A DNA stretch of 64,000 bases from Singulisphaera sp. GP187 (GTDB lineage: Bacteria > Planctomycetota > Phycisphaerae > Phycisphaerales > SM1A02), in NCBI GenBank assembly GCA_945871915.1, contig CAMBXO010000007.1:1-64000 (forward strand), in the 5' to 3' direction. The stretch's first letter is position 1, and each line of letters starts with the position of its first letter. Positions 1 through 64,000 of this stretch are shown one piece after another. The translations under genes were made by a program, and so were the position numbers. The notes under the pieces were generated by a model. That model ran no database searches. It was given only the letters and a program-made list of their open reading frames with translations, and was not told the DNA's origin.

Positions 1-26
1 CAGGGGTTCGAATCCCCTTGGGGTCA
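1..26 (+). tRNA. 3' end of a tRNA, cut by the window edge
   Basis: The first 26 bases form the end of a tRNA: T-stem AGGGG (2-6), T-loop TTCGAAT (7-13), closing CCCCT (14-18), the 3' acceptor strand TGGGGTC (19-25) and discriminator A26. CCA is not encoded, since TTG follows. The anticodon lies outside the window, so the amino acid cannot be named; the 5' acceptor strand should read GACCCCA. Confidence 0.85.
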
Positions 27-98
27 TTGCTGAAGAGTTGCCCGCCCACTCGGTTGTCGGTCTGAAATGGGCGCGGCCCCACGGATAAACTCGCCAAC

Positions 99-1910
99 AT
101 GATGTCCCTTGCACGCGTTGGTCCGCGACTGCCGCCCATTGAAGGGCCAGCGTGGGTTCGCGTTCTCTGGAAACTGTTCTCGCCGATCATCGATCGATTG
201 GTTGGCTTGCATCTGATCCGAGATCTGCAAAGGCAATGCAATGACATGCCAGGCGACGGATCGCAACTTGAAAAACTCAATGCGGTGACCGGCATTTGCG
301 GCGTGTGTAGTGATGATGATGTGGCTCGAATACCAGCAACGGATGCTCTGTTGGTGGTCGCCAATCACGCTTTTGGCGGTGCGGATCCGCAGGTGCTCGC
401 AACGCTTTTGGATCGGGTGCGCAGCGATGTGAAATTCATTGCCAACAGTTTGCTTGCGGATCTTCCGGTGGTGCAGGGCCGCGTGTTTGTGGTCAATGTT
501 CTGAATGAAATCGACGGTCCTAAACGAAATCGCCAATCGCTTCGAGAGGTCATTGAGTGGCTGCGAGACGGTCACTGTGTGTGCGTATTTCCCGCGGGAG
601 AAGTGGGGCATATTCGCTGGAGTCGATGGCGAAGTGTGGATGGTCATTGGCAAGCACAAGTGGCACGTGTTGCAAGGTTGACTCACGCAACGGTCTTACC
701 CATCTTTATTGAAGGGTGTAACAGTTGGCGATTTCAGTTGATCGGCCTTGTGCATCCGGTGCTTCGCACGCTTCTGCTGGCACGGGAGTACGCACGGGCC
801 GTAGGCAAGACCATTCGAATGGTGGTCGGCTCACCAATTTTGTTTGACGAATTGATTTCGCAGGGAACGAACAACGACATCATGCGCTATCTTCGCGTGC
901 GCACATATCTGCTTCGGACGCGCCTCGATCGCCCTCGCTTTGCACGCCCCACTTTGGTGTCGCCACTTCCGGTGGCGGAAGTCCCTCAGCATGAATCCGC
1001 AGAATTTGCGGCAGAAATTGCGGCCCTTCCGCCACAGGACTTAATGGTTCGATCAGGTGAGCTTGAGGTGTATCTCACGCGAAGTGATCGCATCCCCTTG
1101 ACGATGCTGGAAATCGGACGCCTGCGTGAGATCTCGTTTCGCGCGGTGGGCGAGGGAACCGGCAAGGTGATCGACATCGATCGATTCGACTCGAAGTATC
1201 ACCAGATGCTGGTCTGGAATGCGCGGACGCACGAAGTGGTGGGCGGATATCGATTGGGTTTCACCGATCGCATCATGCAAGAACAGGGCATTGATGGTCT
1301 GTACACCAGTACGCTTTTTGCGTACCCACCCTCGGCGGTGCAATCCTTGGGGCCGGCCCTTGAACTTGGTCGCAGTTGGGTTGCGCCGGCGTGGCAGCGT
1401 CGCCCGGCACCGCTGCTGTTGCTGTGGAAGGGGCTTTCACAAGTTGCGGTTCGAGATCCACGCTATGCCATCATGTATGGACCGGTCAGTATCTCGGATG
1501 ACTATCAGAGCATGTCCAAAAAATTCATTATGGCGTTCCTGCAGAGTTACCGAGCAGCAGGCGTGTTTGCACAAGCCGTGAAGCCGCGCAACCCCCCGGA
1601 GAATGAGCCATTTCTCGATTGGGATGCGGACCACACGCGAGGCGTGGTGCGTCGCATGGAGGATGTGGAACGCGTGGTGCGTGAAATTGAGGCCAATGGC
1701 CGAAGTGTCCCAGTGTTGATTCGCCAATACCTAAATTTGAATGCCAAAATAATTGCGTTCAACATCGATCCCGATTTTGGAAATGTGGTCGATGCGTTGG
1801 TGTACCTCGACTTGCGGCAGATGCCTTCACGCCTTCAAGAGTTTTACTTCACCGCAGCCGGCGCCAAGTCGTTCCGCGCCTTCCACGCCTCAACAGGTAC
1901 GGTTTCCTGA
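99..1910 (+). CDS. OlsF-like bifunctional acyltransferase (ornithine lipid synthase type)
   Basis: This 603-residue protein joins two acyltransferase modules. The N-terminal half is PlsC/OlsA-like, with the NHAFGGAD catalytic motif at residues 89-96 and a downstream FPAGEVG motif. The C-terminal half (about 310-520) is a GNAT/hemolysin-type domain of the OlsB kind (GGYRLGF, LELGRSWV, LLLWKGL). In OlsF enzymes the GNAT half N-acylates ornithine and the PlsC half adds the second acyl chain, giving phosphorus-free membrane lipids. That function is inferred from architecture; a related acyltransferase with another acceptor is possible. The ATG at 99 is the first good start after the tRNA; no strong ribosome site is visible. 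aroB follows 40 bp later. Confidence 0.8.
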   Translation: MMSLARVGPRLPPIEGPAWVRVLWKLFSPIIDRLVGLHLIRDLQRQCNDMPGDGSQLEKLNAVTGICGVCSDDDVARIPATDALLVVANHAFGGADPQVLATLLDRVRSDVKFIANSLLADLPVVQGRVFVVNVLNEIDGPKRNRQSLREVIEWLRDGHCVCVFPAGEVGHIRWSRWRSVDGHWQAQVARVARLTHATVLPIFIEGCNSWRFQLIGLVHPVLRTLLLAREYARAVGKTIRMVVGSPILFDELISQGTNNDIMRYLRVRTYLLRTRLDRPRFARPTLVSPLPVAEVPQHESAEFAAEIAALPPQDLMVRSGELEVYLTRSDRIPLTMLEIGRLREISFRAVGEGTGKVIDIDRFDSKYHQMLVWNARTHEVVGGYRLGFTDRIMQEQGIDGLYTSTLFAYPPSAVQSLGPALELGRSWVAPAWQRRPAPLLLLWKGLSQVAVRDPRYAIMYGPVSISDDYQSMSKKFIMAFLQSYRAAGVFAQAVKPRNPPENEPFLDWDADHTRGVVRRMEDVERVVREIEANGRSVPVLIRQYLNLNAKIIAFNIDPDFGNVVDALVYLDLRQMPSRLQEFYFTAAGAKSFRAFHASTGTVS

Positions 1911-1950
1911 GCCGCTTGCCGTTTATCCGCTCTTGGTGGAGGATGCAGCC

Positions 1951-3054
1951 ATGAGCGAGCTGCGTGTGCATGGTTTCCGTGGTGATTGCGTGATCCTGGT
2001 GCGGCGAGATGGTTTAAAGGAACTCGGTGAGGGTGTGCGGCGCGTGGCGCCTTCTTCTCAATGTGTTCTGGTGGCCATGGATGCTGCTGTCGAGCGACCA
2101 TGGGGAGATCACGCCATTGCCTCGCTTAAGGCAGCGGGATTTCGAGTGGCCACGATTTCTCTCACCGCGGATGAAACGCACAAGTCGATCGAAGCGGTGC
2201 AGCGTGTTTGGTCCGCCATGCTGAAGGCCGGCGTGCAACGAAGCGATGTCGTGGTGGCACTCGGAGGTGGCGTGATTGGCGATCTTGCAGGGTTTGCGGC
2301 CGCAACGTTCTTGCGAGGAATTTCATTGGTGATGGCTCCCACAACCTTGCTTGCAATGGTGGATGCGGCGATTGGCGGAAAAACCGCGGTGAATCTGCCG
2401 TTGCCAGATGGAGGCTTGGGAAAAAATCTCGCTGGTGCCTTTCATGCTCCGGCGTGGGTTCTTTGCGATATCAGCACGCTGTCCACGCTTTCAGACCGCG
2501 ACTATCGTTGCGGACTTGCCGAAAGCGTGAAGCATGCGCTGATCGCCGATGTTGCGATGCTTCAATGGATTGTTGCCAACCGCGACGCGATTATGGCTCG
2601 CGACAGTTCAACGCTTACGCAACTCATCACTCGATCCGCCACGGTGAAAGCGGCGATCGTGAGCAGGGATGAGTTTGAGCGATCGGATCGTGCGCACTTG
2701 AATCTTGGCCACACTTTTGCTCACGCCCTTGAGGCCACGCTGCACGCAGAACTTCGTCACGGTGAGGCGGTGGCGCTTGGCCTTATTGCCGCCGTGGCCG
2801 CATCCAAGGCCGCGGGATGGTGGAGTGACGCAGATCCAGTCGCCCTTTCACAGATTCTCAAGGGACTGGGCCTTCCCACTCGGATTCCGGTTGCAACCGA
2901 TCGATCCGAATTGGTTCGGGCGATGGGCTTTGACAAGAAATCCCAAGGCGGCACGCAACGGTTGGTGTTGCTTCGCGGATTCGCAATGCCGGCCCTCCTG
3001 ACTGCTCCAAGCAAAGAGATTGTTGCGGCCGGTTGGGATGCCATCGGAGCCTGA
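1951..3054 (+). CDS. aroB: 3-dehydroquinate synthase
   Basis: A 367-residue AroB, which turns DAHP into 3-dehydroquinate in the second step of the shikimate pathway, using NAD and a divalent metal. Visible are the NAD-loop GGGVIGD (105-111), the TTLLAMVDAAIGGKT segment (131-145), NLGHTFAHALE (251-261) and RHGEAV (269-274). E191, H254 and H270 are the expected metal ligands. The frame stays open far upstream into the preceding gene, but ATG 1951 preceded by GGTGGAGG gives the family length and is preferred. A fragment of a second aroB copy lies 3.2 kb downstream at 6272-6418. Confidence 0.95.
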   Translation: MSELRVHGFRGDCVILVRRDGLKELGEGVRRVAPSSQCVLVAMDAAVERPWGDHAIASLKAAGFRVATISLTADETHKSIEAVQRVWSAMLKAGVQRSDVVVALGGGVIGDLAGFAAATFLRGISLVMAPTTLLAMVDAAIGGKTAVNLPLPDGGLGKNLAGAFHAPAWVLCDISTLSTLSDRDYRCGLAESVKHALIADVAMLQWIVANRDAIMARDSSTLTQLITRSATVKAAIVSRDEFERSDRAHLNLGHTFAHALEATLHAELRHGEAVALGLIAAVAASKAAGWWSDADPVALSQILKGLGLPTRIPVATDRSELVRAMGFDKKSQGGTQRLVLLRGFAMPALLTAPSKEIVAAGWDAIGA

Positions 3055-3136
3055 AGACAATGCACAGGTGCTGAGGGCATTCGGTCTAGACCAACCCGTC
3101 CCCAACGGTGCGCCAGAGGCCAGTGGGGACACGCTG
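3040..3136. repeat. Left copy of a 97-bp imperfect direct repeat (aroB 3' end)
   Basis: The last five codons of aroB, its stop and about 80 bp of downstream sequence reappear at 6322-6418 with 11 mismatches in 97 positions by hand alignment. Both copies keep a GTCCC/GGGAC inverted repeat, probably the aroB transcript-end hairpin. The pair brackets the dockerin-type gene. Confidence 0.9.
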
Positions 3137-3172
3137 GGCCGTGGTTCCTCTAGCAAAAAAATACAAAAACGT

Positions 3173-3200
3173 TTGAATTGATAGGGTTCTATGTCATATT
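3173..3200 (+). promoter_or_regulatory. Possible promoter of the dockerin-type gene
   Basis: TTGAAT (3173-3178) and CATATT (3195-3200) are 16 bp apart in an AT-rich patch, about 20 bp before the ATG at 3219. Both hexamers are imperfect. Confidence 0.35.
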
Positions 3201-3218
3201 GGAAGACCACCTTTGAGA

Positions 3219-6143
3219 ATGTCAAGCAAACACATCCTTGTGGGAATCCATTCTTGGTTCGCGGTTGCGTGCCTTGACGCAACCACCGCATTTGCAACGG
3301 ACCCCGTTGTTCCTTAGCCACAAATAATCTGGATTGAGCGCGACAATGGCGATGAATCGTTCTACAACAATGTCATTCAATTTGCCACAACGCCGCAGTA
3401 TCTCAAGGGAACCAAATTGTTGCTGCGTTTGGCCGATCCTCAAAGCAGTGATCCTTCTATCTCCAGCAATTTTCAACTGAGTCTGGATGCGGGGTTGCTC
3501 AAGTGCATCCGCGGTCTGTCGGCCAATGGATATACGGGAACAATTTCGCTGATTCCAGATTTCACGGGATCCCAAGATTGGAATTGGAATCCAGATCCAA
3601 CCGTCATCATTTCTTCTGCGGTGAAATGGATGAAGGCGTACTACTGGGCCAATCAAGCCAATCAACTTTTAGCGGCGGCTGGATGTTCACTGGTGATTTC
3701 AGAAGTGAATATAGAAACTGAAAACAGTGGCATTGCCGCAGATGAAACCACGCTGAAGCCTGTACGCGCCTATCAAGCCACGCTGTGGCCGCAAGGCCCC
3801 ATGCAAGTTGGCTATGTGAAATCCGCAATGACATTTGGATTCACCGCCATGTCGGGGGCGTTGGGTTGGCAGAATCCAGGCACGCCGACAGATTCCTGGA
3901 CCACTCCCATTTTAGATTTTGCGTATTTAGAGCTGTACAACATGTACAAGGAATCGCACGGCATAACCTACGTGGACGCTTACGCGGCGGGCGCGAATGT
4001 TGGAACCAATCCGCAGCCCGCGTTGCCCAACACGATGTATTCGCTGGCGGCCAACGCGGCCAATCCAGTGGCGCAAATCATGGGAGATCCATTGAATGCT
4101 GCGCCCGCCTCCACCTTTGGATTTTTATTTGGCAGCCACGCGCCAGCCAACTCGTTCGCCGGCGAAGATTTGTCGCGCATTTGCCTGCTTTTTTCCATTG
4201 AAAATTTCACCAAGCAGCGGGCGGGCTCGCTCATCGACGCGTTTGGAACATGGGACGCGCCGATCGCGGGTCCAGGCGCGGGTGTGGATGAATTCATTCA
4301 GTTTGAAAAACAATTTCTCACCACCTTCATGCCATTTTGGGGAACGCCAACCAATCCGCCGCAATTGGGAATATTTGAATTCAACGATTTGCCGCCGACA
4401 TGGTTTCACCCGCCAACGCTTGCCGCTCCCAACTTTGACTCCATGAACTTTGTCATGTGGGATTATCGAGACGCCGCGCCAAGTGAAGTTTCGCTGGCCT
4501 TCTATCACGAATGGTTGCTGACCTATTGCCAGCAACATCCACCGCAAAGGCTTGTGTTGTATGTCAGCGATCCAACATCGGCTCCCGATTACAGTTTTTA
4601 TACGGCCAACGCCGCACCTGTGACCAGCGGTGGCTCCATGAATTTTGTGGGTTTCTTGCAACAATTGCACGCCCAGTCGCCAGGGGTTGAAGTGGAAATT
4701 TTAATCGATCGATCTTCATGGCGACAAACGGCAACGCCGCCAAGTTCAGGTGCGCTTCCTCTTCCAGATGTGTGGAATGATTTGCCCAATGCGTTCACTT
4801 GGTTGACCACGCTCATGGGTCATTCCGCCTTGGCCAGCGGCAATCCAATCAAGGGACTGACCGTTGATCCCGAAATGGGTTGCGACAATCCCAACGCGCC
4901 CGATTGCGTGTTGGCTGACAACACCTGCCCATGCCCGGCCATTGCATATCAGCGAATTGTTGATTGGCTGGACAAGCAAAAGCGCGCGAATGGTTTGCCA
5001 ACACTACGCATTGGATTTTCGATTGAAGTTGATTCCCAGAATTTTGCCAAGTTGAATGTCAGCGATTTTCCAATGTCTGACGATTTGATCGCGGTATTGA
5101 ATGCGGCATCGCCAGAGCTGGCGAGCCATACCAATGGAACCGCTGCGCCCACATGGCGCGCCGCTGGCGACAATGCAAGTTTGTTGCAGTCGGTGTATTT
5201 GGAGGCGTATGTTGGTTGCGGGCGAGTGCCACCAGGCAAGCCTGATGCGGGAAAAATTCTGACGCAAGGGTCTTATTGGCGATGGATAACCCATGGTGGT
5301 TGCGATGATTCCGCGACACCGGTGCCGACAAGTCCCACAGTGGCGGCGCAGGCATTCGCGCGTTCAATGATGCGCATTCCATCGGTTCCAAGCGTGGGGT
5401 CAATTGTGGCGATGCCGCAAGGGGCATCCGTCGTTCAAATCACCGGAACTGGAACCAACTTTGATTTCGGTCCATTCAAATACTGCCCATACGAGGATTA
5501 CACGCGCATCGCCATTTCCAAGTCAGACGGGACATTTGTTCCAGACATCACGCAACAACTTTCATGGGTGTTGCCGCTTTCTTCGGGGAGTGCGCCCGCC
5601 AACGCATTGGTCGCTGGTGCGACAGGTCCACAAGTCACCGCAGGCACCACGCCACTTCCATTTTATTACACGGAGATTCCATTCACTTGGGCGTCCCCAT
5701 CCATGACACCCGACATGGTGGAAAGAGTCTTCATCTCCTTCAGCGTTGAGAAGGACACGCTGCTTCCATTCTTTGGATATTGGACCGTTGACAATTTCCT
5801 GTCATTTATCGAACAATTCAGAAACAACACGCAGGGCACAGATCCAACCAAGACGATTTATCACGACAGCGCAGGCAATGGCATTGCGACTCCTCTGGAC
5901 AACTTTGTGATTTACGATTTGAAACAAGCGTGCATGAACTGGGGAATTGCAACATATCCTGGCCAAACTCCTCCACCTTGCTTGGGTGATCTGAATCTCG
6001 ACGGCACGGTTGATTCGTCGGATATTGCTGCCATTTTGTTGCGATGGGGAGAATCGGGCGGCATCGAGGACTTGGATGCAACCGGACAGGTAGACGGTTC
6101 CGATTTGGGTTTGGTGTTGCTGCAGCATGGTCCATGCAACTGA
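3219..6143 (+). pseudogene. Large secreted dockerin-repeat protein interrupted by an early amber codon
   Basis: From ATG 3219 the frame encodes a credible export signal (basic start, hydrophobic core, ATTAFA cleavage-like site) for 32 codons. It meets TAG at 3315-3317, then continues in the same frame without a stop to 6143. The remaining frame begins PQIIWIERDNGDE and runs about 940 residues. Without read-through, only an internal start such as TTG 3417 could give a 908-residue protein lacking a signal. The C-terminus has two calcium-loop repeats (GDLNLDGTVDSSDIAAILL and DLDATGQVDGSDLGLVLL), a planctomycete dockerin-like ending. The body has no family I recognise; segments such as QIIWIERD and RLVLYVSD recur as if two related alpha/beta halves were present. 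It may be a recent nonsense mutation, a sequence error or read-through. It lies between two aroB-derived repeats. Confidence 0.75.
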
Positions 6144-6271
6144 CTATTCAGAGCAAAGGTGCTACGACCAAGCACGTGAGCCAATGTGCTCATGGACCAA
6201 CTTGTGAGTCAAGTCACCCGGACACCGCGTCGATATTCAACTTCTTCTGCAACTGCGGTGGCACGGGTTTC

Positions 6272-6418
6272 TGCGGCGATCGGCGGAAAAACAGCGGTGA
6301 ATCTGCCGCTGCCAGATGGAGGCCATCGGAGCCTGAAGACAAAGCAAAGGTGCTGAGGGCATTCGGTCGATACAAACCCGTCCCGAACGGTGCGCCGGAG
6401 GCGCGCGGGGACACGCCG
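6272..6418 (+). pseudogene. Relic of a second aroB copy with an internal deletion
   Basis: Positions 6272-6322 match aroB 2364-2414 at 48 of 51 bases (the IGGKTAVNLPLPDGG coding region) and run directly into 6322-6418, which matches the aroB 3' end and flank (3040-3136) at 86 of 97. The junction drops about 625 bp of the gene. It has no open function. The stretch 6144-6271 between the dockerin gene and this relic holds nothing I recognise. Confidence 0.85.
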
Positions 6419-6449
6419 AGACCCCCGGATGGGGTCGCACGAGGCCGTC

Positions 6450-7418
6450 ATGTCAGGCATGCGCACGGTTGCCATAGTGAATCAGAAAGGTGGCTGCGGC
6501 AAGACCACCACCAGCATCAATCTGGCGGCAACACTTGCGGCGCAGGGCCTTCGCACATTGCTGGTGGACATCGACCCGCAAGGGCACTGTGCTGCTGGAC
6601 TTGGAGTTCCCGAAGATCGAATCGAGACCGGCCTGGCCGAAGCCATGCTTGCGGAGCCGGTGGGTGGCGATCAACCCGAACAGATGTTGTGGGAGGTTGC
6701 TCGCAATCTCAAACTGGCACCAAGCACGATTGCTTTGGCAGGTCTTGAAGCGGCGCGCGGCGGGTTGGCAGCAGTCGCCGATCGAGATGCAAGGTTGGCA
6801 AAATTGCTGGATCGTCTTGCCGATCGATTTGATTGGTGCGTCATTGACTGTCCACCCACGATCGGTTTGCTCACATTCAACGCGCTTCGAGCCGCCGATG
6901 AAGCACTCGTTCCCGTGGAGACTGGTTACTTCGCGCTGAGGGGTTCGGAGCGACAGGTTGCAACGATCGAAGCCATGGCCGCAAGGATTGGTCGACCACT
7001 TCCGCTTCGAATTCTTCCAACGCTGCATCGACCGGAGGCCAAGCTTGCATCCGATTTGCATGCAGCCATTCAGCGGCGTCATGGTGCCGCCACGCTTCCG
7101 GTGAGTATTCGAGAACATGAATCGTTGCGTGAAGCTGCCGGGTTTGGTCAGCCCATCACCGAGTACGCGCCGGGTTCTCCTGCCTGTGAGGACTTTCTCA
7201 GATTAGTTCAATGGCTTGTTGCCAATCCGGTTGAATGCACGCGTCAACAACCACATGCCGTGTACCACAGCCCTCCGGCTGAAACAGAAGTTGCGGAGCC
7301 TGCAATCAATCCGCGAGTCGCCGATCTGCTCGCTCGCATGCGAGCCCATGCAGGATTCAGCGCGGAGCCAGTGCCGCCATCCGAAGTCCAGCCTGCCAAA
7401 GCGGAGGGAACGGCGTGA
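6450..7418 (+). CDS. parA: ParA/Soj-family partition ATPase
   Basis: A 322-residue deviant-Walker ATPase: KGGCGKTT (13-20), DIDPQGH (40-46) with the second-lysine type P-loop of ParA/MinD proteins, and the VIDCPPTIGLL switch around 130. Such proteins bind DNA nonspecifically as ATP dimers and position chromosomes or other cargo. The frame is open about 60 bp further up into the aroB relic, but ATG 6450 has GAGG five bases upstream; ATG 6459 is an alternative. No parB is present. The next gene overlaps by 4 bases (GTGA) and looks like a degenerate relative, so the two probably work together. Confidence 0.85.
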   Translation: MSGMRTVAIVNQKGGCGKTTTSINLAATLAAQGLRTLLVDIDPQGHCAAGLGVPEDRIETGLAEAMLAEPVGGDQPEQMLWEVARNLKLAPSTIALAGLEAARGGLAAVADRDARLAKLLDRLADRFDWCVIDCPPTIGLLTFNALRAADEALVPVETGYFALRGSERQVATIEAMAARIGRPLPLRILPTLHRPEAKLASDLHAAIQRRHGAATLPVSIREHESLREAAGFGQPITEYAPGSPACEDFLRLVQWLVANPVECTRQQPHAVYHSPPAETEVAEPAINPRVADLLARMRAHAGFSAEPVPPSEVQPAKAEGTA

Positions 7419-8647
7419 GTATCGACGATCGATTTGATCGATTGGCCTCGCTCTTTCTTGGCGATCAAGAACCGACTCCAACCGGTTCGATGGAAGCCGC
7501 GATGCGACCCACGCCTCCGGTTGCGCCTCGTGCGGGCGCCGTCATGATTACGCCGCTCCTTGCAGGAAATCTTCCAGTGCTTGCACATCCATGGCTCTGG
7601 CATGTGGCCGCACGGCTTGACGCGCGGCCGACGGCTCTCTTGCGATTGGCACACGACGGCATTCAGGTCGCCCTTTTGAATTCCATGGGGCCTGCAGAAA
7701 GTGAGTGTGAGGATTTGGCAGCGTGGTTGCTGCGGTCCGCCACCGTTGCCCGCCGCTGGTTTGTGGTCCCTCGATCGGGTGGTGAGATCGACACGATTTC
7801 TGCATTCAATGCAGAGGAAGTCGTGGTGGTAACCGGCGGTGATGAAGCGGCAACGGTGGCGGCGTATCAGTGGGTGCGGAGACTGATTGAAGCAGCAAAA
7901 ACTTCCGGTCGAACGCCGCCACTCACACCGGTGGCGGTGGTTGGTTGTGAAGAAGCCGCCGCGAAGGAAGCCGCTGCCACCATCAGCACTGCATCACAAG
8001 CTTTTCTTGGGCATCCGGTTCCACTGGCCGGATCATTTCCGCGACTTGATCGCACCGCCGTCAGTCATCAGAGGTTTTTTAGCGATGTGGTCCAGCCATC
8101 GGAATTGTTTGCAGCTATTGCCACGGCGGGTGCGGCGGCGTGGGCACGAGGTGAGGCACCGGGTGTTGCGTCACCACCTCGACCAATGGCTCCGCGCGTC
8201 ACGCCCAGTCCCGTGTTCGAAGCGCCACCTACTCCATCGCCCGCTGTGCGTGCGCCGTATCACGCGCCGGTGAACGCAGCAACTTTCCCGGACAACCTTG
8301 CTTCGTGCATTCCGGGTCTGTGGCCTGTTGCGATGAAGTGCCCGGGTCATCCGGCCATCGAGTTTGCCACCGATGCTTCGGGCGGTCTGCATTTGCTGGC
8401 ATCCATTGAACAGGTTGCTTCGCTTCGAGCAGCCAAGTCATGGGCCCAGCGACACGCCACACTCTTGCGAGCAGGTTTTCCAGGTCTTGCAGTCGATCCG
8501 TTGCCAGTCATTGAGCGCGTCGTTTGTCTTGAGGCACCTCGCGCCATTGAGTGGCATCACTGCGGCATGAGGCTTGATTTGTTGGTTCGCACATCAAGTG
8601 GATGGCTGCATGTGCCGTTGAACGACGAGAAGTCGCTGCAACCGTAG
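7415..8647 (+). CDS. Hypothetical protein, degenerate MinD-like, coupled to ParA
   Basis: This 410-residue protein starts at GTG 7415, overlapping the parA stop by four bases. I know no exact family. Residues 50-220 follow the rhythm of the MinD/FlhG fold: a hydrophobic strand where the P-loop should be but without GKT, then VVVVTGGDEAATVAAYQ, PVAVVGCEEAA, and FLGHPVPLAGSFPRLDR, which resembles the FLG...LGxIPxD end of MinD/FlhG proteins. The middle (about 245-285) is Pro/Ala-rich and probably a linker; the C-terminal 120 residues are a separate mixed domain. An ATP-independent ParA partner is an inference from fold resemblance and translational coupling. Confidence 0.75.
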   Translation: MSIDDRFDRLASLFLGDQEPTPTGSMEAAMRPTPPVAPRAGAVMITPLLAGNLPVLAHPWLWHVAARLDARPTALLRLAHDGIQVALLNSMGPAESECEDLAAWLLRSATVARRWFVVPRSGGEIDTISAFNAEEVVVVTGGDEAATVAAYQWVRRLIEAAKTSGRTPPLTPVAVVGCEEAAAKEAAATISTASQAFLGHPVPLAGSFPRLDRTAVSHQRFFSDVVQPSELFAAIATAGAAAWARGEAPGVASPPRPMAPRVTPSPVFEAPPTPSPAVRAPYHAPVNAATFPDNLASCIPGLWPVAMKCPGHPAIEFATDASGGLHLLASIEQVASLRAAKSWAQRHATLLRAGFPGLAVDPLPVIERVVCLEAPRAIEWHHCGMRLDLLVRTSSGWLHVPLNDEKSLQP

Positions 8648-8654
8648 CGATTGA

Positions 8655-9656
8655 TTACGCGGGCAGTGCAGAGCGAAGGACTCGAAGCCAGTTGGCACAT
8701 TGAAATCCGGCGAGTTCGGGTTCTGAAAGTCCAGCCGCCGTGAGCGCGGCGTCAAGCGATGGCCATTCCTCTGGTCGTTGAATTCCAATGGGGCATTCGA
8801 GCGGCGTGAATCCACCGTCGAAATCGCTTCCCATGGCGATAGCGTGCGGGCCTGCAATGGATCGCACATGCAGCACATGTGCTACAGCGTCGGCAAGAGT
8901 TGCTGGGCGACCCTGTGCAAGAAATGCTCCGCACAAATTAAGCCCGGCAACACCGTTTCGTTGTGCAATGGATTTCAATTGCGAATCCGTCAGGTGCCGC
9001 GGCAGATCGCCGGTTAGCGTTGCTGAATTGGAATGGCTCGCTACCACGCAGCGTTCGGTTGTCTGCATGAGACCGTCGAAAGCGTTGCGACTGAGATGGG
9101 ACGCATCGTGAAGAATCCCAATCGCATCGAATGCCTGCACCAAGTCCCGACCGGCGGACGTAAGTGGGCCATCAGCACCATTGCCACCAGCCCAACGAGA
9201 TCCCAGTGCCCACGTCAATCCGACCATGCGAACGCCTTGTTCAAACCACCATGCCGCATCCTGTGGTGATTGAATGGGATCAGCCCCTTCCATCAGCAGA
9301 ACAATTCGCAACGGACCACTCGACCACTCCGCAAGATCGCTTCGATTGCGGACAATGCGGACCACACCTCGCGCTTCGAGCCCCTGATAGATGCGCAATT
9401 GAAGGCGAGCGGCGCGAGCAGCCTGTGTTCCATCATCATTGACCGGATAGCCCCATGGATCCTCGCTGCCAAGTTGGGTGAACAGTGTTGCACATGCAAG
9501 CCGCACCTGACCCTGTTGAAGGGCTGGAAAATTCACGCCGAATCGCCCTCGATCGGTTGACGAGGATTCAAGATCAACTCCCTGCAAAGCCAAATAGGCA
9601 AGGTCGAGGTGGCCGTCAATGCGTGGCGTGATGCTTGGCGACATGCGTGGCGTCAT
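8655..9656 (-). CDS. Membrane dipeptidase family protein (peptidase M19)
   Basis: A 333-residue member of the renal dipeptidase family, a binuclear zinc TIM barrel that cleaves dipeptides including D-residue ones. It has DGHLDL (metal H16 and D18), MEGADPI, HDASHLS, VASHSNS and GSDFDGG in family order. No signal peptide is visible, so it is probably cytoplasmic. The frame extends to TTG 9662; ATG 9656 is used, ATG 9644 is also possible. It converges on the preceding operon with a 7-bp gap and diverges from the DUF2752 gene. Confidence 0.88.
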   Translation of the reverse strand: MTPRMSPSITPRIDGHLDLAYLALQGVDLESSSTDRGRFGVNFPALQQGQVRLACATLFTQLGSEDPWGYPVNDDGTQAARAARLQLRIYQGLEARGVVRIVRNRSDLAEWSSGPLRIVLLMEGADPIQSPQDAAWWFEQGVRMVGLTWALGSRWAGGNGADGPLTSAGRDLVQAFDAIGILHDASHLSRNAFDGLMQTTERCVVASHSNSATLTGDLPRHLTDSQLKSIAQRNGVAGLNLCGAFLAQGRPATLADAVAHVLHVRSIAGPHAIAMGSDFDGGFTPLECPIGIQRPEEWPSLDAALTAAGLSEPELAGFQCANWLRVLRSALPA

Positions 9657-9745
9657 CGGCAAATTGTCCCTGATGCTCTGGACGTGTGAAGTCCTATTTT
9701 TCCAGCGATCGTGTGCACTCGAGAGTAGGCGGGAAGGGAGTAGAC

Positions 9746-10201
9746 TTGTTCAATCGTATGCAGACTCCGTATGCATGTCCTTGGAACCACCGGCTGATCG
9801 CGATGGGCGTCGCGGGGGCATGTGCTGCGCCGTTGGTTGTTGCGGCATGCGTGACTCCATCTGCCATGGGTTTCGATACGCATCGACAAATTGGTCTTCC
9901 AGGTTGTTCATGGCCGGCAGTGTTTGGTATGCCGTGCATCACTTGTGGCATGACCACCTCATTTGCGTATGGAGTGCGAGGGCAGCTTTTCACGAGCGTG
10001 TGGGTCCAGCCAGCCGGATTTTTATTGATGTGTGTGGCGGCCATGGGTGTCGTGGTTGGAGTGTGGACCAGCGTGAGTGGTCGACCCGTGTTTCGATTCC
10101 TCCAGCCAATGCTTCGCCCGCGGCTCGCATGGATTGCCTGCGGGGTGTTGGCATTCGGATGGATGTGGAAGACCAGCCTCTTTCGTGGGTGGATCTCATG
10201 A
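9746..10201 (+). CDS. DUF2752 integral membrane protein
   Basis: A protein of about 151 residues with four hydrophobic segments. Between the first two is the DUF2752 signature: GFDTHRQIGLPGCSWP, then PCITCGMTTSFAYGVRG with its cysteines. The family's function is unknown. TTG 9746 is chosen because GGGAG lies five bases before it; ATG 9758 has no such site. Its stop overlaps the next ATG (ATGA), making it the first gene of a four-gene run with two lipoproteins and a glycosyltransferase. Confidence 0.8.
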   Translation: MFNRMQTPYACPWNHRLIAMGVAGACAAPLVVAACVTPSAMGFDTHRQIGLPGCSWPAVFGMPCITCGMTTSFAYGVRGQLFTSVWVQPAGFLLMCVAAMGVVVGVWTSVSGRPVFRFLQPMLRPRLAWIACGVLAFGWMWKTSLFRGWIS

Positions 10202-10848
10202 TTCGATTTGTAATGGTTGCGTGCATGTTTTGTGCCCTGACCGGCTGCCAATTGCCCGGCATCATTGGTGCCGTTGGCCACAACATTGAGCGTGAAAAGA
10301 AGATTGAAGTCCTTGCCAAATACCCGGGCCTTGATAACAAACGAGTGGCCGTCATGGTGAAGGCAGACATGGGTGTGTTGTATGAACACCCGACCGCCAT
10401 CCCAAACATTGCCATGAACCTCTCGCAGCGCATCCATGAGAATGTGCCGGGGGTCACGGTGCTCGATCCGCGTACGGTTCTGAATTTTCAATATCAGCGA
10501 CCGTCGTGGGCTGCCATGAGCATGTCCGATATTGCGCAGGAACTTGATGTGGACCGCGTTGTTGTGGTGGACATCTACGAATATCGGCTTCACCCACCCG
10601 GCAACCGATGGATGTGGGAAGGTGTGGCTGGTGCGCATGTTGGTGTTTCGGAGCGAGACGGGATCGACGCCAGCGAAATGGTGGATCAGTGGAATGTGAT
10701 TGCAAAGTTTCCGCCGCAGGAGGGTTCAACGCGGGATCAGTTGAATCCGACTTTGGTGCAGAATGGGCTCATGGCCACCTTTGTGCGCAATGTTGCATGG
10801 GTGTTTTACGATCACATCGAAGACAAGTATCCGGACATCCGAAAGTGA
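10198..10848 (+). CDS. Putative lipoprotein, first of a related pair
   Basis: 216 residues with a lipoprotein signal: a short hydrophobic stretch and lipobox LTGC with Cys17. The mature part starts QLPGIIGAVGHNIEREKK and contains strand-like segments RVAVMVKAD, GVTVLDPRTVL and DRVVVVDIYEYRL. This recalls the alpha/beta anticodon-binding-like fold of LpoB/CsgG-type lipoproteins, but I cannot assign a family. The next gene shares the same order of segments. It overlaps both neighbours by four bases, so translation is probably coupled. Confidence 0.75.
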   Translation: MIRFVMVACMFCALTGCQLPGIIGAVGHNIEREKKIEVLAKYPGLDNKRVAVMVKADMGVLYEHPTAIPNIAMNLSQRIHENVPGVTVLDPRTVLNFQYQRPSWAAMSMSDIAQELDVDRVVVVDIYEYRLHPPGNRWMWEGVAGAHVGVSERDGIDASEMVDQWNVIAKFPPQEGSTRDQLNPTLVQNGLMATFVRNVAWVFYDHIEDKYPDIRK

Positions 10849-11504
10849 ATCGATTGCTGCTGAAAATGGCTACGTTGGCGATTCTGGTGATGCCTGTGGC
10901 ATGCAACATTGTGACACCTGTTGCCTACATTCTGGAGGGCCCGCCATCCAATGATGCACAGTTCACACTTCCGGATCGAAAGACGGTTGTGTTTGTGGAT
11001 GACCGGAAGAATGTTCTGAGCCGCACCCAGTTGCGAACGGCGATCGGCGACAAAGTCGCTGGCGATCTGATGCAGCAAGAGCTGGTCTCGGAAACCATTA
11101 CGACCCGCGATGCCGTGGCCGTGGCTCGCCGCGATGAGAACATGGACAACCCGCTTCCGATCAGTGAGATTGGCGAAAAAGTTGGTGCGGAAGTTGTGAT
11201 TTATGTGCGGGTGACAAGTTTCATGATTGCCGAACCTGGTGGCAATCCAATACCAAACGCTACGGCGATGGTGAAAGTGATCGATGTCACGAATCGGGCA
11301 AGACTGTTCCCCGAGGACAAAGAGAATCCCGGCATCAGTGTTGCATCGCAGATGAAGGAAGTGAGCCAGGATCTGTATCAGAGCACCACCGGGCGTCGGC
11401 AGATTGAAGACAAACTTGCAGATGAATTGGGAAATCGAATCGCCAAAGTCTTTTACAAACATGAAAAGGTCGAACTTGGAAAGGGCATGGGCGTTCGCAA
11501 GTGA
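10845..11504 (+). CDS. Putative lipoprotein, second of a related pair
   Basis: 219 residues from GTG 10845 (GTGA overlap). The N-terminus is a short hydrophobic signal ending VMPVAC (Cys20), a slightly atypical lipobox. The mature part repeats its neighbour's layout: a strand (KTVVFVDDRKNVL), a helix with the family-like pattern IGDKVAGDLMQQEL, then EKVGAEVVIYVRVTSF and TAMVKVIDVTNRARLF. The two genes look like diverged paralogues, perhaps forming a heteromer under the outer membrane; function unknown. Confidence 0.75.
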   Translation: MNRLLLKMATLAILVMPVACNIVTPVAYILEGPPSNDAQFTLPDRKTVVFVDDRKNVLSRTQLRTAIGDKVAGDLMQQELVSETITTRDAVAVARRDENMDNPLPISEIGEKVGAEVVIYVRVTSFMIAEPGGNPIPNATAMVKVIDVTNRARLFPEDKENPGISVASQMKEVSQDLYQSTTGRRQIEDKLADELGNRIAKVFYKHEKVELGKGMGVRK

Positions 11505-12580
11505 TCGCTTCGCAGGCGGTTGTGCATCTGATTGATCCGCATGGTCCAGGGGCGTCGTATGCCGCCGCGCGTCTTGCGGCGGGGGTGGCTTCGGCAGATT
11601 CCATGATTGCACTGGGGATTGCGCGGGACTCTGCCGCGTGGAAACCAGCGTGGCGCATTCCGATGACCGCGGGATCTGTTGGACTGGCTGCACGATCGCT
11701 GGAACGCATTGTTCAGGCGGCGCAAACAAGGCTGCTGGTTGCATGGGGTCACCGAGCCTGCGCCGTTGCGGTGCGAGCTGGGGATTCTGCGGCGAGGGTC
11801 TTGGTTATGGACGCGGTTCCAAAGGTGCAGGTGATTCCATTTGATGCAGAAGTCATCTGTCTTGGTGAGTCGGTTGCGAATGCTGCGATGCAAGCGGGAT
11901 GGCCTCCAATGCGTGTTCGGATTGCGCAACCACCAATGGTGGACATGGCATTACCGGATCCCGATGGAGTGCAGCGGAAACAACTTCGAAACACGTGGGG
12001 CTTGACGGATTCCTCGATGGCGATTGGCGTGCTACCCAATGCTCCCGATGAAGGGGATTCTGGAACGGCGTTTCACGTGGTCGCACGCGTTCGACTTACG
12101 GGGATTGATGCGCACTTAATCTTGCATCCTCACACGGTAGGGGCGGCGTCGATGGAAATTTGTGCTCGATCTGCTGGCCTTCGACACACCATTCACTTTG
12201 ACCAAGCTGTGAGACAACCAGAAGCCATCGCGTCAGGCATCGATGTCTGGATTTCGATTCCAGGAAAGCCCGTGGATGGCTCAGTTTTAGATCCAATGAT
12301 TGCTGCGGGATTGCATGCGCCCCTTGTGGTGCAGTCAGGATCGTTTGCTGCCCGCGCAGTTGAGCATGGCACCGACGGGTTGAGTGCTGAGGGCCTGAAT
12401 CGGATGGCCGCGGCAGTTCGCGGGCTGTGCCTTGATCCCGCTAAGCGAAAGGACTTGGCGTTTGCAGCCAAAGTTCGATTTGCAACCACTGCAAAGCGTC
12501 AGGCTTTTGCCGGTGTTTTTGCTGAGTGTGTCCAGCGCGCGGCCGCCTTCGATTCCAAAGTACTTGCGGCATCGGTGTAA
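11501..12580 (+). CDS. Putative GT-B glycosyltransferase-like protein
   Basis: 359 residues starting at GTG 11501, overlapping the lipoprotein stop by four bases. The pattern suggests a GT4-type fold: an N-terminal Rossmann half (VVHLIDPHGPGASYAAARLAAG), a linker, and a C-terminal half with GVLPNAPDEG, LILHPH and a late APLVVQSGSFAARAVEHGTDGLS segment. That last segment matches the acceptor-to-sugar nucleotide region (normally AxxxGxxExIxxGxxG), but the usual Glu is not clear. It may be inactive or have an unusual donor. Its last 82 bp overlap the convergent amidohydrolase. Confidence 0.65.
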   Translation: MIASQAVVHLIDPHGPGASYAAARLAAGVASADSMIALGIARDSAAWKPAWRIPMTAGSVGLAARSLERIVQAAQTRLLVAWGHRACAVAVRAGDSAARVLVMDAVPKVQVIPFDAEVICLGESVANAAMQAGWPPMRVRIAQPPMVDMALPDPDGVQRKQLRNTWGLTDSSMAIGVLPNAPDEGDSGTAFHVVARVRLTGIDAHLILHPHTVGAASMEICARSAGLRHTIHFDQAVRQPEAIASGIDVWISIPGKPVDGSVLDPMIAAGLHAPLVVQSGSFAARAVEHGTDGLSAEGLNRMAAAVRGLCLDPAKRKDLAFAAKVRFATTAKRQAFAGVFAECVQRAAAFDSKVLAASV

Positions 12581-13716
12581 AGACTCTTCAGAAGATGGGG
12601 CGGAAGCGACAATCCGCGAAGCCTTGGCGCATCCATGGGTTGATGGCGATCCGGAGCAACCATGGCAAGGTCTGGATCAGCGATCGGACTTGGTCCATCG
12701 TGATTGGTTTCCCAGAGCGTTCGCAGAGCCCAGTATCGGCTGGCATACAAGTCAAAGGCGTCGGTGGGCGTGTTGGCCTTCGCGCCCATTTCTGTTTTTC
12801 CAGTTGCGACCGAGAGATGATCGTCTGTGGTCACAATGTCACTTCCAAAAATAATTCGTCCTGTGAAACGTTCCAGAAACGCAATCATGGATCCGGGATC
12901 ATGTTTCGACAATTCACGAATCATCCACTTTGTGGCGCTGGTGTCTAGATGCAAGTTGGGGTGTCGGTCGAGCAGGCCAGTGAGAAATTCAAGATCCTCT
13001 GGCCAACCACCCATGTGTGCCGCAATCCACAATACAGGAAACTGATCGAGCAACCGCTCGAGTGGTCGATAGTGGGACTGCTTGGTTCCGTAGACACTGG
13101 CATTGCTGTATCGCGTTGCAAACCAAGTGTCTGGGTCAGCAACATGGGTCATGAAGCCCATGCCAAGTGAAGCCGCCAAGGTCATCGCCTCAATCCGTTG
13201 CGGTGCATCAAGGCGAAACAGTTCTGGATCGCCATACTCGATTGCAAAATCCGTAATTCGTGGAGCGGCCCAGAACTTGACCCAGTGGGCTCCCTCGGCG
13301 TGGTAGGCCGTAATTCGATCGAGGAATTGGCTGCCATGTGCCGCTCGGCGATCTTTGGAAGCGAAGTCCGGCACTGCAATCAGGCGAAGGCGTTTCCCAA
13401 GAATCTGGCGAATGGCTGGGATCTGTTCGAGAGCAGTCATCGACCAAATGGTTTCAATGCCATACAGATCCATGGCATCTCGCAACAGCGCCGTGGCTCG
13501 CGTGCCGTTCACATGCGCATGCGCATCCACGATCCCATATGGCAGTTTTTGAAATCGATTCGCTTCGGTGCGGTAGTCCAACCCAAGCAGATTCGATGGA
13601 TTCACCGGCACGAAGGAATGATAGTCGCTCTTAGCGAGAACGCGTCTTAAGCGGTCGCTTGACGCCGGCCTTGGAGAGACGAGATCGCACGGCGCTTCGA
13701 GTGGCCACACGATCAT
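12499..13716 (-). CDS. Amidohydrolase family (TIM-barrel metal hydrolase)
   Basis: 405 residues of the amidohydrolase-2 type. VDAHAHVNG gives the first HxH metal pair; MTHVADPDTW and WIAAHMGGWPEDL give later histidines; IIFGSDIVTT gives the barrel-end Asp. The substrate cannot be told. The N-terminal 60 residues (PSNLLGLDYRTEANRF) precede the barrel. ATG 13716 makes it overlap the upstream gene by 86 bp; no good start lies between it and the barrel. Its 3' end overlaps the convergent glycosyltransferase gene by 82 bp. Confidence 0.85.
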   Translation of the reverse strand: MIVWPLEAPCDLVSPRPASSDRLRRVLAKSDYHSFVPVNPSNLLGLDYRTEANRFQKLPYGIVDAHAHVNGTRATALLRDAMDLYGIETIWSMTALEQIPAIRQILGKRLRLIAVPDFASKDRRAAHGSQFLDRITAYHAEGAHWVKFWAAPRITDFAIEYGDPELFRLDAPQRIEAMTLAASLGMGFMTHVADPDTWFATRYSNASVYGTKQSHYRPLERLLDQFPVLWIAAHMGGWPEDLEFLTGLLDRHPNLHLDTSATKWMIRELSKHDPGSMIAFLERFTGRIIFGSDIVTTDDHLSVATGKTEMGAKANTPTDAFDLYASRYWALRTLWETNHDGPSPIADPDLAMVAPDRHQPMDAPRLRGLSLPPHLLKSLYTDAASTLESKAAARWTHSAKTPAKA

Positions 13717-14182
13717 GATTCAATCGCCCAGCATGGTGAATGCCAGCGATATACATCTCATGGTCGGACTCGATGTCGAGATTGCGGATCAGTTCGCAGT
13801 CCATCCACCACAACGCCCGCGTGGGCACCGGGGACATCGATGGTGTGGTGAGATGTGGAAGACCCAGAAACGGATCACGGCCATGATCAGGCAGCGCCTG
13901 AAAGATTCGATCGATCAATGGATCGTCATCCATCACGCGACACAACGCAAAGTTTCGTGAGTCGCGAATGATCGGGCTCATGGCCTGCCCCTTTTCAATC
14001 GCCACCACAATCATGGGCGGATGCACGGCGCATTGCTGCACCCATCGAACGAGCGCCGCCGACCGCAACTCACCAAACCGACTGGTCAGCAAAAAACGAC
14101 CGGAAGGGATTGCGTCGAGCAAATCCACAATTTCCGATCGCGACATTGGCGGCCAGTCTCGTCTGGAGCTCACGCGTGCCAC
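13631..14182 (-). CDS. Flavin-reductase-like FMN-binding protein
   Basis: 183 residues. The order LDAIPSGRFLLTSRFGE, AALVRWVQQCAVHPPMIVVAIEKG, SPIIRDSRNFALCRV and DCELIRNLDIESDHEMYIAGI is that of flavin reductase domain proteins, where the first loop and the cysteine segment touch FMN. The tail is basic (KRPLKTRSR). The start is GTG 14182; ATG 14146 is an alternative. A TATAAT box lies 12 bases upstream of the GTG, so a leaderless or very short leader is likely if GTG is used. It overlaps the start of the amidohydrolase gene, implying one transcript. Confidence 0.75.
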   Translation of the reverse strand: MARVSSRRDWPPMSRSEIVDLLDAIPSGRFLLTSRFGELRSAALVRWVQQCAVHPPMIVVAIEKGQAMSPIIRDSRNFALCRVMDDDPLIDRIFQALPDHGRDPFLGLPHLTTPSMSPVPTRALWWMDCELIRNLDIESDHEMYIAGIHHAGRLNHDRVATRSAVRSRLSKAGVKRPLKTRSR

Positions 14183-14193
14183 ACTAACCGAGA

Positions 14194-14224
14194 ATTATAA
14201 AAAAGCGAGCATAAACTGCTGCAA
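14194..14224 (-). promoter_or_regulatory. Promoter of the flavin-reductase/amidohydrolase pair
   Basis: On the minus strand a perfect TATAAT (14194-14199) lies 12 bases before GTG 14182, with TTGCAG (14219-14224) 19 bp upstream of it. The -10 box is convincing, the -35 less so. Confidence 0.5.
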
Positions 14225-14291
14225 TGAAACGAGTTATCAGATATAGGACGATGCCATACAGGCACGCCAATGGAGTTTCAAATGGTGAATA

Positions 14292-14353
14292 GTGTGTAGT
14301 TGGGTGGAAATGTGGGGCTAAGTGTTGCAAAGTGGGGCATGATGATTTAGAGT
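14292..14353 (+). promoter_or_regulatory. mraZ promoter overlapped by MraZ-type repeats
   Basis: GTGGGG at 14312 and 14332 and GTGTTG at 14322 are exactly 10 bp apart, with weaker fits in the same phase at 14302 (GGGTGG) and 14292 (GTGTGT). MraZ regulators are known to bind several TGGGN boxes with 5-nt spacers, i.e. the same 10-bp spacing. TTGCAA (14325-14330) and TAGAGT (14348-14353), 17 bp apart, form a candidate promoter inside this array, so autorepression is likely. The rest of 14183-14371 shows nothing else clear. Confidence 0.7.
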
Positions 14354-14371
14354 GCTTTCACAGGTGAATCC

Positions 14372-14836
14372 ATGCTCTTCATTGGCGAGTTTGAACATGA
14401 GCTTGATGCAAAGCAACGGCTCGCGATTCCGTCGGAGTTGCGAGCGTGCTTGCCGCGTGACGGTGAAGATGCCGTCTTCGTTGCTGCGCCGGGTCCCAAT
14501 CGTTGCGTTTGGTTGTGGCCCGAAGTCACCTTCGAAGAACTTTCCAAAACTCTTGGCGGCTCGCTGGTCGGCGACGACTCCATGCAGAGTTTTGAACGCC
14601 TCCTCTTCAGCCAATCGGCTAGGACACCGCTGGACAAAGCCGGGCGCATTCGCATTCCCGATCGAATGCTCGAGCGCTTCGGATTGTCTGGCACCATCGT
14701 CATTCTCGGAGTGCGTGATCATTTGGAACTTTGTTCCGTCTCTCAATGGAAGGGAGAACACAATCAGCTTGAGCCTGCCACGGCTGAAGTATGGCGTAAG
14801 GCTCGCGAGGCACTTCGCAACCGAAAGAAGGAGTGA
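14372..14836 (+). CDS. mraZ: Transcriptional regulator MraZ
   Basis: 154 residues with two SpoVT/AbrB-like halves: GEFEHELDAKQRLAIPSELR at the start and LDKAGRIRIPDRMLERFGL in the middle, followed by IVILGVRDHLELCSVSQW, the normal MraZ layout. MraZ forms ring oligomers that bind the promoter of its own operon, usually the division/cell-wall (dcw) cluster. Here no rsmH or other dcw gene follows; the next transcribed element is a GGA-rich RNA and then csrA. AGGTGA four bases before ATG 14372 supports the start. Confidence 0.92.
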   Translation: MLFIGEFEHELDAKQRLAIPSELRACLPRDGEDAVFVAAPGPNRCVWLWPEVTFEELSKTLGGSLVGDDSMQSFERLLFSQSARTPLDKAGRIRIPDRMLERFGLSGTIVILGVRDHLELCSVSQWKGEHNQLEPATAEVWRKAREALRNRKKE

Positions 14837-15133
14837 GGTGTCTCGCAACATGACTTCCGACGCCACCGCGGGATATGCGGTGGAGCCAGCGAAGATCCGC
14901 CCTCGGTCAAGGAAGGCCGGCGGCGGGTCATAGGCGGATGGTTGGAGATCGAGGCCGGCCAAGGATGGCCCCCCACGATCCACCCGATCCGCGAAGGATG
15001 CACGGGCCATGGAAGGCCCGATTGATCGAGGACCTGATCGCCAAGGATGGCGGCGGGAACTCTGAATGCCGCACTGGGCATTCATCCGTCTATGCCCCCG
15101 CAGTAGGACGCTCCTGCGGGGGCATTTCTTTTT
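14837..15133 (+). ncRNA. Candidate CsrB/RsmZ-type CsrA-sequestering RNA
   Basis: No convincing reading frame fills this stretch between mraZ and csrA, but it is full of small hairpins with GGA in the loop. They are: stem CCACCGC/GCGGTGG, loop GGGATAT (14863-14883); CGGTC/GGCCG, loop AAGGAA (14904-14919); GGCC/GGCC, loop AAGGAT (14957-14970); CCG/CGG, imperfect, loop AAGGATG (14989-15005); CGGGCC/GGCCCG, loop ATGGAA (15003-15020); GATC/GATC, loop GAGGACCT (15024-15039); CGCC/GGCG, loop AAGGAT (15039-15052). A GGA-free hairpin (15064-15083) and a strong terminator close the unit. CsrA is known to bind ARGGAUG with GGA in a hairpin loop, and CsrB/RsmY/RsmZ are arrays of such loops ending in a terminator. 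The 5' end is unknown; it may be the 3' UTR of mraZ or have its own promoter. Confidence 0.72.
15092..15133 (+). terminator. Strong intrinsic terminator before csrA
   Basis: Twelve perfect base pairs (ATGCCCCCGCAG, 15092-15103, with CTGCGGGGGCAT, 15114-15125), a 10-nt loop that also contains AGGA, then TTTCTTTTT. It ends the mraZ/GGA-rich RNA transcript and separates it from csrA. Confidence 0.92.
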
Positions 15134-15158
15134 GCTAGGAAACGAGCAAAAATAGGGG

Positions 15159-15283
15159 TTGGGTCACAAGAGCCTTCGGTGTAGATTGATGATCCGGGTC
15201 CATAGGGACCCACGGATTGGTTCGCACGGATTCGCGGAGGCTTGGAGCACCGCGGCGAACTGACCCGGATAGGAGGTCCACCG
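15159..15283 (+). promoter_or_regulatory. csrA promoter and GGA-rich leader
   Basis: TTGGGT (15159-15164) and TAGATT (15182-15187) are 17 bp apart. The leader then has a GGGTCC/GGACCC hairpin and six GGA triplets between about 15220 and 15275. One lies in the Shine-Dalgarno (ATAGGAGG, ending 8 bases before ATG 15284). A GGA inside the ribosome site plus upstream GGAs is the known layout for CsrA autorepression. Confidence 0.6.
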
Positions 15284-15520
15284 ATGCTTGTCATTACCCG
15301 CCGAGAGGGCGAAGAAGTCGTCATCGGAAACCCATCTGCCCCGCTCGGCATCGTCCGCATTGCGTCGATTAAGGGAGATCGTGTGCGGCTTGCCTTTGAG
15401 TTTCCCCGTGAAGTGGATGTGCACCGCCGTGAAGTGGCGGAGCAGATCGTGGCTGCGGAAAATGCGGGCAACCCCATCGCTGGTCAGATTCGACCTGCAG
15501 CCGGTGGTGAGAACGCCTGA
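15284..15520 (+). CDS. csrA: Carbon storage regulator CsrA
   Basis: 78 residues: MLVITRREGEEVVIG, IVRIASIKGDRVRLAFEFP and EVDVHRREVAEQI match the whole CsrA core, including the strand-1 RNA-binding segment and the VHR arginine of strand 5. A two-residue insertion (NPSAP) extends the first loop compared with E. coli, and the tail is short. CsrA dimers bind GGA in mRNA leaders to change translation and decay. A strong AGGAGG precedes the ATG. No fliW or flagellar gene lies nearby; instead a GGA-loop RNA lies just upstream. The next gene overlaps its end. Confidence 0.95.
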   Translation: MLVITRREGEEVVIGNPSAPLGIVRIASIKGDRVRLAFEFPREVDVHRREVAEQIVAAENAGNPIAGQIRPAAGGENA

Positions 15521-16949
15521 ATTGCTCTTGCGATCGCTGTGTGTGATTATGGTGATTGTGGCTGCCTGCGGCGGAGCCAGTTATCGCGGCGATCCAATGA
15601 AAGTCATTTCGGATACGGGAGCAATGCCCACCTCACAACTTGCGGCGATGGAGTCGCTCGACGTTGCACCGACGCCTGAATACATCAAGCAATTGAAGCG
15701 CATGCTGTTTCAACCAGGGTTCACGCAGGAAGTGCGCGTGGCCGCATTTGATCGGTTGCAACGGCTCGATGAAAAAGAACTCAAACAACTCATCGCCACA
15801 AAACTTCCGACCTATGAGGGGCTCCAGTGGCGAGAATGGATGTGTCAACGAATTGCGACACAGGGGTGGAAGGATCTCACGCCAACTCTTGTGCGAGCGT
15901 GGGCGGTCTCTAAGCCAGGATGGGTCGACAAGGACTCGGATCGGCCTGAATACAAGGCGTTGGTGGCACTGCATGGAGAGGGCAACGTGGTGGATGTCCT
16001 TGTGGATTTGCTTGTGAATTCCAATCCAGTCACGGAACGCAATCTTCGATTTCGATGTTGGGAATTGTTGCAGAAGCAGGGGCAGCGTGAGCGTCTCATT
16101 GCTGTGCTGGCTCAGACGACGGTGCAACCGGATGACGCCATGCTGCGAGACATTCGTCGCTGTGCCAACGAATTAGGAATTGTGCCAGCGACGAAGGAAG
16201 AAATCCTATGGCTGCAAGCCCTGTTGACCACGGCGAACGCAGGATTTTGGGCGGAGGCCAAGGCAGCCGCGGAAAAGTTGCCCGCGGCCACTCGCGCGTC
16301 GCTGGAAATTCGCGAGTTGCCGATTGCAGTAGCCGCCGCTCGATTTCAACCCGAGTTACTGCAGGCGAGCAATCCGGAGTTGTATGCACGCGTGGAAGCC
16401 AGACGCAATGCCAACGGAAGTCGAATTGTGACGGCAACCTTGGAGGGCTATGGAAGTGACTTTACTGAGACGCTCTACGCGCAGCGGAACACCTTTCGTT
16501 GGGGCGATCTTGCCGCAATGTCGCTGGCCATGGATGTGATGGACGATCCGGCGATCCGTAAGACGCTCTTCAATCTGGCGGATCGAGATTTGCAAGATGG
16601 CGATACGGAATATGGAGGTCTGATTGCCGTGGACAGCAAGGGCCAAGTCCAATTGATCGAGTGCACGCCGCGTGTTCGCGGGAATGATTTACGATTCGAA
16701 GCGCCCCAAACGATGTTTGATCAGGCGTACACAGGCCTTTTTCACTTTCATCTGCATGCGCAGAGTTACGACAACAGCCGCTACGCCGGGCCTCACATGG
16801 GCGACTTTGCCTATGCCAACAGCACCCGTGCCAATTGCTTGGTGTTTACATTTCTGCGCAAGCGGGAGCTGAATGTGGACTTCTACCGACACGGGCCGGT
16901 GGTGGTCGATCTTGGCAGCATCATGCGACCAGGAACGGAAGGTGGATGA
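15507..16949 (+). CDS. Lipoprotein with alpha-helical repeats and a JAMM-like C-terminal domain
   Basis: About 480 residues. The N-terminus has a lipoprotein signal ending IVAAC. Residues 50-330 are helical and HEAT-like. The C-terminal 120 residues look like a JAB/MPN metalloprotease fold: EYGGLIAVD with E368 before GG, then FHFHLH giving H415xH417, and GPHMGD with D433. This parallels the JAMM pattern E...HxH...SxxD, with His430 in the serine position. Protease activity is inferred only. The start is GTG 15507 (GTG 15504 or TTG 15522 possible); it overlaps csrA. dapF follows with overlap. Confidence 0.7.
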   Translation: MRTPELLLRSLCVIMVIVAACGGASYRGDPMKVISDTGAMPTSQLAAMESLDVAPTPEYIKQLKRMLFQPGFTQEVRVAAFDRLQRLDEKELKQLIATKLPTYEGLQWREWMCQRIATQGWKDLTPTLVRAWAVSKPGWVDKDSDRPEYKALVALHGEGNVVDVLVDLLVNSNPVTERNLRFRCWELLQKQGQRERLIAVLAQTTVQPDDAMLRDIRRCANELGIVPATKEEILWLQALLTTANAGFWAEAKAAAEKLPAATRASLEIRELPIAVAAARFQPELLQASNPELYARVEARRNANGSRIVTATLEGYGSDFTETLYAQRNTFRWGDLAAMSLAMDVMDDPAIRKTLFNLADRDLQDGDTEYGGLIAVDSKGQVQLIECTPRVRGNDLRFEAPQTMFDQAYTGLFHFHLHAQSYDNSRYAGPHMGDFAYANSTRANCLVFTFLRKRELNVDFYRHGPVVVDLGSIMRPGTEGG

Positions 16950-17866
16950 TGAAATTCACCAAGATGCATGGACTTGGCAATGACTACATCTATGTGGATC
17001 TGTTTCAAGAACATGTACCTGACGCGCCTCGATTGGCAAGGGCCGTCAGCGATCGGCACTTTGGTATTGGGAGCGACGGGCTGATCTTGGTTGGTCCGCC
17101 GAGCGAGCAAGAGGCCGACCTTCGGATGCGCATCTTCAATGCCGATGGCAGTGAGGCGGCCATGTGCGGCAATGGAATTCGTTGCGTGGCTCGATTCGCC
17201 GTTGAGCGAGGGCTATGTGTTTCGAATCCACTTCGAGTGCAGACAGGGAACGGTGTGCTAGGCGTTACATGGCGGCGTACCACGGATGGAGCGTTTCACG
17301 CATCCGTGCACATGGGTACGCCTCGGTTTGCCTGCGGCGACATTCCTGCATGTGTTCCAGGTGTGCCAGCGCACCAGTCGATGCTGAGTTATTCGCTTCC
17401 AGAAAATTTCTGGAAAGACTTGCAGGGACCACATGATTGGATGGCTGAGAGTGGAGTTGAATCCACACTTTCCCTCGTGAATGTGGGCAATGCGCACGCG
17501 GTGGCGTGGTGTGCCGATGTGGCCAAAATTCCGCTTGAAACCATCGGACCGCGCCTCGAGCGATATTCATGGTTTCCGGATCGAATCAATGTGCATGTGG
17601 CGCAGGTCATAGGCCCCTCAGCCATTCGCATGCGAACATGGGAGCGAGGCAGCGGCATCACGCTGGCATGTGGAACCGGCGCCAGCGCCGTGGGCGTGGC
17701 GGCCATGGCCCAACAAAGAGTTCGAGGGCCATTGGTGGTGCACCTTCCGGGCGGCGCTCTTGACATTGCATGGGATGGCGAAGGTCACACCGTGGTCATG
17801 AGCGGCCCAGCAACGCTGGTCGGTGAAGGAACGTTGGCTCCACATCTTGCAGCGGAGGCAGGTTGA
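16949..17866 (+). CDS. dapF: Diaminopimelate epimerase
   Basis: 305 residues; interconverts LL- and meso-diaminopimelate for lysine and peptidoglycan. It has KMHGLGNDYIY at the start, the first catalytic cysteine in AAMCGNGIRC (Cys73) and the second in LACGTGASAVG (Cys241). ATG 16949 with GGAAGG six bases upstream is used; ATG 16946, overlapping the previous stop, is equally possible. The following M20 gene starts on the last base of its stop codon. Confidence 0.94.
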   Translation: MKFTKMHGLGNDYIYVDLFQEHVPDAPRLARAVSDRHFGIGSDGLILVGPPSEQEADLRMRIFNADGSEAAMCGNGIRCVARFAVERGLCVSNPLRVQTGNGVLGVTWRRTTDGAFHASVHMGTPRFACGDIPACVPGVPAHQSMLSYSLPENFWKDLQGPHDWMAESGVESTLSLVNVGNAHAVAWCADVAKIPLETIGPRLERYSWFPDRINVHVAQVIGPSAIRMRTWERGSGITLACGTGASAVGVAAMAQQRVRGPLVVHLPGGALDIAWDGEGHTVVMSGPATLVGEGTLAPHLAAEAG

Positions 17867-19074
17867 TGGCACTGGATGCGACCGAACACTCGATGCACGA
17901 TCGCCTGAAGGCGCAGCAATCACAGATGTTGCTCCGCGTGGGTGAAATGGTTTCCATGCCGACGGGTTATGGAAATAAATCCGGTCTGCTGAGTCTTCGC
18001 GAATTCCTGGCGGTGAGGCTTCGAAATCTTGGCGCGACCATCGAGTTGATTGATGCCGACGCTCGTCCGGAGTGGATCGAAAGCACCTCAGGGCCTGACG
18101 CACGCATGCCGATTCTTGTCGCGCATCGAACGCAAGGTCGAACCGGGCCTCGCATGTTGCTGTGCGGCCACTTGGACACTGTGCACGATCCGAAAGGCAC
18201 CTTTCAACGCATGGAGCCACGCAGCGATGGAGCAGTGGTGGGACCGGGAGTGGTGGATATGAAGGGCGGCCTTGAAGTGCTGGTGTGTGCTCTGGAAATG
18301 CTGGAAGCGCATGGCGAAAGGGTTGCGTGGACTGTCGTGCTTGTGAGTGATGAGGAGAGTGGTTCCTTTGGATCCGCCGCTGCGTTGACGAAGCTTGCCG
18401 CAACGCATGATCGAGCCTTTGTTGTGGAACCCGCCACAGCATCTGGGGATCTGGTGGTGGCGCGAGCGGGGAGCGGGCAATTCATGTTGCAGGCGTTTGG
18501 GCGAGCCGCGCATGCGGGGCGAGATTTTGCAAAGGGCATCAGTGCGGTTACAGCTCTTGCGAAAGCGGTGGTGGACGCATCCGCCCTTGTAGACATTCCG
18601 CGAGGTCGATTAGTGAATATTGGTCCGCTGCAGGGTGGTGTGGCCACCAATATTGTTCCCGATGCGGCGCGGGCGTGGGGAAATTTTCGTTTTGCAAATG
18701 ATGCAGAAGGCCGCGAATTAGGGCTCGCACTCGACGCGCTCGCGTATGGCAGCGAGAGCGATGTGCCGCGGCTGCGTCTCTGCAAGAATGCGAATCGTCC
18801 GGCGAAGCCGTGCACGGATCAAGTGAAGGCTCTGGGCTTGCGTGCGCAGATTGTCGCTACAGATCTTGGGCTTTCGGTCGGGCTTGCATCGACTGGTGGC
18901 GTGAGCGATGCGAATTTGATTCAGCAGGCCGGGCCACCGACGCTTGACGGGCTGGGCGTTCGAGGCGGAAACCTGCATCGAAACGATGAATTCATGTGGC
19001 CCGACAGCCTTCCAGAGCGAGCCTCATTGCTGGCCATTTTGCTGCGACGGGAAAGCCGCCTGTCGACGGAGTGA
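17866..19074 (+). CDS. M20 family metallopeptidase (CPG2/ArgE-like)
   Basis: 402 residues. GHLDTVHD (metal H102, with D104), GPGVVDMKGG (bridging D131), SDEESGS (general base E163, metal E164) and the closing GNLHRNDEF histidine show an intact dinuclear zinc site. AHAGRDFAKG marks the dimerisation/lid domain, as in glutamate carboxypeptidase. Coupled to dapF by a one-base stop/start overlap, it may act on a diaminopimelate or peptidoglycan-derived acyl-amino acid, but its sequence is nearer carboxypeptidase G2 than typical DapE. Confidence 0.85.
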   Translation: MALDATEHSMHDRLKAQQSQMLLRVGEMVSMPTGYGNKSGLLSLREFLAVRLRNLGATIELIDADARPEWIESTSGPDARMPILVAHRTQGRTGPRMLLCGHLDTVHDPKGTFQRMEPRSDGAVVGPGVVDMKGGLEVLVCALEMLEAHGERVAWTVVLVSDEESGSFGSAAALTKLAATHDRAFVVEPATASGDLVVARAGSGQFMLQAFGRAAHAGRDFAKGISAVTALAKAVVDASALVDIPRGRLVNIGPLQGGVATNIVPDAARAWGNFRFANDAEGRELGLALDALAYGSESDVPRLRLCKNANRPAKPCTDQVKALGLRAQIVATDLGLSVGLASTGGVSDANLIQQAGPPTLDGLGVRGGNLHRNDEFMWPDSLPERASLLAILLRRESRLSTE

Positions 19075-19102
19075 AGAGAAGTCTCGCCGCGTTGTGCCCG
19101 GT

Positions 19103-20263
19103 CTATTCGCGAGAAACTCCGACACGCTCCATCAAGGTTCGAAGCGAGTCGCAGACTTCATCCATCTCTGTGGAAGTGATGCGTTCAAAGAATGGCAACG
19201 CCAGCGTGCGGTGTGCGAGTCGCTCGGCCACCGGAAATTCACCGGGCTGGTGACCTAAGACCTTGCGAACATGCGGAAGCAGCGCGGCGCACGGCCACCA
19301 ATCCGCCGCCCCAATATCCAGTCGATGCAAGCCATCAATAATGAAGTCACGGTCCTCCTTGGTGAAGCGATCTGAAAGTCGAACAACAAAGCTGCTCCAA
19401 CTCATCACGCAATTAGGTGGAGGGCTTGGCAGAATCAGATCAGGCTCGCCAGCAAGGCGTCTGACATAGGCATCCGCCACTTCATTTCGTCGCTGCATGC
19501 TTGCATCCAAACGATGCAACTGACTGGTTCCAAGCGCCGCGTTCATTTCTGGAAGTCGCGCGTCGTAGCCATCGAAGGCATGCTGCAGCCGCGTTCCAAG
19601 TTCCTGCGGCTGATCTGGGAAACTGAATCGATCCACCCGTCCCTGATGTCGCATGGCGCGACACGCCGCAGCCAGATGGTCGTCATGCGTCACGATCATG
19701 CCACCTTCGCCAGTGGTAATAGGCCGATTCGTAAAGAATCCAAAGCATGCCAGCCGCCCGAATCGACCGACATTGTCTTGGCCAAGTGTGCATCCAAGGC
19801 CTTCAGTTGCGTTTTCCACCATCGGAATTTCCAGTCGCGAACAGAGGGCGATGAGTTCCGGCATGCCGGCGGGATTTCCAAATGTTTCGGCCGTCAGCAT
19901 GGCTCGCGTGCGAGGTGTGGCCGCCACGTCCGCCTTGAGCGGATCCATATTGAGCGTCGCGGGGTCTGCATCCACAAAGACCGGTCGTGCGCCGACATGC
20001 AACACGGCGTTCACATTGCTGCTGTACGCAAAGGCGCTCACCAGAACATCGTCGCCTGTTCCAATACCAAGTGCCTTCAATGCAATCTCCATGGCGACCG
20101 ATCCACTGGAAACACCAACCGCGTGCGGCCGATGTGTGCGCTGAGCCATGGCGTGCTCAAAGGCCAACAATTCTGGACCCATGGTGAGGCGGCCCGATCG
20201 CAATGACGCGGTCACCGCATCAAAGTCGCTTGGTTCAAGTGCTGGTTGGTGAAGGGGAATCAT
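19103..20263 (-). CDS. DegT/DnrJ/EryC1-family protein lacking PLP-binding Lys and Asp
   Basis: 386 residues with the full sugar-aminotransferase fold: SSGSVAMEIALKALGIGTGDDV, GARPVFVDADPATLNMD and FTNRPITTGEGGM. In active members the last motif carries the Schiff-base lysine (NKxITTGEGG); here it is Arg180 (codon CGG). The Asp that holds the PLP ring nitrogen (VEDxAxxxG) is Asn151 in VENATEGLG. Both changes are in clean open sequence. It is probably a pseudoenzyme or a non-PLP derivative, perhaps a regulator or partner in sugar metabolism. No sugar-nucleotide genes lie beside it. It converges with the M20 gene. Confidence 0.85.
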   Translation of the reverse strand: MIPLHQPALEPSDFDAVTASLRSGRLTMGPELLAFEHAMAQRTHRPHAVGVSSGSVAMEIALKALGIGTGDDVLVSAFAYSSNVNAVLHVGARPVFVDADPATLNMDPLKADVAATPRTRAMLTAETFGNPAGMPELIALCSRLEIPMVENATEGLGCTLGQDNVGRFGRLACFGFFTNRPITTGEGGMIVTHDDHLAAACRAMRHQGRVDRFSFPDQPQELGTRLQHAFDGYDARLPEMNAALGTSQLHRLDASMQRRNEVADAYVRRLAGEPDLILPSPPPNCVMSWSSFVVRLSDRFTKEDRDFIIDGLHRLDIGAADWWPCAALLPHVRKVLGHQPGEFPVAERLAHRTLALPFFERITSTEMDEVCDSLRTLMERVGVSRE

Positions 20264-20269
20264 GTGTCT

Positions 20270-21748
20270 CTAGCGAGGAGTCAATTTTGCAATCGCTTTC
20301 GCGAGTTGATTGCTGTGGCGAAGATAGAGCCACGCGGCCTGCATCTGGATCGGTTCCTCAACGCGACCGCCACCTCCGCCAATGACTCCGAGTTGCCGCA
20401 CTTCATCGGTGGTCAACGTGGGTGCCGTCTTGGCGATGGTGACCAAAGCCAGACTTTCGCCTCGCTGATTCAGTGATCCTCGCATGGATCGAGCCAGTTG
20501 CATGGCTTGGTTGTTGCCCAAGTCGCACATAGCCGCCACGATGGACTCCGGAATTTCGGGGCGTCCGCTTTTTCGAGTTGCACGAGGCAGCAAAGTGTCG
20601 GGATCACTTGCGATCAATTGTTGCGCTGCAAGGGCCGCAAGAAGGCGGTCATGCATCGACGGGGTTTCTTTGGTGTCCAATCGGTCAATGGCTGCAAGCA
20701 GTACCGTTCTGCGTGCCTCCGGAGAAAGTTTTTCTGCTTGACGCACGGCCCATTCTGAAATTGGGCGATTTGCTGACTCCATCAGTCCCACAAGAGGGAC
20801 GGTGGGATCCATTCCAGGAGTTCGCAACGCAGCACCCGCTTCCGCAATGGCTTCGGGCATCAAGTCACCATTCTTCAGCACTCCAAAATCGTCCGCACGG
20901 ATCGCATCGTCTGCAGCAAGCATGAGCATGCCGCATTGAACAAGATTGGCCAGCGACCGATCGGCCTGAGCCTGCTGCAAAACAGCGTCGCGACCAGCCG
21001 TTGGCGCCACTCTTAGCGCCGCGGCCATGGCGGCGGTGCGCTCGACACCCGTTGATTCCTCGGTGACCTTGAGCAATTGCACCGCGGCGGGGCCGAGCAG
21101 GTAATGCCGCGAAGCATCCGCAATGCGTCGCATCAAGTCTTGGCGGTCGACGGTGCTGAGTGAAGCCGCTTGGTCAAGGAAGGCACGCCACCGCGCGGTG
21201 TCTCCCTTTTCGAGTGCAAGAGCTGCGGCTAGACCGGCCACTTCTGCGGTGGCACTACTTGCTGCCTCTCCAAGCATGGCCAAGTCCCACGGTTCCTTGA
21301 TTCGATTGAGTTCTGCGATCAGTAAAACACGGTCGTAGTCCGGCAAGTCTTTCCATGCCAAGATGGCTCGAATGCCCTCGGGTTTAAGAAGCCCCAGCCC
21401 AAGGCATTCCGTGATCGCAACCGTTTGAATGGCCGGATCGCCCAATGCCTTCAATTGTTCTGGATCAGCACCTCGTTCACCTCGCAATTCGCTCAACCCT
21501 AGAAATCCATCCACACGCATGGGCGCTTCCTTGGCTTGGAGCAGTCCTTCAAAGACGGGTTGGAGTGTGGGGTCCTTGAGTGAGCGAAGCGCAACCAGTT
21601 GAGGGTGTTGCGTACCGGTGTCCCGATAGGTCACGGCTTGTCGCAAGGTCAGCACCGAGGCATCAACAGGATCGATGCGCTGCGCCATGGAATTCTGCTC
21701 GCAGAGAACAAGCATGACTAGCGCACATGAAATGGAGGACGCCCTCAT
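20270..21748 (-). CDS. Exported alpha-repeat (HEAT-like) protein
   Basis: 492 residues from ATG 21748; GTG 21787 would add 13 residues. The start MRASSISCALVMLVLCEQNSM is a signal peptide ending near AQ. The rest is rich in Ala, Leu and Glu in repeating helices of about 35 residues, consistent with HEAT/ARM-like repeats and a protein-binding role in the periplasm. I recognise no family. It starts six bases downstream of the DegT gene's upstream end, so the two are probably co-transcribed. Confidence 0.7.
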   Translation of the reverse strand: MRASSISCALVMLVLCEQNSMAQRIDPVDASVLTLRQAVTYRDTGTQHPQLVALRSLKDPTLQPVFEGLLQAKEAPMRVDGFLGLSELRGERGADPEQLKALGDPAIQTVAITECLGLGLLKPEGIRAILAWKDLPDYDRVLLIAELNRIKEPWDLAMLGEAASSATAEVAGLAAALALEKGDTARWRAFLDQAASLSTVDRQDLMRRIADASRHYLLGPAAVQLLKVTEESTGVERTAAMAAALRVAPTAGRDAVLQQAQADRSLANLVQCGMLMLAADDAIRADDFGVLKNGDLMPEAIAEAGAALRTPGMDPTVPLVGLMESANRPISEWAVRQAEKLSPEARRTVLLAAIDRLDTKETPSMHDRLLAALAAQQLIASDPDTLLPRATRKSGRPEIPESIVAAMCDLGNNQAMQLARSMRGSLNQRGESLALVTIAKTAPTLTTDEVRQLGVIGGGGGRVEEPIQMQAAWLYLRHSNQLAKAIAKLTPR

Positions 21749-21839
21749 TCTTCGAGTGTAGCGAAGCGAGTTCCTGTCCTTCTCCACACACTAGGCATTC
21801 GTTCCATTGGGTGGGGTTGGTGCCAAACTTGAGTAACTG

Positions 21840-23240
21840 TCACGCGCGATGAGACGCACGCAGAATGTGTCGGAGCCGTGCAACCAGCTCTCGAATGGCA
21901 ATGTCACCCGCAGGACCACCGTCGACACGAGCGTCCGCATCGATCCATGTCTGCACTCGCGCTGCGGCGCCATGCACTGCTGAATGAGCGGTGCGACCCA
22001 ATCCGCGTGCAATTTCAGGAAAACTCATGGATGTCAAATCGCGCGCGAGCCATGTCACGAGGCCGCGAGCCAGAGCCACGCGACGATGCCGACCACCGGA
22101 TCGAAGTTGATCGATTTCGACGCCGAGTTGCTGGCAGGTGACATCAAGAATTTCAGGCAGCCGAACCGGCTGCGTGCCTCGCTGTGCATCATCCTGCTGG
22201 AAAATTGCACGAACTTCACCAGCGCCGACGGGTCCTCGCTCGGTGGTGACCGCTCGCAGCGCGTCCACTCGGCTCAGCATGCCTTCGATTTCTCGCGCGC
22301 CGCCAACGCAGCGTTCGGCAATGGCATGCGTCGCCTCCGGAAGCAGGCTCAATCCGCGGCGAAGCGAAAGGCGATGCGTCAGTTCAATCCGCGTTGGCGC
22401 ATCGGGTGCTTCCACACGCACCACCATGCCCGCAAGCATTCGACTCACCAGCGACTGTCCGAATTTGCGAATCAATGTCGGGTGCTCGTCACTGGCAAGC
22501 GCAACTTGCCCTCCCGAGAGATCCAACGCGTCAAGCGTGTGCAGAAACTCGCTTTGTGTGGCAACTTTATTGGCTAGAAAGTGAACATCATCGATCACCA
22601 ACAGGTCGACACGACGCATGCGATTTCGGAATCCATCCACCTGGCCCGCTCGAACCGCGTGGATGTATTCGTTGGTGAATTGCTCAGCCGGCACATACCG
22701 AATGCGGCACGAAGGAGTGTGTTCGCGTCGAGCCCGGCACAGACCCTGCAGCAAATGCGTCTTGCCAACACCGCAGCCTCCATGCACTACAAGACATCGC
22801 AGACCGTTCTGACTTGCGGCCATCCGCCGAGCAGCATCGACGGGCACTTGGTTCACCGAACCGGGAACAAAGTCCTCCAACTTTCGCCATGTGTTTGCGC
22901 CCTCTCGTTTGGGAGCAGATCGCTGATTCTCTGTGCGAAGCGACCGTACCGACGCAATCGGCGAGGACGATGGCTCAACCTCTGGTTCACGCTGGGCCAC
23001 ACTCCATTGCAATTCATCGCTTCCAAGGGCCTCGCGAGCCGCCGCCTGCAGATCACCCCGAAAGTGCCGTTTGATCCAGTCGGCGACAAATTCACTGCGG
23101 GCATGCACTTGCAACCGTCCGTCATGGACTTGTAATTGGGCTTCGCCGTCAAACCACATGCTGGCCCGCCGCTCGCCAAGGCGGTGGTTGAGCAGGGAGC
23201 GAATTTGGGATGGGACTTTTTCGGTCTGGATCAAAGCCAC
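21840..23240 (-). CDS. dnaA: Chromosomal replication initiator DnaA, divergent DNA-binding helix
   Basis: 466 residues with all four domains: domain I (QIRSLLNHRLGERRASMWF, FVADWIKRHF), a variable linker (80-115), AAA+ ATPase (Walker A GGCGVGKT 154-161, Walker B LLVIDDVHF, arginine-finger region SLVSRML) and domain IV (GRHRRVALARGLVTWLARDL, then SFPEIARGLGRTAHSAV). The recognition helix is usually GGRDHTTV; here it is GRTAHSAV (415-422), which loses the Asp and two Thr that read the box. GTG 23240 with GGAAAG nine bases upstream fits domain I; longer in-frame starts add sequence unlike DnaA. dnaN and rpmH are not adjacent. Confidence 0.9.
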   Translation of the reverse strand: MALIQTEKVPSQIRSLLNHRLGERRASMWFDGEAQLQVHDGRLQVHARSEFVADWIKRHFRGDLQAAAREALGSDELQWSVAQREPEVEPSSSPIASVRSLRTENQRSAPKREGANTWRKLEDFVPGSVNQVPVDAARRMAASQNGLRCLVVHGGCGVGKTHLLQGLCRARREHTPSCRIRYVPAEQFTNEYIHAVRAGQVDGFRNRMRRVDLLVIDDVHFLANKVATQSEFLHTLDALDLSGGQVALASDEHPTLIRKFGQSLVSRMLAGMVVRVEAPDAPTRIELTHRLSLRRGLSLLPEATHAIAERCVGGAREIEGMLSRVDALRAVTTERGPVGAGEVRAIFQQDDAQRGTQPVRLPEILDVTCQQLGVEIDQLRSGGRHRRVALARGLVTWLARDLTSMSFPEIARGLGRTAHSAVHGAAARVQTWIDADARVDGGPAGDIAIRELVARLRHILRASHRA

Positions 23241-23672
23241 GATGAAGAACTTTCCAAATGGATCCCAACAACTCACGCATGCACGCTGGAAGAAGTCTGC
23301 AAGACGGACTTCATCCATCGAATCCATTCGAAAACGACTGCACCGAACACGACGAGGCGACACCACAACTCGAGCAACTGATTGAGCGACTTTATTGGAC
23401 GGGCACGGTCACAGGAGCGATCAGGCGTCTCATGCAACTGCAGCACTCAGCAGTGCCCATTCGAATTGTCGACTCATCTTTGCTCGTCAGGCTGTCTGCA
23501 CTGACTGGTACTCCTTCGCGTCCTGCGAAGTGACCGGAAGATAGGCGCAATCTTGACACATGCAAGTGAAAGATGAAATGAAAAATCGCGAGGCGACAGA
23601 TCTCTGCGGAATTGTCGAGCGAATCGCATCAAAGAAAATCTTTTCCACAGGCGCCACAAGAAAGTGTCCACA
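23241..23672 (-). promoter_or_regulatory. dnaA upstream region with DnaA-box-like sites
   Basis: This 430-bp stretch has no credible gene. Near its far end are TTTTCCACA (23641-23649, fits TTWTNCACA), GTGTCCACA (23664-23672) and, inverted, TCATCCACA (23676-23684, just inside the next gene), the last two facing each other. On the minus strand TTGCAT and TATCTT, 16 bp apart (23565-23538), form a plausible dnaA promoter, giving a leader of about 290 nt. The stretch may be a dnaA control region or part of an origin; no strongly AT-rich unwinding segment stands out. Confidence 0.5.
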
Positions 23673-24581
23673 TCATGTGGATGACTGCACCCGAAGCGCG
23701 AAAGCCCTGCGGCGAGCGACAGTTCTGAAGCCTCGAGATCGGTACAGGCGATCCGCCGGGGAATTTTTTTCATCAACCGCCAATGCAATCGTGCGTTCAG
23801 GAACCTGTGAGCACTTCCACAACGCTTCATCCAGCAGCAGCGTTCCCAATCCTTTGCCACGAGCCGACTTGGCAAGACCGAGGTAGGTCAATTCAACGGA
23901 ATCATTTTCAGGCGAACGATTGACAAGTGCTGCTCCCACAATGGCTTGATCGCTCCGAAGCATGGTCCACAATGCCGGTTCGAATCGACCATTCCTTCGA
24001 TGGCCTGCCAGAATGTCCTCATCCGAGCGAAGTTCAGCAAGGCCCGGGCAATCCAGCGTGTCCTCGTAACTGGCCCGAAGAATCGCTTGAAGTGCCGCAT
24101 CGTCATTCGCCTGAATAAATTCGGTGCCGGCAATGGGCTTGGGGCGTGGAATGTTGCGGGTATTGGGCCGTTCCATGCACGCGAGCACCGCAAGCTCAGT
24201 AAACCCAGCCAGATTGAAAGCTTTCATTGCATCCGCATCTTCTGCAGGAATCATGCCTTGCGCAAGCATGATGGTGTTTCGACGGGCCAAGTCCTTCACC
24301 ATGGCGGTCAAAAGGTCAGCTGCAATGCGGACCTGTTCCGGATCGTGACAACGGCTCGTTGCAAGCGTTGCGGTCCGCCCAGCATGCTCGCAGATCAATC
24401 CAGACGCCAGGATCCGTCCGTTCCCCATCGAATAGCACCAAAGGTCCTGAGGGCTCCACCCACTTTGCGAAAGTCGATCAAGGAACCATGTGGCGTCGCC
24501 GCCATGCCGTCCGAGAAGCCGCTCCGCTGCAGCGAGTCGTTGCGATGGATGGGCGGGTGCTGAGCGAGCGGTTTCCGACAT
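23673..24581 (-). CDS. GNAT acetyltransferase with two GNAT-like halves
   Basis: 302 residues. The N-terminal half looks like a degenerate GNAT domain; the C-terminal half is complete, with SVELTYLGLAKSARGKGLG (acetyl-CoA loop QxxGxG/A as ARGKGLG) and LAVDEKNSPADRLYRSRGF. Tandem GNATs of this type include mycothiol synthase, but no thiol genes are nearby and the substrate is unknown. ATG 24581 is used; GTG 24587 is also in frame. It lies upstream of dnaA on the same strand. Confidence 0.8.
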   Translation of the reverse strand: MSETARSAPAHPSQRLAAAERLLGRHGGDATWFLDRLSQSGWSPQDLWCYSMGNGRILASGLICEHAGRTATLATSRCHDPEQVRIAADLLTAMVKDLARRNTIMLAQGMIPAEDADAMKAFNLAGFTELAVLACMERPNTRNIPRPKPIAGTEFIQANDDAALQAILRASYEDTLDCPGLAELRSDEDILAGHRRNGRFEPALWTMLRSDQAIVGAALVNRSPENDSVELTYLGLAKSARGKGLGTLLLDEALWKCSQVPERTIALAVDEKNSPADRLYRSRGFRTVARRRAFALRVQSST

Positions 24582-24635
24582 GTCCACAGCAGACTACCCC
24601 GCCAGTCCACCAGCCGACCTCGATATGCTTACGGA

Positions 24636-25271
24636 ATGCTCGTTTCGCTGCTGCTCTGCTTTGTTCTCGCACAGGCTGCTGAGGTTTCTGCCTCGCAGTC
24701 GTCCCCGCCTCAGGGCGATGTGGTCAAGCCTCGCTCTCGAGCCGAAGAGAAGTGGACGCTCGATTATCGCCCGGGTGCATTACGACTATGGCGTGACCCC
24801 AAGAGTGGCGAACAGTATTGGTTTGCAACTTTTACGATTGCCAATCGCACAGGGAAAGATCGTCGAGTGGCGCCTCAATGGGACATGCTTGATGATTCGG
24901 GTCGCTTGTCCAAGTCAGGGGCAGGCGTGAGTAGTGATGTCACCCGAGAAATCATGCGGCTGCTCAATGATCCGCAATTGCTGGAAACTTCAGGGGTGAT
25001 TGGCATGATCGCTCAAGGCGAAGAGAACGCCAAGAGTGGGCTGGTGGTTTTTCAGGCTGGTCCAGAGGAACGAAAGTTTGCGTTGCTGGTCAGTGGTCTT
25101 TCAAGTGAACGCACGTCCATCAAACATCCCCAGTCGGGCGAGCCTGTGACCGTTCGAAAGACGTTTCGCATGGATTTTCAAGTGCCCGGTGAGCGTTCCG
25201 CGTTTCGAGGCGAAGTGCCCTTGGCAACGCCTGAACCTGGAGTCGGCAATCCAAGTTGGATCATGCGGTAA
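24636..25271 (+). CDS. Putative exported protein of unknown function
   Basis: 211 residues with a short signal peptide (MLVSLLLCFVLAQAAEVSA). The mature part has WTLDYRPGALRLW, GEQYWFATFTIANRTGKDR and FALLVSGLSSERT, suggesting a beta-sandwich. I know no family. It diverges from the GNAT gene by 54 bp and precedes rpmA, which has its own promoter. Confidence 0.7.
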   Translation: MLVSLLLCFVLAQAAEVSASQSSPPQGDVVKPRSRAEEKWTLDYRPGALRLWRDPKSGEQYWFATFTIANRTGKDRRVAPQWDMLDDSGRLSKSGAGVSSDVTREIMRLLNDPQLLETSGVIGMIAQGEENAKSGLVVFQAGPEERKFALLVSGLSSERTSIKHPQSGEPVTVRKTFRMDFQVPGERSAFRGEVPLATPEPGVGNPSWIMR

Positions 25272-25328
25272 GCACACGGCTGGTTGGCCCATCGATTCGG
25301 CCATGGGTTTGCTGGCAAAGAGAGTGGC

Positions 25329-25357
25329 TTGGCGGCGAGGGGGTTTTCCGCTAAACT
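25329..25357 (+). promoter_or_regulatory. Promoter of rpmA-obgE
   Basis: TTGGCG (25329-25334) and TAAACT (25352-25357) are exactly 17 bp apart and sit about 30 bp before ATG 25388, which has AGGAAGG upstream. This is one of the best promoter matches in the window. Confidence 0.7.
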
Positions 25358-25387
25358 GCCCGACTCTCCATAAGGAAGGAATTCGCC

Positions 25388-25633
25388 ATGGCACATAAGA
25401 AGGGGCAAGGCTCCACAGAGAATGGTCGCGACTCAAACCCACAGTACCGTGGTCTGAAGTTGTACGGTGGCGAAGTCGCGCGCGCCGGATGCATTATCGT
25501 TCGTCAATGCGGAACGAAATGGAAGCCTGGCTTGAATACCTTTATCTCCAAGGATGACAGCATCATGTCCTACACCGAGGGAGCCGTTCGCTTCCGAGGT
25601 CGGTTTGTGGATGTTGTGCCGTCTGCCAACTGA
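25388..25633 (+). CDS. rpmA: 50S ribosomal protein bL27
   Basis: 81 residues: MAHKKGQGSTENGRDSNPQ at the N-terminus (the tail reaching the peptidyl transferase centre), YGGEVARAGCIIVRQCGTKW and GAVRFRGRF. No N-terminal cleavage extension is present. bL21 (rplU), normally its partner, is absent here. obgE follows 30 bp later, the usual order. Confidence 0.96.
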   Translation: MAHKKGQGSTENGRDSNPQYRGLKLYGGEVARAGCIIVRQCGTKWKPGLNTFISKDDSIMSYTEGAVRFRGRFVDVVPSAN

Positions 25634-25663
25634 GTGGGCAATCGAACTCAGTAAGGGTGACGC

Positions 25664-26707
25664 ATGCTGGTGGATCACGCACGTATTGAAGTTCGCTCCG
25701 GCAAGGGAGGCGATGGTTGCAGTCACATGCGACGCGAGAAGTGCATTCCCAAGGGCGGTCCAGATGGTGGCGACGGAGGCAGGGGAGGCGATGTGGTGCT
25801 GTGGGTGGATCCGCACCTCGACACTCTCTTGCAATTTCAATATCAGGGACATTTTTTTGCAGAGAATGGCGAAGCTGGGCAGTCTAAAAATTGCGCAGGG
25901 AGTGCGGGTGCGGACAAAGTGGTGGCTGTTCCGGCTGGCACGCTGGTGTTTGACCTGAATACGGATGAACTTCTTGCGGACATGACGGACGCGGGCAGTC
26001 GCATGGTGATTGCCAAGGGTGGACAAGGCGGTCTTGGAAATGAGCGATTTAAAACGTCAACCCATCAGGCACCCACGGAACGCACGCTTGGCGAACCCGC
26101 TGTCGAGCGCGTTCTACGGCTTGAACTGAAACTGCTCGCGGATGTGGGGCTTGTTGGGCTGCCCAATGCAGGCAAGAGCACCATGCTTGGAGCGCTGACA
26201 CGCGCGGCGGCCAAGGTGGGGGCGTATCCATTTACCACCCTCAGCCCACAACTTGGCATTGCGGAATTGCCTGGCGAACGGCGCATCGTGGTTGCCGATC
26301 TACCAGGGCTGATCGCCGGTGCTGCGGCGGGAGCAGGGCTTGGTCATGAGTTCTTGCGTCACATCGAGCGAACCAAGGTTCTGGTGCACGTGCTCGATGT
26401 GGCACCACAGGATGGCTCGGATCCCATCTCGAATGCGCAAGTGATTCGGGGCGAACTTCAAGCCTTTGGTGAAGCCCTTGCCGCGAAGCCGGAACTGCTT
26501 GTGTTGAACAAAATCGATTTGATTCCGGAGGAAGACCGGGCCGCATTGGTGAACAGGCTGTCGCGTGCGATCGGTGGTTCTGCGAAACGCTGCCTGACCG
26601 TGAGCGGCGCCACTGGCGAGGGGTTGCGTGACATGCTGGAAGCTTGCTGGAAATTGACGAGCCAGGAGTGTGAACCCGTGGAGTGGAAATCGTCACACGG
26701 AGAGTGA
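25664..26707 (+). CDS. obgE: Obg family GTPase (CgtA)
   Basis: 347 residues. The glycine-rich Obg fold occupies 1-158 (GGPDGGDGGRGGDV, AKGGQGGLGNERF). The G domain follows with GLPNAGKST (165-173), VADLPGLIAGA and LNKIDL. A short acidic-to-basic tail replaces a full Obg C-terminal domain. ObgE proteins assist 50S assembly and respond to (p)ppGpp. ATG 25664 has AAGGGTGA upstream. It ends two bases before the convergent sulfotransferase gene. Confidence 0.95.
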   Translation: MLVDHARIEVRSGKGGDGCSHMRREKCIPKGGPDGGDGGRGGDVVLWVDPHLDTLLQFQYQGHFFAENGEAGQSKNCAGSAGADKVVAVPAGTLVFDLNTDELLADMTDAGSRMVIAKGGQGGLGNERFKTSTHQAPTERTLGEPAVERVLRLELKLLADVGLVGLPNAGKSTMLGALTRAAAKVGAYPFTTLSPQLGIAELPGERRIVVADLPGLIAGAAAGAGLGHEFLRHIERTKVLVHVLDVAPQDGSDPISNAQVIRGELQAFGEALAAKPELLVLNKIDLIPEEDRAALVNRLSRAIGGSAKRCLTVSGATGEGLRDMLEACWKLTSQECEPVEWKSSHGE

Positions 26708-26709
26708 AT

Positions 26710-28173
26710 TCAAGTGGCCGCGGCTCGCCGTTGATCGTGATGGTCGACCAAGGGCTTCCATGACGCATCGAAAGCCCACTCGTAATTTCTCCAGCGACCA
26801 ATTGAGCCAGCGTGAATCGGCTTGCGCACTTGCTCATGGCTCAGCGTGTGCACGGTGCGGGTGTTGTGTTCAGGTTGCAGCACGGCGGGATCCATGGCGA
26901 GACCCATTTTCTGAAGGCATCGATTGAGTGTGTCAGCAGGGTGGGCGACAAGATGTTCGTACACAATTGTTTCGTGATTGAGTCCAAGCGTCTGCAGGGC
27001 TTCAGGAAGCAACGATCGCTCTGCCGTGAAAACCCGCTGAATTTCGGCGAGTGATCTGGTCCATCCCATGGTTTGTGGATGAAAGTTAGAGAGAAAAAGG
27101 CTCACCGCACTGTCACGCGGATCGCGTGCCATGTGAAAGCACGAGGCGCCGGGCAACACCGATGCCACGGCGGGCAGCCAGAGCCACGTCAGAAGCATTT
27201 TGTCAAAGAAGTGTGTGGTATTCGGTCGCATGAACGATCGTGCACCTTGCAGGTAGCGATTCTGAAATGCAGCGGCGTGTTCTGGCGAAAGTTGAGCCAG
27301 TCGGTCCGGCCACAAGCCTGTTCCAACAAGGTCGTCACCAAGGTTCATCATGCCGTCGTACTCACCGATGCCGGTGACGTGTGGATGGCGGTCAAGCATT
27401 TGCTCCAGAAGCGTGGTGCCACTTCGCGGAAGAGACACCACAAGTGAAACACCTGTTACGGCCGCTGCTCGTGGCGGGCACCATCCCCGTTCACGATTCA
27501 GAAGCGTGCGTTGCCGTTGGACTTCAAGTTCAAGACCTTTCACATCGAATCGGGAGTCGGTGGTCGCGTGCACATGCGCCGCAAGATCAAAGGCGCGCCG
27601 AAATTCGCCGTGGGCGTCGAGCATTCGCACGGCATCAAAGCCGGCGAAGCGACGCAACCATGCAGGCGCAGAACTGCGTGCGAAGCCTTCGAGCCGGGCC
27701 ATCGCGGCCGCCGGGTCTTGTTGAGCCAGCACTCGGGAGATGGAGAGCACCGCACGGTCATCCGAGATCCATGCGCCACCTGCTCGAACGAGTTCGGACA
27801 GGTCATCATGGCGAGCGGTCCGATGCAAGGCGTCGGCAAGAGCCAGGCTGGCGTCCACCGCTATGGGGTGTTTCATTCGAGTCAGCGGACGCAATCGTTC
27901 AATCGCTTGATCGCTTCGCCCGATTCGGTGATCGATCACGCTGCGGAAGAACTGTGCTTCTGGGTCCGTCGGAATCATGGAGAAAGCTCGCGTCATGGCT
28001 TCATCGGATCGACCGAGAAGCCCAAGGCCCAGAGCCGCGCGAGCCACGGCCAGCCACGCCCCCGGCACATGCGGTTGTTTGTGCGACCATTGTTCGGCCA
28101 GAGCAAGAGCCTGCAAGAAATCCTGTTGCGATAACAGGTGCTGCACGTGACGCGCCATATCCGCTCGTTGCAT
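26710..28173 (-). CDS. TPR-repeat sulfotransferase
   Basis: 487 residues. The first 200 are TPR-like helical pairs (ALALAEQWSHKQPHVPGAW, ALGLGLLGRSDEAMTRAF). The C-terminal half is a PAPS-dependent sulfotransferase: 5'-phosphosulfate loop SLPRSGTT (247-254) and 3'-phosphate motif ARDPRDSAVSLF. Related TPR fusions resemble protein-tyrosine sulfotransferases; the acceptor is unknown. ATG 28173 is used; GTG 28197 and ATG 28158 are alternatives. Confidence 0.88.
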   Translation of the reverse strand: MQRADMARHVQHLLSQQDFLQALALAEQWSHKQPHVPGAWLAVARAALGLGLLGRSDEAMTRAFSMIPTDPEAQFFRSVIDHRIGRSDQAIERLRPLTRMKHPIAVDASLALADALHRTARHDDLSELVRAGGAWISDDRAVLSISRVLAQQDPAAAMARLEGFARSSAPAWLRRFAGFDAVRMLDAHGEFRRAFDLAAHVHATTDSRFDVKGLELEVQRQRTLLNRERGWCPPRAAAVTGVSLVVSLPRSGTTLLEQMLDRHPHVTGIGEYDGMMNLGDDLVGTGLWPDRLAQLSPEHAAAFQNRYLQGARSFMRPNTTHFFDKMLLTWLWLPAVASVLPGASCFHMARDPRDSAVSLFLSNFHPQTMGWTRSLAEIQRVFTAERSLLPEALQTLGLNHETIVYEHLVAHPADTLNRCLQKMGLAMDPAVLQPEHNTRTVHTLSHEQVRKPIHAGSIGRWRNYEWAFDASWKPLVDHHDQRRAAAT

Positions 28174-28221
28174 GGGTGGGGTGTACCGCAGAAGCACCCG
28201 TGCCGCTACGGAGCATGCGCC

Positions 28222-28785
28222 CTAATCACCGTGCAGCTGTCGGAGTCGCCCTGAGAGTCGCAAGATCAATTGGACTCGTTCGAATTCATCGAGCCATGCC
28301 TGCAATGTGGCCGCGGCTTCGTCGGCGGGCAGCAGGGCGCCTGGCATCGGGCACGCGGGACCAAGTTGCCGCGACGCGACGGCGCGATAGCGGGGCAGTG
28401 TGCGGTCGCCGAGCAACGAGACGAATTCAAAATCTTCAGCCATCCAAAGGACGGTGGGCACGCGATGTCCGCCGCAAATGCGAACCAAATCTCGAAGGTC
28501 CGGATGCGCATCGCGGTCGATCCATCGCAAATCAATGCAGGGCGAGGCACATGCGATGGATTGCAGCATCGGCCCCTGTTGGGCGCAGTCTCCGCACCAA
28601 ACTCCGCTCAGAACCAGCACGGGCATGCGTCGCGTGAATGAGTTCAACAGCGATTGCTGCAATGCGGTCAGGTGCGACTGACTCTCAGCGATTCGCCAGG
28701 CCGGTGCGCGAGATGGATCGGTGGCAAGATAGGCGTCGTAGGCCAGACCCGATTCAAATGCAGCACTCAGCAGTTGCGTGTTCAT
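28222..28785 (-). CDS. Thioredoxin-fold protein with WCGDC active site
   Basis: 187 residues. MPVLVLSGVWCGDCAQQGP contains the redox CxxC; GGHRVPTVLWM provides the cis-proline and DFEFVSLLGDRTL the end of the fold. Helical N- and C-terminal extensions flank it. No signal peptide is seen, so it is cytoplasmic. I recall similar proteins in other planctomycetes; the target is unknown. It precedes the sulfotransferase gene on the same strand by 49 bp. Confidence 0.85.
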   Translation of the reverse strand: MNTQLLSAAFESGLAYDAYLATDPSRAPAWRIAESQSHLTALQQSLLNSFTRRMPVLVLSGVWCGDCAQQGPMLQSIACASPCIDLRWIDRDAHPDLRDLVRICGGHRVPTVLWMAEDFEFVSLLGDRTLPRYRAVASRQLGPACPMPGALLPADEAAATLQAWLDEFERVQLILRLSGRLRQLHGD

Positions 28786-28815
28786 GGTGAAGGCGATGGT
28801 GAACGAATGGAATTC

Positions 28816-30330
28816 TCAGCGCACGCGTTCGCCTGTCGGGCGAGGATCGACCCGCCCGGCATATCGAGCTACCGTGTCGGGAGTTCCCACGGCGTACGCA
28901 AGGCGAGCGGCGCTGTCCAAGAGTTCGGCGCGGGTTCGAATGAGCGTGCTTCGAGCAGCCATCAGGTCCAGTTCGGCCTGCAAGAGTTCAGGCAGTGTTC
29001 GTAATCCATTGACAAAGGCTTCAAACATGGCGTCGTAACTATCTTGGCTGGCCGCAAGCAATGACTCGCCGAATGTGAATTGACGTGCGGCGGCCAACTG
29101 ATCGAAATACGCCGTCCATACTTCACTCAAGGCTTCCAATTTCAACTTGGTGAGGTCAGCCACCGCGGCGTTGCGTTCGGCGCGCGCCTTGCGAACAGCA
29201 TTCACCCGTTCAAAGCCGTCAAAAAGGAGCCATGTTCCTTGCAAACCCACTGCGTAACTGGGCAATTGGGCGTCATACGAAGCATTCGCAGTGGCTGGAT
29301 TGGGTTGATAGTTGTACCACTTGTTTGCGTACGAGCCGAAGAATGAAACGATTGGAAGAAAGTCTGCTTCCGTTTTCTTGATTCGTGCTTCTGCTTGGCG
29401 AACCCGCTGACCTGCTGCGAGCAAATCAGGGCGATCGGTGGCTCCGACGGCCATCAATTGCTCAACCCGCTCGCCGAGTTTTTCAGGGATCGGCATTTTC
29501 TGGAGCGAGTGAATCGCAATAGGCACATCGGCCGAAAGTCCAAGTCTGCGAGCAAGCGTTGATCGGGCGTCAAAGGTTGCGGCGCTGGCCGCTTCCAATG
29601 AAAATCGCGCATGCTCCCATCGCTGTTTCGCTACCAGAACATCCGGCATGATGGCCAGCCCCATGAGCAACTTGTCATCCACGGCTTCCATCTGCACTCG
29701 TGCGGTTTCAAGGTTTTGTTCCGCCGTTTCTTCGAGAGCGATTTTGGTGTCCAAATCGAAATAGGCGGTCTGCACTTCAAAGACCAGAGTCTGCAGCGCG
29801 CGGTTGAAGGTGAGATTGGAAGCCATCATGGCGCGGCGAGCCGCATCGGTGAGTGCGTCGCGTCGACCAAAGTCGATGAGCTCCCATGTCATGGCAACTC
29901 CGAGATCACCTTGGGGTCCACGATCGGTCAACGGACCTGTTGCTTGTGGGATTGCCTCTTGCACATATCCACCAAAACCGATCGCATTGATGCGTGGCCA
30001 CCACAGACTTTCCACCATGGCCCACTCGGCGGCGGTTGCTTTGGCTCGCTCCCATGTACCACGGGTGGATGGATTATTTTCTAGGGCATAGCAAACGAGA
30101 AACGCAAGATCTTTCGGCTCGTTGCCAAACGGACAGTCGCTCGGACGTGCAACAGGCGGGTTGGGAAGCGGCTCGGTTGATTCAAATGGAACGGCCGCGT
30201 CGTCAGACACCAAGGCATCAAAAGCCTGGTCATCCCACAAAGCCTCTTGTTGGCAACCGCAGAGAACACACATTGCACAGAGCAGGTGCGCTGCATTCAT
30301 CCTTGAGTGCGCTAGAACCGAAACCCTCAT
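28816..30330 (-). CDS. TolC-like outer-membrane efflux lipoprotein
   Basis: About 504 residues with lipobox LCGC (Cys26) and two copies of the coiled-coil/beta repeat of the outer membrane efflux family: WELIDFGRRDALTDAARRA with VFEVQTAYFDLDTKIAL in the first half, TWLLFDGFERVNAVRKARAE with VWTAYFDQLAAARQF in the second. It would be the outer-membrane channel of a type I secretion or efflux pump; no inner-membrane partner is next to it. ATG 30330 and ATG 30300 are both plausible starts. Confidence 0.88.
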   Translation of the reverse strand: MRVSVLAHSRMNAAHLLCAMCVLCGCQQEALWDDQAFDALVSDDAAVPFESTEPLPNPPVARPSDCPFGNEPKDLAFLVCYALENNPSTRGTWERAKATAAEWAMVESLWWPRINAIGFGGYVQEAIPQATGPLTDRGPQGDLGVAMTWELIDFGRRDALTDAARRAMMASNLTFNRALQTLVFEVQTAYFDLDTKIALEETAEQNLETARVQMEAVDDKLLMGLAIMPDVLVAKQRWEHARFSLEAASAATFDARSTLARRLGLSADVPIAIHSLQKMPIPEKLGERVEQLMAVGATDRPDLLAAGQRVRQAEARIKKTEADFLPIVSFFGSYANKWYNYQPNPATANASYDAQLPSYAVGLQGTWLLFDGFERVNAVRKARAERNAAVADLTKLKLEALSEVWTAYFDQLAAARQFTFGESLLAASQDSYDAMFEAFVNGLRTLPELLQAELDLMAARSTLIRTRAELLDSAARLAYAVGTPDTVARYAGRVDPRPTGERVR

Positions 30331-30385
30331 GTGGCGGAATCGTAACAGCATCACACCACTGGCAACGTGCCAGCAGTCATGTGGG

Positions 30386-30473
30386 GTCGAGGCACCGTCG
30401 AAGCGAGGCGCCGTCGAAGCGAGGCACCGTCGAAGCGAGGCACCGTCGAAGTGAGGCACCGTCGAAGCGAGGA
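30386..30473. repeat. 16-bp tandem repeat, about 5.5 copies
   Basis: Units read GTCGAAGCGAGGCACC, starting with a shortened copy at 30386, then 30397, 30413, 30429, 30445 and a partial unit at 30461, with one-base variants. They fill the 150 bp between the TolC-like gene and the 3' end of the flavoprotein gene. There are no unique spacers, so this is not a CRISPR array. Confidence 0.95.
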
Positions 30474-30480
30474 ACATGTT

Positions 30481-32157
30481 CTACTGGGTGAGCGAACGGG
30501 CAACGGCTTCAGCCACGCGAATGCCGTCGATGGCCGCCGAGAGAATGCCGCCGGCGTATCCGGCTCCCTCGCCAGTTGGATAGAGGCCATCTGTGCTCAA
30601 ACTTTGAAATTCTGTTGCATCACGTGGTATGCGAATCGGGGACGATGTCCGTGTTTCCACGGCGGTCAGAACCGCATCCGGCAGGTCAAATCCCTTCAGT
30701 TGCTTGGCAAAAGCTGGAATGGCCTCGCGGATGGCCGAGATGACCTCGTTGGGCAACGCCGTGGAGAGATCGCAAAGATGAACGCCGGGTTTGTAGGACG
30801 GCACTACCGAGCCCAATTCAGTCGAAGCCTTTCCGCTGAGAAAATCACCCACCAGTTGCCCTGGCGCGTGATAGGTGCTGCCACCGAGTTCAAAGGCATG
30901 TCGCTCCCAGAATTGCTGAAGCGCCATGCCTGCAAGCGGGCCATCCGGAAAATCTCGTTCTGGGGAAATGCCAACGACGATTCCCGCGTTGGCATTGTGT
31001 TCGTTTCGAGAATATTGACTCATGCCGTTTGTGACGACACAACCTTGCTCACTGGTTGCCGCTACCACGGTGCCACCAGGACACATGCAAAAGGTGTAAA
31101 CCGAGCGACCATTGCGAGCGTGGTGGACCAGTTTGTAATCCGCCGCGCCAAGCATTGGATTGTCTGCATGAGGTCCAAAGCGACTTCGATTGATGAGCGA
31201 TTGCGGATGCTCAATGCGGAACCCGATTGAAAATGGCTTGGCGGTGATCAAGATGCCGCGACCATGCAGCATGGAGAAGGTGTCTCTTGCGCTGTGGCCG
31301 ATGGCCAGAATGATGCGGTCGGCTTCAATCCGTTCGCCATCGGCTAGGACCACCGCGCGAACGCGTCCAGTCCGTTGGGTTGCCCTGTCATCGTTGCTCT
31401 CTGTCGAATCGCGTGAGGCAGGAGCTTGAGACTCGATTTCAAGATCCCGCACAGCGCAGCCAAATCGGATTTCGCCACCGAGCGACTGAATCGTTGCTCG
31501 CATGCGCTCCATGATTCCAACAAGACGAAAGGTCCCGATGTGCGGGCGGCTTGAAAAAAGGATTTCTTCGGAAGCGCCGGCCGCCACGAATTCTTGCAGG
31601 ACTTTTCTGCCGAGGTGCCTTGGGTCTTTCACTTGGCTAAAAAGTTTTCCATCGGAAAATGTGCCCGCTCCACCTTCGCCAAACTGAACATTGGACTCGC
31701 AGTCCAGCACACCCTCACGCCACATGCGAAAGGTGTCCTTCGTGCGTTCACGAACGGCCTTGCCGCGTTCAAGAACCAAAGGAGAAAATCCGGATTGTGC
31801 AAGAATGAGTGCCGCAAACAGGCCGGCCGGCCCCATGCCGATCACGATCGGGCGTTTCGCCGTGCTGCCAGTATTCGAATCGGTGGCGCGTGCAACAAAC
31901 TGATAGCGCATGTCGGGAGTGATTCCGATGCGGCGATCACTTGCAAGCCGAGCAAGCGTGGTGGCCTCATGTTGGACCTCGGCGTCGATCGTGTAAACAA
32001 AAAGAATTTCCCTTGGTTTCCGAGCGTCCACGCCTCGGCGAAACACTTCGAATCGCACGAGTTCATTGGGCGGAATCATCAAGCGGCTCAGAACGGCCGT
32101 CCGAAGGGCGTGTTCTGGATGTTCAATCGGAAGGCGAATCTCGTTCAATCGCAGCAT
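30481..32157 (-). CDS. FAD-dependent oxidoreductase, COG2509 family
   Basis: 558 residues from ATG 32157. A 95-residue N-terminal domain (RLPIEHPEHALRTAVLSRL) precedes the FAD Rossmann loop IGMGPAGLFAAL (107-117), then QFGEGGAGTFSDGKL, ILAIGHSARDTF and C-terminal YPTGEGAGYAGGI, the second FAD-binding motif. This order is characteristic of the COG2509 flavoproteins of unknown reaction. An unrelated 52-residue extension upstream is ignored. GNAT and mutS genes precede it on the same strand. Confidence 0.88.
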   Translation of the reverse strand: MLRLNEIRLPIEHPEHALRTAVLSRLMIPPNELVRFEVFRRGVDARKPREILFVYTIDAEVQHEATTLARLASDRRIGITPDMRYQFVARATDSNTGSTAKRPIVIGMGPAGLFAALILAQSGFSPLVLERGKAVRERTKDTFRMWREGVLDCESNVQFGEGGAGTFSDGKLFSQVKDPRHLGRKVLQEFVAAGASEEILFSSRPHIGTFRLVGIMERMRATIQSLGGEIRFGCAVRDLEIESQAPASRDSTESNDDRATQRTGRVRAVVLADGERIEADRIILAIGHSARDTFSMLHGRGILITAKPFSIGFRIEHPQSLINRSRFGPHADNPMLGAADYKLVHHARNGRSVYTFCMCPGGTVVAATSEQGCVVTNGMSQYSRNEHNANAGIVVGISPERDFPDGPLAGMALQQFWERHAFELGGSTYHAPGQLVGDFLSGKASTELGSVVPSYKPGVHLCDLSTALPNEVISAIREAIPAFAKQLKGFDLPDAVLTAVETRTSSPIRIPRDATEFQSLSTDGLYPTGEGAGYAGGILSAAIDGIRVAEAVARSLTQ

Positions 32158-32212
32158 GGTCTTGGCTGGAAATGTAGCGGTTCCTGAGATTCCAATTCCG
32201 CGAGGAACCGTT

Positions 32213-32749
32213 TTACTTTTCCAGAAGTTCCTTTTCCAAGACCTCAAAGTACAAATCCATGCGACGCGGAAGCCCACATCGAACATCGTCATACGGGAAG
32301 TCGCGCCGTTCACCGGTCAGTCGGTATCCACGACGGATGTACCAATCGATCAGGGTGGTCCGTTGCCCAATGACCGTCATGCGTGCACGCCGCAAGCCAA
32401 GTGAATCGTAAATCACACGCTCTGCCTCGGCGAGAATGCTGCGACCGATGCCCTTGGACTGCAGCAACGGCGCCACCGTGATCATGCCCAGATATCCAAC
32501 ATCTCCCGTTCGCTCAATGCGGACGCAGGCCACCAAGTTGTCACTCTGGTGGGCGAGTCGCATGTGCGAATGAGACCCCTCAATCAAACCCCGAACCTCG
32601 TGTTCGTCCGTTCGCTGACCATCCAGAAGATCGGCCTCCGTGGTCCATCCGGCGCGGCTTGCCACTCCGCGAAAGCCGCTCTCTACAAGGCGAACGATCG
32701 CGGGCACATCGATCAGAGTCGCGTCTCGATACACCAGCGCATGCATCAT
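32213..32749 (-). CDS. GNAT family N-acetyltransferase
   Basis: 178 residues with one GNAT domain: RDATLIDVPAIVRLVESGF, YLGMITVAPLLQSKGIGRSIL (acetyl-CoA loop QSKGIG) and RTTLIDWYIRRGYRLTGERR. Substrate unknown. ATG 32749 is followed by a second Met codon. It lies between mutS and the flavoprotein gene. Confidence 0.86.
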   Translation of the reverse strand: MMHALVYRDATLIDVPAIVRLVESGFRGVASRAGWTTEADLLDGQRTDEHEVRGLIEGSHSHMRLAHQSDNLVACVRIERTGDVGYLGMITVAPLLQSKGIGRSILAEAERVIYDSLGLRRARMTVIGQRTTLIDWYIRRGYRLTGERRDFPYDDVRCGLPRRMDLYFEVLEKELLEK

Positions 32750-32803
32750 GCGTGGAAAGTATAGAAATGCCTTCGGCGGGCATTGAAAATGTGGTGGGGC
32801 ACG

Positions 32804-35428
32804 CTAGTGCTTTGGCGACTCAAGCAAGGCCTGCAACGATCGCAACGCATCGAACGCTTGCAGGGGCGTGAGCTGCGAAAGGTTCATTCGGCGAAGGGCA
32901 TCGATGGCAGGGTGGGGCAGATACTCAGTGAACAACTCAAGTTGACCAGTCGACGCGGCACCGCGAACGGAGTGTGGTGGAGCTAATGCGGTCTGCGGAG
33001 CATGGACCGCAAGGGTGTCAAGAATTTCTTCAGCGCGATCAACAGTCAAACGAGGAAGACCCGCAAGTTTGGCAACATGAATGCCGTAACTTCGATCCGC
33101 GCGACCGGGCTCAATGCGATGCAAGAACACAATGCCGTCCTCCCATTCTCGCACCGTCACCTGAAGATTTTTCACACGCGGTTGCCGCTCTGAGAGCGAT
33201 GTGATTTCGTGATAATGGGTTGCAAAGAGTGTGCGGCATCCACGATCCGCAAGCGACTCGGCGATCGCCCACGCAAGACTCAGGCCGTCGAGTGTGCTGG
33301 TGCCGCGGCCAATTTCATCCATCACCACAAGGCTGTGTTCGGTTGCCTGATGCAGAATGCGAGCGGTTTCCAGCATTTCCACCATAAAGGTGCTTTGGCC
33401 GAGGTGCAGTTCATCGCCCGACCCGACGCGTGTAAAAATTCGATCCACTACGCCGATCGTTGCGCTGTGGGCCGGCACAAACGCCCCCGCGTGCGCCAGA
33501 ATGACAATCAGCGCGTTTTGCCGGATGTAGGTGCTCTTACCAGCCATGTTGGGACCTGTGATCAGAGCGAGTGTGGGTGTTGAGGCTTGCTGTACGGGAC
33601 CGAGTTGACAGTCATTGGCTACAAATTTTCGCCCAAGCGTGCGCTCCAAGACCGGGTGGCGACCATCGGTCACGCAAAGCACGGGCTCGGCCGTCATCAC
33701 CGGTCGCACATGCGATGAAAGGCGAGCCGTTGCAGCGAACGAGGCCAGCGTGTCGAGTTGTGCAACGGCATTGGCAAGGGCTTGTAAATCAGGCAGGGCC
33801 GCGGCAGACCTCATGCACAAATCTGCAAAGAGTCGCTGCTCACGATCGATCGCCCGTCGCTCGGCGCTCAGCACCTTGACTTCAAAATCTCTCAGCTCCG
33901 GTGTCACGCACCGCTCGGCATTCTTGACGGTTTGACGGCGGACAAAATCACTTGGTATGCGTTCCGAGTGCGCGTTGGTGACTTCAATGTAATAGCCAAA
34001 TACACGGTTGTAACCAACCTTTAGGCTTGAAATTCCGGTGCGCTCGACTAACCCCTGCTGGTACGTGGCCAACCACGTGTCGGCGTCTCGTTGAAGCAAG
34101 CGAGCTTCATCGAGTTCGCCATCAAAGCCATCTCGAAAGAGTCCGCCCTCGCGAAGATGAGATGGAGGAGTTTCGGTGCAGGCATCCGCAAGCAGTCGTG
34201 CAAGACCGCCCAGTTTAATGCAGAGGTGTTGCACGTGAGCACGGTCGGATTCAAAGGCAGCATTCACTGGAAGCGATTGCGCCATCAACGATGCGTTGGT
34301 GATGGAACGGCCAAGGGCCACAAGGTCTCGAGGTGTGGCCCGGCCAAGGCTCATGCGAGAGGCGATGCGTGAAACATCCTGCACGCCTTCCATCATGTTC
34401 AGAGTTTCGATTCGTGTTTGATCGTTCTCAAGAAACGCCGCCACACGATCATGACGCGAGGCAATTTCTGCCAGATCGCGCGATGGTTGAACGAGCCACT
34501 GTCGGATCAATCTGCGTCCCATCGCCGTGCGAGGCGGTTCCATGGCGCGAAGTAGCGTGCCTTCGCTTCCACCGCTGTGATAGGTGCGCTCAATTTCAAG
34601 GGCTCGTAAACATGCGGCATCGATCGAAACGAAGCGATCCCGTGCCACCGGGCGTGGAGGTTGCACATGCCGAAGAGTTGATTCACCGGCCTCGCCGGCT
34701 TGCGTTTCCAGCAAATATCGCAGCAGGGCGCCGGCTGCACCGGCCGCAGCCCCATCGTCCGACATTCCGTATCCGGCAAGGCTGGCCACACCGAAATGCT
34801 TTCGAAGAAGATCGCCGCCATCGCGTGGCGAAAAAGTCCACGCAGGTCGTTCAAGACGCGCACCGGTCACTGCTCCATGCGTGGGGGATGATTCGGTTCC
34901 TTCGGGGAGCAGCAACTCTGCTGGAGAAATGCGAGCAACCTCGTCCAGCAATTCGTGGTGAGGCAACTCGATGCACTCAAATGCGCCCGTGCTCAGTTCG
35001 GCCCATGCCAACGCGCCAGCACGCTCGGCCGTTGCGGGGGTCATGGCGGCAACAAAATTGGATTCACCAGCATCCAGCAGCGACTCATCCACAAGCGTGC
35101 CGGGGGTGACTACGCGTGTGACGGCTCGTTCAACGACGCCCTTGGCTTCCTTGGCATCTTGAATCTGTTCGCACACGGCCACTCGGAAACCCTGTGCAAC
35201 AAGACGTTTCAGGTATCCCTCGGCGGCATGGTGGGGAACACCAGCCATGGGAACACCCTTCGTGCGTTCGGTCAGTGTGATGCCCAGTGCCTTATGTGCG
35301 GTGACGGCATCTTCGTCAAAGAGCTCGTAAAAATCGCCCATGCGAAAAAACAAAAGACAACCAGGCTGAGCTCGCTTGAAGCGGTCATATTGGCGCATCG
35401 CCGGCGTATCTCTCTGGCTCCCGCTCAC
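32804..35428 (-). CDS. mutS: DNA mismatch repair protein MutS
   Basis: 874 residues. The mismatch-reading motif FFRMGDFYELF is near the N-terminus, the clamp and lever domains follow, then Walker A GPNMAGKST, VMDEIGRGTSTLDG and ATHYHEITSL. The C-terminus holds the helix-turn-helix dimer region. MutS recognises mispairs and loops and recruits MutL; mutL is not in the window. The frame runs up through the terminators and the tRNA, so GTG 35428, giving SGSQRDTPAMRQY, is the natural start, although no good ribosome site is seen. Confidence 0.95.
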   Translation of the reverse strand: MSGSQRDTPAMRQYDRFKRAQPGCLLFFRMGDFYELFDEDAVTAHKALGITLTERTKGVPMAGVPHHAAEGYLKRLVAQGFRVAVCEQIQDAKEAKGVVERAVTRVVTPGTLVDESLLDAGESNFVAAMTPATAERAGALAWAELSTGAFECIELPHHELLDEVARISPAELLLPEGTESSPTHGAVTGARLERPAWTFSPRDGGDLLRKHFGVASLAGYGMSDDGAAAGAAGALLRYLLETQAGEAGESTLRHVQPPRPVARDRFVSIDAACLRALEIERTYHSGGSEGTLLRAMEPPRTAMGRRLIRQWLVQPSRDLAEIASRHDRVAAFLENDQTRIETLNMMEGVQDVSRIASRMSLGRATPRDLVALGRSITNASLMAQSLPVNAAFESDRAHVQHLCIKLGGLARLLADACTETPPSHLREGGLFRDGFDGELDEARLLQRDADTWLATYQQGLVERTGISSLKVGYNRVFGYYIEVTNAHSERIPSDFVRRQTVKNAERCVTPELRDFEVKVLSAERRAIDREQRLFADLCMRSAAALPDLQALANAVAQLDTLASFAATARLSSHVRPVMTAEPVLCVTDGRHPVLERTLGRKFVANDCQLGPVQQASTPTLALITGPNMAGKSTYIRQNALIVILAHAGAFVPAHSATIGVVDRIFTRVGSGDELHLGQSTFMVEMLETARILHQATEHSLVVMDEIGRGTSTLDGLSLAWAIAESLADRGCRTLFATHYHEITSLSERQPRVKNLQVTVREWEDGIVFLHRIEPGRADRSYGIHVAKLAGLPRLTVDRAEEILDTLAVHAPQTALAPPHSVRGAASTGQLELFTEYLPHPAIDALRRMNLSQLTPLQAFDALRSLQALLESPKH

Positions 35429-35454
35429 AAAGGCAATTGTAAGGGGTTTGAAGG

Positions 35455-35522
35455 AGCAAACGCCCGCCGAAGGGCGGGCGCCGCAAGTTCCAACAAAGCA
35501 AACGCCCGCCGAAGGGCGGGCG
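35455..35522 (-). terminator. Two identical tandem terminators after tRNA-Ala
   Basis: A 26-bp sequence occurs twice without change (35455-35480 and 35497-35522, period 42). Each holds a GCCCGCC/GGCGGGC stem with a CTTC loop; on the minus strand the copies are followed by GTTTGCTTTG and GTTTGCTCC. They lie just downstream of the tRNA and before mutS. Confidence 0.8.
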
Positions 35523-35534
35523 TTTGCGCTCCAA

Positions 35535-35607
35535 TGGAGTGGGTGAGGATTGAACTCACAACCTCTTGAATGCGATTCAAGCGCTCTCCCAATTGAGCTA
35601 CCACCCC
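35535..35607 (-). tRNA. tRNA-Ala (anticodon CGC)
   Basis: Minus-strand cloverleaf: acceptor GGGGTGG with CCACTCC, including the G3:U70 wobble pair that identifies alanine tRNAs; D-arm GCTC/GAGC; anticodon stem CTTGA/TCAAG with loop ATCGCAT (anticodon CGC, codon GCG); variable AGGTT; T-arm GTGAG TTCAATC CTCAC; discriminator A. CCA is not encoded. Confidence 0.96.
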
Positions 35608-35616
35608 GAATCGATG

Positions 35617-35646
35617 AGTGTAGCCCCAACAACTTTCACTTGCCAA
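35617..35646 (-). promoter_or_regulatory. Promoter of tRNA-Ala
   Basis: On the minus strand TTGGCA (35646-35641) and TACACT (35622-35617) are 18 bp apart and end 9 bp before the first tRNA base. Confidence 0.7.
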
Positions 35647-35701
35647 AGAGGATTGCCCGTTCTTTGCAGCAAGCGGGCCATCTGGGGGTTACTCTCGATG
35701 C

Positions 35702-36595
35702 ATGGCCAGTAGCTGGATTTGGATTTGGTGCGGAATCGTGGCTGTTGGAAGTGTGTCCGGCGGTCTGCTCCCATTCATGCTTCGTTGGACCCACCGCCGG
35801 CTTCAGATGGCATTGAGTTTCGTGAGTGGAGTCATGCTTGGCGTGGCGCTCTTTCACATGTTGCCCCACGCGATTCTTGTGGCGCGTCAAGGTGGCGAGT
35901 CAGACCATCACAGCCTTGGGTCGATCATGCTCGCGGCCATGATTGGATTTCTTGCCATGTTTTTTCTGGAGCGATTTGCGGACTTTCATCACCACGAAAT
36001 GCCTGGCACCAGCTGTGAACATGGCCACGAACACCCGAAGTCAACCGAATCCATGCATGTGGGGCGCATCACCTGGCTCGGTGCCGCGGCGGGGCTGACG
36101 CTTCACAGTTTGCTTGAGGGGGTGGCGCTGGCAAGCAGTGTGTTGTCTGCGCAGGTGCTGCATCCCGGGATTGCCGCTGCGGGTTTCGGAACATTTCTGG
36201 TCATCTTCTTGCATAAGCCATTTGATGCTATGACGCTCACCACGCTCTTCAGCATGGGTGTGAAGCGAGGCATGCCCGGGCATGTTCTGAATATCGCTTT
36301 CGCACTCACCGTTCCACTTGGAGCCGCCTTGTTGCTGATGGGAATTGGCGCAGCAGATCGCGACACGCTTGCGCTGGCTCTGGCTTTGAGTGCGGGAACT
36401 TTTCTTTGCATTGCCGGGAGTGATCTGTTGCCGGAATTGCAATTTCATCGACATGATCGTCTGGCGTTATCTCTGATGCTCGCTCTGGGTGTTGGCGTGG
36501 CGTGGGGGATCAGCCGCATGGAGTCGCATGTTTCGGACGGAGCCGTGCACCAACACTCGCCATCCAATCATCCCCACTCAGAAAGTCATCCATGA
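35702..36595 (+). CDS. ZIP family metal transporter
   Basis: 297 residues with about eight membrane segments. The family metal-site motifs are HSLLEGVALASS in the fourth and FLHKPFDAMTL in the fifth core helix; MLPHAIL and a His-rich loop (HHHEMPGTSCEHGHEH, about 97-112) and a His-rich tail may bind metal. ZIP proteins move Zn2+ or Fe2+ into the cytoplasm. Start ATG 35702. Its stop overlaps the next ATG. Confidence 0.9.
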   Translation: MASSWIWIWCGIVAVGSVSGGLLPFMLRWTHRRLQMALSFVSGVMLGVALFHMLPHAILVARQGGESDHHSLGSIMLAAMIGFLAMFFLERFADFHHHEMPGTSCEHGHEHPKSTESMHVGRITWLGAAAGLTLHSLLEGVALASSVLSAQVLHPGIAAAGFGTFLVIFLHKPFDAMTLTTLFSMGVKRGMPGHVLNIAFALTVPLGAALLLMGIGAADRDTLALALALSAGTFLCIAGSDLLPELQFHRHDRLALSLMLALGVGVAWGISRMESHVSDGAVHQHSPSNHPHSESHP

Positions 36596-36771
36596 AAGTT
36601 GAGAAAGTGCTCGCGGAACTGAATCGGTTACGGCAGGACCTTGCCAAAGATCCTCACGACCTTGAGTGGTTTACGCTGCATCATGTGTTTTGCTTTGTGA
36701 GTTACAAGATGGCAGATTTTCAGCGTTATCTTGATGAAACCGTCAAGCCCGGCGACGAACCACACGAGTGA
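36592..36771 (+). CDS. Small conserved-looking protein, coupled to the ZIP transporter
   Basis: 59 residues: MKVEKVLAELNRLRQDLAKD, then EWFTLHHVFCFVSYKMADFQRYL and an acidic end. Two helices are likely. The ATG overlaps the ZIP stop (ATGA), so it is probably translated with it. I do not recognise a family; His and Cys residues in the middle could bind metal. Confidence 0.65.
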   Translation: MKVEKVLAELNRLRQDLAKDPHDLEWFTLHHVFCFVSYKMADFQRYLDETVKPGDEPHE

Positions 36772-36871
36772 TCCATGTCCGTTGTGCCGTCTCGTGCCCA
36801 GCGATGGGCCGGCGGCTGCTCGGCCGCTGCACCAACGACCCAACAAAGAGTTCCTAGAATCGATCGCGTCC

Positions 36872-39673
36872 ATGGCTGACTACAAAGGCACGCTCAATCT
36901 TCCGCAAACCGTGTTTGCGATGAAGGCAAATCTCACACAAAGCGAACCCATGTCGATGGCGCGATGGGAGGCGATGGACCTCTATCAACACATGCAGCGC
37001 ACACGAGTCGATGCGCCCGTCTTTCGATTTCATGATGGTCCGCCCTATGCCAATGGGCCAATTCACATTGGTCACCTTGTGAACAAAGTTCTGAAGGACA
37101 TGGTGGTGCGCAGCCACATGATGGAGGGCATGCGCGTTCCATATACGCCAGGATGGGATTGCCATGGGCTGCCGATTGAGCATCGCGTGGTTGGGGAACT
37201 GGTGAAAAAAGGCAAGATGAAGGACCTCGACGCGCTTCCAGTTGAAGTGCGGCGGATGGCCATTCGGAAGGCCTGTGCTGCGGACGCAACCAAGTTCATT
37301 GGCGTGCAGGCGAAAGCCATGCAACGGCTCCTCACGATTGCGGACTATGCGAATCCCTATCGAACGATGGATTTCGCCTATGAAGAGGGAACGCTTGGTG
37401 TGTTTGCCGAGCTTCTGGAAACCGGCGTGGTATTTCGAGAGCGCAAGCCTGTGCACTGGAGTATTGCCAACCGAACCGCGCTGGCTGAAGCAGAATTGGA
37501 ATATGAATCTCGTGATGATCCAAGCGTGTGGGTCGACTTTGAAGCGTCGGACCCCGCAGCGGTTGCAAAGGCCTTTGGATTGTCCGATCCGATCGGTTCG
37601 CCAAGTCTGATGATCTGGACCACGACTCCGTGGACGCTTCCAGCCAATCTGGCCATTGCAGTGGGTCCGTCCTATCGATATGTGTTGGTTCGTATCGATG
37701 GAAGCGAAACTATTGTTGCTGCCGACTTGCTTGCGCGTGTTCAGAGTGCGATCGGAGCAACTCAGGTCGAGGTGATCGCCCAGACGGACGGAGCAAATCT
37801 TGTTGGTCTTTCGTATCGCCATCCATTCTGTGAGCGTGAAGGTCGCGTTATTGCGGGTGATCATGTGACGCTTGAAGATGGAACAGGGCTTGTGCACACG
37901 GCGCCCGGGCACGGAGAAGATGACTGGCGGGTTGGAAGGCGTGAGGGATTGCCTGCGTATTGCCCGGTGCGTGACGATGGAACCTATGACGATTCGGTTC
38001 CTGATTGGTTGCAGGGCATGAATATCTGGGAGGCCAATCCGGTCGTTGTGAAACGACTTGAACAGAGTGGTCACTTGGTGCATCAGGTGGTTTTCACTCA
38101 CAGTTATCCTCACGATTGGCGAAGTAAAACGCCGGTCATCTTTCGTGCCACGGAACAGTGGTTCATTGGTGTCGATCGGCCGCTGAAGCAGGGAAGTGAG
38201 ACGCTTCGCGGTCGAGGTCTTCACGCCGTCGACCACACGATTGGATTTGTCCCTGCATGGGGCCGCAATCGTCTGCGGGGCATGCTCGAGAGTCGGCCCG
38301 ATTGGTGTCTGAGTCGTCAACGGGCGTGGGGGCTGCCCATTCCCTCATTCACATTGCCAGATGGCAGTGCCTTTATGACACCGGCCACCGTGCGAGCCGT
38401 TGCAAAAGTGATTGGACAGAAGGGAAGTGACGCGTGGTTTACGGAAACTCCCGCTGTTCTGTTAGCCGCCTATCGACCAACCGATGACCCACTTGCACCT
38501 CAAGGATTGAAAGTGGAATCGCTTGAAAAAATGTTTGACATCTTCGATGTGTGGTTTGAGGCGGGCAGCAGTTGGAACAGTGTGTTGCGGGCTCGGGGGC
38601 AGGGCTTCCCAGCGGACCTGTATCTTGAAGGAAGCGATCAGCATCGCGGCTGGTTTCAATTGAGTCTGCTGCCGGCTCTTGGCGTCACTGGCCAGTCACC
38701 CTTTCACAGTGTGGTGACGCACGGATTTGTGGTGGATCGAGATGGCAAGAAAATGAGTAAGAGCCTTGGCAACGCACTCGAAGTTGAGGACTTGCTCAAA
38801 GAATTCGGTGCAGAGGTCTGTCGCTGGTGGGTCAGTGGACTGGCCTTTGAAAATGACATTCGCGTGGACCTGGATCATGTCAGGGCCGCGGGCGAGGCCT
38901 ATCGGAAAATCCGAAACACGCTTCGATTTCTCATGGGAAACATTGGTGATTTGCCCACAGGAGATTGCGTGGCCGAGGCCATGCGGACACCACCCGAGTC
39001 GTTGGATGGATGGGCTCTTGGTGAACTGTCGCGTGTGCAGCGTGAAGTACGCGACGCATTCAATCGCTACGCCTTTCGTGAAGCGCACTTGGCCATCTTT
39101 GATTTCTGCAACGACACGCTTTCCAGTGTGTATTGCGCTGCGACAAAGGACCGGCTCTACTGCGATCCCGTCGACGCACCTCGGCGTCGGCAAACGCAGC
39201 GGGTCATGCGGCTTACGGCGCACACGCTTTGCCGATTGCTGGCACCCATTCTGCCCCACACAGCGGACGAAGCTTTTCGAAGCATGGTTGGGGAAGCGGA
39301 GTGCATTCACACCCATGCTCATTTGCCATTCCAATTCACCGCCCATGCGGATTGGTCCAAAGTTCTGGTAGCTCGCATGGCTGCGATGAAGGCCCTCGAA
39401 GGAGCGAAAGCCAACGGGGTGGACAATCCGCTTGATGCGGGTTTGACCCTGCCCGATCCCGATGGTGTTCTTGCAAAGTTTCAATCGGAACTCGCCGATG
39501 TGTGTGGGGTCTCTCGTGTGTCGTTGCAACGGGATTCGACAGCGGTCACCGTGCATGACTTACGAGAAGAACCACGATGCGAGCGAAGTCGACGCCGCGA
39601 TGCTTCGGTGCGGTTGCGAGCTGATGGCGTGGCGCTGAGCGATCGCGATGCGGCCGCAGTTGGTGCGGCTTAA
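36872..39673 (+). CDS. ileS: Isoleucyl-tRNA synthetase
   Basis: 933 residues of the class I enzyme: HIGH at 65-68, editing domain with LMIWTTTPWTLPANLAIAV, QWFIGVDR, GSDQHRGWFQ and KMSKS at 627-631. The usual C-terminal zinc knuckle (two CxxC pairs) is missing; the end reads RCERSRRRDASVRLRADGVALSDRDAAA with a single Cys. ATG 36872 fits the family N-terminus; the frame is open further up, into the 3' end of the small gene. A tRNA-binding protein gene follows 36 bp later. Confidence 0.95.
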   Translation: MADYKGTLNLPQTVFAMKANLTQSEPMSMARWEAMDLYQHMQRTRVDAPVFRFHDGPPYANGPIHIGHLVNKVLKDMVVRSHMMEGMRVPYTPGWDCHGLPIEHRVVGELVKKGKMKDLDALPVEVRRMAIRKACAADATKFIGVQAKAMQRLLTIADYANPYRTMDFAYEEGTLGVFAELLETGVVFRERKPVHWSIANRTALAEAELEYESRDDPSVWVDFEASDPAAVAKAFGLSDPIGSPSLMIWTTTPWTLPANLAIAVGPSYRYVLVRIDGSETIVAADLLARVQSAIGATQVEVIAQTDGANLVGLSYRHPFCEREGRVIAGDHVTLEDGTGLVHTAPGHGEDDWRVGRREGLPAYCPVRDDGTYDDSVPDWLQGMNIWEANPVVVKRLEQSGHLVHQVVFTHSYPHDWRSKTPVIFRATEQWFIGVDRPLKQGSETLRGRGLHAVDHTIGFVPAWGRNRLRGMLESRPDWCLSRQRAWGLPIPSFTLPDGSAFMTPATVRAVAKVIGQKGSDAWFTETPAVLLAAYRPTDDPLAPQGLKVESLEKMFDIFDVWFEAGSSWNSVLRARGQGFPADLYLEGSDQHRGWFQLSLLPALGVTGQSPFHSVVTHGFVVDRDGKKMSKSLGNALEVEDLLKEFGAEVCRWWVSGLAFENDIRVDLDHVRAAGEAYRKIRNTLRFLMGNIGDLPTGDCVAEAMRTPPESLDGWALGELSRVQREVRDAFNRYAFREAHLAIFDFCNDTLSSVYCAATKDRLYCDPVDAPRRRQTQRVMRLTAHTLCRLLAPILPHTADEAFRSMVGEAECIHTHAHLPFQFTAHADWSKVLVARMAAMKALEGAKANGVDNPLDAGLTLPDPDGVLAKFQSELADVCGVSRVSLQRDSTAVTVHDLREEPRCERSRRRDASVRLRADGVALSDRDAAAVGAA

Positions 39674-39709
39674 GACTGCTGTGAACCTACTTTTTATGGA
39701 GAACACCCA

Positions 39710-40099
39710 TTGAGTGATCCACTTCCAAACATTGCCTATGACTTGTTTGCCAAACTCGATTTGCGGGTGGCCACCGTGATTCGTGCTGAAGCGCACCCCA
39801 ATGCGGACAAACTGCTCAAACTTCACTTGGATGATGGCACGCCAACGGGACGGCAAGTGTGTGCCGGCATCAAGGCGTGGTACGACCCTGCAACATTGAT
39901 TGGCAAGCAAGTCATTGTTGTGGCCAATCTCGAGCCGCGCATGCTTCGAGGTGAGGTGAGTGCAGGCATGGTGTTGGCCGCGAGCGACTTGAAAGACGGC
40001 GCGGTTGCGGGGCCAGACGGGAAGTTTTCGGATGACGCTCGCAGCGTGATTGTGCTCACGTTGGACAAGCCTGTGAAACCCGGTTCAAAGGTGAGTTGA
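39710..40099 (+). CDS. tRNA-binding (EMAP/Trbp111-like) domain protein
   Basis: 129 residues forming one OB-fold of the MetRS-C-terminal/Trbp111 type: FAKLDLRVATVIRAEAHPNADKL, RQVCAGIKAWY, KQVIVVANLEPRMLRGEVSAGM. Such domains bind the tRNA elbow or act as CsaA-like chaperones; here a stand-alone helper for synthetases is likely, next to ileS. TTG 39710 has GGAG eight bases upstream. Confidence 0.9.
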   Translation: MSDPLPNIAYDLFAKLDLRVATVIRAEAHPNADKLLKLHLDDGTPTGRQVCAGIKAWYDPATLIGKQVIVVANLEPRMLRGEVSAGMVLAASDLKDGAVAGPDGKFSDDARSVIVLTLDKPVKPGSKVS

Positions 40100-40100
40100 C

Positions 40101-40119
40101 CGCGACCCGGTTGGTCGCG
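40101..40119. terminator. Hairpin between convergent genes
   Basis: CGCGACC/GGTCGCG with a CGGTT loop, in the 24-bp gap between the tRNA-binding gene and the PpiD-like gene. No T-run follows on either strand, so termination is uncertain. Confidence 0.4.
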
Positions 40120-40123
40120 CGTG

Positions 40124-42025
40124 CTAGCTGTTGGACTTGCTTGCGTCGGTCGTGGCCGCAGCAGGCTCGTCTTCGGCGGTCTCATCTCGTGATGGCTTGA
40201 AGCCATGGCGACTCTTGAGTGCATCCGCAGAGAAGGTCTTTGCAAATTCCTTGGCCTGTCCATCGTCGAGAATGGAAGCGATGAACCTTTGGTTGCTCGC
40301 AGCATCCGTGAAATCCTCTCGCGAGACCGGGAAGACTTCACGAATTTTGACGGCGACCAGCGATAGTTTTTCGGGTGCCACAAGAACAAAAGTCCGATCC
40401 GCATCACTCACGCTACCAAGATCCGCAGGCAGTGCCATGGCCCGTTGAACAATGTTCTTGGCAATGTCTGCATCGCTTCCGACTCCGGGAATGGAAGTTG
40501 GGATCTTCATGCCGTATTTCAAAAGACTGGCATCCGCTTCACGAATGGCTGGAGCAAATTCAACGGTGCTGCCGTAGGTCTTGGCTGTTGAGGCAAGGTC
40601 GGCCTTGGCTTGCGTCTCGATGGCGGCGCGATCCCGCTCAAGAATCTCGTATCGCATGAATCGTGCAGCATCTTCGATCAACTGCGATCCAATTTCCTCG
40701 GCATTCGCGGCGTTGTGAGAGGGCACGGCTTCAAGAATTCGAAAGGCGTACAGCTCGGCGGGAACATCACCGACCGTTCGGGATCGAAGTGGTGGGCCGA
40801 TGATGCCTGCTTGGAGCACGGCCCGAACCTGTTCGGGCGTGAATTCACGAGCCTGCATGACCAAGTCGCCGGTTTGCATCGGCTGTGTGCCGAATCGGGT
40901 TGTGGACGCTGAACCAAGACCCGGAACGCCACTCAAATCCTTGTTGGTGATCGAGCCCGTCATTTCCACAGTTGGTGGAGCAATCTTAAATTGTGTCGCA
41001 AGCGAGCCAGCCATGCCGGCAAGATTTCCAACACCGTTGAAGTCAGCTGGAATCTTGGCGTAGACGCCATCCTTCGGGAAACCACGGAGCCCCAGTTGCG
41101 TTTGATCTCCAATGAACTTCACCATCTCATCAAGTCGCTCGGTGGTCAGGCGATTGAGTTCCTTTTCCAGAACCTTCTCGCGGTAAGGCTCAAAATCAGC
41201 CGTCGTATCACCGGCGACCACACCGTAGGCGGTTGGATTTTTCAGAAAGGCTTTCCGAAGGGCAACGCCGGAGAGGGCGGGATCGTTGGACAGTGATGCA
41301 CGCACATCCGATGGGCGGACCACGAACCATTCCATCGAAAATTTGGCTGGCTGGCGATATCCAATGCCGCCGCGGCCTGTGCCAGGTTCTTTGGCTGCAA
41401 AGTCTGCGAGCAAGGATTGCATTTGAGTCGGCGTTGGAACCGGTTCATTGGCGGGCAAGGGATTGGCAGCAGAAATCAACACGACATCCGCGGCAACGCC
41501 CGTCATGGCCTCGGCCGCTTTGACTTCTAGGCGAGCATCGCTCAAACGAGCCGCATTCGCTGCCACACTGAGAAGCCGTGCAACGCCTTGCAGTTCCGCC
41601 AGCGTTTCGAGAACAGCGGTTGGCTGCAATCCTGATTCCGCCGAAAGACGTGGCAGCACCAATTCGGGCTTCGCGCCTCCCGGCATAGCCGCCAACAATC
41701 GATGACCATCGCTGATGCCGCCAATGAGACCAGCCTGACGCGCTTCGCGAACGAGCAGATACCACAGCGCTGGATCATTCTCGCCTCCGAGTTGCTGCAG
41801 CATGGAGGATCCCAACGCATTCACCACCTTGAGTTGTCTTTGCAATCGCTGCAACTGTGCCACCGTTAGGTTCTCGCCATTTCCAACGGTCGCCCACGTT
41901 GCACTTTGAGCGCCACTCGATTGCGCAAATTCGGTAATCGCACTGGGAACGAGCCACGTCACCAGCAAAATAGTTCCGAAACCTGCGAGAAGAAACTTGT
42001 TGTACTTGCGGAAAAACTTGAGCAT
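40124..42025 (-). CDS. Membrane-anchored SurA/PpiD-like protein
   Basis: 633 residues. MLKFFRKYNKFLLAGFGTILL is a signal anchor with a cytoplasmic basic start, as in PpiD. GENLTVAQLQRLQRQLKVV and the following helices resemble a SurA-type N-terminal chaperone domain, and a second helical part spans 470-600. I cannot find a convincing parvulin PPIase active site, so it may be a chaperone only. ATG 42025 has AAAGAGA upstream. rpsD lies upstream on the same strand. Confidence 0.7.
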   Translation of the reverse strand: MLKFFRKYNKFLLAGFGTILLVTWLVPSAITEFAQSSGAQSATWATVGNGENLTVAQLQRLQRQLKVVNALGSSMLQQLGGENDPALWYLLVREARQAGLIGGISDGHRLLAAMPGGAKPELVLPRLSAESGLQPTAVLETLAELQGVARLLSVAANAARLSDARLEVKAAEAMTGVAADVVLISAANPLPANEPVPTPTQMQSLLADFAAKEPGTGRGGIGYRQPAKFSMEWFVVRPSDVRASLSNDPALSGVALRKAFLKNPTAYGVVAGDTTADFEPYREKVLEKELNRLTTERLDEMVKFIGDQTQLGLRGFPKDGVYAKIPADFNGVGNLAGMAGSLATQFKIAPPTVEMTGSITNKDLSGVPGLGSASTTRFGTQPMQTGDLVMQAREFTPEQVRAVLQAGIIGPPLRSRTVGDVPAELYAFRILEAVPSHNAANAEEIGSQLIEDAARFMRYEILERDRAAIETQAKADLASTAKTYGSTVEFAPAIREADASLLKYGMKIPTSIPGVGSDADIAKNIVQRAMALPADLGSVSDADRTFVLVAPEKLSLVAVKIREVFPVSREDFTDAASNQRFIASILDDGQAKEFAKTFSADALKSRHGFKPSRDETAEDEPAAATTDASKSNS

Positions 42026-42114
42026 GGCGATCTCTTTGGTTTATCGGCAACCCTTTCGGCGCACGAATTCGCCAGCCACACCGCCAGTCGAACCCCGCGT
42101 GAGGGCTGCGATTC

Positions 42115-42714
42115 TCAGCGATAGAACTCGATGATCAGATTGGTGTTGACATCAAAGGGGATCTGATCCGTTGTTGGCAAGCTGGTCACTTTGGTGGTGA
42201 GTTCAGCAGGATTCACTTCCAGCCAACCTGGAACCACATGACCGGCAAGGCTTTCCATGTTGTCTCGAATAAGTTTTTGGGTTGCCGTCTTGATGGAGAT
42301 GACATCTCCGATCGAAATGACATAACTGGGGCGGTCCACTTTATGACCATTCACTCGCACATGGCCGTGCGCCACAATCTGCCGAGACGCCCAAATGGTT
42401 CGGGAGAATCCGCTTCGACGAAGCACATTGTCTAAGCGACGCTCCAAGAGTTGCATGAGCGCTTCGCCGGTGTTTCCGGTCAATCGACCTGCTTCAGCAA
42501 GTGTGCGCCGAAACTGTGCTTCCAAGACACCATAGTGGTAACGCAGCTTCTGCTTTTCATCTTTGCGCACACCGTATGGCTTGTTGCGCTTGCCGCGGAA
42601 TCCATGCATGCCTGGCGCCGTCAACTGGCGCTTAGCGGTGTGCTTTGGCGTGTCCGCAATGGGAACGCCGACGCGGCGAGAGAGCTTGACCTTTGGACCG
42701 GTGTAACGCGCCAT
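42115..42714 (-). CDS. rpsD: 30S ribosomal protein uS4
   Basis: 199 residues: MARYTGPKVKLSRRVGV, LLERRLDNVLRRSGFS and the S4 RNA-binding motif ASRQIVAHGHVRVNGHKVDRPSYVI. It has no N-terminal cysteines, so it is the zinc-free form. It is not in an alpha operon; purF lies upstream. The frame continues to 42885, but ATG 42714 with CAGGAG upstream is the family start. Confidence 0.96.
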   Translation of the reverse strand: MARYTGPKVKLSRRVGVPIADTPKHTAKRQLTAPGMHGFRGKRNKPYGVRKDEKQKLRYHYGVLEAQFRRTLAEAGRLTGNTGEALMQLLERRLDNVLRRSGFSRTIWASRQIVAHGHVRVNGHKVDRPSYVISIGDVISIKTATQKLIRDNMESLAGHVVPGWLEVNPAELTTKVTSLPTTDQIPFDVNTNLIIEFYR

Positions 42715-42740
42715 GTCGACTCCTGAAACCTGTGAACATC

Positions 42741-42775
42741 CGACCCCCTCTGCCGGAATTGGCAGAAGCGGGTCG
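42741..42775 (-). promoter_or_regulatory. Hairpin in the rpsD leader, possible S4 autoregulatory element
   Basis: Two stacked stems, CGACCC/GGGTCG and TCTGCC/GGCAGA, separated by a small internal loop and capped by an AATTCC loop, lie 27 bp before the rpsD ATG. uS4 commonly represses its own translation through leader structures. No poly-T follows on the rpsD strand, so a plain terminator is less likely. Confidence 0.45.
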
Positions 42776-42851
42776 ACAAGTAGACACGAAATGACGCGGA
42801 CGGTCAAGGGCAGGGAAGGGTCTCGAGACGCACTCCCAGGGAGCGGGCAGC

Positions 42852-44768
42852 CTAATACGCTCGAGAATCCTCGCGTCGGCACCACTGTAAATAGGCGGTA
42901 TTCAGCACGCGAAGTCCGCCGGGAGTGGGATAGTCACCATCAAAATACCAGCGGCCGGTGGAGTTTGGAATGGCATTGGCGAGTCCCTCAAGCGTCTGAT
43001 AGACGACTTGAATGGTTCCCTTCCACGCAAGATTTGGGGGTCGGATCAAGTGCGCCACAGCCGATTCGATTGAAGCATGATCCACCGCCTCAAACAGGGT
43101 GCGAACATGATTTTTCAGGCGGCGAGGTTCCCAATGCTGCTGTTCCACGCAGCGTCGCTCAACGTCGTCAAGGCGCGCCTGCTCACCTCGGGAACGCAGG
43201 ACATGCACCATGGCTTCAAAGGCAATAAAGCGACCGAGTTGGCTCATGTCGATGCCGTAACAATCTGGATAGCAAATCGGTGGGCTTGAACTCGCGATCA
43301 CCATGCGTGCGGGATTCAACCGTGCAAGCATGGTGACGATGCTGTCCCGCAATGTTGTTCCGCGCACAATGCTGTCATCCACCATCACCAGCGTGTCCGT
43401 TGGGGCAACAATGCCGGGCGTCACATCGTAGACATGCGACACCAAGTCGAGCCGCGCTTCATCGTGGGTGATAAAGGTTCGAAGTTTCTGATCCTTGTGG
43501 GCGACTTTCTCAGCACGAACTGTCAAGGTGAGCGCTTGTTTCAGATCGGCTGCGGTCAGGGTGCCCGCCGCAAGGCGTTGCACAAGTTCCTTCCCGCGAT
43601 TCAGTCTGGTTTGCCGCCCGACTTCTTCAACCAGTCCCAGGTACGCCGTTTCGCTGGTGTTGGGGATGAATCCAAAAACTGCGTTGGCGGTATCCCCTTC
43701 GATGGCCTTCAACACGCGAGGCGCCAATTCGTGGCCGAGTTGCTTGCGCTCCTCATAGATTGATGGATCGTTTCCGCGACTGAAATAGATTCGCTCGAAA
43801 GCGCACTCGCGGCGAGGCCCTGCATCACAAAATGGCTGATGAGCGACCGTGCCGTTGCGGCGCATCGTGAGGACATGCCCAGGTTCTACGGCTTGCACGC
43901 GGCTGGTCTGAAGGTTGAAAATAGTGGTGAGTGCGGCGCGTTCGCTCGCCACGGCAATGACATCGTCTGTTTCAACAAAGAACAATGGCCGAATGCCGTT
44001 CGGGTCCCGAAAGGCAAAGACATCGCCGTTGCCGATTAGCCCGACGAATGCGTAACCACCGTCAAAATCTTCCGTAGCCCGTTCGAGCACGCGCACCAGA
44101 TCAAGATTGTTCGCAACACTCTCTGCCAAAGCATTTCCAGTGAGTGCTTGGAAGCTCTCCGGCCCCATTGCGGCATGCAATCGAGCGTGTTCCATATCGA
44201 GGAAGTGGCCAAGTTTTTCCAGCACCACGCCGGTGTCGGTGTCGCCCACCGGATTCAATCCCATCTCAACGAGCGTGCGAAAAATTTCTGTGCTGTTGGT
44301 GAGATTGAAATTGCCAGCGATGATCAAATTGCGACTGGCGACACTGTTGCGACGAATGTAGGGATGGCAGAAGGAAGCCCCGCGGCCGCCATAGGTGCCG
44401 TATCGCAGGTGACCAAGCATGGCCTCGCCAAGCAATGGAATGCGTCGTTTCAGTTCAATCGGATGCGCACCACGGGTCTCCAACGCCGAGAGAGCAGTGG
44501 CCGGCCGCATGGCGTCATCAAAGAGTCGCTCCACCGGATTTCGTTTGGCGCTTCGAAGGCGAACCATAAACGGTTCGCCTGCAGGCATGTCAAATTTCAT
44601 CGAGGCAATGCCGGCTCCATCCTGCCCACGATTTCGCTGCTTTTCCATCAGCAAATACAGGCGTCGAAGCCCCCAGAGCATGTCGCCATGTTCTTGCCGC
44701 ACTTCTTCAAGCGGTTTCTTGAGTCGCACCAACGCAACGCCGCATTTGTGTCCGATGAAATCGCTCAT
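42852..44768 (-). CDS. purF: Amidophosphoribosyltransferase (long PurF type)
   Basis: 638 residues; transfers glutamine ammonia to PRPP, the first step of purine synthesis. The class II glutaminase nucleophile is Cys9 after an eight-residue propeptide (MSDFIGHKCGVAL); EKQRNRGQDGAGIAS and LGHLRYGTYG follow. The PRPP loop is VMVDDSIVRGTT. It is about 130 residues longer than E. coli PurF because of insertions and a C-terminal extension. No Fe-S cysteine set is obvious. Its ATG overlaps the stop of the MBL-fold gene (ATGA). Confidence 0.9.
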   Translation of the reverse strand: MSDFIGHKCGVALVRLKKPLEEVRQEHGDMLWGLRRLYLLMEKQRNRGQDGAGIASMKFDMPAGEPFMVRLRSAKRNPVERLFDDAMRPATALSALETRGAHPIELKRRIPLLGEAMLGHLRYGTYGGRGASFCHPYIRRNSVASRNLIIAGNFNLTNSTEIFRTLVEMGLNPVGDTDTGVVLEKLGHFLDMEHARLHAAMGPESFQALTGNALAESVANNLDLVRVLERATEDFDGGYAFVGLIGNGDVFAFRDPNGIRPLFFVETDDVIAVASERAALTTIFNLQTSRVQAVEPGHVLTMRRNGTVAHQPFCDAGPRRECAFERIYFSRGNDPSIYEERKQLGHELAPRVLKAIEGDTANAVFGFIPNTSETAYLGLVEEVGRQTRLNRGKELVQRLAAGTLTAADLKQALTLTVRAEKVAHKDQKLRTFITHDEARLDLVSHVYDVTPGIVAPTDTLVMVDDSIVRGTTLRDSIVTMLARLNPARMVIASSSPPICYPDCYGIDMSQLGRFIAFEAMVHVLRSRGEQARLDDVERRCVEQQHWEPRRLKNHVRTLFEAVDHASIESAVAHLIRPPNLAWKGTIQVVYQTLEGLANAIPNSTGRWYFDGDYPTPGGLRVLNTAYLQWCRREDSRAY

Positions 44769-45577
44769 GGGAGTGTGGCGACCTTGGCCATGCAATCAAT
44801 GGGATGACTCGGCGTGCGGCGACACGCGATCTGCATGCTGGGTGCAAGGTGCGGAGCGCGATCACTCCACAACGCTCTCACACGTTCAGGCGAATTGCAC
44901 TGTTGGCTCAGATGCAAAAGCACGAATTGATTCGGAGTCGTGCCGCGTTCATGCAGGGAGGTGGCCACTTCAAGTGCCTGTGTATTGGAGAGGTGGCCTG
45001 CACCAGACATGATGCGATCCTTGAGTACCTGCGGTCGAGGACTTTCCATTTGCATTTGCCGGTCGTAATTACTTTCAATGGCCAACACATGAACGCCTTC
45101 CAATAAATCCAAAAGCTGTGGAGGCACGTGACCAAGGTCGGTGGCCCATCCAATGGAATGGCCTTCCCAGTCAATTCGAAAAGCGGTGCTGCCTTCGGTG
45201 TCGTGTGGAACAGCACATCCACGCACTTGAAATGGCCCCACGTGCAATGGATTGCTGATCCAACGGGTTGATGCGTTGGGAAGCCCCGCTCGCGCAAGGA
45301 TGGAACCATGTTCGGGTCGAAGAATCACCGGTGGGGCCAGCATGGAAGGCCATCCGCGTGCCCACCCCACATGCAGATGATCGGTATCGCCATGGGTGAG
45401 CAAGACGCCATGCAGACTTTCAAAGTCGATGCCTTCTGCACTCAGATGGCCACGCACAGCGCGCGGCGATACACCCAAATCAATCAGAAGATCGTGGCGA
45501 TTTCCATTGGATCGCGCGGTCACCAGTGCCGCGTTGCCGGAACTTCCACTGGCTAGCACGCGGAGGCGAAGGTGCAT
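44765..45577 (-). CDS. WalJ/YycJ-like metallo-beta-lactamase-fold hydrolase
   Basis: 270 residues. VLASGSSGNAALV and LLIDLGVSPRAVRGHL match the start of the YycJ/WalJ family of MBL-fold nucleases. The metal motif is THGDTDH (HxDxDH rather than HxHxDH, a variant also known in ComEC-type proteins); VLAIESNYD, HLSNTQA and LLHLSQQCN complete it. Translationally coupled to purF. Confidence 0.82.
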   Translation of the reverse strand: MHLRLRVLASGSSGNAALVTARSNGNRHDLLIDLGVSPRAVRGHLSAEGIDFESLHGVLLTHGDTDHLHVGWARGWPSMLAPPVILRPEHGSILARAGLPNASTRWISNPLHVGPFQVRGCAVPHDTEGSTAFRIDWEGHSIGWATDLGHVPPQLLDLLEGVHVLAIESNYDRQMQMESPRPQVLKDRIMSGAGHLSNTQALEVATSLHERGTTPNQFVLLHLSQQCNSPERVRALWSDRAPHLAPSMQIACRRTPSHPIDCMAKVATLP

Positions 45578-45579
45578 GA

Positions 45580-46401
45580 TCAGGAGATGTGCGCGGCGGT
45601 TCCGCGTACTTTCTTGCCAAAGCCCGGCATGATGCCTCGATTGCTTGCCGTGACGAATGCAAGAAATTCATCCACCAATGGTTCGCCGGCTCGGCTTCGA
45701 AGTTCATTCACTCGAGCGGGCATTGGCAGCGAACTTCGAGCCAGTGTTTGGTACACCCAGCGCACGACGGCGATTTGATCGGGGGCCATGCCGCTCCGTC
45801 GCATACCAACCACATTCAAACTTCCGGCAATGTTGGTGCCCGTTGTCATAAAGAATGGCGGCAAATCCATGCTGACGCCGGTGAGTCCACCGATGAAGGC
45901 GTTGCGGCCAATGTGGCAAAACTGATGGACCATGGCGCCGCCACCCATGATGACACCGCTAGCCATCTCAACATGTCCGGCCAACATGCAGCAATTGGAG
46001 AGAATGTTCTGGTCACCGATCACGCAATCGTGTCCCGCATGACTGCCTGCCATGAAATAATTGCGATGACCCAGTCGCGTTGGCAGGGGCGTTTTGCCAC
46101 GATGAATGGTGACCGATTCTCGAAAGACATTTTCGTTTCCAATGATCAGGCCCGAACCCGGAGTGTTGGGATTGAACTTGACATCTTGTGGAGCCATGCC
46201 AAGAACCGTTCCGGGAAACAGCGTGTTGCCCTCACCGATCGAGCATGGTCCCTGAATCGATGCACGATGCAGAAGACGCGTGTTCGCCCCAACGGTCACA
46301 GGCCCAAGGCTTCCGTCGAGGTGACAAAATGGACCGACGTGGACACTGGATGCAAGCGTGACATCGCCCACAATGACAGCACTTGGATGGACATCGGCCA
46401 T
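45580..46401 (-). CDS. lpxA: UDP-N-acetylglucosamine acyltransferase
   Basis: 273 residues, first enzyme of lipid A synthesis. Hexapeptide left-handed helix repeats run through the first 200 residues; the catalytic His is in AGSHAGHDC (His124). GNENVFRESVTIHRG and MGGGAMVHQFCHIGRNAFIGG follow, and a helical C-terminus ends it. Lipid A/LPS in this organism is therefore expected, though lpxB, lpxC and lpxD are not nearby. ATG 46401; divergent from lipB. Confidence 0.93.
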   Translation of the reverse strand: MADVHPSAVIVGDVTLASSVHVGPFCHLDGSLGPVTVGANTRLLHRASIQGPCSIGEGNTLFPGTVLGMAPQDVKFNPNTPGSGLIIGNENVFRESVTIHRGKTPLPTRLGHRNYFMAGSHAGHDCVIGDQNILSNCCMLAGHVEMASGVIMGGGAMVHQFCHIGRNAFIGGLTGVSMDLPPFFMTTGTNIAGSLNVVGMRRSGMAPDQIAVVRWVYQTLARSSLPMPARVNELRSRAGEPLVDEFLAFVTASNRGIMPGFGKKVRGTAAHIS

Positions 46402-46455
46402 GGGGCGGTGATTGTAGAGGGCGCGGCACTGCGGCACAGCCCCTACGCTGCATGC

Positions 46456-47142
46456 ATGAATGCATTGCAGGTGCACGACCTTGGCCGGATGGACTATGCC
46501 CAAGCACTTGAGCGACAAAGGCAGTGGCATTCGGATGTGATTGCTCAGAGGGAGGCGAAGGGACCGATGCATCTCTTACTTCTGGAGCATGACCCGGCCG
46601 TCATTACCGTGAGTCGAAGACCCGATGCCGCCAAACATGTGCTGGCATCATCCGAGCAACTTCGGACCAAAGGCGTGCAGTTGGTGGAAACGGATCGAGG
46701 TGGCGATGTGACCTGGCACGGGCCTGGGCAGTTGGTGGCGTATCCAATCCTTGATCTGCATCGACTGGATCTTCGAATCCATGCGTACATGAGATTTCTT
46801 GAACAAGTGGTTCTTGACACGCTGCAGAATCTTGGCGTGCATGGACTTCGAGATCAGCATGCAACCGGTGTGTGGGTGGGCAACGGAACGGCGGAACGCA
46901 AGATCTGTGCGATGGGTGTTCGGGTGAGTCGCTGGGTCACTCTCCACGGACTGGCTTTGAATGTCTGCCCCGATCTTGAACAGTTTTCGTTAATCGTTCC
47001 GTGTGGACTGGAAGGCAGAGCAGTGACAAGTCTTGCACAGGAATTGGGCGATTCGGCGTCGCTGATGGAAGATGCAAAGCGACAACTCGCTTTGCACTTC
47101 ACACAAGCAGTAGAGTGCCGATTGAAGCAGACCGGACGATAA
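46456..47142 (+). CDS. lipB: Octanoyl-[ACP]:protein N-octanoyltransferase LipB
   Basis: 228 residues. The octanoyl group moves from ACP to lipoyl domains. RGGDVTWHGPGQLVAYPILDL is the signature; Lys149 (KICAMGV) and Cys183 (IVPCGL) form the catalytic pair. The ATG 46456 start lacks a clear ribosome site. lipA is not adjacent. It converges with the skp-like gene. Confidence 0.94.
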   Translation: MNALQVHDLGRMDYAQALERQRQWHSDVIAQREAKGPMHLLLLEHDPAVITVSRRPDAAKHVLASSEQLRTKGVQLVETDRGGDVTWHGPGQLVAYPILDLHRLDLRIHAYMRFLEQVVLDTLQNLGVHGLRDQHATGVWVGNGTAERKICAMGVRVSRWVTLHGLALNVCPDLEQFSLIVPCGLEGRAVTSLAQELGDSASLMEDAKRQLALHFTQAVECRLKQTGR

Positions 47143-47190
47143 AGCCATCGCCGAAGAACCGGGGCGCCAACCGCCGGTTCAATCGCCCGC

Positions 47191-47907
47191 TTATTCGTTT
47201 GACAGGTTCAGTTCTTTCATGACATCCGGAGTCAGATCGATCGATTCCGGAGCACGCAGAAATGTTCTCGCCTGCACTTGCACCATGGCATTGCCAAGGT
47301 CGCCGGCATCAAAGGGTGCTGCCGTTGGAATGAAGCGGTACACCATGTCAATCTTTCGGCGGTCGCAGACCACATCCACAGCGGTCACCATTTCTCGGTA
47401 CGCCTTTTCAACTTGCTCGGCCATCAGTTTTCCCTGTGCAGCCTGCATGCCAGCGTTCCATTTCTGGTACCGCTCAAAGAGAGCTTGTACGGCCTGCTGG
47501 CCCTTTGCAAATTCAGGGTCATCCTTGCCCTTACTTCCGAATTCGCCCTTGAGGGTTTCCATTTCTTTTTGGAATTCTTCGCCCTGTTTCTTGGCGTCTT
47601 CGTCAAAGCGGGTGCGATCCGCTTGGTAACTCTGGTTTTCCAGAAGTTTTTTCAGCACCTTGTCCACATGCACCGCTCCGGCGCTCCACGCGCGGGCCGT
47701 TGGCTCATCACCCCAACTGGGTCGCCCGCCTTCGTTGGCGAGTTTCATCACGCCATCTTTGCCTTCAAGAAGCACCGCTTGAGTTGGACCAAGATCACCT
47801 GCTGGAGTGGCTCGTGCATCAGCCGGGCGAGGCGCGACAAGTGTGGAAAGCAGGACGCCTGCGGCAAGCAGCATGGCAGGAACGATGATTCGATGGGCGT
47901 TTCGCAT
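47191..47907 (-). CDS. Skp/OmpH-like periplasmic chaperone
   Basis: 238 residues with a signal peptide (MRNAHRIIVPAMLLAAGVLL to ADA). Residues 80-175 are a charged coiled coil (KKLLENQSYQADRTRFDEDA, EFQKEMETLKGEFG), followed by QVEKAYREMVTAVDVVCDRRKIDMVYRF in the small beta domain. This is the OmpH pattern: tentacle helices that hold outer-membrane proteins. It has an extra N-terminal 40 residues. It lies downstream of lepA, 73 bp away. Confidence 0.8.
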   Translation of the reverse strand: MRNAHRIIVPAMLLAAGVLLSTLVAPRPADARATPAGDLGPTQAVLLEGKDGVMKLANEGGRPSWGDEPTARAWSAGAVHVDKVLKKLLENQSYQADRTRFDEDAKKQGEEFQKEMETLKGEFGSKGKDDPEFAKGQQAVQALFERYQKWNAGMQAAQGKLMAEQVEKAYREMVTAVDVVCDRRKIDMVYRFIPTAAPFDAGDLGNAMVQVQARTFLRAPESIDLTPDVMKELNLSNE

Positions 47908-47980
47908 GGGGGGAGAGTTTACGCGCAGATCGCAACCGAGTGAGGCGGTCCCCAGCGAATGTGTTGGGTTTCTTGGCGGC

Positions 47981-49795
47981 TCAATCGCCTTGTTCAAGGA
48001 TGGCCATAAAGGCTTCCTGAGGAATGGAAACCATTCCAACGGTCTTCATTCGCTTCTTGCCGGCCTTCTGTTTTTCCAGCAGTTTTCGCTTGCGGCTGAC
48101 ATCGCCGCCGTAGCACTTGGCCAGCACATTCTTGCGGAGCGACTTGATGCTCTCGCGGGCAATGATTCGCCCGCCGATGGCCGCTTGCAGTGGAATCTCA
48201 AATTGGTGACGATCAATCTGCTTCTTGAGTTTTTCAAGGATGGCTCGACTGCGATGCTCGGAAAGAATGCGGTGCGTGATCAGGCTTAGAGCTTCCACCG
48301 GTTCGCCATTGACGAGAATGTTCACCTTGACCAGATCGTCTTGATGGAAGCCGATCACTTCGTAATCCATCGTGCCATAGCCGCGTGTGATGGACTTCAG
48401 CTTGTCGTAAAAGTCGTAGATGATTTCGGCAAGAGGTAATTCGTACCCAAGAATCTGTCGCGTGTCACTGAGATATCGCTGGCTCTTGAATTGCCCGCGG
48501 CGTGCATCGCACAATTTCATAATGTCACCAATGTGCGTGTTGGGGCAGATGATCTCAATTCTGACAATCGGTTCCAAGATGCCGGTGACCTGGCTGAGGT
48601 CGGGAAGGTCGGCCGGATTGTGAATTTCAACTTCCGTGCCATCATTCATCGCCACGCGATAGGTCACGGTTGGTGCGGTCTGCACCACTTCGACATTGCC
48701 TTCGCGTTCGAGCCGTTCCTGAATGATGTCCATGTGCAAAAGCCCAAGAAAGCCGCAGCGAAATCCGAATCCCAAAGCTTCCGAGTGTTGCACTTCGAAG
48801 GTGAAACTGGCGTCATTGAGACGGAGTTTTTCAATGGCCTCTCGCAGGGCTTCAAAGTCACCCTTCTTGCCAGACCCGCCATCGGCCCCGCTGCTTGAGG
48901 GATAAAAGTCGCAGAAGACCATCTGCTTTGGTTCTTGGTAGCCGGGCAGCGGCGCCTCAGCAGGATCGTTTTCAAGTGTGATGGTGTCGCCGACTCGAAC
49001 ATCCCCAAGCGTCTTGATACTTGCAGCGAGGTAACCCACTTCCGCATGTCCAAGTTTCTCCATCTTGGTTGGAAAGGGAGTGTTGCGGCCAAGTTCGCTG
49101 ACGGAAAAAGTTCGTCCAGTACCCATCATTCGAATTTTGTCGCCAGCCTTGATGCTTCCGTCAAACACACGGAAGTACACCACGACACCTTTGTAGTCGT
49201 CGTACACGCTGTCAAAAATCAAAGCCCGCAATTTGTTGGTGGTGGCGGGTTTGGGCGAAGGGAGTTTTTCGCAAATACTGTCAAGCAACTCGTGGATGCC
49301 CTGACCAGTTTTTGCGCTCACCAAAATGCAAGCTTCCGCTTTCAAACCAAGCACCTGCTCAATTTCCATCGCCACGCCATCAGGGTCGGCAGCGGGAAGA
49401 TCGATCTTATTGATGACAGGAATCAATTCCAGATTGTTGGCGACAGCCAGATACGCGTTGGCAACCGTCTGGGCTTGAACGCCTTGCGTGCTGTCCACAA
49501 CAAGCACGGCGCCCTCGCAGGCCGTCAAGGCTCGACTGACTTCATACGCAAAGTCAACATGACCCGGCGTGTCAATGAAATTCAGTTGATAGGTCTCGCC
49601 TTGAAAGACATGCTGCACGGTGACGGCGCTGGCTTTGATGGTGATGCCTCGCTCCCGTTCAAGGTCCATGCTGTCGAGCAATTGCGCGCGCGCCTCTCGC
49701 TGACTCACGGCGTTGGTGGCTTGCAGCAAACGGTCCGCAAGCGTGCTCTTGCCGTGGTCAATGTGAGCAATGATGGAGAAGTTTCGAATGGGCAA
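47981..49795 (-). CDS. lepA: Elongation factor 4 (LepA)
   Basis: 604 residues, the family length. G1 AHIDHGKST, DLERERGITIKA, DTPGHVDF, NKIDLP, and the LepA-specific C-terminal domain (KQKAGKKRMKTVG) are all present. LepA is a ribosome GTPase acting in initiation/back-translocation under stress. The start is TTG 49795 (MPIRNFSIIAHID); no ATG is available nearby. Confidence 0.96.
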   Translation of the reverse strand: MPIRNFSIIAHIDHGKSTLADRLLQATNAVSQREARAQLLDSMDLERERGITIKASAVTVQHVFQGETYQLNFIDTPGHVDFAYEVSRALTACEGAVLVVDSTQGVQAQTVANAYLAVANNLELIPVINKIDLPAADPDGVAMEIEQVLGLKAEACILVSAKTGQGIHELLDSICEKLPSPKPATTNKLRALIFDSVYDDYKGVVVYFRVFDGSIKAGDKIRMMGTGRTFSVSELGRNTPFPTKMEKLGHAEVGYLAASIKTLGDVRVGDTITLENDPAEAPLPGYQEPKQMVFCDFYPSSSGADGGSGKKGDFEALREAIEKLRLNDASFTFEVQHSEALGFGFRCGFLGLLHMDIIQERLEREGNVEVVQTAPTVTYRVAMNDGTEVEIHNPADLPDLSQVTGILEPIVRIEIICPNTHIGDIMKLCDARRGQFKSQRYLSDTRQILGYELPLAEIIYDFYDKLKSITRGYGTMDYEVIGFHQDDLVKVNILVNGEPVEALSLITHRILSEHRSRAILEKLKKQIDRHQFEIPLQAAIGGRIIARESIKSLRKNVLAKCYGGDVSRKRKLLEKQKAGKKRMKTVGMVSIPQEAFMAILEQGD

Positions 49796-49895
49796 TGGGT
49801 CGTCTCGTGGAGCCCCACACTCTAGCGGAGAGTGGGTTTGGATTCTTGTCGAACTGTAGGGGTTTGTTCCCTGAAGTGGTTCGTTGTCATAGGGC

Positions 49896-51437
49896 CTAGC
49901 GACGGCGTGAAGCCATCGGAAGGGACACTCGCCGATTCACCTCATCCTCGGGTCGTGCAACAAGGTCGTACTCCATGGCCTCGGTGACCACAGCGTCCAC
50001 CAACTCGCCTGGTGAAATCTCTCGCTTGGAAATCAGTCGTGTCACGCTGTCCACCTGCGGCGCTTGAAATGAAGCGCGAGCCAAGTAGACCCGTTCGCCC
50101 TTACCAGCTTCTTGCTCGGGGTCTGGCCCTTCGACTAACAAGGAGAGCTGCTGTTTCGTGCGGGCCATTTTTTCGGCGCGGTCAAACGCAATTTCCTGTT
50201 GAGCCAGCATCAAAGCCTCTTCGCGTCGTGCAGCCTCTTCGGCTGGAACATGCAGCGAGGCGTCCTTGTCCATGGTGCCGCTCGGCGTGCCCTCTTCATG
50301 GCTGTACTTGAAACAGCCCACCATGTCGAAGCGTTGTTGGCGTACAAAGTCGAGCAACGCCTCGAAATCTTTTTCAGTTTCGCCAGGGTGGCCCACAATA
50401 AAGGTGGTTCGGAGCGAAATGGTCGGAATCGCCGCTCGCAGATTCTCAAGCAATTGCTGCGTTCGATCGGCGGTGGTGTGGCGACGCATGCGCGTCAGCA
50501 TGTGATCGGTGGCATGTTGCAGCGGCATATCGATGTATTTCACGACATGGTTCAAGCGAGCGATGGCGTGAATCATTTCGCTTGAAAATGTGCTTGGATA
50601 GGCGTACATCAACCGAATCCATCCGCCACCATGTTCGCGTGCCACGCCATCAAGCCCCTCAAGTAAGCCAACAAGACCGCGAGTGTCTCCAATGTCCATC
50701 CCCCAACTGGTGGTGTCCTGCCCGATCACATTCAACTCGAAAGCCCCGTCATCCATCAGGCGACCCGCTTCGGTTAATAACGCGTCCATCGGTTTGCTTC
50801 GCATTTTGCCTCGAATGGATGGAATGGTGCAGAAGGCGCAGCGTTGATTGCAGCCTTCGCTCGCTCGCAAATACGCCCAATGACGTGGCGTGAGGCGAAA
50901 GCGATTGGCGTCACCCTCAAAGTAGCCAATGCCCTTTCCATCGGCGCCGTTGACGGTGAGGCCGACGGTTGGCAAACCTCGTTCTTGCGCGGCTTGCAGT
51001 GCATTGGCGGCAATCCAATAGGGGGGGCGGTCGCCATTCAGGGCTGCTCGCTCAAGTGATTCGCCACGCACAGCATCCACAATGTGATCTCGATCAAAGA
51101 CGCCGATCATCGCATCGATTCCGGGTGCCCACTCCAGCAACTTGGCCCGATGTCGCTGCACCAAACAGCCAGCGACGACAACACGCTTCAGCTCGCCTCG
51201 TTTCTTTCGCTCGATGGCCTCGTGAATGACATCAAGGCTCTCTTGCTTGCTGGCTTCCAGAAATCCACAGGTATTGACCACGATGGCATCCGGGTGATCC
51301 GTTTCACTTACAGGTTTCACGCCACCTTCTTGAAGCAGCGCAAGCATTTTTTCGCTATCGACAAGATTCTTCGGGCAGCCAAGGCTGACGAATGCGACGC
51401 GTTGCACGGTTTTCTGCGTATCCGACATGGGAGTCAT
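49896..51437 (-). CDS. rimO: Ribosomal protein uS12 methylthiotransferase RimO
   Basis: 513 residues of the radical-SAM methylthiotransferase family. The N-terminal Fe-S domain has VSLGCPKNLVDSE, NTCGFLEAS and VAGCLVQRH; the radical SAM cluster is GCNQRCAFCTIP; a TRAM domain ends it. RimO adds a methylthio group to the beta carbon of the conserved Asp in uS12. ATG 51437 overlaps the previous stop (ATGA). It is the last gene of the rpoB-rpoC run. Confidence 0.93.
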   Translation of the reverse strand: MTPMSDTQKTVQRVAFVSLGCPKNLVDSEKMLALLQEGGVKPVSETDHPDAIVVNTCGFLEASKQESLDVIHEAIERKKRGELKRVVVAGCLVQRHRAKLLEWAPGIDAMIGVFDRDHIVDAVRGESLERAALNGDRPPYWIAANALQAAQERGLPTVGLTVNGADGKGIGYFEGDANRFRLTPRHWAYLRASEGCNQRCAFCTIPSIRGKMRSKPMDALLTEAGRLMDDGAFELNVIGQDTTSWGMDIGDTRGLVGLLEGLDGVAREHGGGWIRLMYAYPSTFSSEMIHAIARLNHVVKYIDMPLQHATDHMLTRMRRHTTADRTQQLLENLRAAIPTISLRTTFIVGHPGETEKDFEALLDFVRQQRFDMVGCFKYSHEEGTPSGTMDKDASLHVPAEEAARREEALMLAQQEIAFDRAEKMARTKQQLSLLVEGPDPEQEAGKGERVYLARASFQAPQVDSVTRLISKREISPGELVDAVVTEAMEYDLVARPEDEVNRRVSLPMASRRR

Positions 51438-51922
51438 CGTACGCCCTCGGCAGCAAAAACCAGCAGCAGGCGACGCCATTCGTCATAGAGATACGGAATG
51501 TCCAATTGGTTATGAAGTGTTTTCATGTTGCCATGCCAGGCTTCAAGCATGGCTTCCTGCCACCCTTGGCCGGCACCATCGCAGAAGTAGGCACGGCACC
51601 CCAACGGCCGTGCCCAATGCACCCCGCACGCTCCCTCTTTCAGAAACGGACAATCACCTCGCCGCAGGGATTGTTCCACTTGCTCGACCGATGGGGTACA
51701 TCCAATCTGGTTCAAGCACCACGCGGTCTCAAGGCCAGTGAGCCATAAGGCGTGGCCTTGGCGTTCAAAGTTGCAGCAGTTTCCATTGGACAAGCAAATC
51801 GGTCGGCGCGTTCGCACGGTTTGATCGGCCTCGCGAATCATGGCCTGAATTGCATCGGTCACGCGCGGCGTGCGTGCGGATTGAATCCACGAGGCCACCC
51901 ACGTTGGGTCCATGCGATTCAC
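51434..51922 (-). CDS. YkgJ-type cysteine-cluster protein, second copy
   Basis: 162 residues from GTG 51922. Cysteines fall in RRPICLSNGNCCNF, GDCPFL and ACGVHWARPLGCRAYFCD, the zinc/iron chelate (YkgJ) pattern, shorter in the first cluster (C-x5-CC). The function of the family is not established. It overlaps both neighbours by four bases, so it is translated with the other YkgJ-like protein and RimO. Confidence 0.8.
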   Translation of the reverse strand: MNRMDPTWVASWIQSARTPRVTDAIQAMIREADQTVRTRRPICLSNGNCCNFERQGHALWLTGLETAWCLNQIGCTPSVEQVEQSLRRGDCPFLKEGACGVHWARPLGCRAYFCDGAGQGWQEAMLEAWHGNMKTLHNQLDIPYLYDEWRRLLLVFAAEGVR

Positions 51923-52443
51923 TGAGTGGTGCCCGCATCATTGGCCCGGTCGGCAAGCAGCCTCTCAACAATGGAACTCGCCGGAAAAAAAGTTCCGGTG
52001 TTCATTCCGGGACAGGGCGTGGCCGATTGGGCCCGCTCCCATGCATCACGGGAAACCAGATTCCGCTGCCAGAAGGGCCAAGTTCGGCATTGGCTGGGGC
52101 GAGATGCATACACCCGACACAGTGCTTTACCGGGTTGAGAAGTTCGATCCAACAAGGCGCAGTCATGGCCGGTAGGACCGAATCGTTCTGTCAGCGACCA
52201 TCGATTCTCAACCCGTCGTGCAAAGGCGGTAAGAAAATCCTCATGGGTCATGCCAAGTTCCAAAGACATGCGAAGGCCTTCGTCGTGACTGAACCAAACC
52301 ACTCCAGGCGGTCCGCTGCAGCAATTGCCGCACTGCGTGCATGTGAATCGAAGGCCATCGCGCCACCATGGAAGACCGCCACCCGGCGCCGAGGCACCGG
52401 GTGGGGAGGTTGTTTCATTGGTCGAAGCGTTTGGATCGATCAC
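51919..52443 (-). CDS. YkgJ-type cysteine-cluster protein, first copy
   Basis: 174 residues from GTG 52443, overlapping the rpoC stop. [15 protein letters not shown] is the classic CxxCxxCC motif; [25 protein letters not shown] supply the rest of the metal site. These proteins probably hold a zinc or Fe-S centre. Directly linked to rpoC and the second copy by GTGA overlaps. Confidence 0.85.
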
Positions 52444-55400
52444 GCGTTGTTGGAATCGGGTGCCTCATCGGCATCGATGGCCAGCACCGGTTCGCTCACA
52501 TGCGTGGTGGCGTGAGCCTGCGATTCGCGAACCTCGCCAACGGTGGCCACCGTGCCTGGTCGATCTGCACCAAGGGCCTCGGCCTCCAACTCGGCATCTT
52601 CCATCTCTTGTTCGCTGGTCTCGTCGTCGATGGGTTCTTCCACCAAACGCTGAACGGTGATTGCTCGATAATCCTTGAAACCTGTGCCTGCCGGGATCAG
52701 ATGGCCCAGCAAAACATTTTCCTTCAGTCCAACAAGGGTGTCGACGGCACTCTTGAGTGCGGCTTCCGTAAGAACCTTGGTGGTCTCTTGGAAACTTGCA
52801 CCCGAGAGGAAACTTTCGCTCTGAAGACTTGCCTTGGTGATGCCCAACAACAGGGTTCGACCGACCGCCTTCTTGGCCTTTCGGGTTCGAGCCTTGTCGC
52901 GACCAGCGGCCTCGGCCGTGGCATTGGCTTCCTTGACTTCGTCACGCGGCTGAAGCGTTCCCTTGGGCAGTGTTGTTTGGCCAGGCTCGTCGACGAACAA
53001 CATATTGTCGAGCTCACCATTGATGCGACGAAGCATCGCCTTGTCAACGACTTCGTTGATCAAGAGTTTGGTGTCGTTGCTTGCCACCACACGAACCTTG
53101 GAAAGCATCTGCTTCAGAATGACTTCAATGTGCTTGTCAGAAATCGGCACGCCCTGCGCGCGATACACATTCTGCACTTCGTCAAGCATGTACACATACA
53201 ACGAATCTTCACCCTTGATGCGGACGATATCGCTGGGGTCGCGTGGACCCTCCACCAATGGATCGCCTGCGGTCACGGTGTCGCCTGCATGGACCAGCAA
53301 GTGCGTTCCCTGCGGAACGTGATGCTCCACGGAGACGGCTTCGGCACCCAACACGCGAATGGTCATCTTGCCCTTGCGCTTGGCAGAATCCAATTCAATC
53401 ACGCCGCCGATTTCGGCAAGCACGGCAGGCTCCTTGGGCTTGCGGGCTTCGAAGACTTCGGTGACGCGAGGCAGACCACCCACGATGTCGGCACTGCGAG
53501 CAGATTCCTTGGGGGTGTGTGCCACCATCTGACCAGCGTGCACCGGATCGCCATCCTTCACTTCGATACGAGCCTTGGCCGGCAAGTGATGGAAGTCCAA
53601 GATCTTGCCATCGGCACTTCGCACTTCAATACGTGGGTGACGCTCGCCCTTGTGTTCAATGACAATCGTTTCAAGAACACCCTTGGTCTTTTCTTCGACC
53701 TTGATTGTTTCGCCCTGAACGATGTCCTCGAAATGCACGATGCCCGTCTTTTCCGAAAGGATGGGCATCTTGTGAGGATCCCACTCAATGAGAAGTTGCC
53801 CCTTCTTGATGACCTCACCGGTCTTCACTTGAAGCATGGAGCCATAAGGCACCTTGTAACTATCGAGTTCGCGGCCCTTGGCATCTCGAACACGCAACAG
53901 ACCGGTCTTCTTCAGCACGACGAAGTGACCTTGGAATTCAACTTCGTTGCAATCGACCAATTCAACCACGCCAGGATTGACGGCCTTGTACTGACTCTCT
54001 GCAGTGGTGGTATAGGCAATGCCTCCCGTATGGAAGGTTCGCATGGTCAACTGAGTTCCGGGCTCACCAATGCTCTGAGCGGCAATGATGCCGACGGCCA
54101 TGCCTTGTTCCACAGACTTACCTGTTGCCAGATCGAGTCCATAGCACTTTTCACAGATGCCGCGTTCGCTTTCACATGTCAGCGGACTTCGCACTTGGAA
54201 GATGCCATCCTCGCCAAGGAAACTCTCGATGTCCCGCGCGATCTTGCTGTCAATGGCTTGACCGGCTTCGACAATGGTCTTGTCCGTGCGGGGATCGATC
54301 AGGCTTGCGAGCGCCGAGCGTCCGAAGATCACTTCGCGCAGCGGAACTTCGACATCTTCGCCCTTCATGACGGCATGCTTGGGGATGCCTCGCTTGGTTC
54401 CGCAATTGAATTCGGTCACCGTCACGCTTTGAGCCACATCGCACAGCTTGCGGGTGAGGTAACCGGAGTCAGCAGTCTTAAGAGCCGTGTCGGCCAGACC
54501 CTTACGAGCACCGTGGGTTGAACTGAAGTATTCCAGAACCGAGAGACCCTCTCGGAAGTTGGCCTTGATGGGGGTTTCAATAATTTCTCCACTCGGCTTG
54601 GCCATCAGTCCACGCATACCTGCAAGTTGCTGCATCTGGCTCTTGTTTCCTCGAGCGCCGCTGTCGGCAAAGAGGAACACAGGATTGAGATAACGGCGCA
54701 GGCCCGCCAATTCCTTCGCAGAGGCGTCCTTGCTTGGTGACGGTGCTGGATGACCATCCAAGTCACGCCAATCGTTCTTCAGCGTTTCCATGAGCCGTTC
54801 GCTGACCTCGTTGCGGCACTTGGCCCACGCTTCAAGAGCCTGATTGCGCCGCTCTTGATCCGTAATGGCACCGCTCTCGTATTGACGTTGCGCTCGTTGC
54901 ACGCGCTTCTCGGCATCGTCAAGCAACTTCTGCTTGTCACCAGGAACGCGCAGATCGCTCACACCGAAACTGAGTCCGCTGCGTGTGCTGTAGCGGAATC
55001 CGGTTTCCTTCATGTCGTCAAGGAGGCGAATGGTGGCGGCCTTGCCGTTGAGTCGATAGGTGTCATCAATCACCTTTGCGGCACCCTTCTTGCCAAGCGT
55101 GCAGTTGTAGTACGGCATGCCCAAAGGAAGAATTTCGTTGAGCAACAATCGACCGACGGTCGTCACTGTTCGTGAACGCTTCAGTTTCTTGCTGGCCTTG
55201 CCTGCTTCAAGCACCATCTCACTAAAGCGGTCGAATCGCACTTCGATCCACTGGTGGTAGTCCACCTTGCCTGTTTCCCATGCAAGAATGGCTTCATGAG
55301 GATGGGTGAAGCGGGGAAGTGCATGCAACGTCTTGCGCTCTTCGCTGGTGAATTCGGCGGAACCCTCAAGGAATCGGTCAAGTGCCACAGGCGGTTCACT

Positions 55401-56963
55401 CTGAACAACGGTCAAGAAGTACACACCCATGACGATGTCCTGTGACGGACTGACGATGGGGTTGCCATTGGCCGGGCTAAAGATGTTGTGCGTGCTCATC
55501 ATCAGCACGTGCGCTTCGGCCTGCGCTTCAAGCGACAGCGGAAGATGCACGGCCATCTGGTCGCCGTCAAAGTCTGCGTTGTAACCGGTGCAGACCAGCG
55601 GATGGATCTTGATGGCATTGCCTTCGACCAACACCGGTTCAAAGGCTTGAATGCCCATGCGGTGCAGCGTCGGCGCGCGGTTCAGCATGACTGGATGGTT
55701 CTTGATGACTTCTTCAAGGACGTCCCACACTTCAATCTCGCGGCGATCCAGCATTCGCTTCGCACTCTTGATGGTGTCTGCAAGTCCGCGCTCCTTGAGC
55801 TTGCGGATAATGAAAGGCTGGAAGAGTTCCAGCGCGATCTTCTTGGGAAGTCCGCACTGGTGCAGTTTCAGTTCCGGTCCGACCACAATGACGGAACGAG
55901 CCGAGTAGTCGACGCGCTTGCCAAGCAGGTTTTCTCGGAAGCGGCCCTGTTTGCCCTTAATCATGTCCGTGATGGACTTCAGGGGTCGATTGCTTGAGCC
56001 CAGCACGGGTCGGCGGCAGCGTCCGTTGTCAAACAACGCGTCGACGGCCTGCTGCAACATGCGCTTTTCGTTTCGCACAATGACTTCGGGCGCATTCAAA
56101 TCCATCAACTTCTTCAGTCGGTTGTTGCGGTTGATGATGCGGCGATAGAGATCGTTCAGGTCACTGGTGGCAAAGTTTCCACTCTCCAGCATGACCAACG
56201 GACGCAGATCGGGCGGAATCACTGGAACCACGTCAAGCACCATCCACTGAGGATCGTTGCTGCTGCCACGAATCTGCTCGACGAGCTTCAGTCGCTTGGA
56301 ATAATCCTTTTGCTTCTGCTTGCTCTTGGTCTCACTCAGTTTCACGCGGAGTTCATCGGAGAGTTCGTGCAGATCGAGCTTGAGGGGCGAAAGCAATTCG
56401 CGGATCGCCTCGGCGCCCATCATGGCGGTGAAGGCGGCCGGACCATGCTGGTCGACCAACTTATTCTTTTCGTCTTCGGTGAGAACCTGTTTAAATTTCA
56501 GGACATCCTCACTCAGGCTTCCTGGATCGATGACCACATAATCCTGGAAGTACACAATCTTCTCCAGATCGCCCGTTTTCATTTCGAGCAGATTGCCAAG
56601 GCGGCTTGGCATGGCCTTGAAGAACCAAATGTGGACAACGGGGGCGGCCAAATTGATGTGACCCATGCGCTTGCGGCGCACGCGACTGTGCGTCACTTTC
56701 ACGCCGCAACGGTCGCAGATAATGCCCTTGTACTTTGTGCCTTTGTACTTGCCGCACGCGCACTCGTAGTCTCGTTCCGGACCGAAAATGCGCTCGCAGA
56801 AAAGGCCATCCTTCTCGGGTCGATAGGTTCGATAGTTGATCGTCTCTGGTTTCTTGACTTCCCCAAAGCTCCACGATCGGATGTCGTTTGGGCCTGCAAG
56901 GCTGATGCGGACGGCTCCGTAGTCGTTCACGCGGTCGTAGACGTTGTCGCTGGCAATGGTCAT
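52440..56963 (-). CDS. rpoC: DNA-directed RNA polymerase subunit beta'
   Basis: 1507 residues. N-terminal zinc site Cys68, Cys70, Cys83, Cys86 ([20 protein letters not shown]); the catalytic [12 protein letters not shown] motif in the middle; a second zinc cluster [26 protein letters not shown]. The C-terminus is extended by an acidic tail. Start ATG 56963, 89 bp from rpoB. Long open frames on the opposite strand are mirror effects of codon bias. Confidence 0.98.
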
Positions 56964-57052
56964 GGCGATGGTCTCGTGTGTCGTTCGGTTCAGTGTCTGA
57001 ACAGAGGGGTTTGATTCAAGGCTGGATCGGATTAGTCAGTGCGTGAAGCGGG

Positions 57053-60000
57053 TTAGAGCAGTGGGTCGGTGTCAGCGTCCAGTTTTTCAAGCTGGATGTT
57101 CATGCCAAGACCCTTGATTTCATGGCACAGAACATCAAACACCACAGGCATGCCTGCCTGCAGAATGTTGGTGCCCTTCACCATGCTGTCATAAATCTTG
57201 GTTCGACCTTCCACATCATCGCTCTTAACGGTGAGAAGTTCTTGCAGCACATAGGCGGCGCCGTAGGCCTCCAAGGCCCACACTTCCATTTCTCCAAAGC
57301 GCTGTCCACCGGTGCGAGCCTTGCCACCGAGCGGTTGCTGGGTGATCAAGCTGTAGGGGCCAGTGCTTCGGGCATGGATCTTGTCGTCGACAAGGTGATG
57401 CAATTTCAACAAGTACATGTATCCAACAGAGGTCTTCTGGTGGAAGGCTTCGCCGGTGCGTCCGTCATGCAACTGCACTTTGCCGCCGAAAGGAATCTCG
57501 GCTAGCAGTTCAAGCGAATGCCCCGGGTCCTTTCCGGTGGTTTCAAAATTCTGCACGCGATCGCGGACATGCTGATTGGCTTCGTTGATGGCGTCCAGAA
57601 TTTCAGCCTCAGTGGCTCCGTCGAAGACCGGGGTGACAAATTGGTAGCCAAGAACCTTGGCGGCCCAACCGAGGTGGGTTTCAAGAATCTGCCCCACATT
57701 CATGCGGCTTGGTACGCCCAGTGGATTCAGAAGAACTTCGACCGCCGTACCGTCACACATGAACGGCATGTCCTCTTCAGGCACGATGCGTGCAATCACG
57801 CCCTTGTTGCCGTGGCGACCAGCCATCTTGTCGCCAACGCTCAGTTGCCGTTTGGTTGCCAGATACACCTTGACCATTTCAAGGACGCCGCTGGCCAATT
57901 CATCGCCTCGCTTCATGTGGCCGAGCTTTCGCTCCTTTTCCTCAAGAAGTGCTTGGACGCGTGGCCAGAACTGGCTGTACACGGTCTCAGCGGTGGCTTT
58001 CACATCCGCGGATCCCTTGATCCACTTCGACTGGAAGTGCTGGATCTGTTCCAGAATGACTTCGGGCAACTCGCTGGCGCCGACCTTCTGGCGCGTGCTG
58101 GGGTCGACCATTTCTGAACCGGTGACCTTGGCGATTTCACTCACCATCTTCTTGAAGAGCTGGATGGTCCGGCGATCCATCTCGTCTTCGTAAGCAGACA
58201 TTTCCTTCTTGAGTGCCTTCTTCTGCTCGTCATTCAAGTGCATGCGACGGCTGAATCGTTTGGCACCGATCACGATGCCTTCGGTTCCGGCTGGGACCTC
58301 AAGCGAATCGTTTTTCACATCTTCTCCAGCGCGGCCGAAGATGGCATGAAGCAATTTTTCTTCCGGGCTCAGTTCGCTCTTGGACTTCGGGCTGACTTTG
58401 CCCACCAAGATGTCGCCAGGCCCCACGCGGGCTCCAACCCGAATCATGCCGCTCTCATCCAGGTTTCGCAGCAATCGCTCGCTGACATTGGGAATATCCC
58501 GAGTGAATTCCTCGCGACCCAGTTTGGTCTCGCGAAGTTCCACATCGAAATTTTCAATGTGGATGCTGGTGAAGGCATCGTTCTTGACCAGTTTCTCGCT
58601 GATCACGATGGCGTCTTCAAAGTTGTAACCATCAAAGGTGTTGAAAGCCACCAAGACGTTGCGGCCAATGGCCAATTCGCCATTTCGGGTACTCGCACCG
58701 TCGGCAATAATTTGACCGGGCTTCACTTTGTCACCCAGCTTCACCAGTGGTCGCTGATTCTGGCAGGTGCGCTCGTTGAGCCCCACAAATTTGCGAAGCA
58801 CATATTCATCGGCGTTGTCAATGACGATGTGTTGAGCATCGACTTGCGTGACCACGCCGCCTCGCTTGGCCTTGACGATCATGCCGCTGTAGTTGCCGAC
58901 CACTTTTTCCATGCCAGTGGCCACCACTGGCGGATCCACTTTGATCAACGGCACAGCCTGCCGTTGCATGTTGCTGCCCATGAGGGCGCGGTTGGCGTCG
59001 TCATGTTCAAGGAAGGGGATCAGGCTTGCGCTGACGCCGACAATTTGCTTGGGACTGATGTCGACAAATTCAACGTCGGCAGCATTCACGGGGGTGAGAT
59101 CGCCGTCGCGACGAGCCACCACCACAGAGCCCTGCAATCTGCCGTCCCGATCCATGGTGTCGCTGGGAGCAAGCACCTTGCGCAATTCTTCATCGGCGCG
59201 GAGTTTGCGAACCTTGCCAGTGGCCTTGCCATCCTTCACTTCGCGGTAGGCGGTGAGCAGGAATCCATAGGGATCGATTTCGCTGTAGATGCCCAAACTG
59301 GCGATCAAACCAATGTTGGTTCCTTCAGGCGTTTCAATCGGGCAAATTCGACCGTAATGGGAAATATGAACGTCGCGAACTTCAAAGGTGGCTCGCTTGC
59401 GATTCAAACCGCCTGGCCCAAGGGCCGAAAGGCGTCGCTCATGCACCAGCATGCTCAGCGGATTGGTCTGATCCACCACTTGGCTGAGTTCACTGCGACC
59501 AAAGAAGAATTCAATCGCGCTGGAAATGCTCTTGCTGTTCACCAGATCAGCGATCTTGCCCAGTTCATTGGAATCCTTCACGCTCATACGCTCTTGAACT
59601 GTGCGTCGCAGTTTCAGGAAGCCCTTGCGGATTTCCTCAACAGCCAATTCGTCCAGTGTGCGCAGGCGACGATTGCCAAGGTGATCAATGTCGTCCACAT
59701 GAGCACGAGGATTGCGTGAACGCAGATCCAAAATGTATTGAACGACCGCCAAGAAATCTTCCGCTCGCAGGTTTTGAGTGCGGGCATCGGCCTCCGTCCA
59801 CTTCCAGTTGCGGCCTTCGGTCTTGCCGCTCTCACGGTAAATCTCAAACTTTCGGTTCATACGGAATCGCCCGACGCGTCCAAGGCGATAACGATTCTCG
59901 TCGAAGAACTTTTCCTTAAAGAGTGCAACGGCCTTATCCACTTGTGGCGGATTGCCTGGACGCAACTTGCCGTAGATCTTCAGCAGGGCGGCCTGATACT

Positions 60001-60886
60001 CAGTGATGTCCGCGTAGAAGTTCAGATCTTCGTGAGCGATCGTATTCAATATGAGTGAGTCGCCGGGATTGGTAATCACCTTGGCGGTCTTGATGGACGA
60101 CCCCTGGAAAATCGCAACGCCCTTTTCGCCAAGTTCTTGGCCGGCATTGCAGATCACTTCGCCCGTGTCGGTATCCACAATGAGTTCAGCGCTGCGGTGC
60201 TCAGGCTTGAGCTTTTCAACCTTGACTTCCTCAACTTCGTAAAAGAGTTTGAGCAAGCTTTCCGTGGTACCGAATCGTTCATCGAGGGCTCGCAAGAAGG
60301 TGGTTGCGGCCAACTTGGTGCTTTGATCGATGCGCATGGTGAGCACATCTTTCTTGGTCACCTCAAGCTCGATCCAACTGCCTCGCTCTGGGCTCACTCG
60401 CGCGCTGTGCAGCGGGCGGTCGCCAATGCTGCTGGCAATGCTGAAGTCCACGCCTGGACTGCGGTGCAACTGACTCACAATGACGCGTTCGGAACCGTTC
60501 ACAAGGAACTCTCCGCCGCCCATCATGATCGGAATCTCACCGAGATAAATTTCTTCTTCGCTGATGACGCCGCCGCCTTCGCGACTGAGACGAACGCCTA
60601 CGCGAAAGGGCATGCCGTAGGTCAATCGCAGTTCGCGACATTCATCTGGCGTGTAACGAGGCTGTTCGAGCCGGTAATGCAAATACTCAAGCTTGACCTT
60701 GGCGTCGTAACTCTCGATCGGAAAGACTTCGCGCAGCAGAGACTCGATGCCAATCGTTGGATCTCGTTCTGCGTGCTCTTTGTCTTGCTGGAGGAAACGG
60801 TCGTAGGCCGCTCGTTGAACTTGCGTTAGGTTTGGGACAGGGGTCGCGTCGCCGCGCTTCGAGAAATCGCGAATCTTCAGGGGCAT
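57053..60886 (-). CDS. rpoB: DNA-directed RNA polymerase subunit beta
   Basis: 1277 residues from ATG 60886 (GGAG nine bases upstream). The rifampicin region reads [21 protein letters not shown] then LSALGPGG; the key Asp, His and Ser are present, while Phe-Met of E. coli is Val-Val. [26 protein letters not shown] and the C-terminal [11 protein letters not shown] are intact. It is transcribed with rpoC. Confidence 0.98.
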
Positions 60887-61047
60887 GTATCCGTGCTCCA
60901 GTTGGTGGCGCAACAATCGATGACGCTTTCCCTGCCGAGAGAAAGCTGTTTCAAAGCGAAAAATCGAAGATGGCTGCGCCAACCGCCAAGCCCGGCAGAG
61001 TAGCAAGAACCGGACCAACTTCGCAACAACTTCTTGCTCTGGCTTGA

Positions 61048-61076
61048 ATAATATTTTTCGTTTTTATCAGATTTTT
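61048..61076 (-). promoter_or_regulatory. Possible rpoBC promoter
   Basis: Minus-strand TATTAT (61053-61048) in a very AT-rich stretch about 160 bp before the rpoB start and downstream of the rplL terminator. No good -35 hexamer is found; the A/T tracts could act as an UP element. Confidence 0.35.
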
Positions 61077-61120
61077 AATCGACCGAACTGGCTGGATTGC
61101 GACCGATAAAAAAGCATTCC

Positions 61121-61152
61121 AAAGAAAAAGCCCGGCCTTTGTGAGGCCGGGC
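61121..61152 (-). terminator. Intrinsic terminator after rplL
   Basis: GCCCGGCCT/AGGCCGGGC, nine base pairs with a five-base loop, followed on the minus strand by TTTTTCTTT. It ends the rplKAJL transcript before rpoB; the plus-strand side (CTTGTTTT) is weaker. Confidence 0.85.
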
Positions 61153-61199
61153 CTTGTTTTGGCGAACGAAGGGGTCTGGCAGACGCCAAACCCGTCAAG

Positions 61200-61601
61200 T
61201 CACTTGATCAACACTTTGGCGCCGGCGGCTTCCAGTGCAGCCTTGAGTTTTTCTGAATCGTCCTTCGAGACCTTTTCCTTGACCGCTTTAGGAGCTGCGT
61301 CAACAAGGTGCTTGGAGTCAACCAAGCTCAATCCGGTGGCCTCTTTCACGGCCTTGGTCACTTGGATCTTGTTGGGTCCAGCGTTTTCAAGAATCACATC
61401 GAACTCGGTCTGCTCGACCTCAGCTGCGGCAGCGCCGCCGCCAGCCGCTGCCACCATTACACCACCACCAGCAGCAGGTTCAATGCCGTACTTGCTCTTC
61501 ATGTAGTCGGCAAGACTGACTGCCTCTTGAAGAGTGAGGTTGGCAATCTCGTCGCCGATCTTCGTAACTTTTGCTTCAAATGTTTTTGTGTCATCCGTCA
61601 T
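61200..61601 (-). CDS. rplL: 50S ribosomal protein bL12 (L7/L12)
   Basis: 133 residues: N-terminal dimer helices ([19 protein letters not shown]), an Ala/Gly-rich hinge ([16 protein letters not shown]) and the factor-binding C-domain ([35 protein letters not shown]). It forms the stalk with uL10. 102 bp separate it from rplJ. Confidence 0.97.
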
Positions 61602-61702
61602 GTTGCAAACTCCTGTGCCTGTTCCGAGAGGCGCCGGACGTTCCGGCGTTTGACCCGATGGGGCCAGTCAGAGCATGGCTAAAAAGGTTCTTTGAATGCG
61701 GT

Positions 61703-62248
61703 TCAGGCTTTCGCGGCGATTGTTTCGCCCGCTTCGAGCTTCCGCTGAATTTCCTTCACAATGCCCAGTAGCGTGCTACCGGGGCTTTTGACCGATCCCA
61801 TGAGAGTGCGGCCTGGCGACAGGACCAAGGTCACGACCTGTGCCTGCGCTTCCTCGCGTGTTGGATACTTACTGAGTGCCTTGACGCCCGCCGGGCCTTC
61901 AAAGGTGACGCCATCCAAGATGGCGGCCTTAAAGTGCAGCGATTCCTTGTCTTTGGCCCATTGAACAATTTCACGAGCAACCTCGACCACACTATCGCCG
62001 CCATACACCAGTGCACTTGGGCCAGTGAGGTATTTGGAAAGTGATTCCAGCGGTGTTCCGGCAAACGCGGTGCGTGCGAGTGAGTTCTTCACGACCGTAA
62101 TACGAATTTGCTTTTGGACCAGTGCGGTGCGCAAGCGGTTATTCGTTCCAGCGTCCATTCCGCGGATTTCGACTAACACGCCACCCTCCACGCCGCTAAA
62201 GCGTGTCTTGTAGTCGCGAATGATCATTTCCTTGATTGGTTTGCTCAT
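61703..62248 (-). CDS. rplJ: 50S ribosomal protein uL10
   Basis: 181 residues: GGVLVEIRGMDAGTNNRLRT, RITVVKNSLARTAF, GPSALVYGGDSVVEVAREI and a C-terminal helix (GIVKEIQRKLEAGETIAAKA) that carries bL12 dimers. It follows rplA by 16 bp. Confidence 0.96.
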   Translation of the reverse strand: MSKPIKEMIIRDYKTRFSGVEGGVLVEIRGMDAGTNNRLRTALVQKQIRITVVKNSLARTAFAGTPLESLSKYLTGPSALVYGGDSVVEVAREIVQWAKDKESLHFKAAILDGVTFEGPAGVKALSKYPTREEAQAQVVTLVLSPGRTLMGSVKSPGSTLLGIVKEIQRKLEAGETIAAKA

Positions 62249-62264
62249 GGATTCGATTCCTTGT

Positions 62265-62984
62265 TCAAGCGATGACCAACACGCTGGGGCTCATGGCTGC
62301 ATGGATCGCGCACTTTTTCAGGTAGGTGCCCTTCACGCTTGCAGGCCGTGCCTTGTCAATGACCGCGATGAAATGGTTGAGGTTGGCGATCAACTGATCG
62401 TCCTTAAAACTCATCTTGCCGATGACGCAATGCACATTGCCGCCATCGTCGTTGCGATATTCCTGCTTGCCTGCGCCGTATTCCTTCACGGCCGCGGCCA
62501 CATCCGGCGTAACGGTTCCGGCCTTCGGGCTGGGCATGAGTCCCTTGGGCCCAAGCACCTTTCCGAGTTTGCTGACCACACGCATCATGTCCGGGCTTGC
62601 CACGGCAACATCAAATTCCATCCAGCCCTGCTCTATTTTGGCGACCAGTTCGTCGCCACCGGCTTCGATAGCGCCGGCTGCCTTGGCTGCCGCCACCTTA
62701 TCGCTTTGGCAGAAACACACAACGCGAGCGCTGCGGCCGATTCCAAATGGCATGGAAATAGAGCCTCGAAGAGCCTGGTCTGCAGTCTTTGGATCAATTC
62801 CAAGATTGACCACCACATTGACGGTTTGATCAAACTTTGGAGCCTTAAAGGTTCGCAAAGTCTTCACCGCCTCGGCAGGTGCCAACGGTGTCTTGGGTTG
62901 GCTCTCCAAGCTGGACCGCATGCGCTTGCCGCCTGAACTGGTGGATACTTTTGCTTTGCTTGAAATTTTTGGTGGTTGACTCAT
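62265..62984 (-). CDS. rplA: 50S ribosomal protein uL1
   Basis: 239 residues: a 30-residue Ser/Lys-rich N-terminal extension, then APAEAVKTLRTFKAPKFDQTV, SMPFGIGRSARVVCFC and KVLGPKGLMPSPKAGTVTPD, the L1 signature. uL1 also acts as translational repressor of its own operon in many bacteria. Four bases separate it from rplK. Confidence 0.96.
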   Translation of the reverse strand: MSQPPKISSKAKVSTSSGGKRMRSSLESQPKTPLAPAEAVKTLRTFKAPKFDQTVNVVVNLGIDPKTADQALRGSISMPFGIGRSARVVCFCQSDKVAAAKAAGAIEAGGDELVAKIEQGWMEFDVAVASPDMMRVVSKLGKVLGPKGLMPSPKAGTVTPDVAAAVKEYGAGKQEYRNDDGGNVHCVIGKMSFKDDQLIANLNHFIAVIDKARPASVKGTYLKKCAIHAAMSPSVLVIA

Positions 62985-62988
62985 CGGT

Positions 62989-63414
62989 TTACGCCTCCAC
63001 CGTTACGCCCATGCTGCGAGCAGTGCCTTCGACCACTCGCATGGCGTTCTCGATGTTGGATGTGTTGAGGTCTTTGAGTTTTTCTTCGGCAATTTTTCGA
63101 ACTTGAGCTTTGGAGATCTTGCCCACCTTGACAGTGTTGGGTTGGCCCGATCCTTTTTCAATCTTGATCGCCGAGGCAATCATCACGCTCACCGGGCTCG
63201 ATCGGATTTCCAATTCAAAGGTTCGGTCGGCAAACACCGTGACAACGCAACCGACCACTCGACCATTGAGCTCGCGCGTTTTCTCGTTGAATTGCGTGAT
63301 GAATTGGCCCGGGTTCACCCCGTTGGCACCGAGCACGGGACCCAGTGGCGGAGCCGGAGTGGCCTTGCCGCCCGGAGCCATGATCTTGAAAACCTTAGAA
63401 ACTTTCTTGGCCAT
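62989..63414 (-). CDS. rplK: 50S ribosomal protein uL11
   Basis: 141 residues: KIMAPGGKATPAPPLGPVLG, VNPGQFITQFNEKT and the C-terminal RNA-binding GTARSMGVTVE. AGGAGG lies ten bases before ATG 63414. nusG and secE, which usually precede it, are replaced by the end of a secreted dockerin protein gene. Upstream, TTGCAA and TACTCT spaced 17 bp (near 63545-63520) may be its promoter. Confidence 0.97.
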   Translation of the reverse strand: MAKKVSKVFKIMAPGGKATPAPPLGPVLGANGVNPGQFITQFNEKTRELNGRVVGCVVTVFADRTFELEIRSSPVSVMIASAIKIEKGSGQPNTVKVGKISKAQVRKIAEEKLKDLNTSNIENAMRVVEGTARSMGVTVEA

Positions 63415-63579
63415 TGGTCCTTACCTCCTACCGAACGGGCCCCCACAAGGGGCGGGCTGGTTTCGCCAAGATTCCAGCGCCGAATCAGTAGTTCTGACGG
63501 TGTGCGAATTCGAGCCGCGAAGAGTAGCGAACACCCGTAGGCGTTGCAAGTCGCTGAAAGAATTTGGAATCGCCAAGTA

Positions 63580-63597
63580 GAAGCCAAAAACGGCTTC
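63580..63597 (-). terminator. Hairpin after the PA14-dockerin gene
   Basis: GAAGCC/GGCTTC with a GTTTTT loop, 35 bp downstream of the stop at 63633 on the minus strand, followed only by TACTT. Weak terminator candidate before rplK. Confidence 0.4.
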
Positions 63598-63632
63598 AGT
63601 TCGACCGCAGTGACCTTTGGCAAGCCCAAGGC

Positions 63633-64000
63633 TCAATAGAGGAGCAGGTACGCAACATCTCCAAAGTCAATGGATCCAGATCCATCCAGATCTTCTGGGC
63701 ACATGCAGGTTGAGTCGATACCAATTCGCTGGACCCCATTTGGCTCACCGTAACAGGGGTTCTCGGTGCATTCGCTTCCAAAGCTCAGCAGCAGAATGGC
63801 CATGTCTCCGGCATCGACTGTTGAGGATCCGTCGAGATCAAACACTTGTCCGCCATGGGTCAGCGAGGTCGAAGGAACAACGACGCGCGAAGTGGTCCCC
63901 GGCAAGGCCCACTTCAGTGTGAGGCCGCAGGTGCCAACAACTTCAAAGAATGGAATGCGAACGGAGTGCATGCCCGGCGCCATGTAGACGGTTCCCGTTT
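63633..64000 (-). CDS. Secreted PA14-dockerin protein, 3' part only
   Basis: The frame is open to the window edge. The visible 121 residues begin TGTVYMAPGMHSVRIPFFEV and CGLTLKWALPG, the closing strands of a PA14-type sugar-binding domain. Two calcium loops follow (FDLDGSSTVDAGDMAILLL and EDLDGSGSIDFGDVAYLLL), separated by a cysteine-containing linker (SECTENPCYGEPNG, CMCPE). The ending parallels that of the protein at 3219-6143. The start and main domains are outside the window. Confidence 0.8.
   Translation of the reverse strand, partial: TGTVYMAPGMHSVRIPFFEVVGTCGLTLKWALPGTTSRVVVPSTSLTHGGQVFDLDGSSTVDAGDMAILLLSFGSECTENPCYGEPNGVQRIGIDSTCMCPEDLDGSGSIDFGDVAYLLLY

Follow-up and report, generated by a model that had tools for sequence, protein, structure and literature searches.

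Layout of the locus

The window (the whole stretch of DNA that was analyzed, 64 000 nt) comes from a freshwater planctomycete. A hairpin array RNA, which could be either the 3′ UTR of mraZ or a separate small RNA, sits in it between two regulator genes, mraZ and csrA2, all on the + strand (Table 1). MraZ is a regulator that usually heads the division cluster, and TGGG-type repeats are its recognition sequence. Repeats of this kind lie just 5′ of mraZ; the GTGGGGCNNNGTGTTGCNNNGTGGGG-type repeat has one match in the window where 0.01 was expected, and repeats 5′ of mraZ were also seen, by eye, in genus relatives. The first-pass annotation of this DNA had named csrA as the gene following the array. 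That is true, but the gene is a second, divergent paralogue (csrA2); the canonical copy (csrA1, 82 bits to PF02599) is on another contig of the same genome, where it adjoins fliW (104 bits).

Table 1. Features of the mraZ–csrA2 locus, in window coordinates
Feature	Position	Strand	Evidence or remark
Three direct repeats, 10-bp period, GTGGGGCNNNGTGTTGCNNNGTGGGG	14312..14337	+	Just 5′ of mraZ; candidate MraZ operator
mraZ, 154 aa	14372..14836	+	Pfam PF02381, 62 bits; gene preceding the array
Csr-type hairpin array RNA, 297 nt	14837..15133	+	Fold z, covariation, strict-hairpin count
Hairpin H1, loop GGATA	14863..14883	+	Minimum-energy folds
Hairpin H2, hexaloop AAGGAA, strict Csr-type site	14903..14920	+	Folds, strict count
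Hairpin H3, hexaloop AAGGAT, strict Csr-type site	14957..14970	+	Folds, strict count
Hairpin H4, hexaloop ATGGAA, strict Csr-type site	15003..15020	+	Folds, strict count
Hairpin H5, hexaloop AAGGAT, strict Csr-type site	15038..15053	+	Folds, strict count
Hairpin H6, no GGA, covarying stem	15064..15083	+	Folds, covariation
Intrinsic terminator, 12-bp stem and U run	15092..15134	+	Stem 15092-15103/15114-15125, then TTTCTTTTT
GGA-bearing hairpin, csrA2 leader	15233..15254	+	Genus-conserved in alignment; fold
csrA2, second CsrA paralogue, 78 aa	15284..15520	+	PF02599, 53.9 bits (cut-off 27)

Fold of the array and chance controls

The array folds at −154.9 kcal/mol (z −5.3), and none of 200 shuffles was equally stable. 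The fold consists of five GGA-loop hairpins, one hairpin without GGA, and the terminator, whose loop holds one GGA. There are 12 GGA triplets in the array, four of them in the form CANGGANG. We call a hairpin strict if it has an exact ANGGAN hexaloop on at least four pairs; the array has four, against a shuffle mean of 0.027, and none of 5000 shuffles reached four. Scored by GGA hairpins per 300 nt, the array stands at 5-6; the strand mean over the window, with the array counted in, is ~0.3, and the other strand never exceeds 2. Outside the array the window has seven strict hairpins with both strands summed, or 0.025 per 450 nt of strand. The cluster of GGA-loop hairpins claimed in the first pass therefore stands, with five in the minimum-energy folds and four of these strict, beyond what shuffles give, as does the 12-bp terminator said to close the unit. 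Its count of seven hairpins was too high, and neither fold places the AAGGATG that it listed (GGA at 14996) in a hairpin loop.

We also considered a coding reading of the array (an 87-codon ORF, 14875-15138) and rejected it, because gaps of 1, 2 and 5 bases disrupt the frame among relatives.

No sigma-70-like consensus for a separate RNA promoter was found on the + strand from 14180 to 15600, and third-position identity in the last mraZ codons showed no clear rise. The box TGTAAGN6CTTACA, which lies upstream of Csr RNAs driven by Gac/BarA-UvrY, had no match with up to 3 mismatches from 9512 to 16714. An Rfam scan of the whole window brought only a tRNA elsewhere above its cut-off. RsmW and RsmY are members of Rfam clan CL00106, with which CsrB/CsrC, RsmX and RsmZ are grouped; against this clan the array scored 16.1 bits for RsmW (cut-off 52) and 14.7 for RsmY (cut-off 57), which is chance level, and kinship to known Rfam families was rejected on these scores. 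In a separate count, the host genome had 183 occurrences of the pattern SSCANGGANGSS and the reversed control gave 77; a genome-wide excess of single Csr-like sites is therefore possible, with coding bias as an alternative.

Conservation within the genus

The array is complete in 14 of the 16 genus genomes (the host included); in G010 it is split across contigs and in G002 the contig ends too early. Over the 14 genomes, 95.8% of the 738 cells of the named structure are paired. Changes on both sides of a pair occur in 19 of its 53 pairs (59 cells), compared with 10.9 pairs and 18.8 cells in shuffles. Sliding the structure by 1-3 columns left at most 7 pairs and 18 cells doubly changed, a comparison that favours the tested structure to the extent that it was named from two of the aligned sequences themselves (the alignment was made by sequence). 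The number of further pair types showed no excess (33 versus 32.8 in shuffles). An independent RNAalifold consensus gave double changes in 24 of 70 pairs. None of the 14 rows departs from the A or the GGA in the loops of H2 to H5 (16 of 16 columns constant), whereas both N positions of every one of these loops are variable (8 of 8). The stem of H1 is kept, with double changes in 4 of its 7 pairs, and its GGA is retained in 6 of the 14 genomes; the terminator has 4 of 12 pairs doubly changed in the genus.

These patterns indicate, as far as alignment can tell, that the structure of the array is maintained by selection. Across the 14 genomes the loop A/GGA is invariant and the stems covary. The first pass had proposed looking for relatives that keep neither loops nor stems; we did so, and the genus relatives keep both.

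A DNA similarity search matched most of the region in four other genomes of the genus and parts of it in further ones of the genus; matches outside the genus were short and were left unused. The heptamer ATCCGTC (15084-15090), immediately 5′ of the terminator, does not vary among the 14 genus sequences; pairing with the upstream CGAATGG is one possible role for it, service as a pairing seed another.

Linkage to mraZ in the family and order

When 700 nt upstream of csrA2 were searched in other family genomes, the array at first seemed confined to the genus and a handful of genera. This was wrong, because most family genomes searched have the array facing csrA2 from the mraZ side. We searched 37 family genomes. 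All 33 that have both genes on one contig (14 of the genus and 19 others) have mraZ and csrA2 within ~0.85 kb of each other. Outside the genus the distance from the mraZ stop to csrA2 is 320-848 nt, with the two genes in tandem in 4 genomes and convergent in 15. The array is found 3′ of mraZ and on the mraZ strand in tandem and convergent family loci alike, and more weakly so in the order. Thus mraZ is the anchor, not a position upstream of csrA as first described, since csrA2 faces the array in those 15 of the 19 family genomes outside the genus. In the other families of the order, csrA2 was absent from the stretch around mraZ in 23 loci, and hairpins were often still present behind mraZ.

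We examined 450 nt 3′ of the mraZ stop in 44 loci, 43 outside the genus plus the short stretch of G002, whose contig stops 120 nt past mraZ and which was entered as zero. There were 80 strict hairpins, all in the 43 non-genus loci (a total that includes one at a second mraZ of G027, far from csrA2), and none on the reverse strand; shuffles of the 44 loci gave an expectation of 1.08. Around canonical csrA and rsmH genes, used as controls, the rate was 0.097 strict hairpins per 450 nt, part of it due to flagellin-leader hairpins. At least two strict hairpins were present in 18 of 19 family loci with adjacent csrA2 versus 7 of 23 loci of other families; by family, with the second mraZ of G027 kept apart, the tally was 18/19 in f1, 3/6 in f2, 1/1 in f3, 0/6 in f4, 2/6 in f5 and 1/4 in f6. 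G027 had only one strict hairpin. Five genomes gave no usable array count: G002, G010 (mraZ and csrA2 on separate contigs), G025 (neither mraZ nor csrA), G029 (without mraZ, and with a second csrA match that could not be aligned with csrA2) and G053 (without mraZ). A terminator-like stem with a U run was flagged in some of the 14 relatives that were folded (e.g. G031, G040 and G054).

A second test selected on GGA only. All hairpins with a six-base loop and five or more pairs were collected from 400 nt of each of 42 loci, with the second mraZ of G027 omitted. GGA occupied loop positions 3-5 in 59 of 150 such hairpins, where 4.3 were expected by triplet frequency, and in 3 on the reverse strand. 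Two features that had not been selected for went with it: the first loop base was A in 58 of the 59, and the closing pair was C-G in 53 of the 59 versus 29 of the 91 other hexaloops.

We built a covariance model (R1) from the 3′ half of the array (130 positions, 13 genus sequences). In the host genome it finds one place only at E up to 1, which by this model makes a second array copy there unlikely. Beyond the genus it matched the mraZ-csrA2 gap of G032 (E 5e-11), G030 (1e-8), G026 (0.0013) and G016 (0.0015). The last two matches are weak on their own, because R1 also matches away from mraZ, at best in G021 (E 0.0005) and, within the genus, in G010 (0.004). Some genus genomes show weak matches on the opposite strand of the same place.

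CsrA paralogues and FliW

Members of the csrA2 subfamily carry a four-residue insertion relative to Escherichia coli CsrA at about residue 18-19. The subfamily spans most order genomes searched, with no such match in family f5 except odd hits in G056. Aligned to 1y00, CsrA2 keeps L2, R6, V42 and R44 (E. coli numbering). R6 and R44 are present in 46 of 46 CsrA2 sequences (one of them kept despite a 442-residue frame), with V or I at position 42.

G016, G020 and G032, which represent three genera and are 94-96% complete, keep csrA2 and the array, and neither canonical csrA nor fliW was detected in them. Because these genomes keep the array with a csrA2-type gene only and no fliW, they point to CsrA2 as the partner of the array. 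Five f5 genomes with only canonical csrA (G040, G044, G048, G052 and G060) have 3, 1, 0, 2 and 1 hairpins, and in the f4 genomes with csrA2 hairpins are nearly absent (2 in 6 loci).

The leader of csrA2 (15220-15283) has three GGA motifs, two of them invariant in 14 genus sequences and one in 13. An AGGAGG ribosome site precedes 32 of 52 csrA2 genes and is folded into a small hairpin in some. The GGA hairpin of this leader, together with AGGAGG, is a possible site of CsrA autoregulation.

At the csrA1 loci of the family and order (L023-L052) there is a CAATC[AAGGAG]GATTG-type hairpin ~150-300 nt after the csrA1 domain. It was found in 21 of 31 loci and contains the apparent ribosome site of a flagellin gene, called by eye in three frames from a flagellin-like N-terminus. 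This flagellin-leader hairpin is a likely target of CsrA1, and we take it as a positive control for the Csr motif.

mraZ and rsmH outside the order

We extended the search to 28 of the 46 non-order genomes of the class with mraZ (those whose locus was returned) and to 27 of 47 genomes of the phylum (mraZ being placed weakly in one of the 27). Of the 28 loci from other orders of the class, 23 have rsmH following mraZ and 17 have strict hairpins in the 450 nt downstream of mraZ, 27 hairpins in all where the control rate predicts ~3. Among these 17 loci the hairpins are in the gap before rsmH in eight, the sole hairpin is at the rsmH start codon in one, a hairpin is inside rsmH in four (all of family f20), and rsmH is absent from this place in four. 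At two f15 loci (L238 and L243, one of them among the eight gap loci) a hexaloop ATGGAT contains the start codon of rsmH. The hairpins suggest that CsrA could control rsmH directly outside the order. A strict hairpin was found in 2 of the 27 loci from other classes of the phylum. Of these 27, 24 have rsmH behind mraZ, and in 15 of the 24 the distance exceeds 100 nt; a gap alone is therefore insufficient to account for hairpins.

Within the order, rsmH is located elsewhere in 13 of 13 genomes searched. Its leader was considered as a second array and rejected, with no strict hairpin in 10 genomes (from 15 loci, of which three could not be placed by signature and two were second pieces of split matches). 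The simplest history that we infer is that rsmH moved away while the CsrA sites kept their place behind mraZ, and that csrA2 came alongside in the family.

Interpretation and proposed mechanism

The first-pass observation is real in substance and partly confirmed, and its interpretation is partly supported. We take the array to be a genuine Csr-type RNA element under selection, with that of a sponge as its most likely role. That it binds CsrA in some manner we regard as highly probable; the support is strong because the loops are conserved, the stems covary, the loop A and the C-G closing pairs are as in RsmE/CsrA ligands, and the adjacent csrA retains the key RNA-contact residues. Parts of two published sources describe comparable ligands: the SELEX consensus RUACARGGAUGU and the ANGGAN hexaloop are given as Csr/Rsm ligand features (PMC7652899), and the loop of RsmZ SL2 is AAGGAC (PMC13287468).

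For the mechanism, we propose that 14837-15133 would be transcribed with or after mraZ, as one transcript or a processed 3′ piece, and would end at its own terminator. The folded RNA would be a string of small hairpins, with the C[ANGGAN]G hexaloop that marks a high-affinity Csr/Rsm site on four of them. CsrA2 dimers from the next gene, perhaps CsrA1 also, would dock on these hexaloops, and CsrA2 would be titrated away from its mRNA targets in the way that CsrB/RsmZ act in Gammaproteobacteria. Since the array keeps to mraZ and mraZ itself is preceded by a conserved repeat, MraZ probably sets the dose of the RNA, which would couple this regulator of the division cluster to the activity of CsrA2. 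Transcription as one RNA, CsrA2 binding, titration in trans and MraZ control are all steps that we infer from sequence. We lean towards titration of CsrA2 by this mraZ-linked RNA as its main role, working as CsrB/RsmZ do.

The alternative that comes closest to the same data is a cis element, in which the array is the 3′ UTR of mraZ, serves CsrA control of the stability or translation of its own transcript, and is no sponge; ancestrally it would perhaps have been the mraZ-rsmH leader. Its position 3′ of mraZ on the same strand, whether csrA2 is tandem or convergent, fits such an element, and anchoring to mraZ rather than to csrA2 is equally expected of it. So do the 17 of 28 class loci with strict hairpins behind mraZ, eight of them in the gap before rsmH, and the two f15 loci whose hexaloop holds the rsmH start codon. 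Yet the array persists in the order although rsmH has moved elsewhere and has a hairpin-free leader, and csrA2 came beside the array in the very family where arrays are richest. We consider it unlikely that cis control is the whole account; titration and cis control of the mraZ transcript can both be true.

A sponge for CsrA2 also has to be weighed against the f5 genomes that have hairpins without a csrA2-type gene, the f4 genomes that have csrA2 with almost no hairpins, and the four strong sites of the array, fewer than CsrB has. The f5 hairpins would be explained if the partner were canonical CsrA1 from fliW-csrA1 and the csrA2 neighbourhood incidental. CsrA1 shares R6, V42 and R44, and the same motif occurs in the hairpin near csrA1, probably a flagellin leader. 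This we hold to be quite improbable, given that the array persists in G016, G020 and G032, where csrA1 and fliW went undetected, and that hairpins are more numerous where csrA2 adjoins. Least of all do we credit a structured RNA unrelated to CsrA, its GGA loops being Shine-Dalgarno-like decoys or chance products of high G+C. The AAGGAT loop does resemble a ribosome site and the region is G+C-rich and strongly folded, but loops such as ATGGAC and ACGGAC are not Shine-Dalgarno-like, the A two bases before GGA (58/59) and the C-G closing pair (53/59) are too regular for this reading, and shuffles give ~1 hairpin where 80 were observed.

Relation to known systems

The array resembles CsrB/CsrC and RsmX/Y/Z/W in its several short ANGGAN-loop hairpins, C-G closing pairs, end terminator and presumed titration of CsrA. 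It differs from them in having no Rfam match, in its planctomycete host, in its place beside mraZ and csrA2, and in that neither a GacA/UvrY-type box nearby nor a promoter of its own was seen. The fim leader of Salmonella is an mRNA-borne titrator of CsrA; it and its like also have CsrA sites on an mRNA that are able to act in trans, whereas in the array the sites follow a regulator gene and turn up again and again within an order. The FliW-CsrA module, found beside canonical csrA1 in the same genome, likewise contains a CsrA antagonist, but FliW is a protein.

sRNA antagonists of CsrA are described in many Gammaproteobacteria. In passages of the published sources, FliW and sRNA mimicry are called mutually exclusive (PMC7366521), joint use of FliW and an sRNA in any species is said to remain to be determined (PMC7652899), and planctomycetes are said possibly to use FliW (PMC4682653). 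Among the matches listed in our literature search, which also covered mraZ together with CsrA, CsrA or small RNAs in Phycisphaerae, CsrA beyond the Gammaproteobacteria and mRNA-borne titrators, titles and the starts of abstracts contained no planctomycete Csr-type sponge RNA. Novelty is provisional, because this coverage leaves out most subscription papers and all bioRxiv preprints. What would be new is the host phylum, the anchoring to mraZ and the coexistence with FliW; a CsrB/RsmZ-like mode of working is already known.

Sponge control of CsrA is otherwise known mainly from very different bacteria. Here a single genome has both FliW and a candidate array RNA, next to one csrA paralogue each, and the three genera that have only the csrA2-array pair offer a natural comparison. 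A fuller picture, which we offer tentatively and with rather more doubt than confidence, is of two CsrA circuits per cell in planctomycetes of this order, one in which FliW antagonises CsrA1 at flagellin and one in which CsrA2 is antagonised by an RNA sponge in the 3′ part of the mraZ transcript, born in the old mraZ-rsmH leader and dosed by MraZ. If true, MraZ would be tied to a global RNA regulator, so that control of the division cluster would feed global post-transcriptional control, and the array would be a sponge whose possible origin, an operon leader, remains visible in sister orders.
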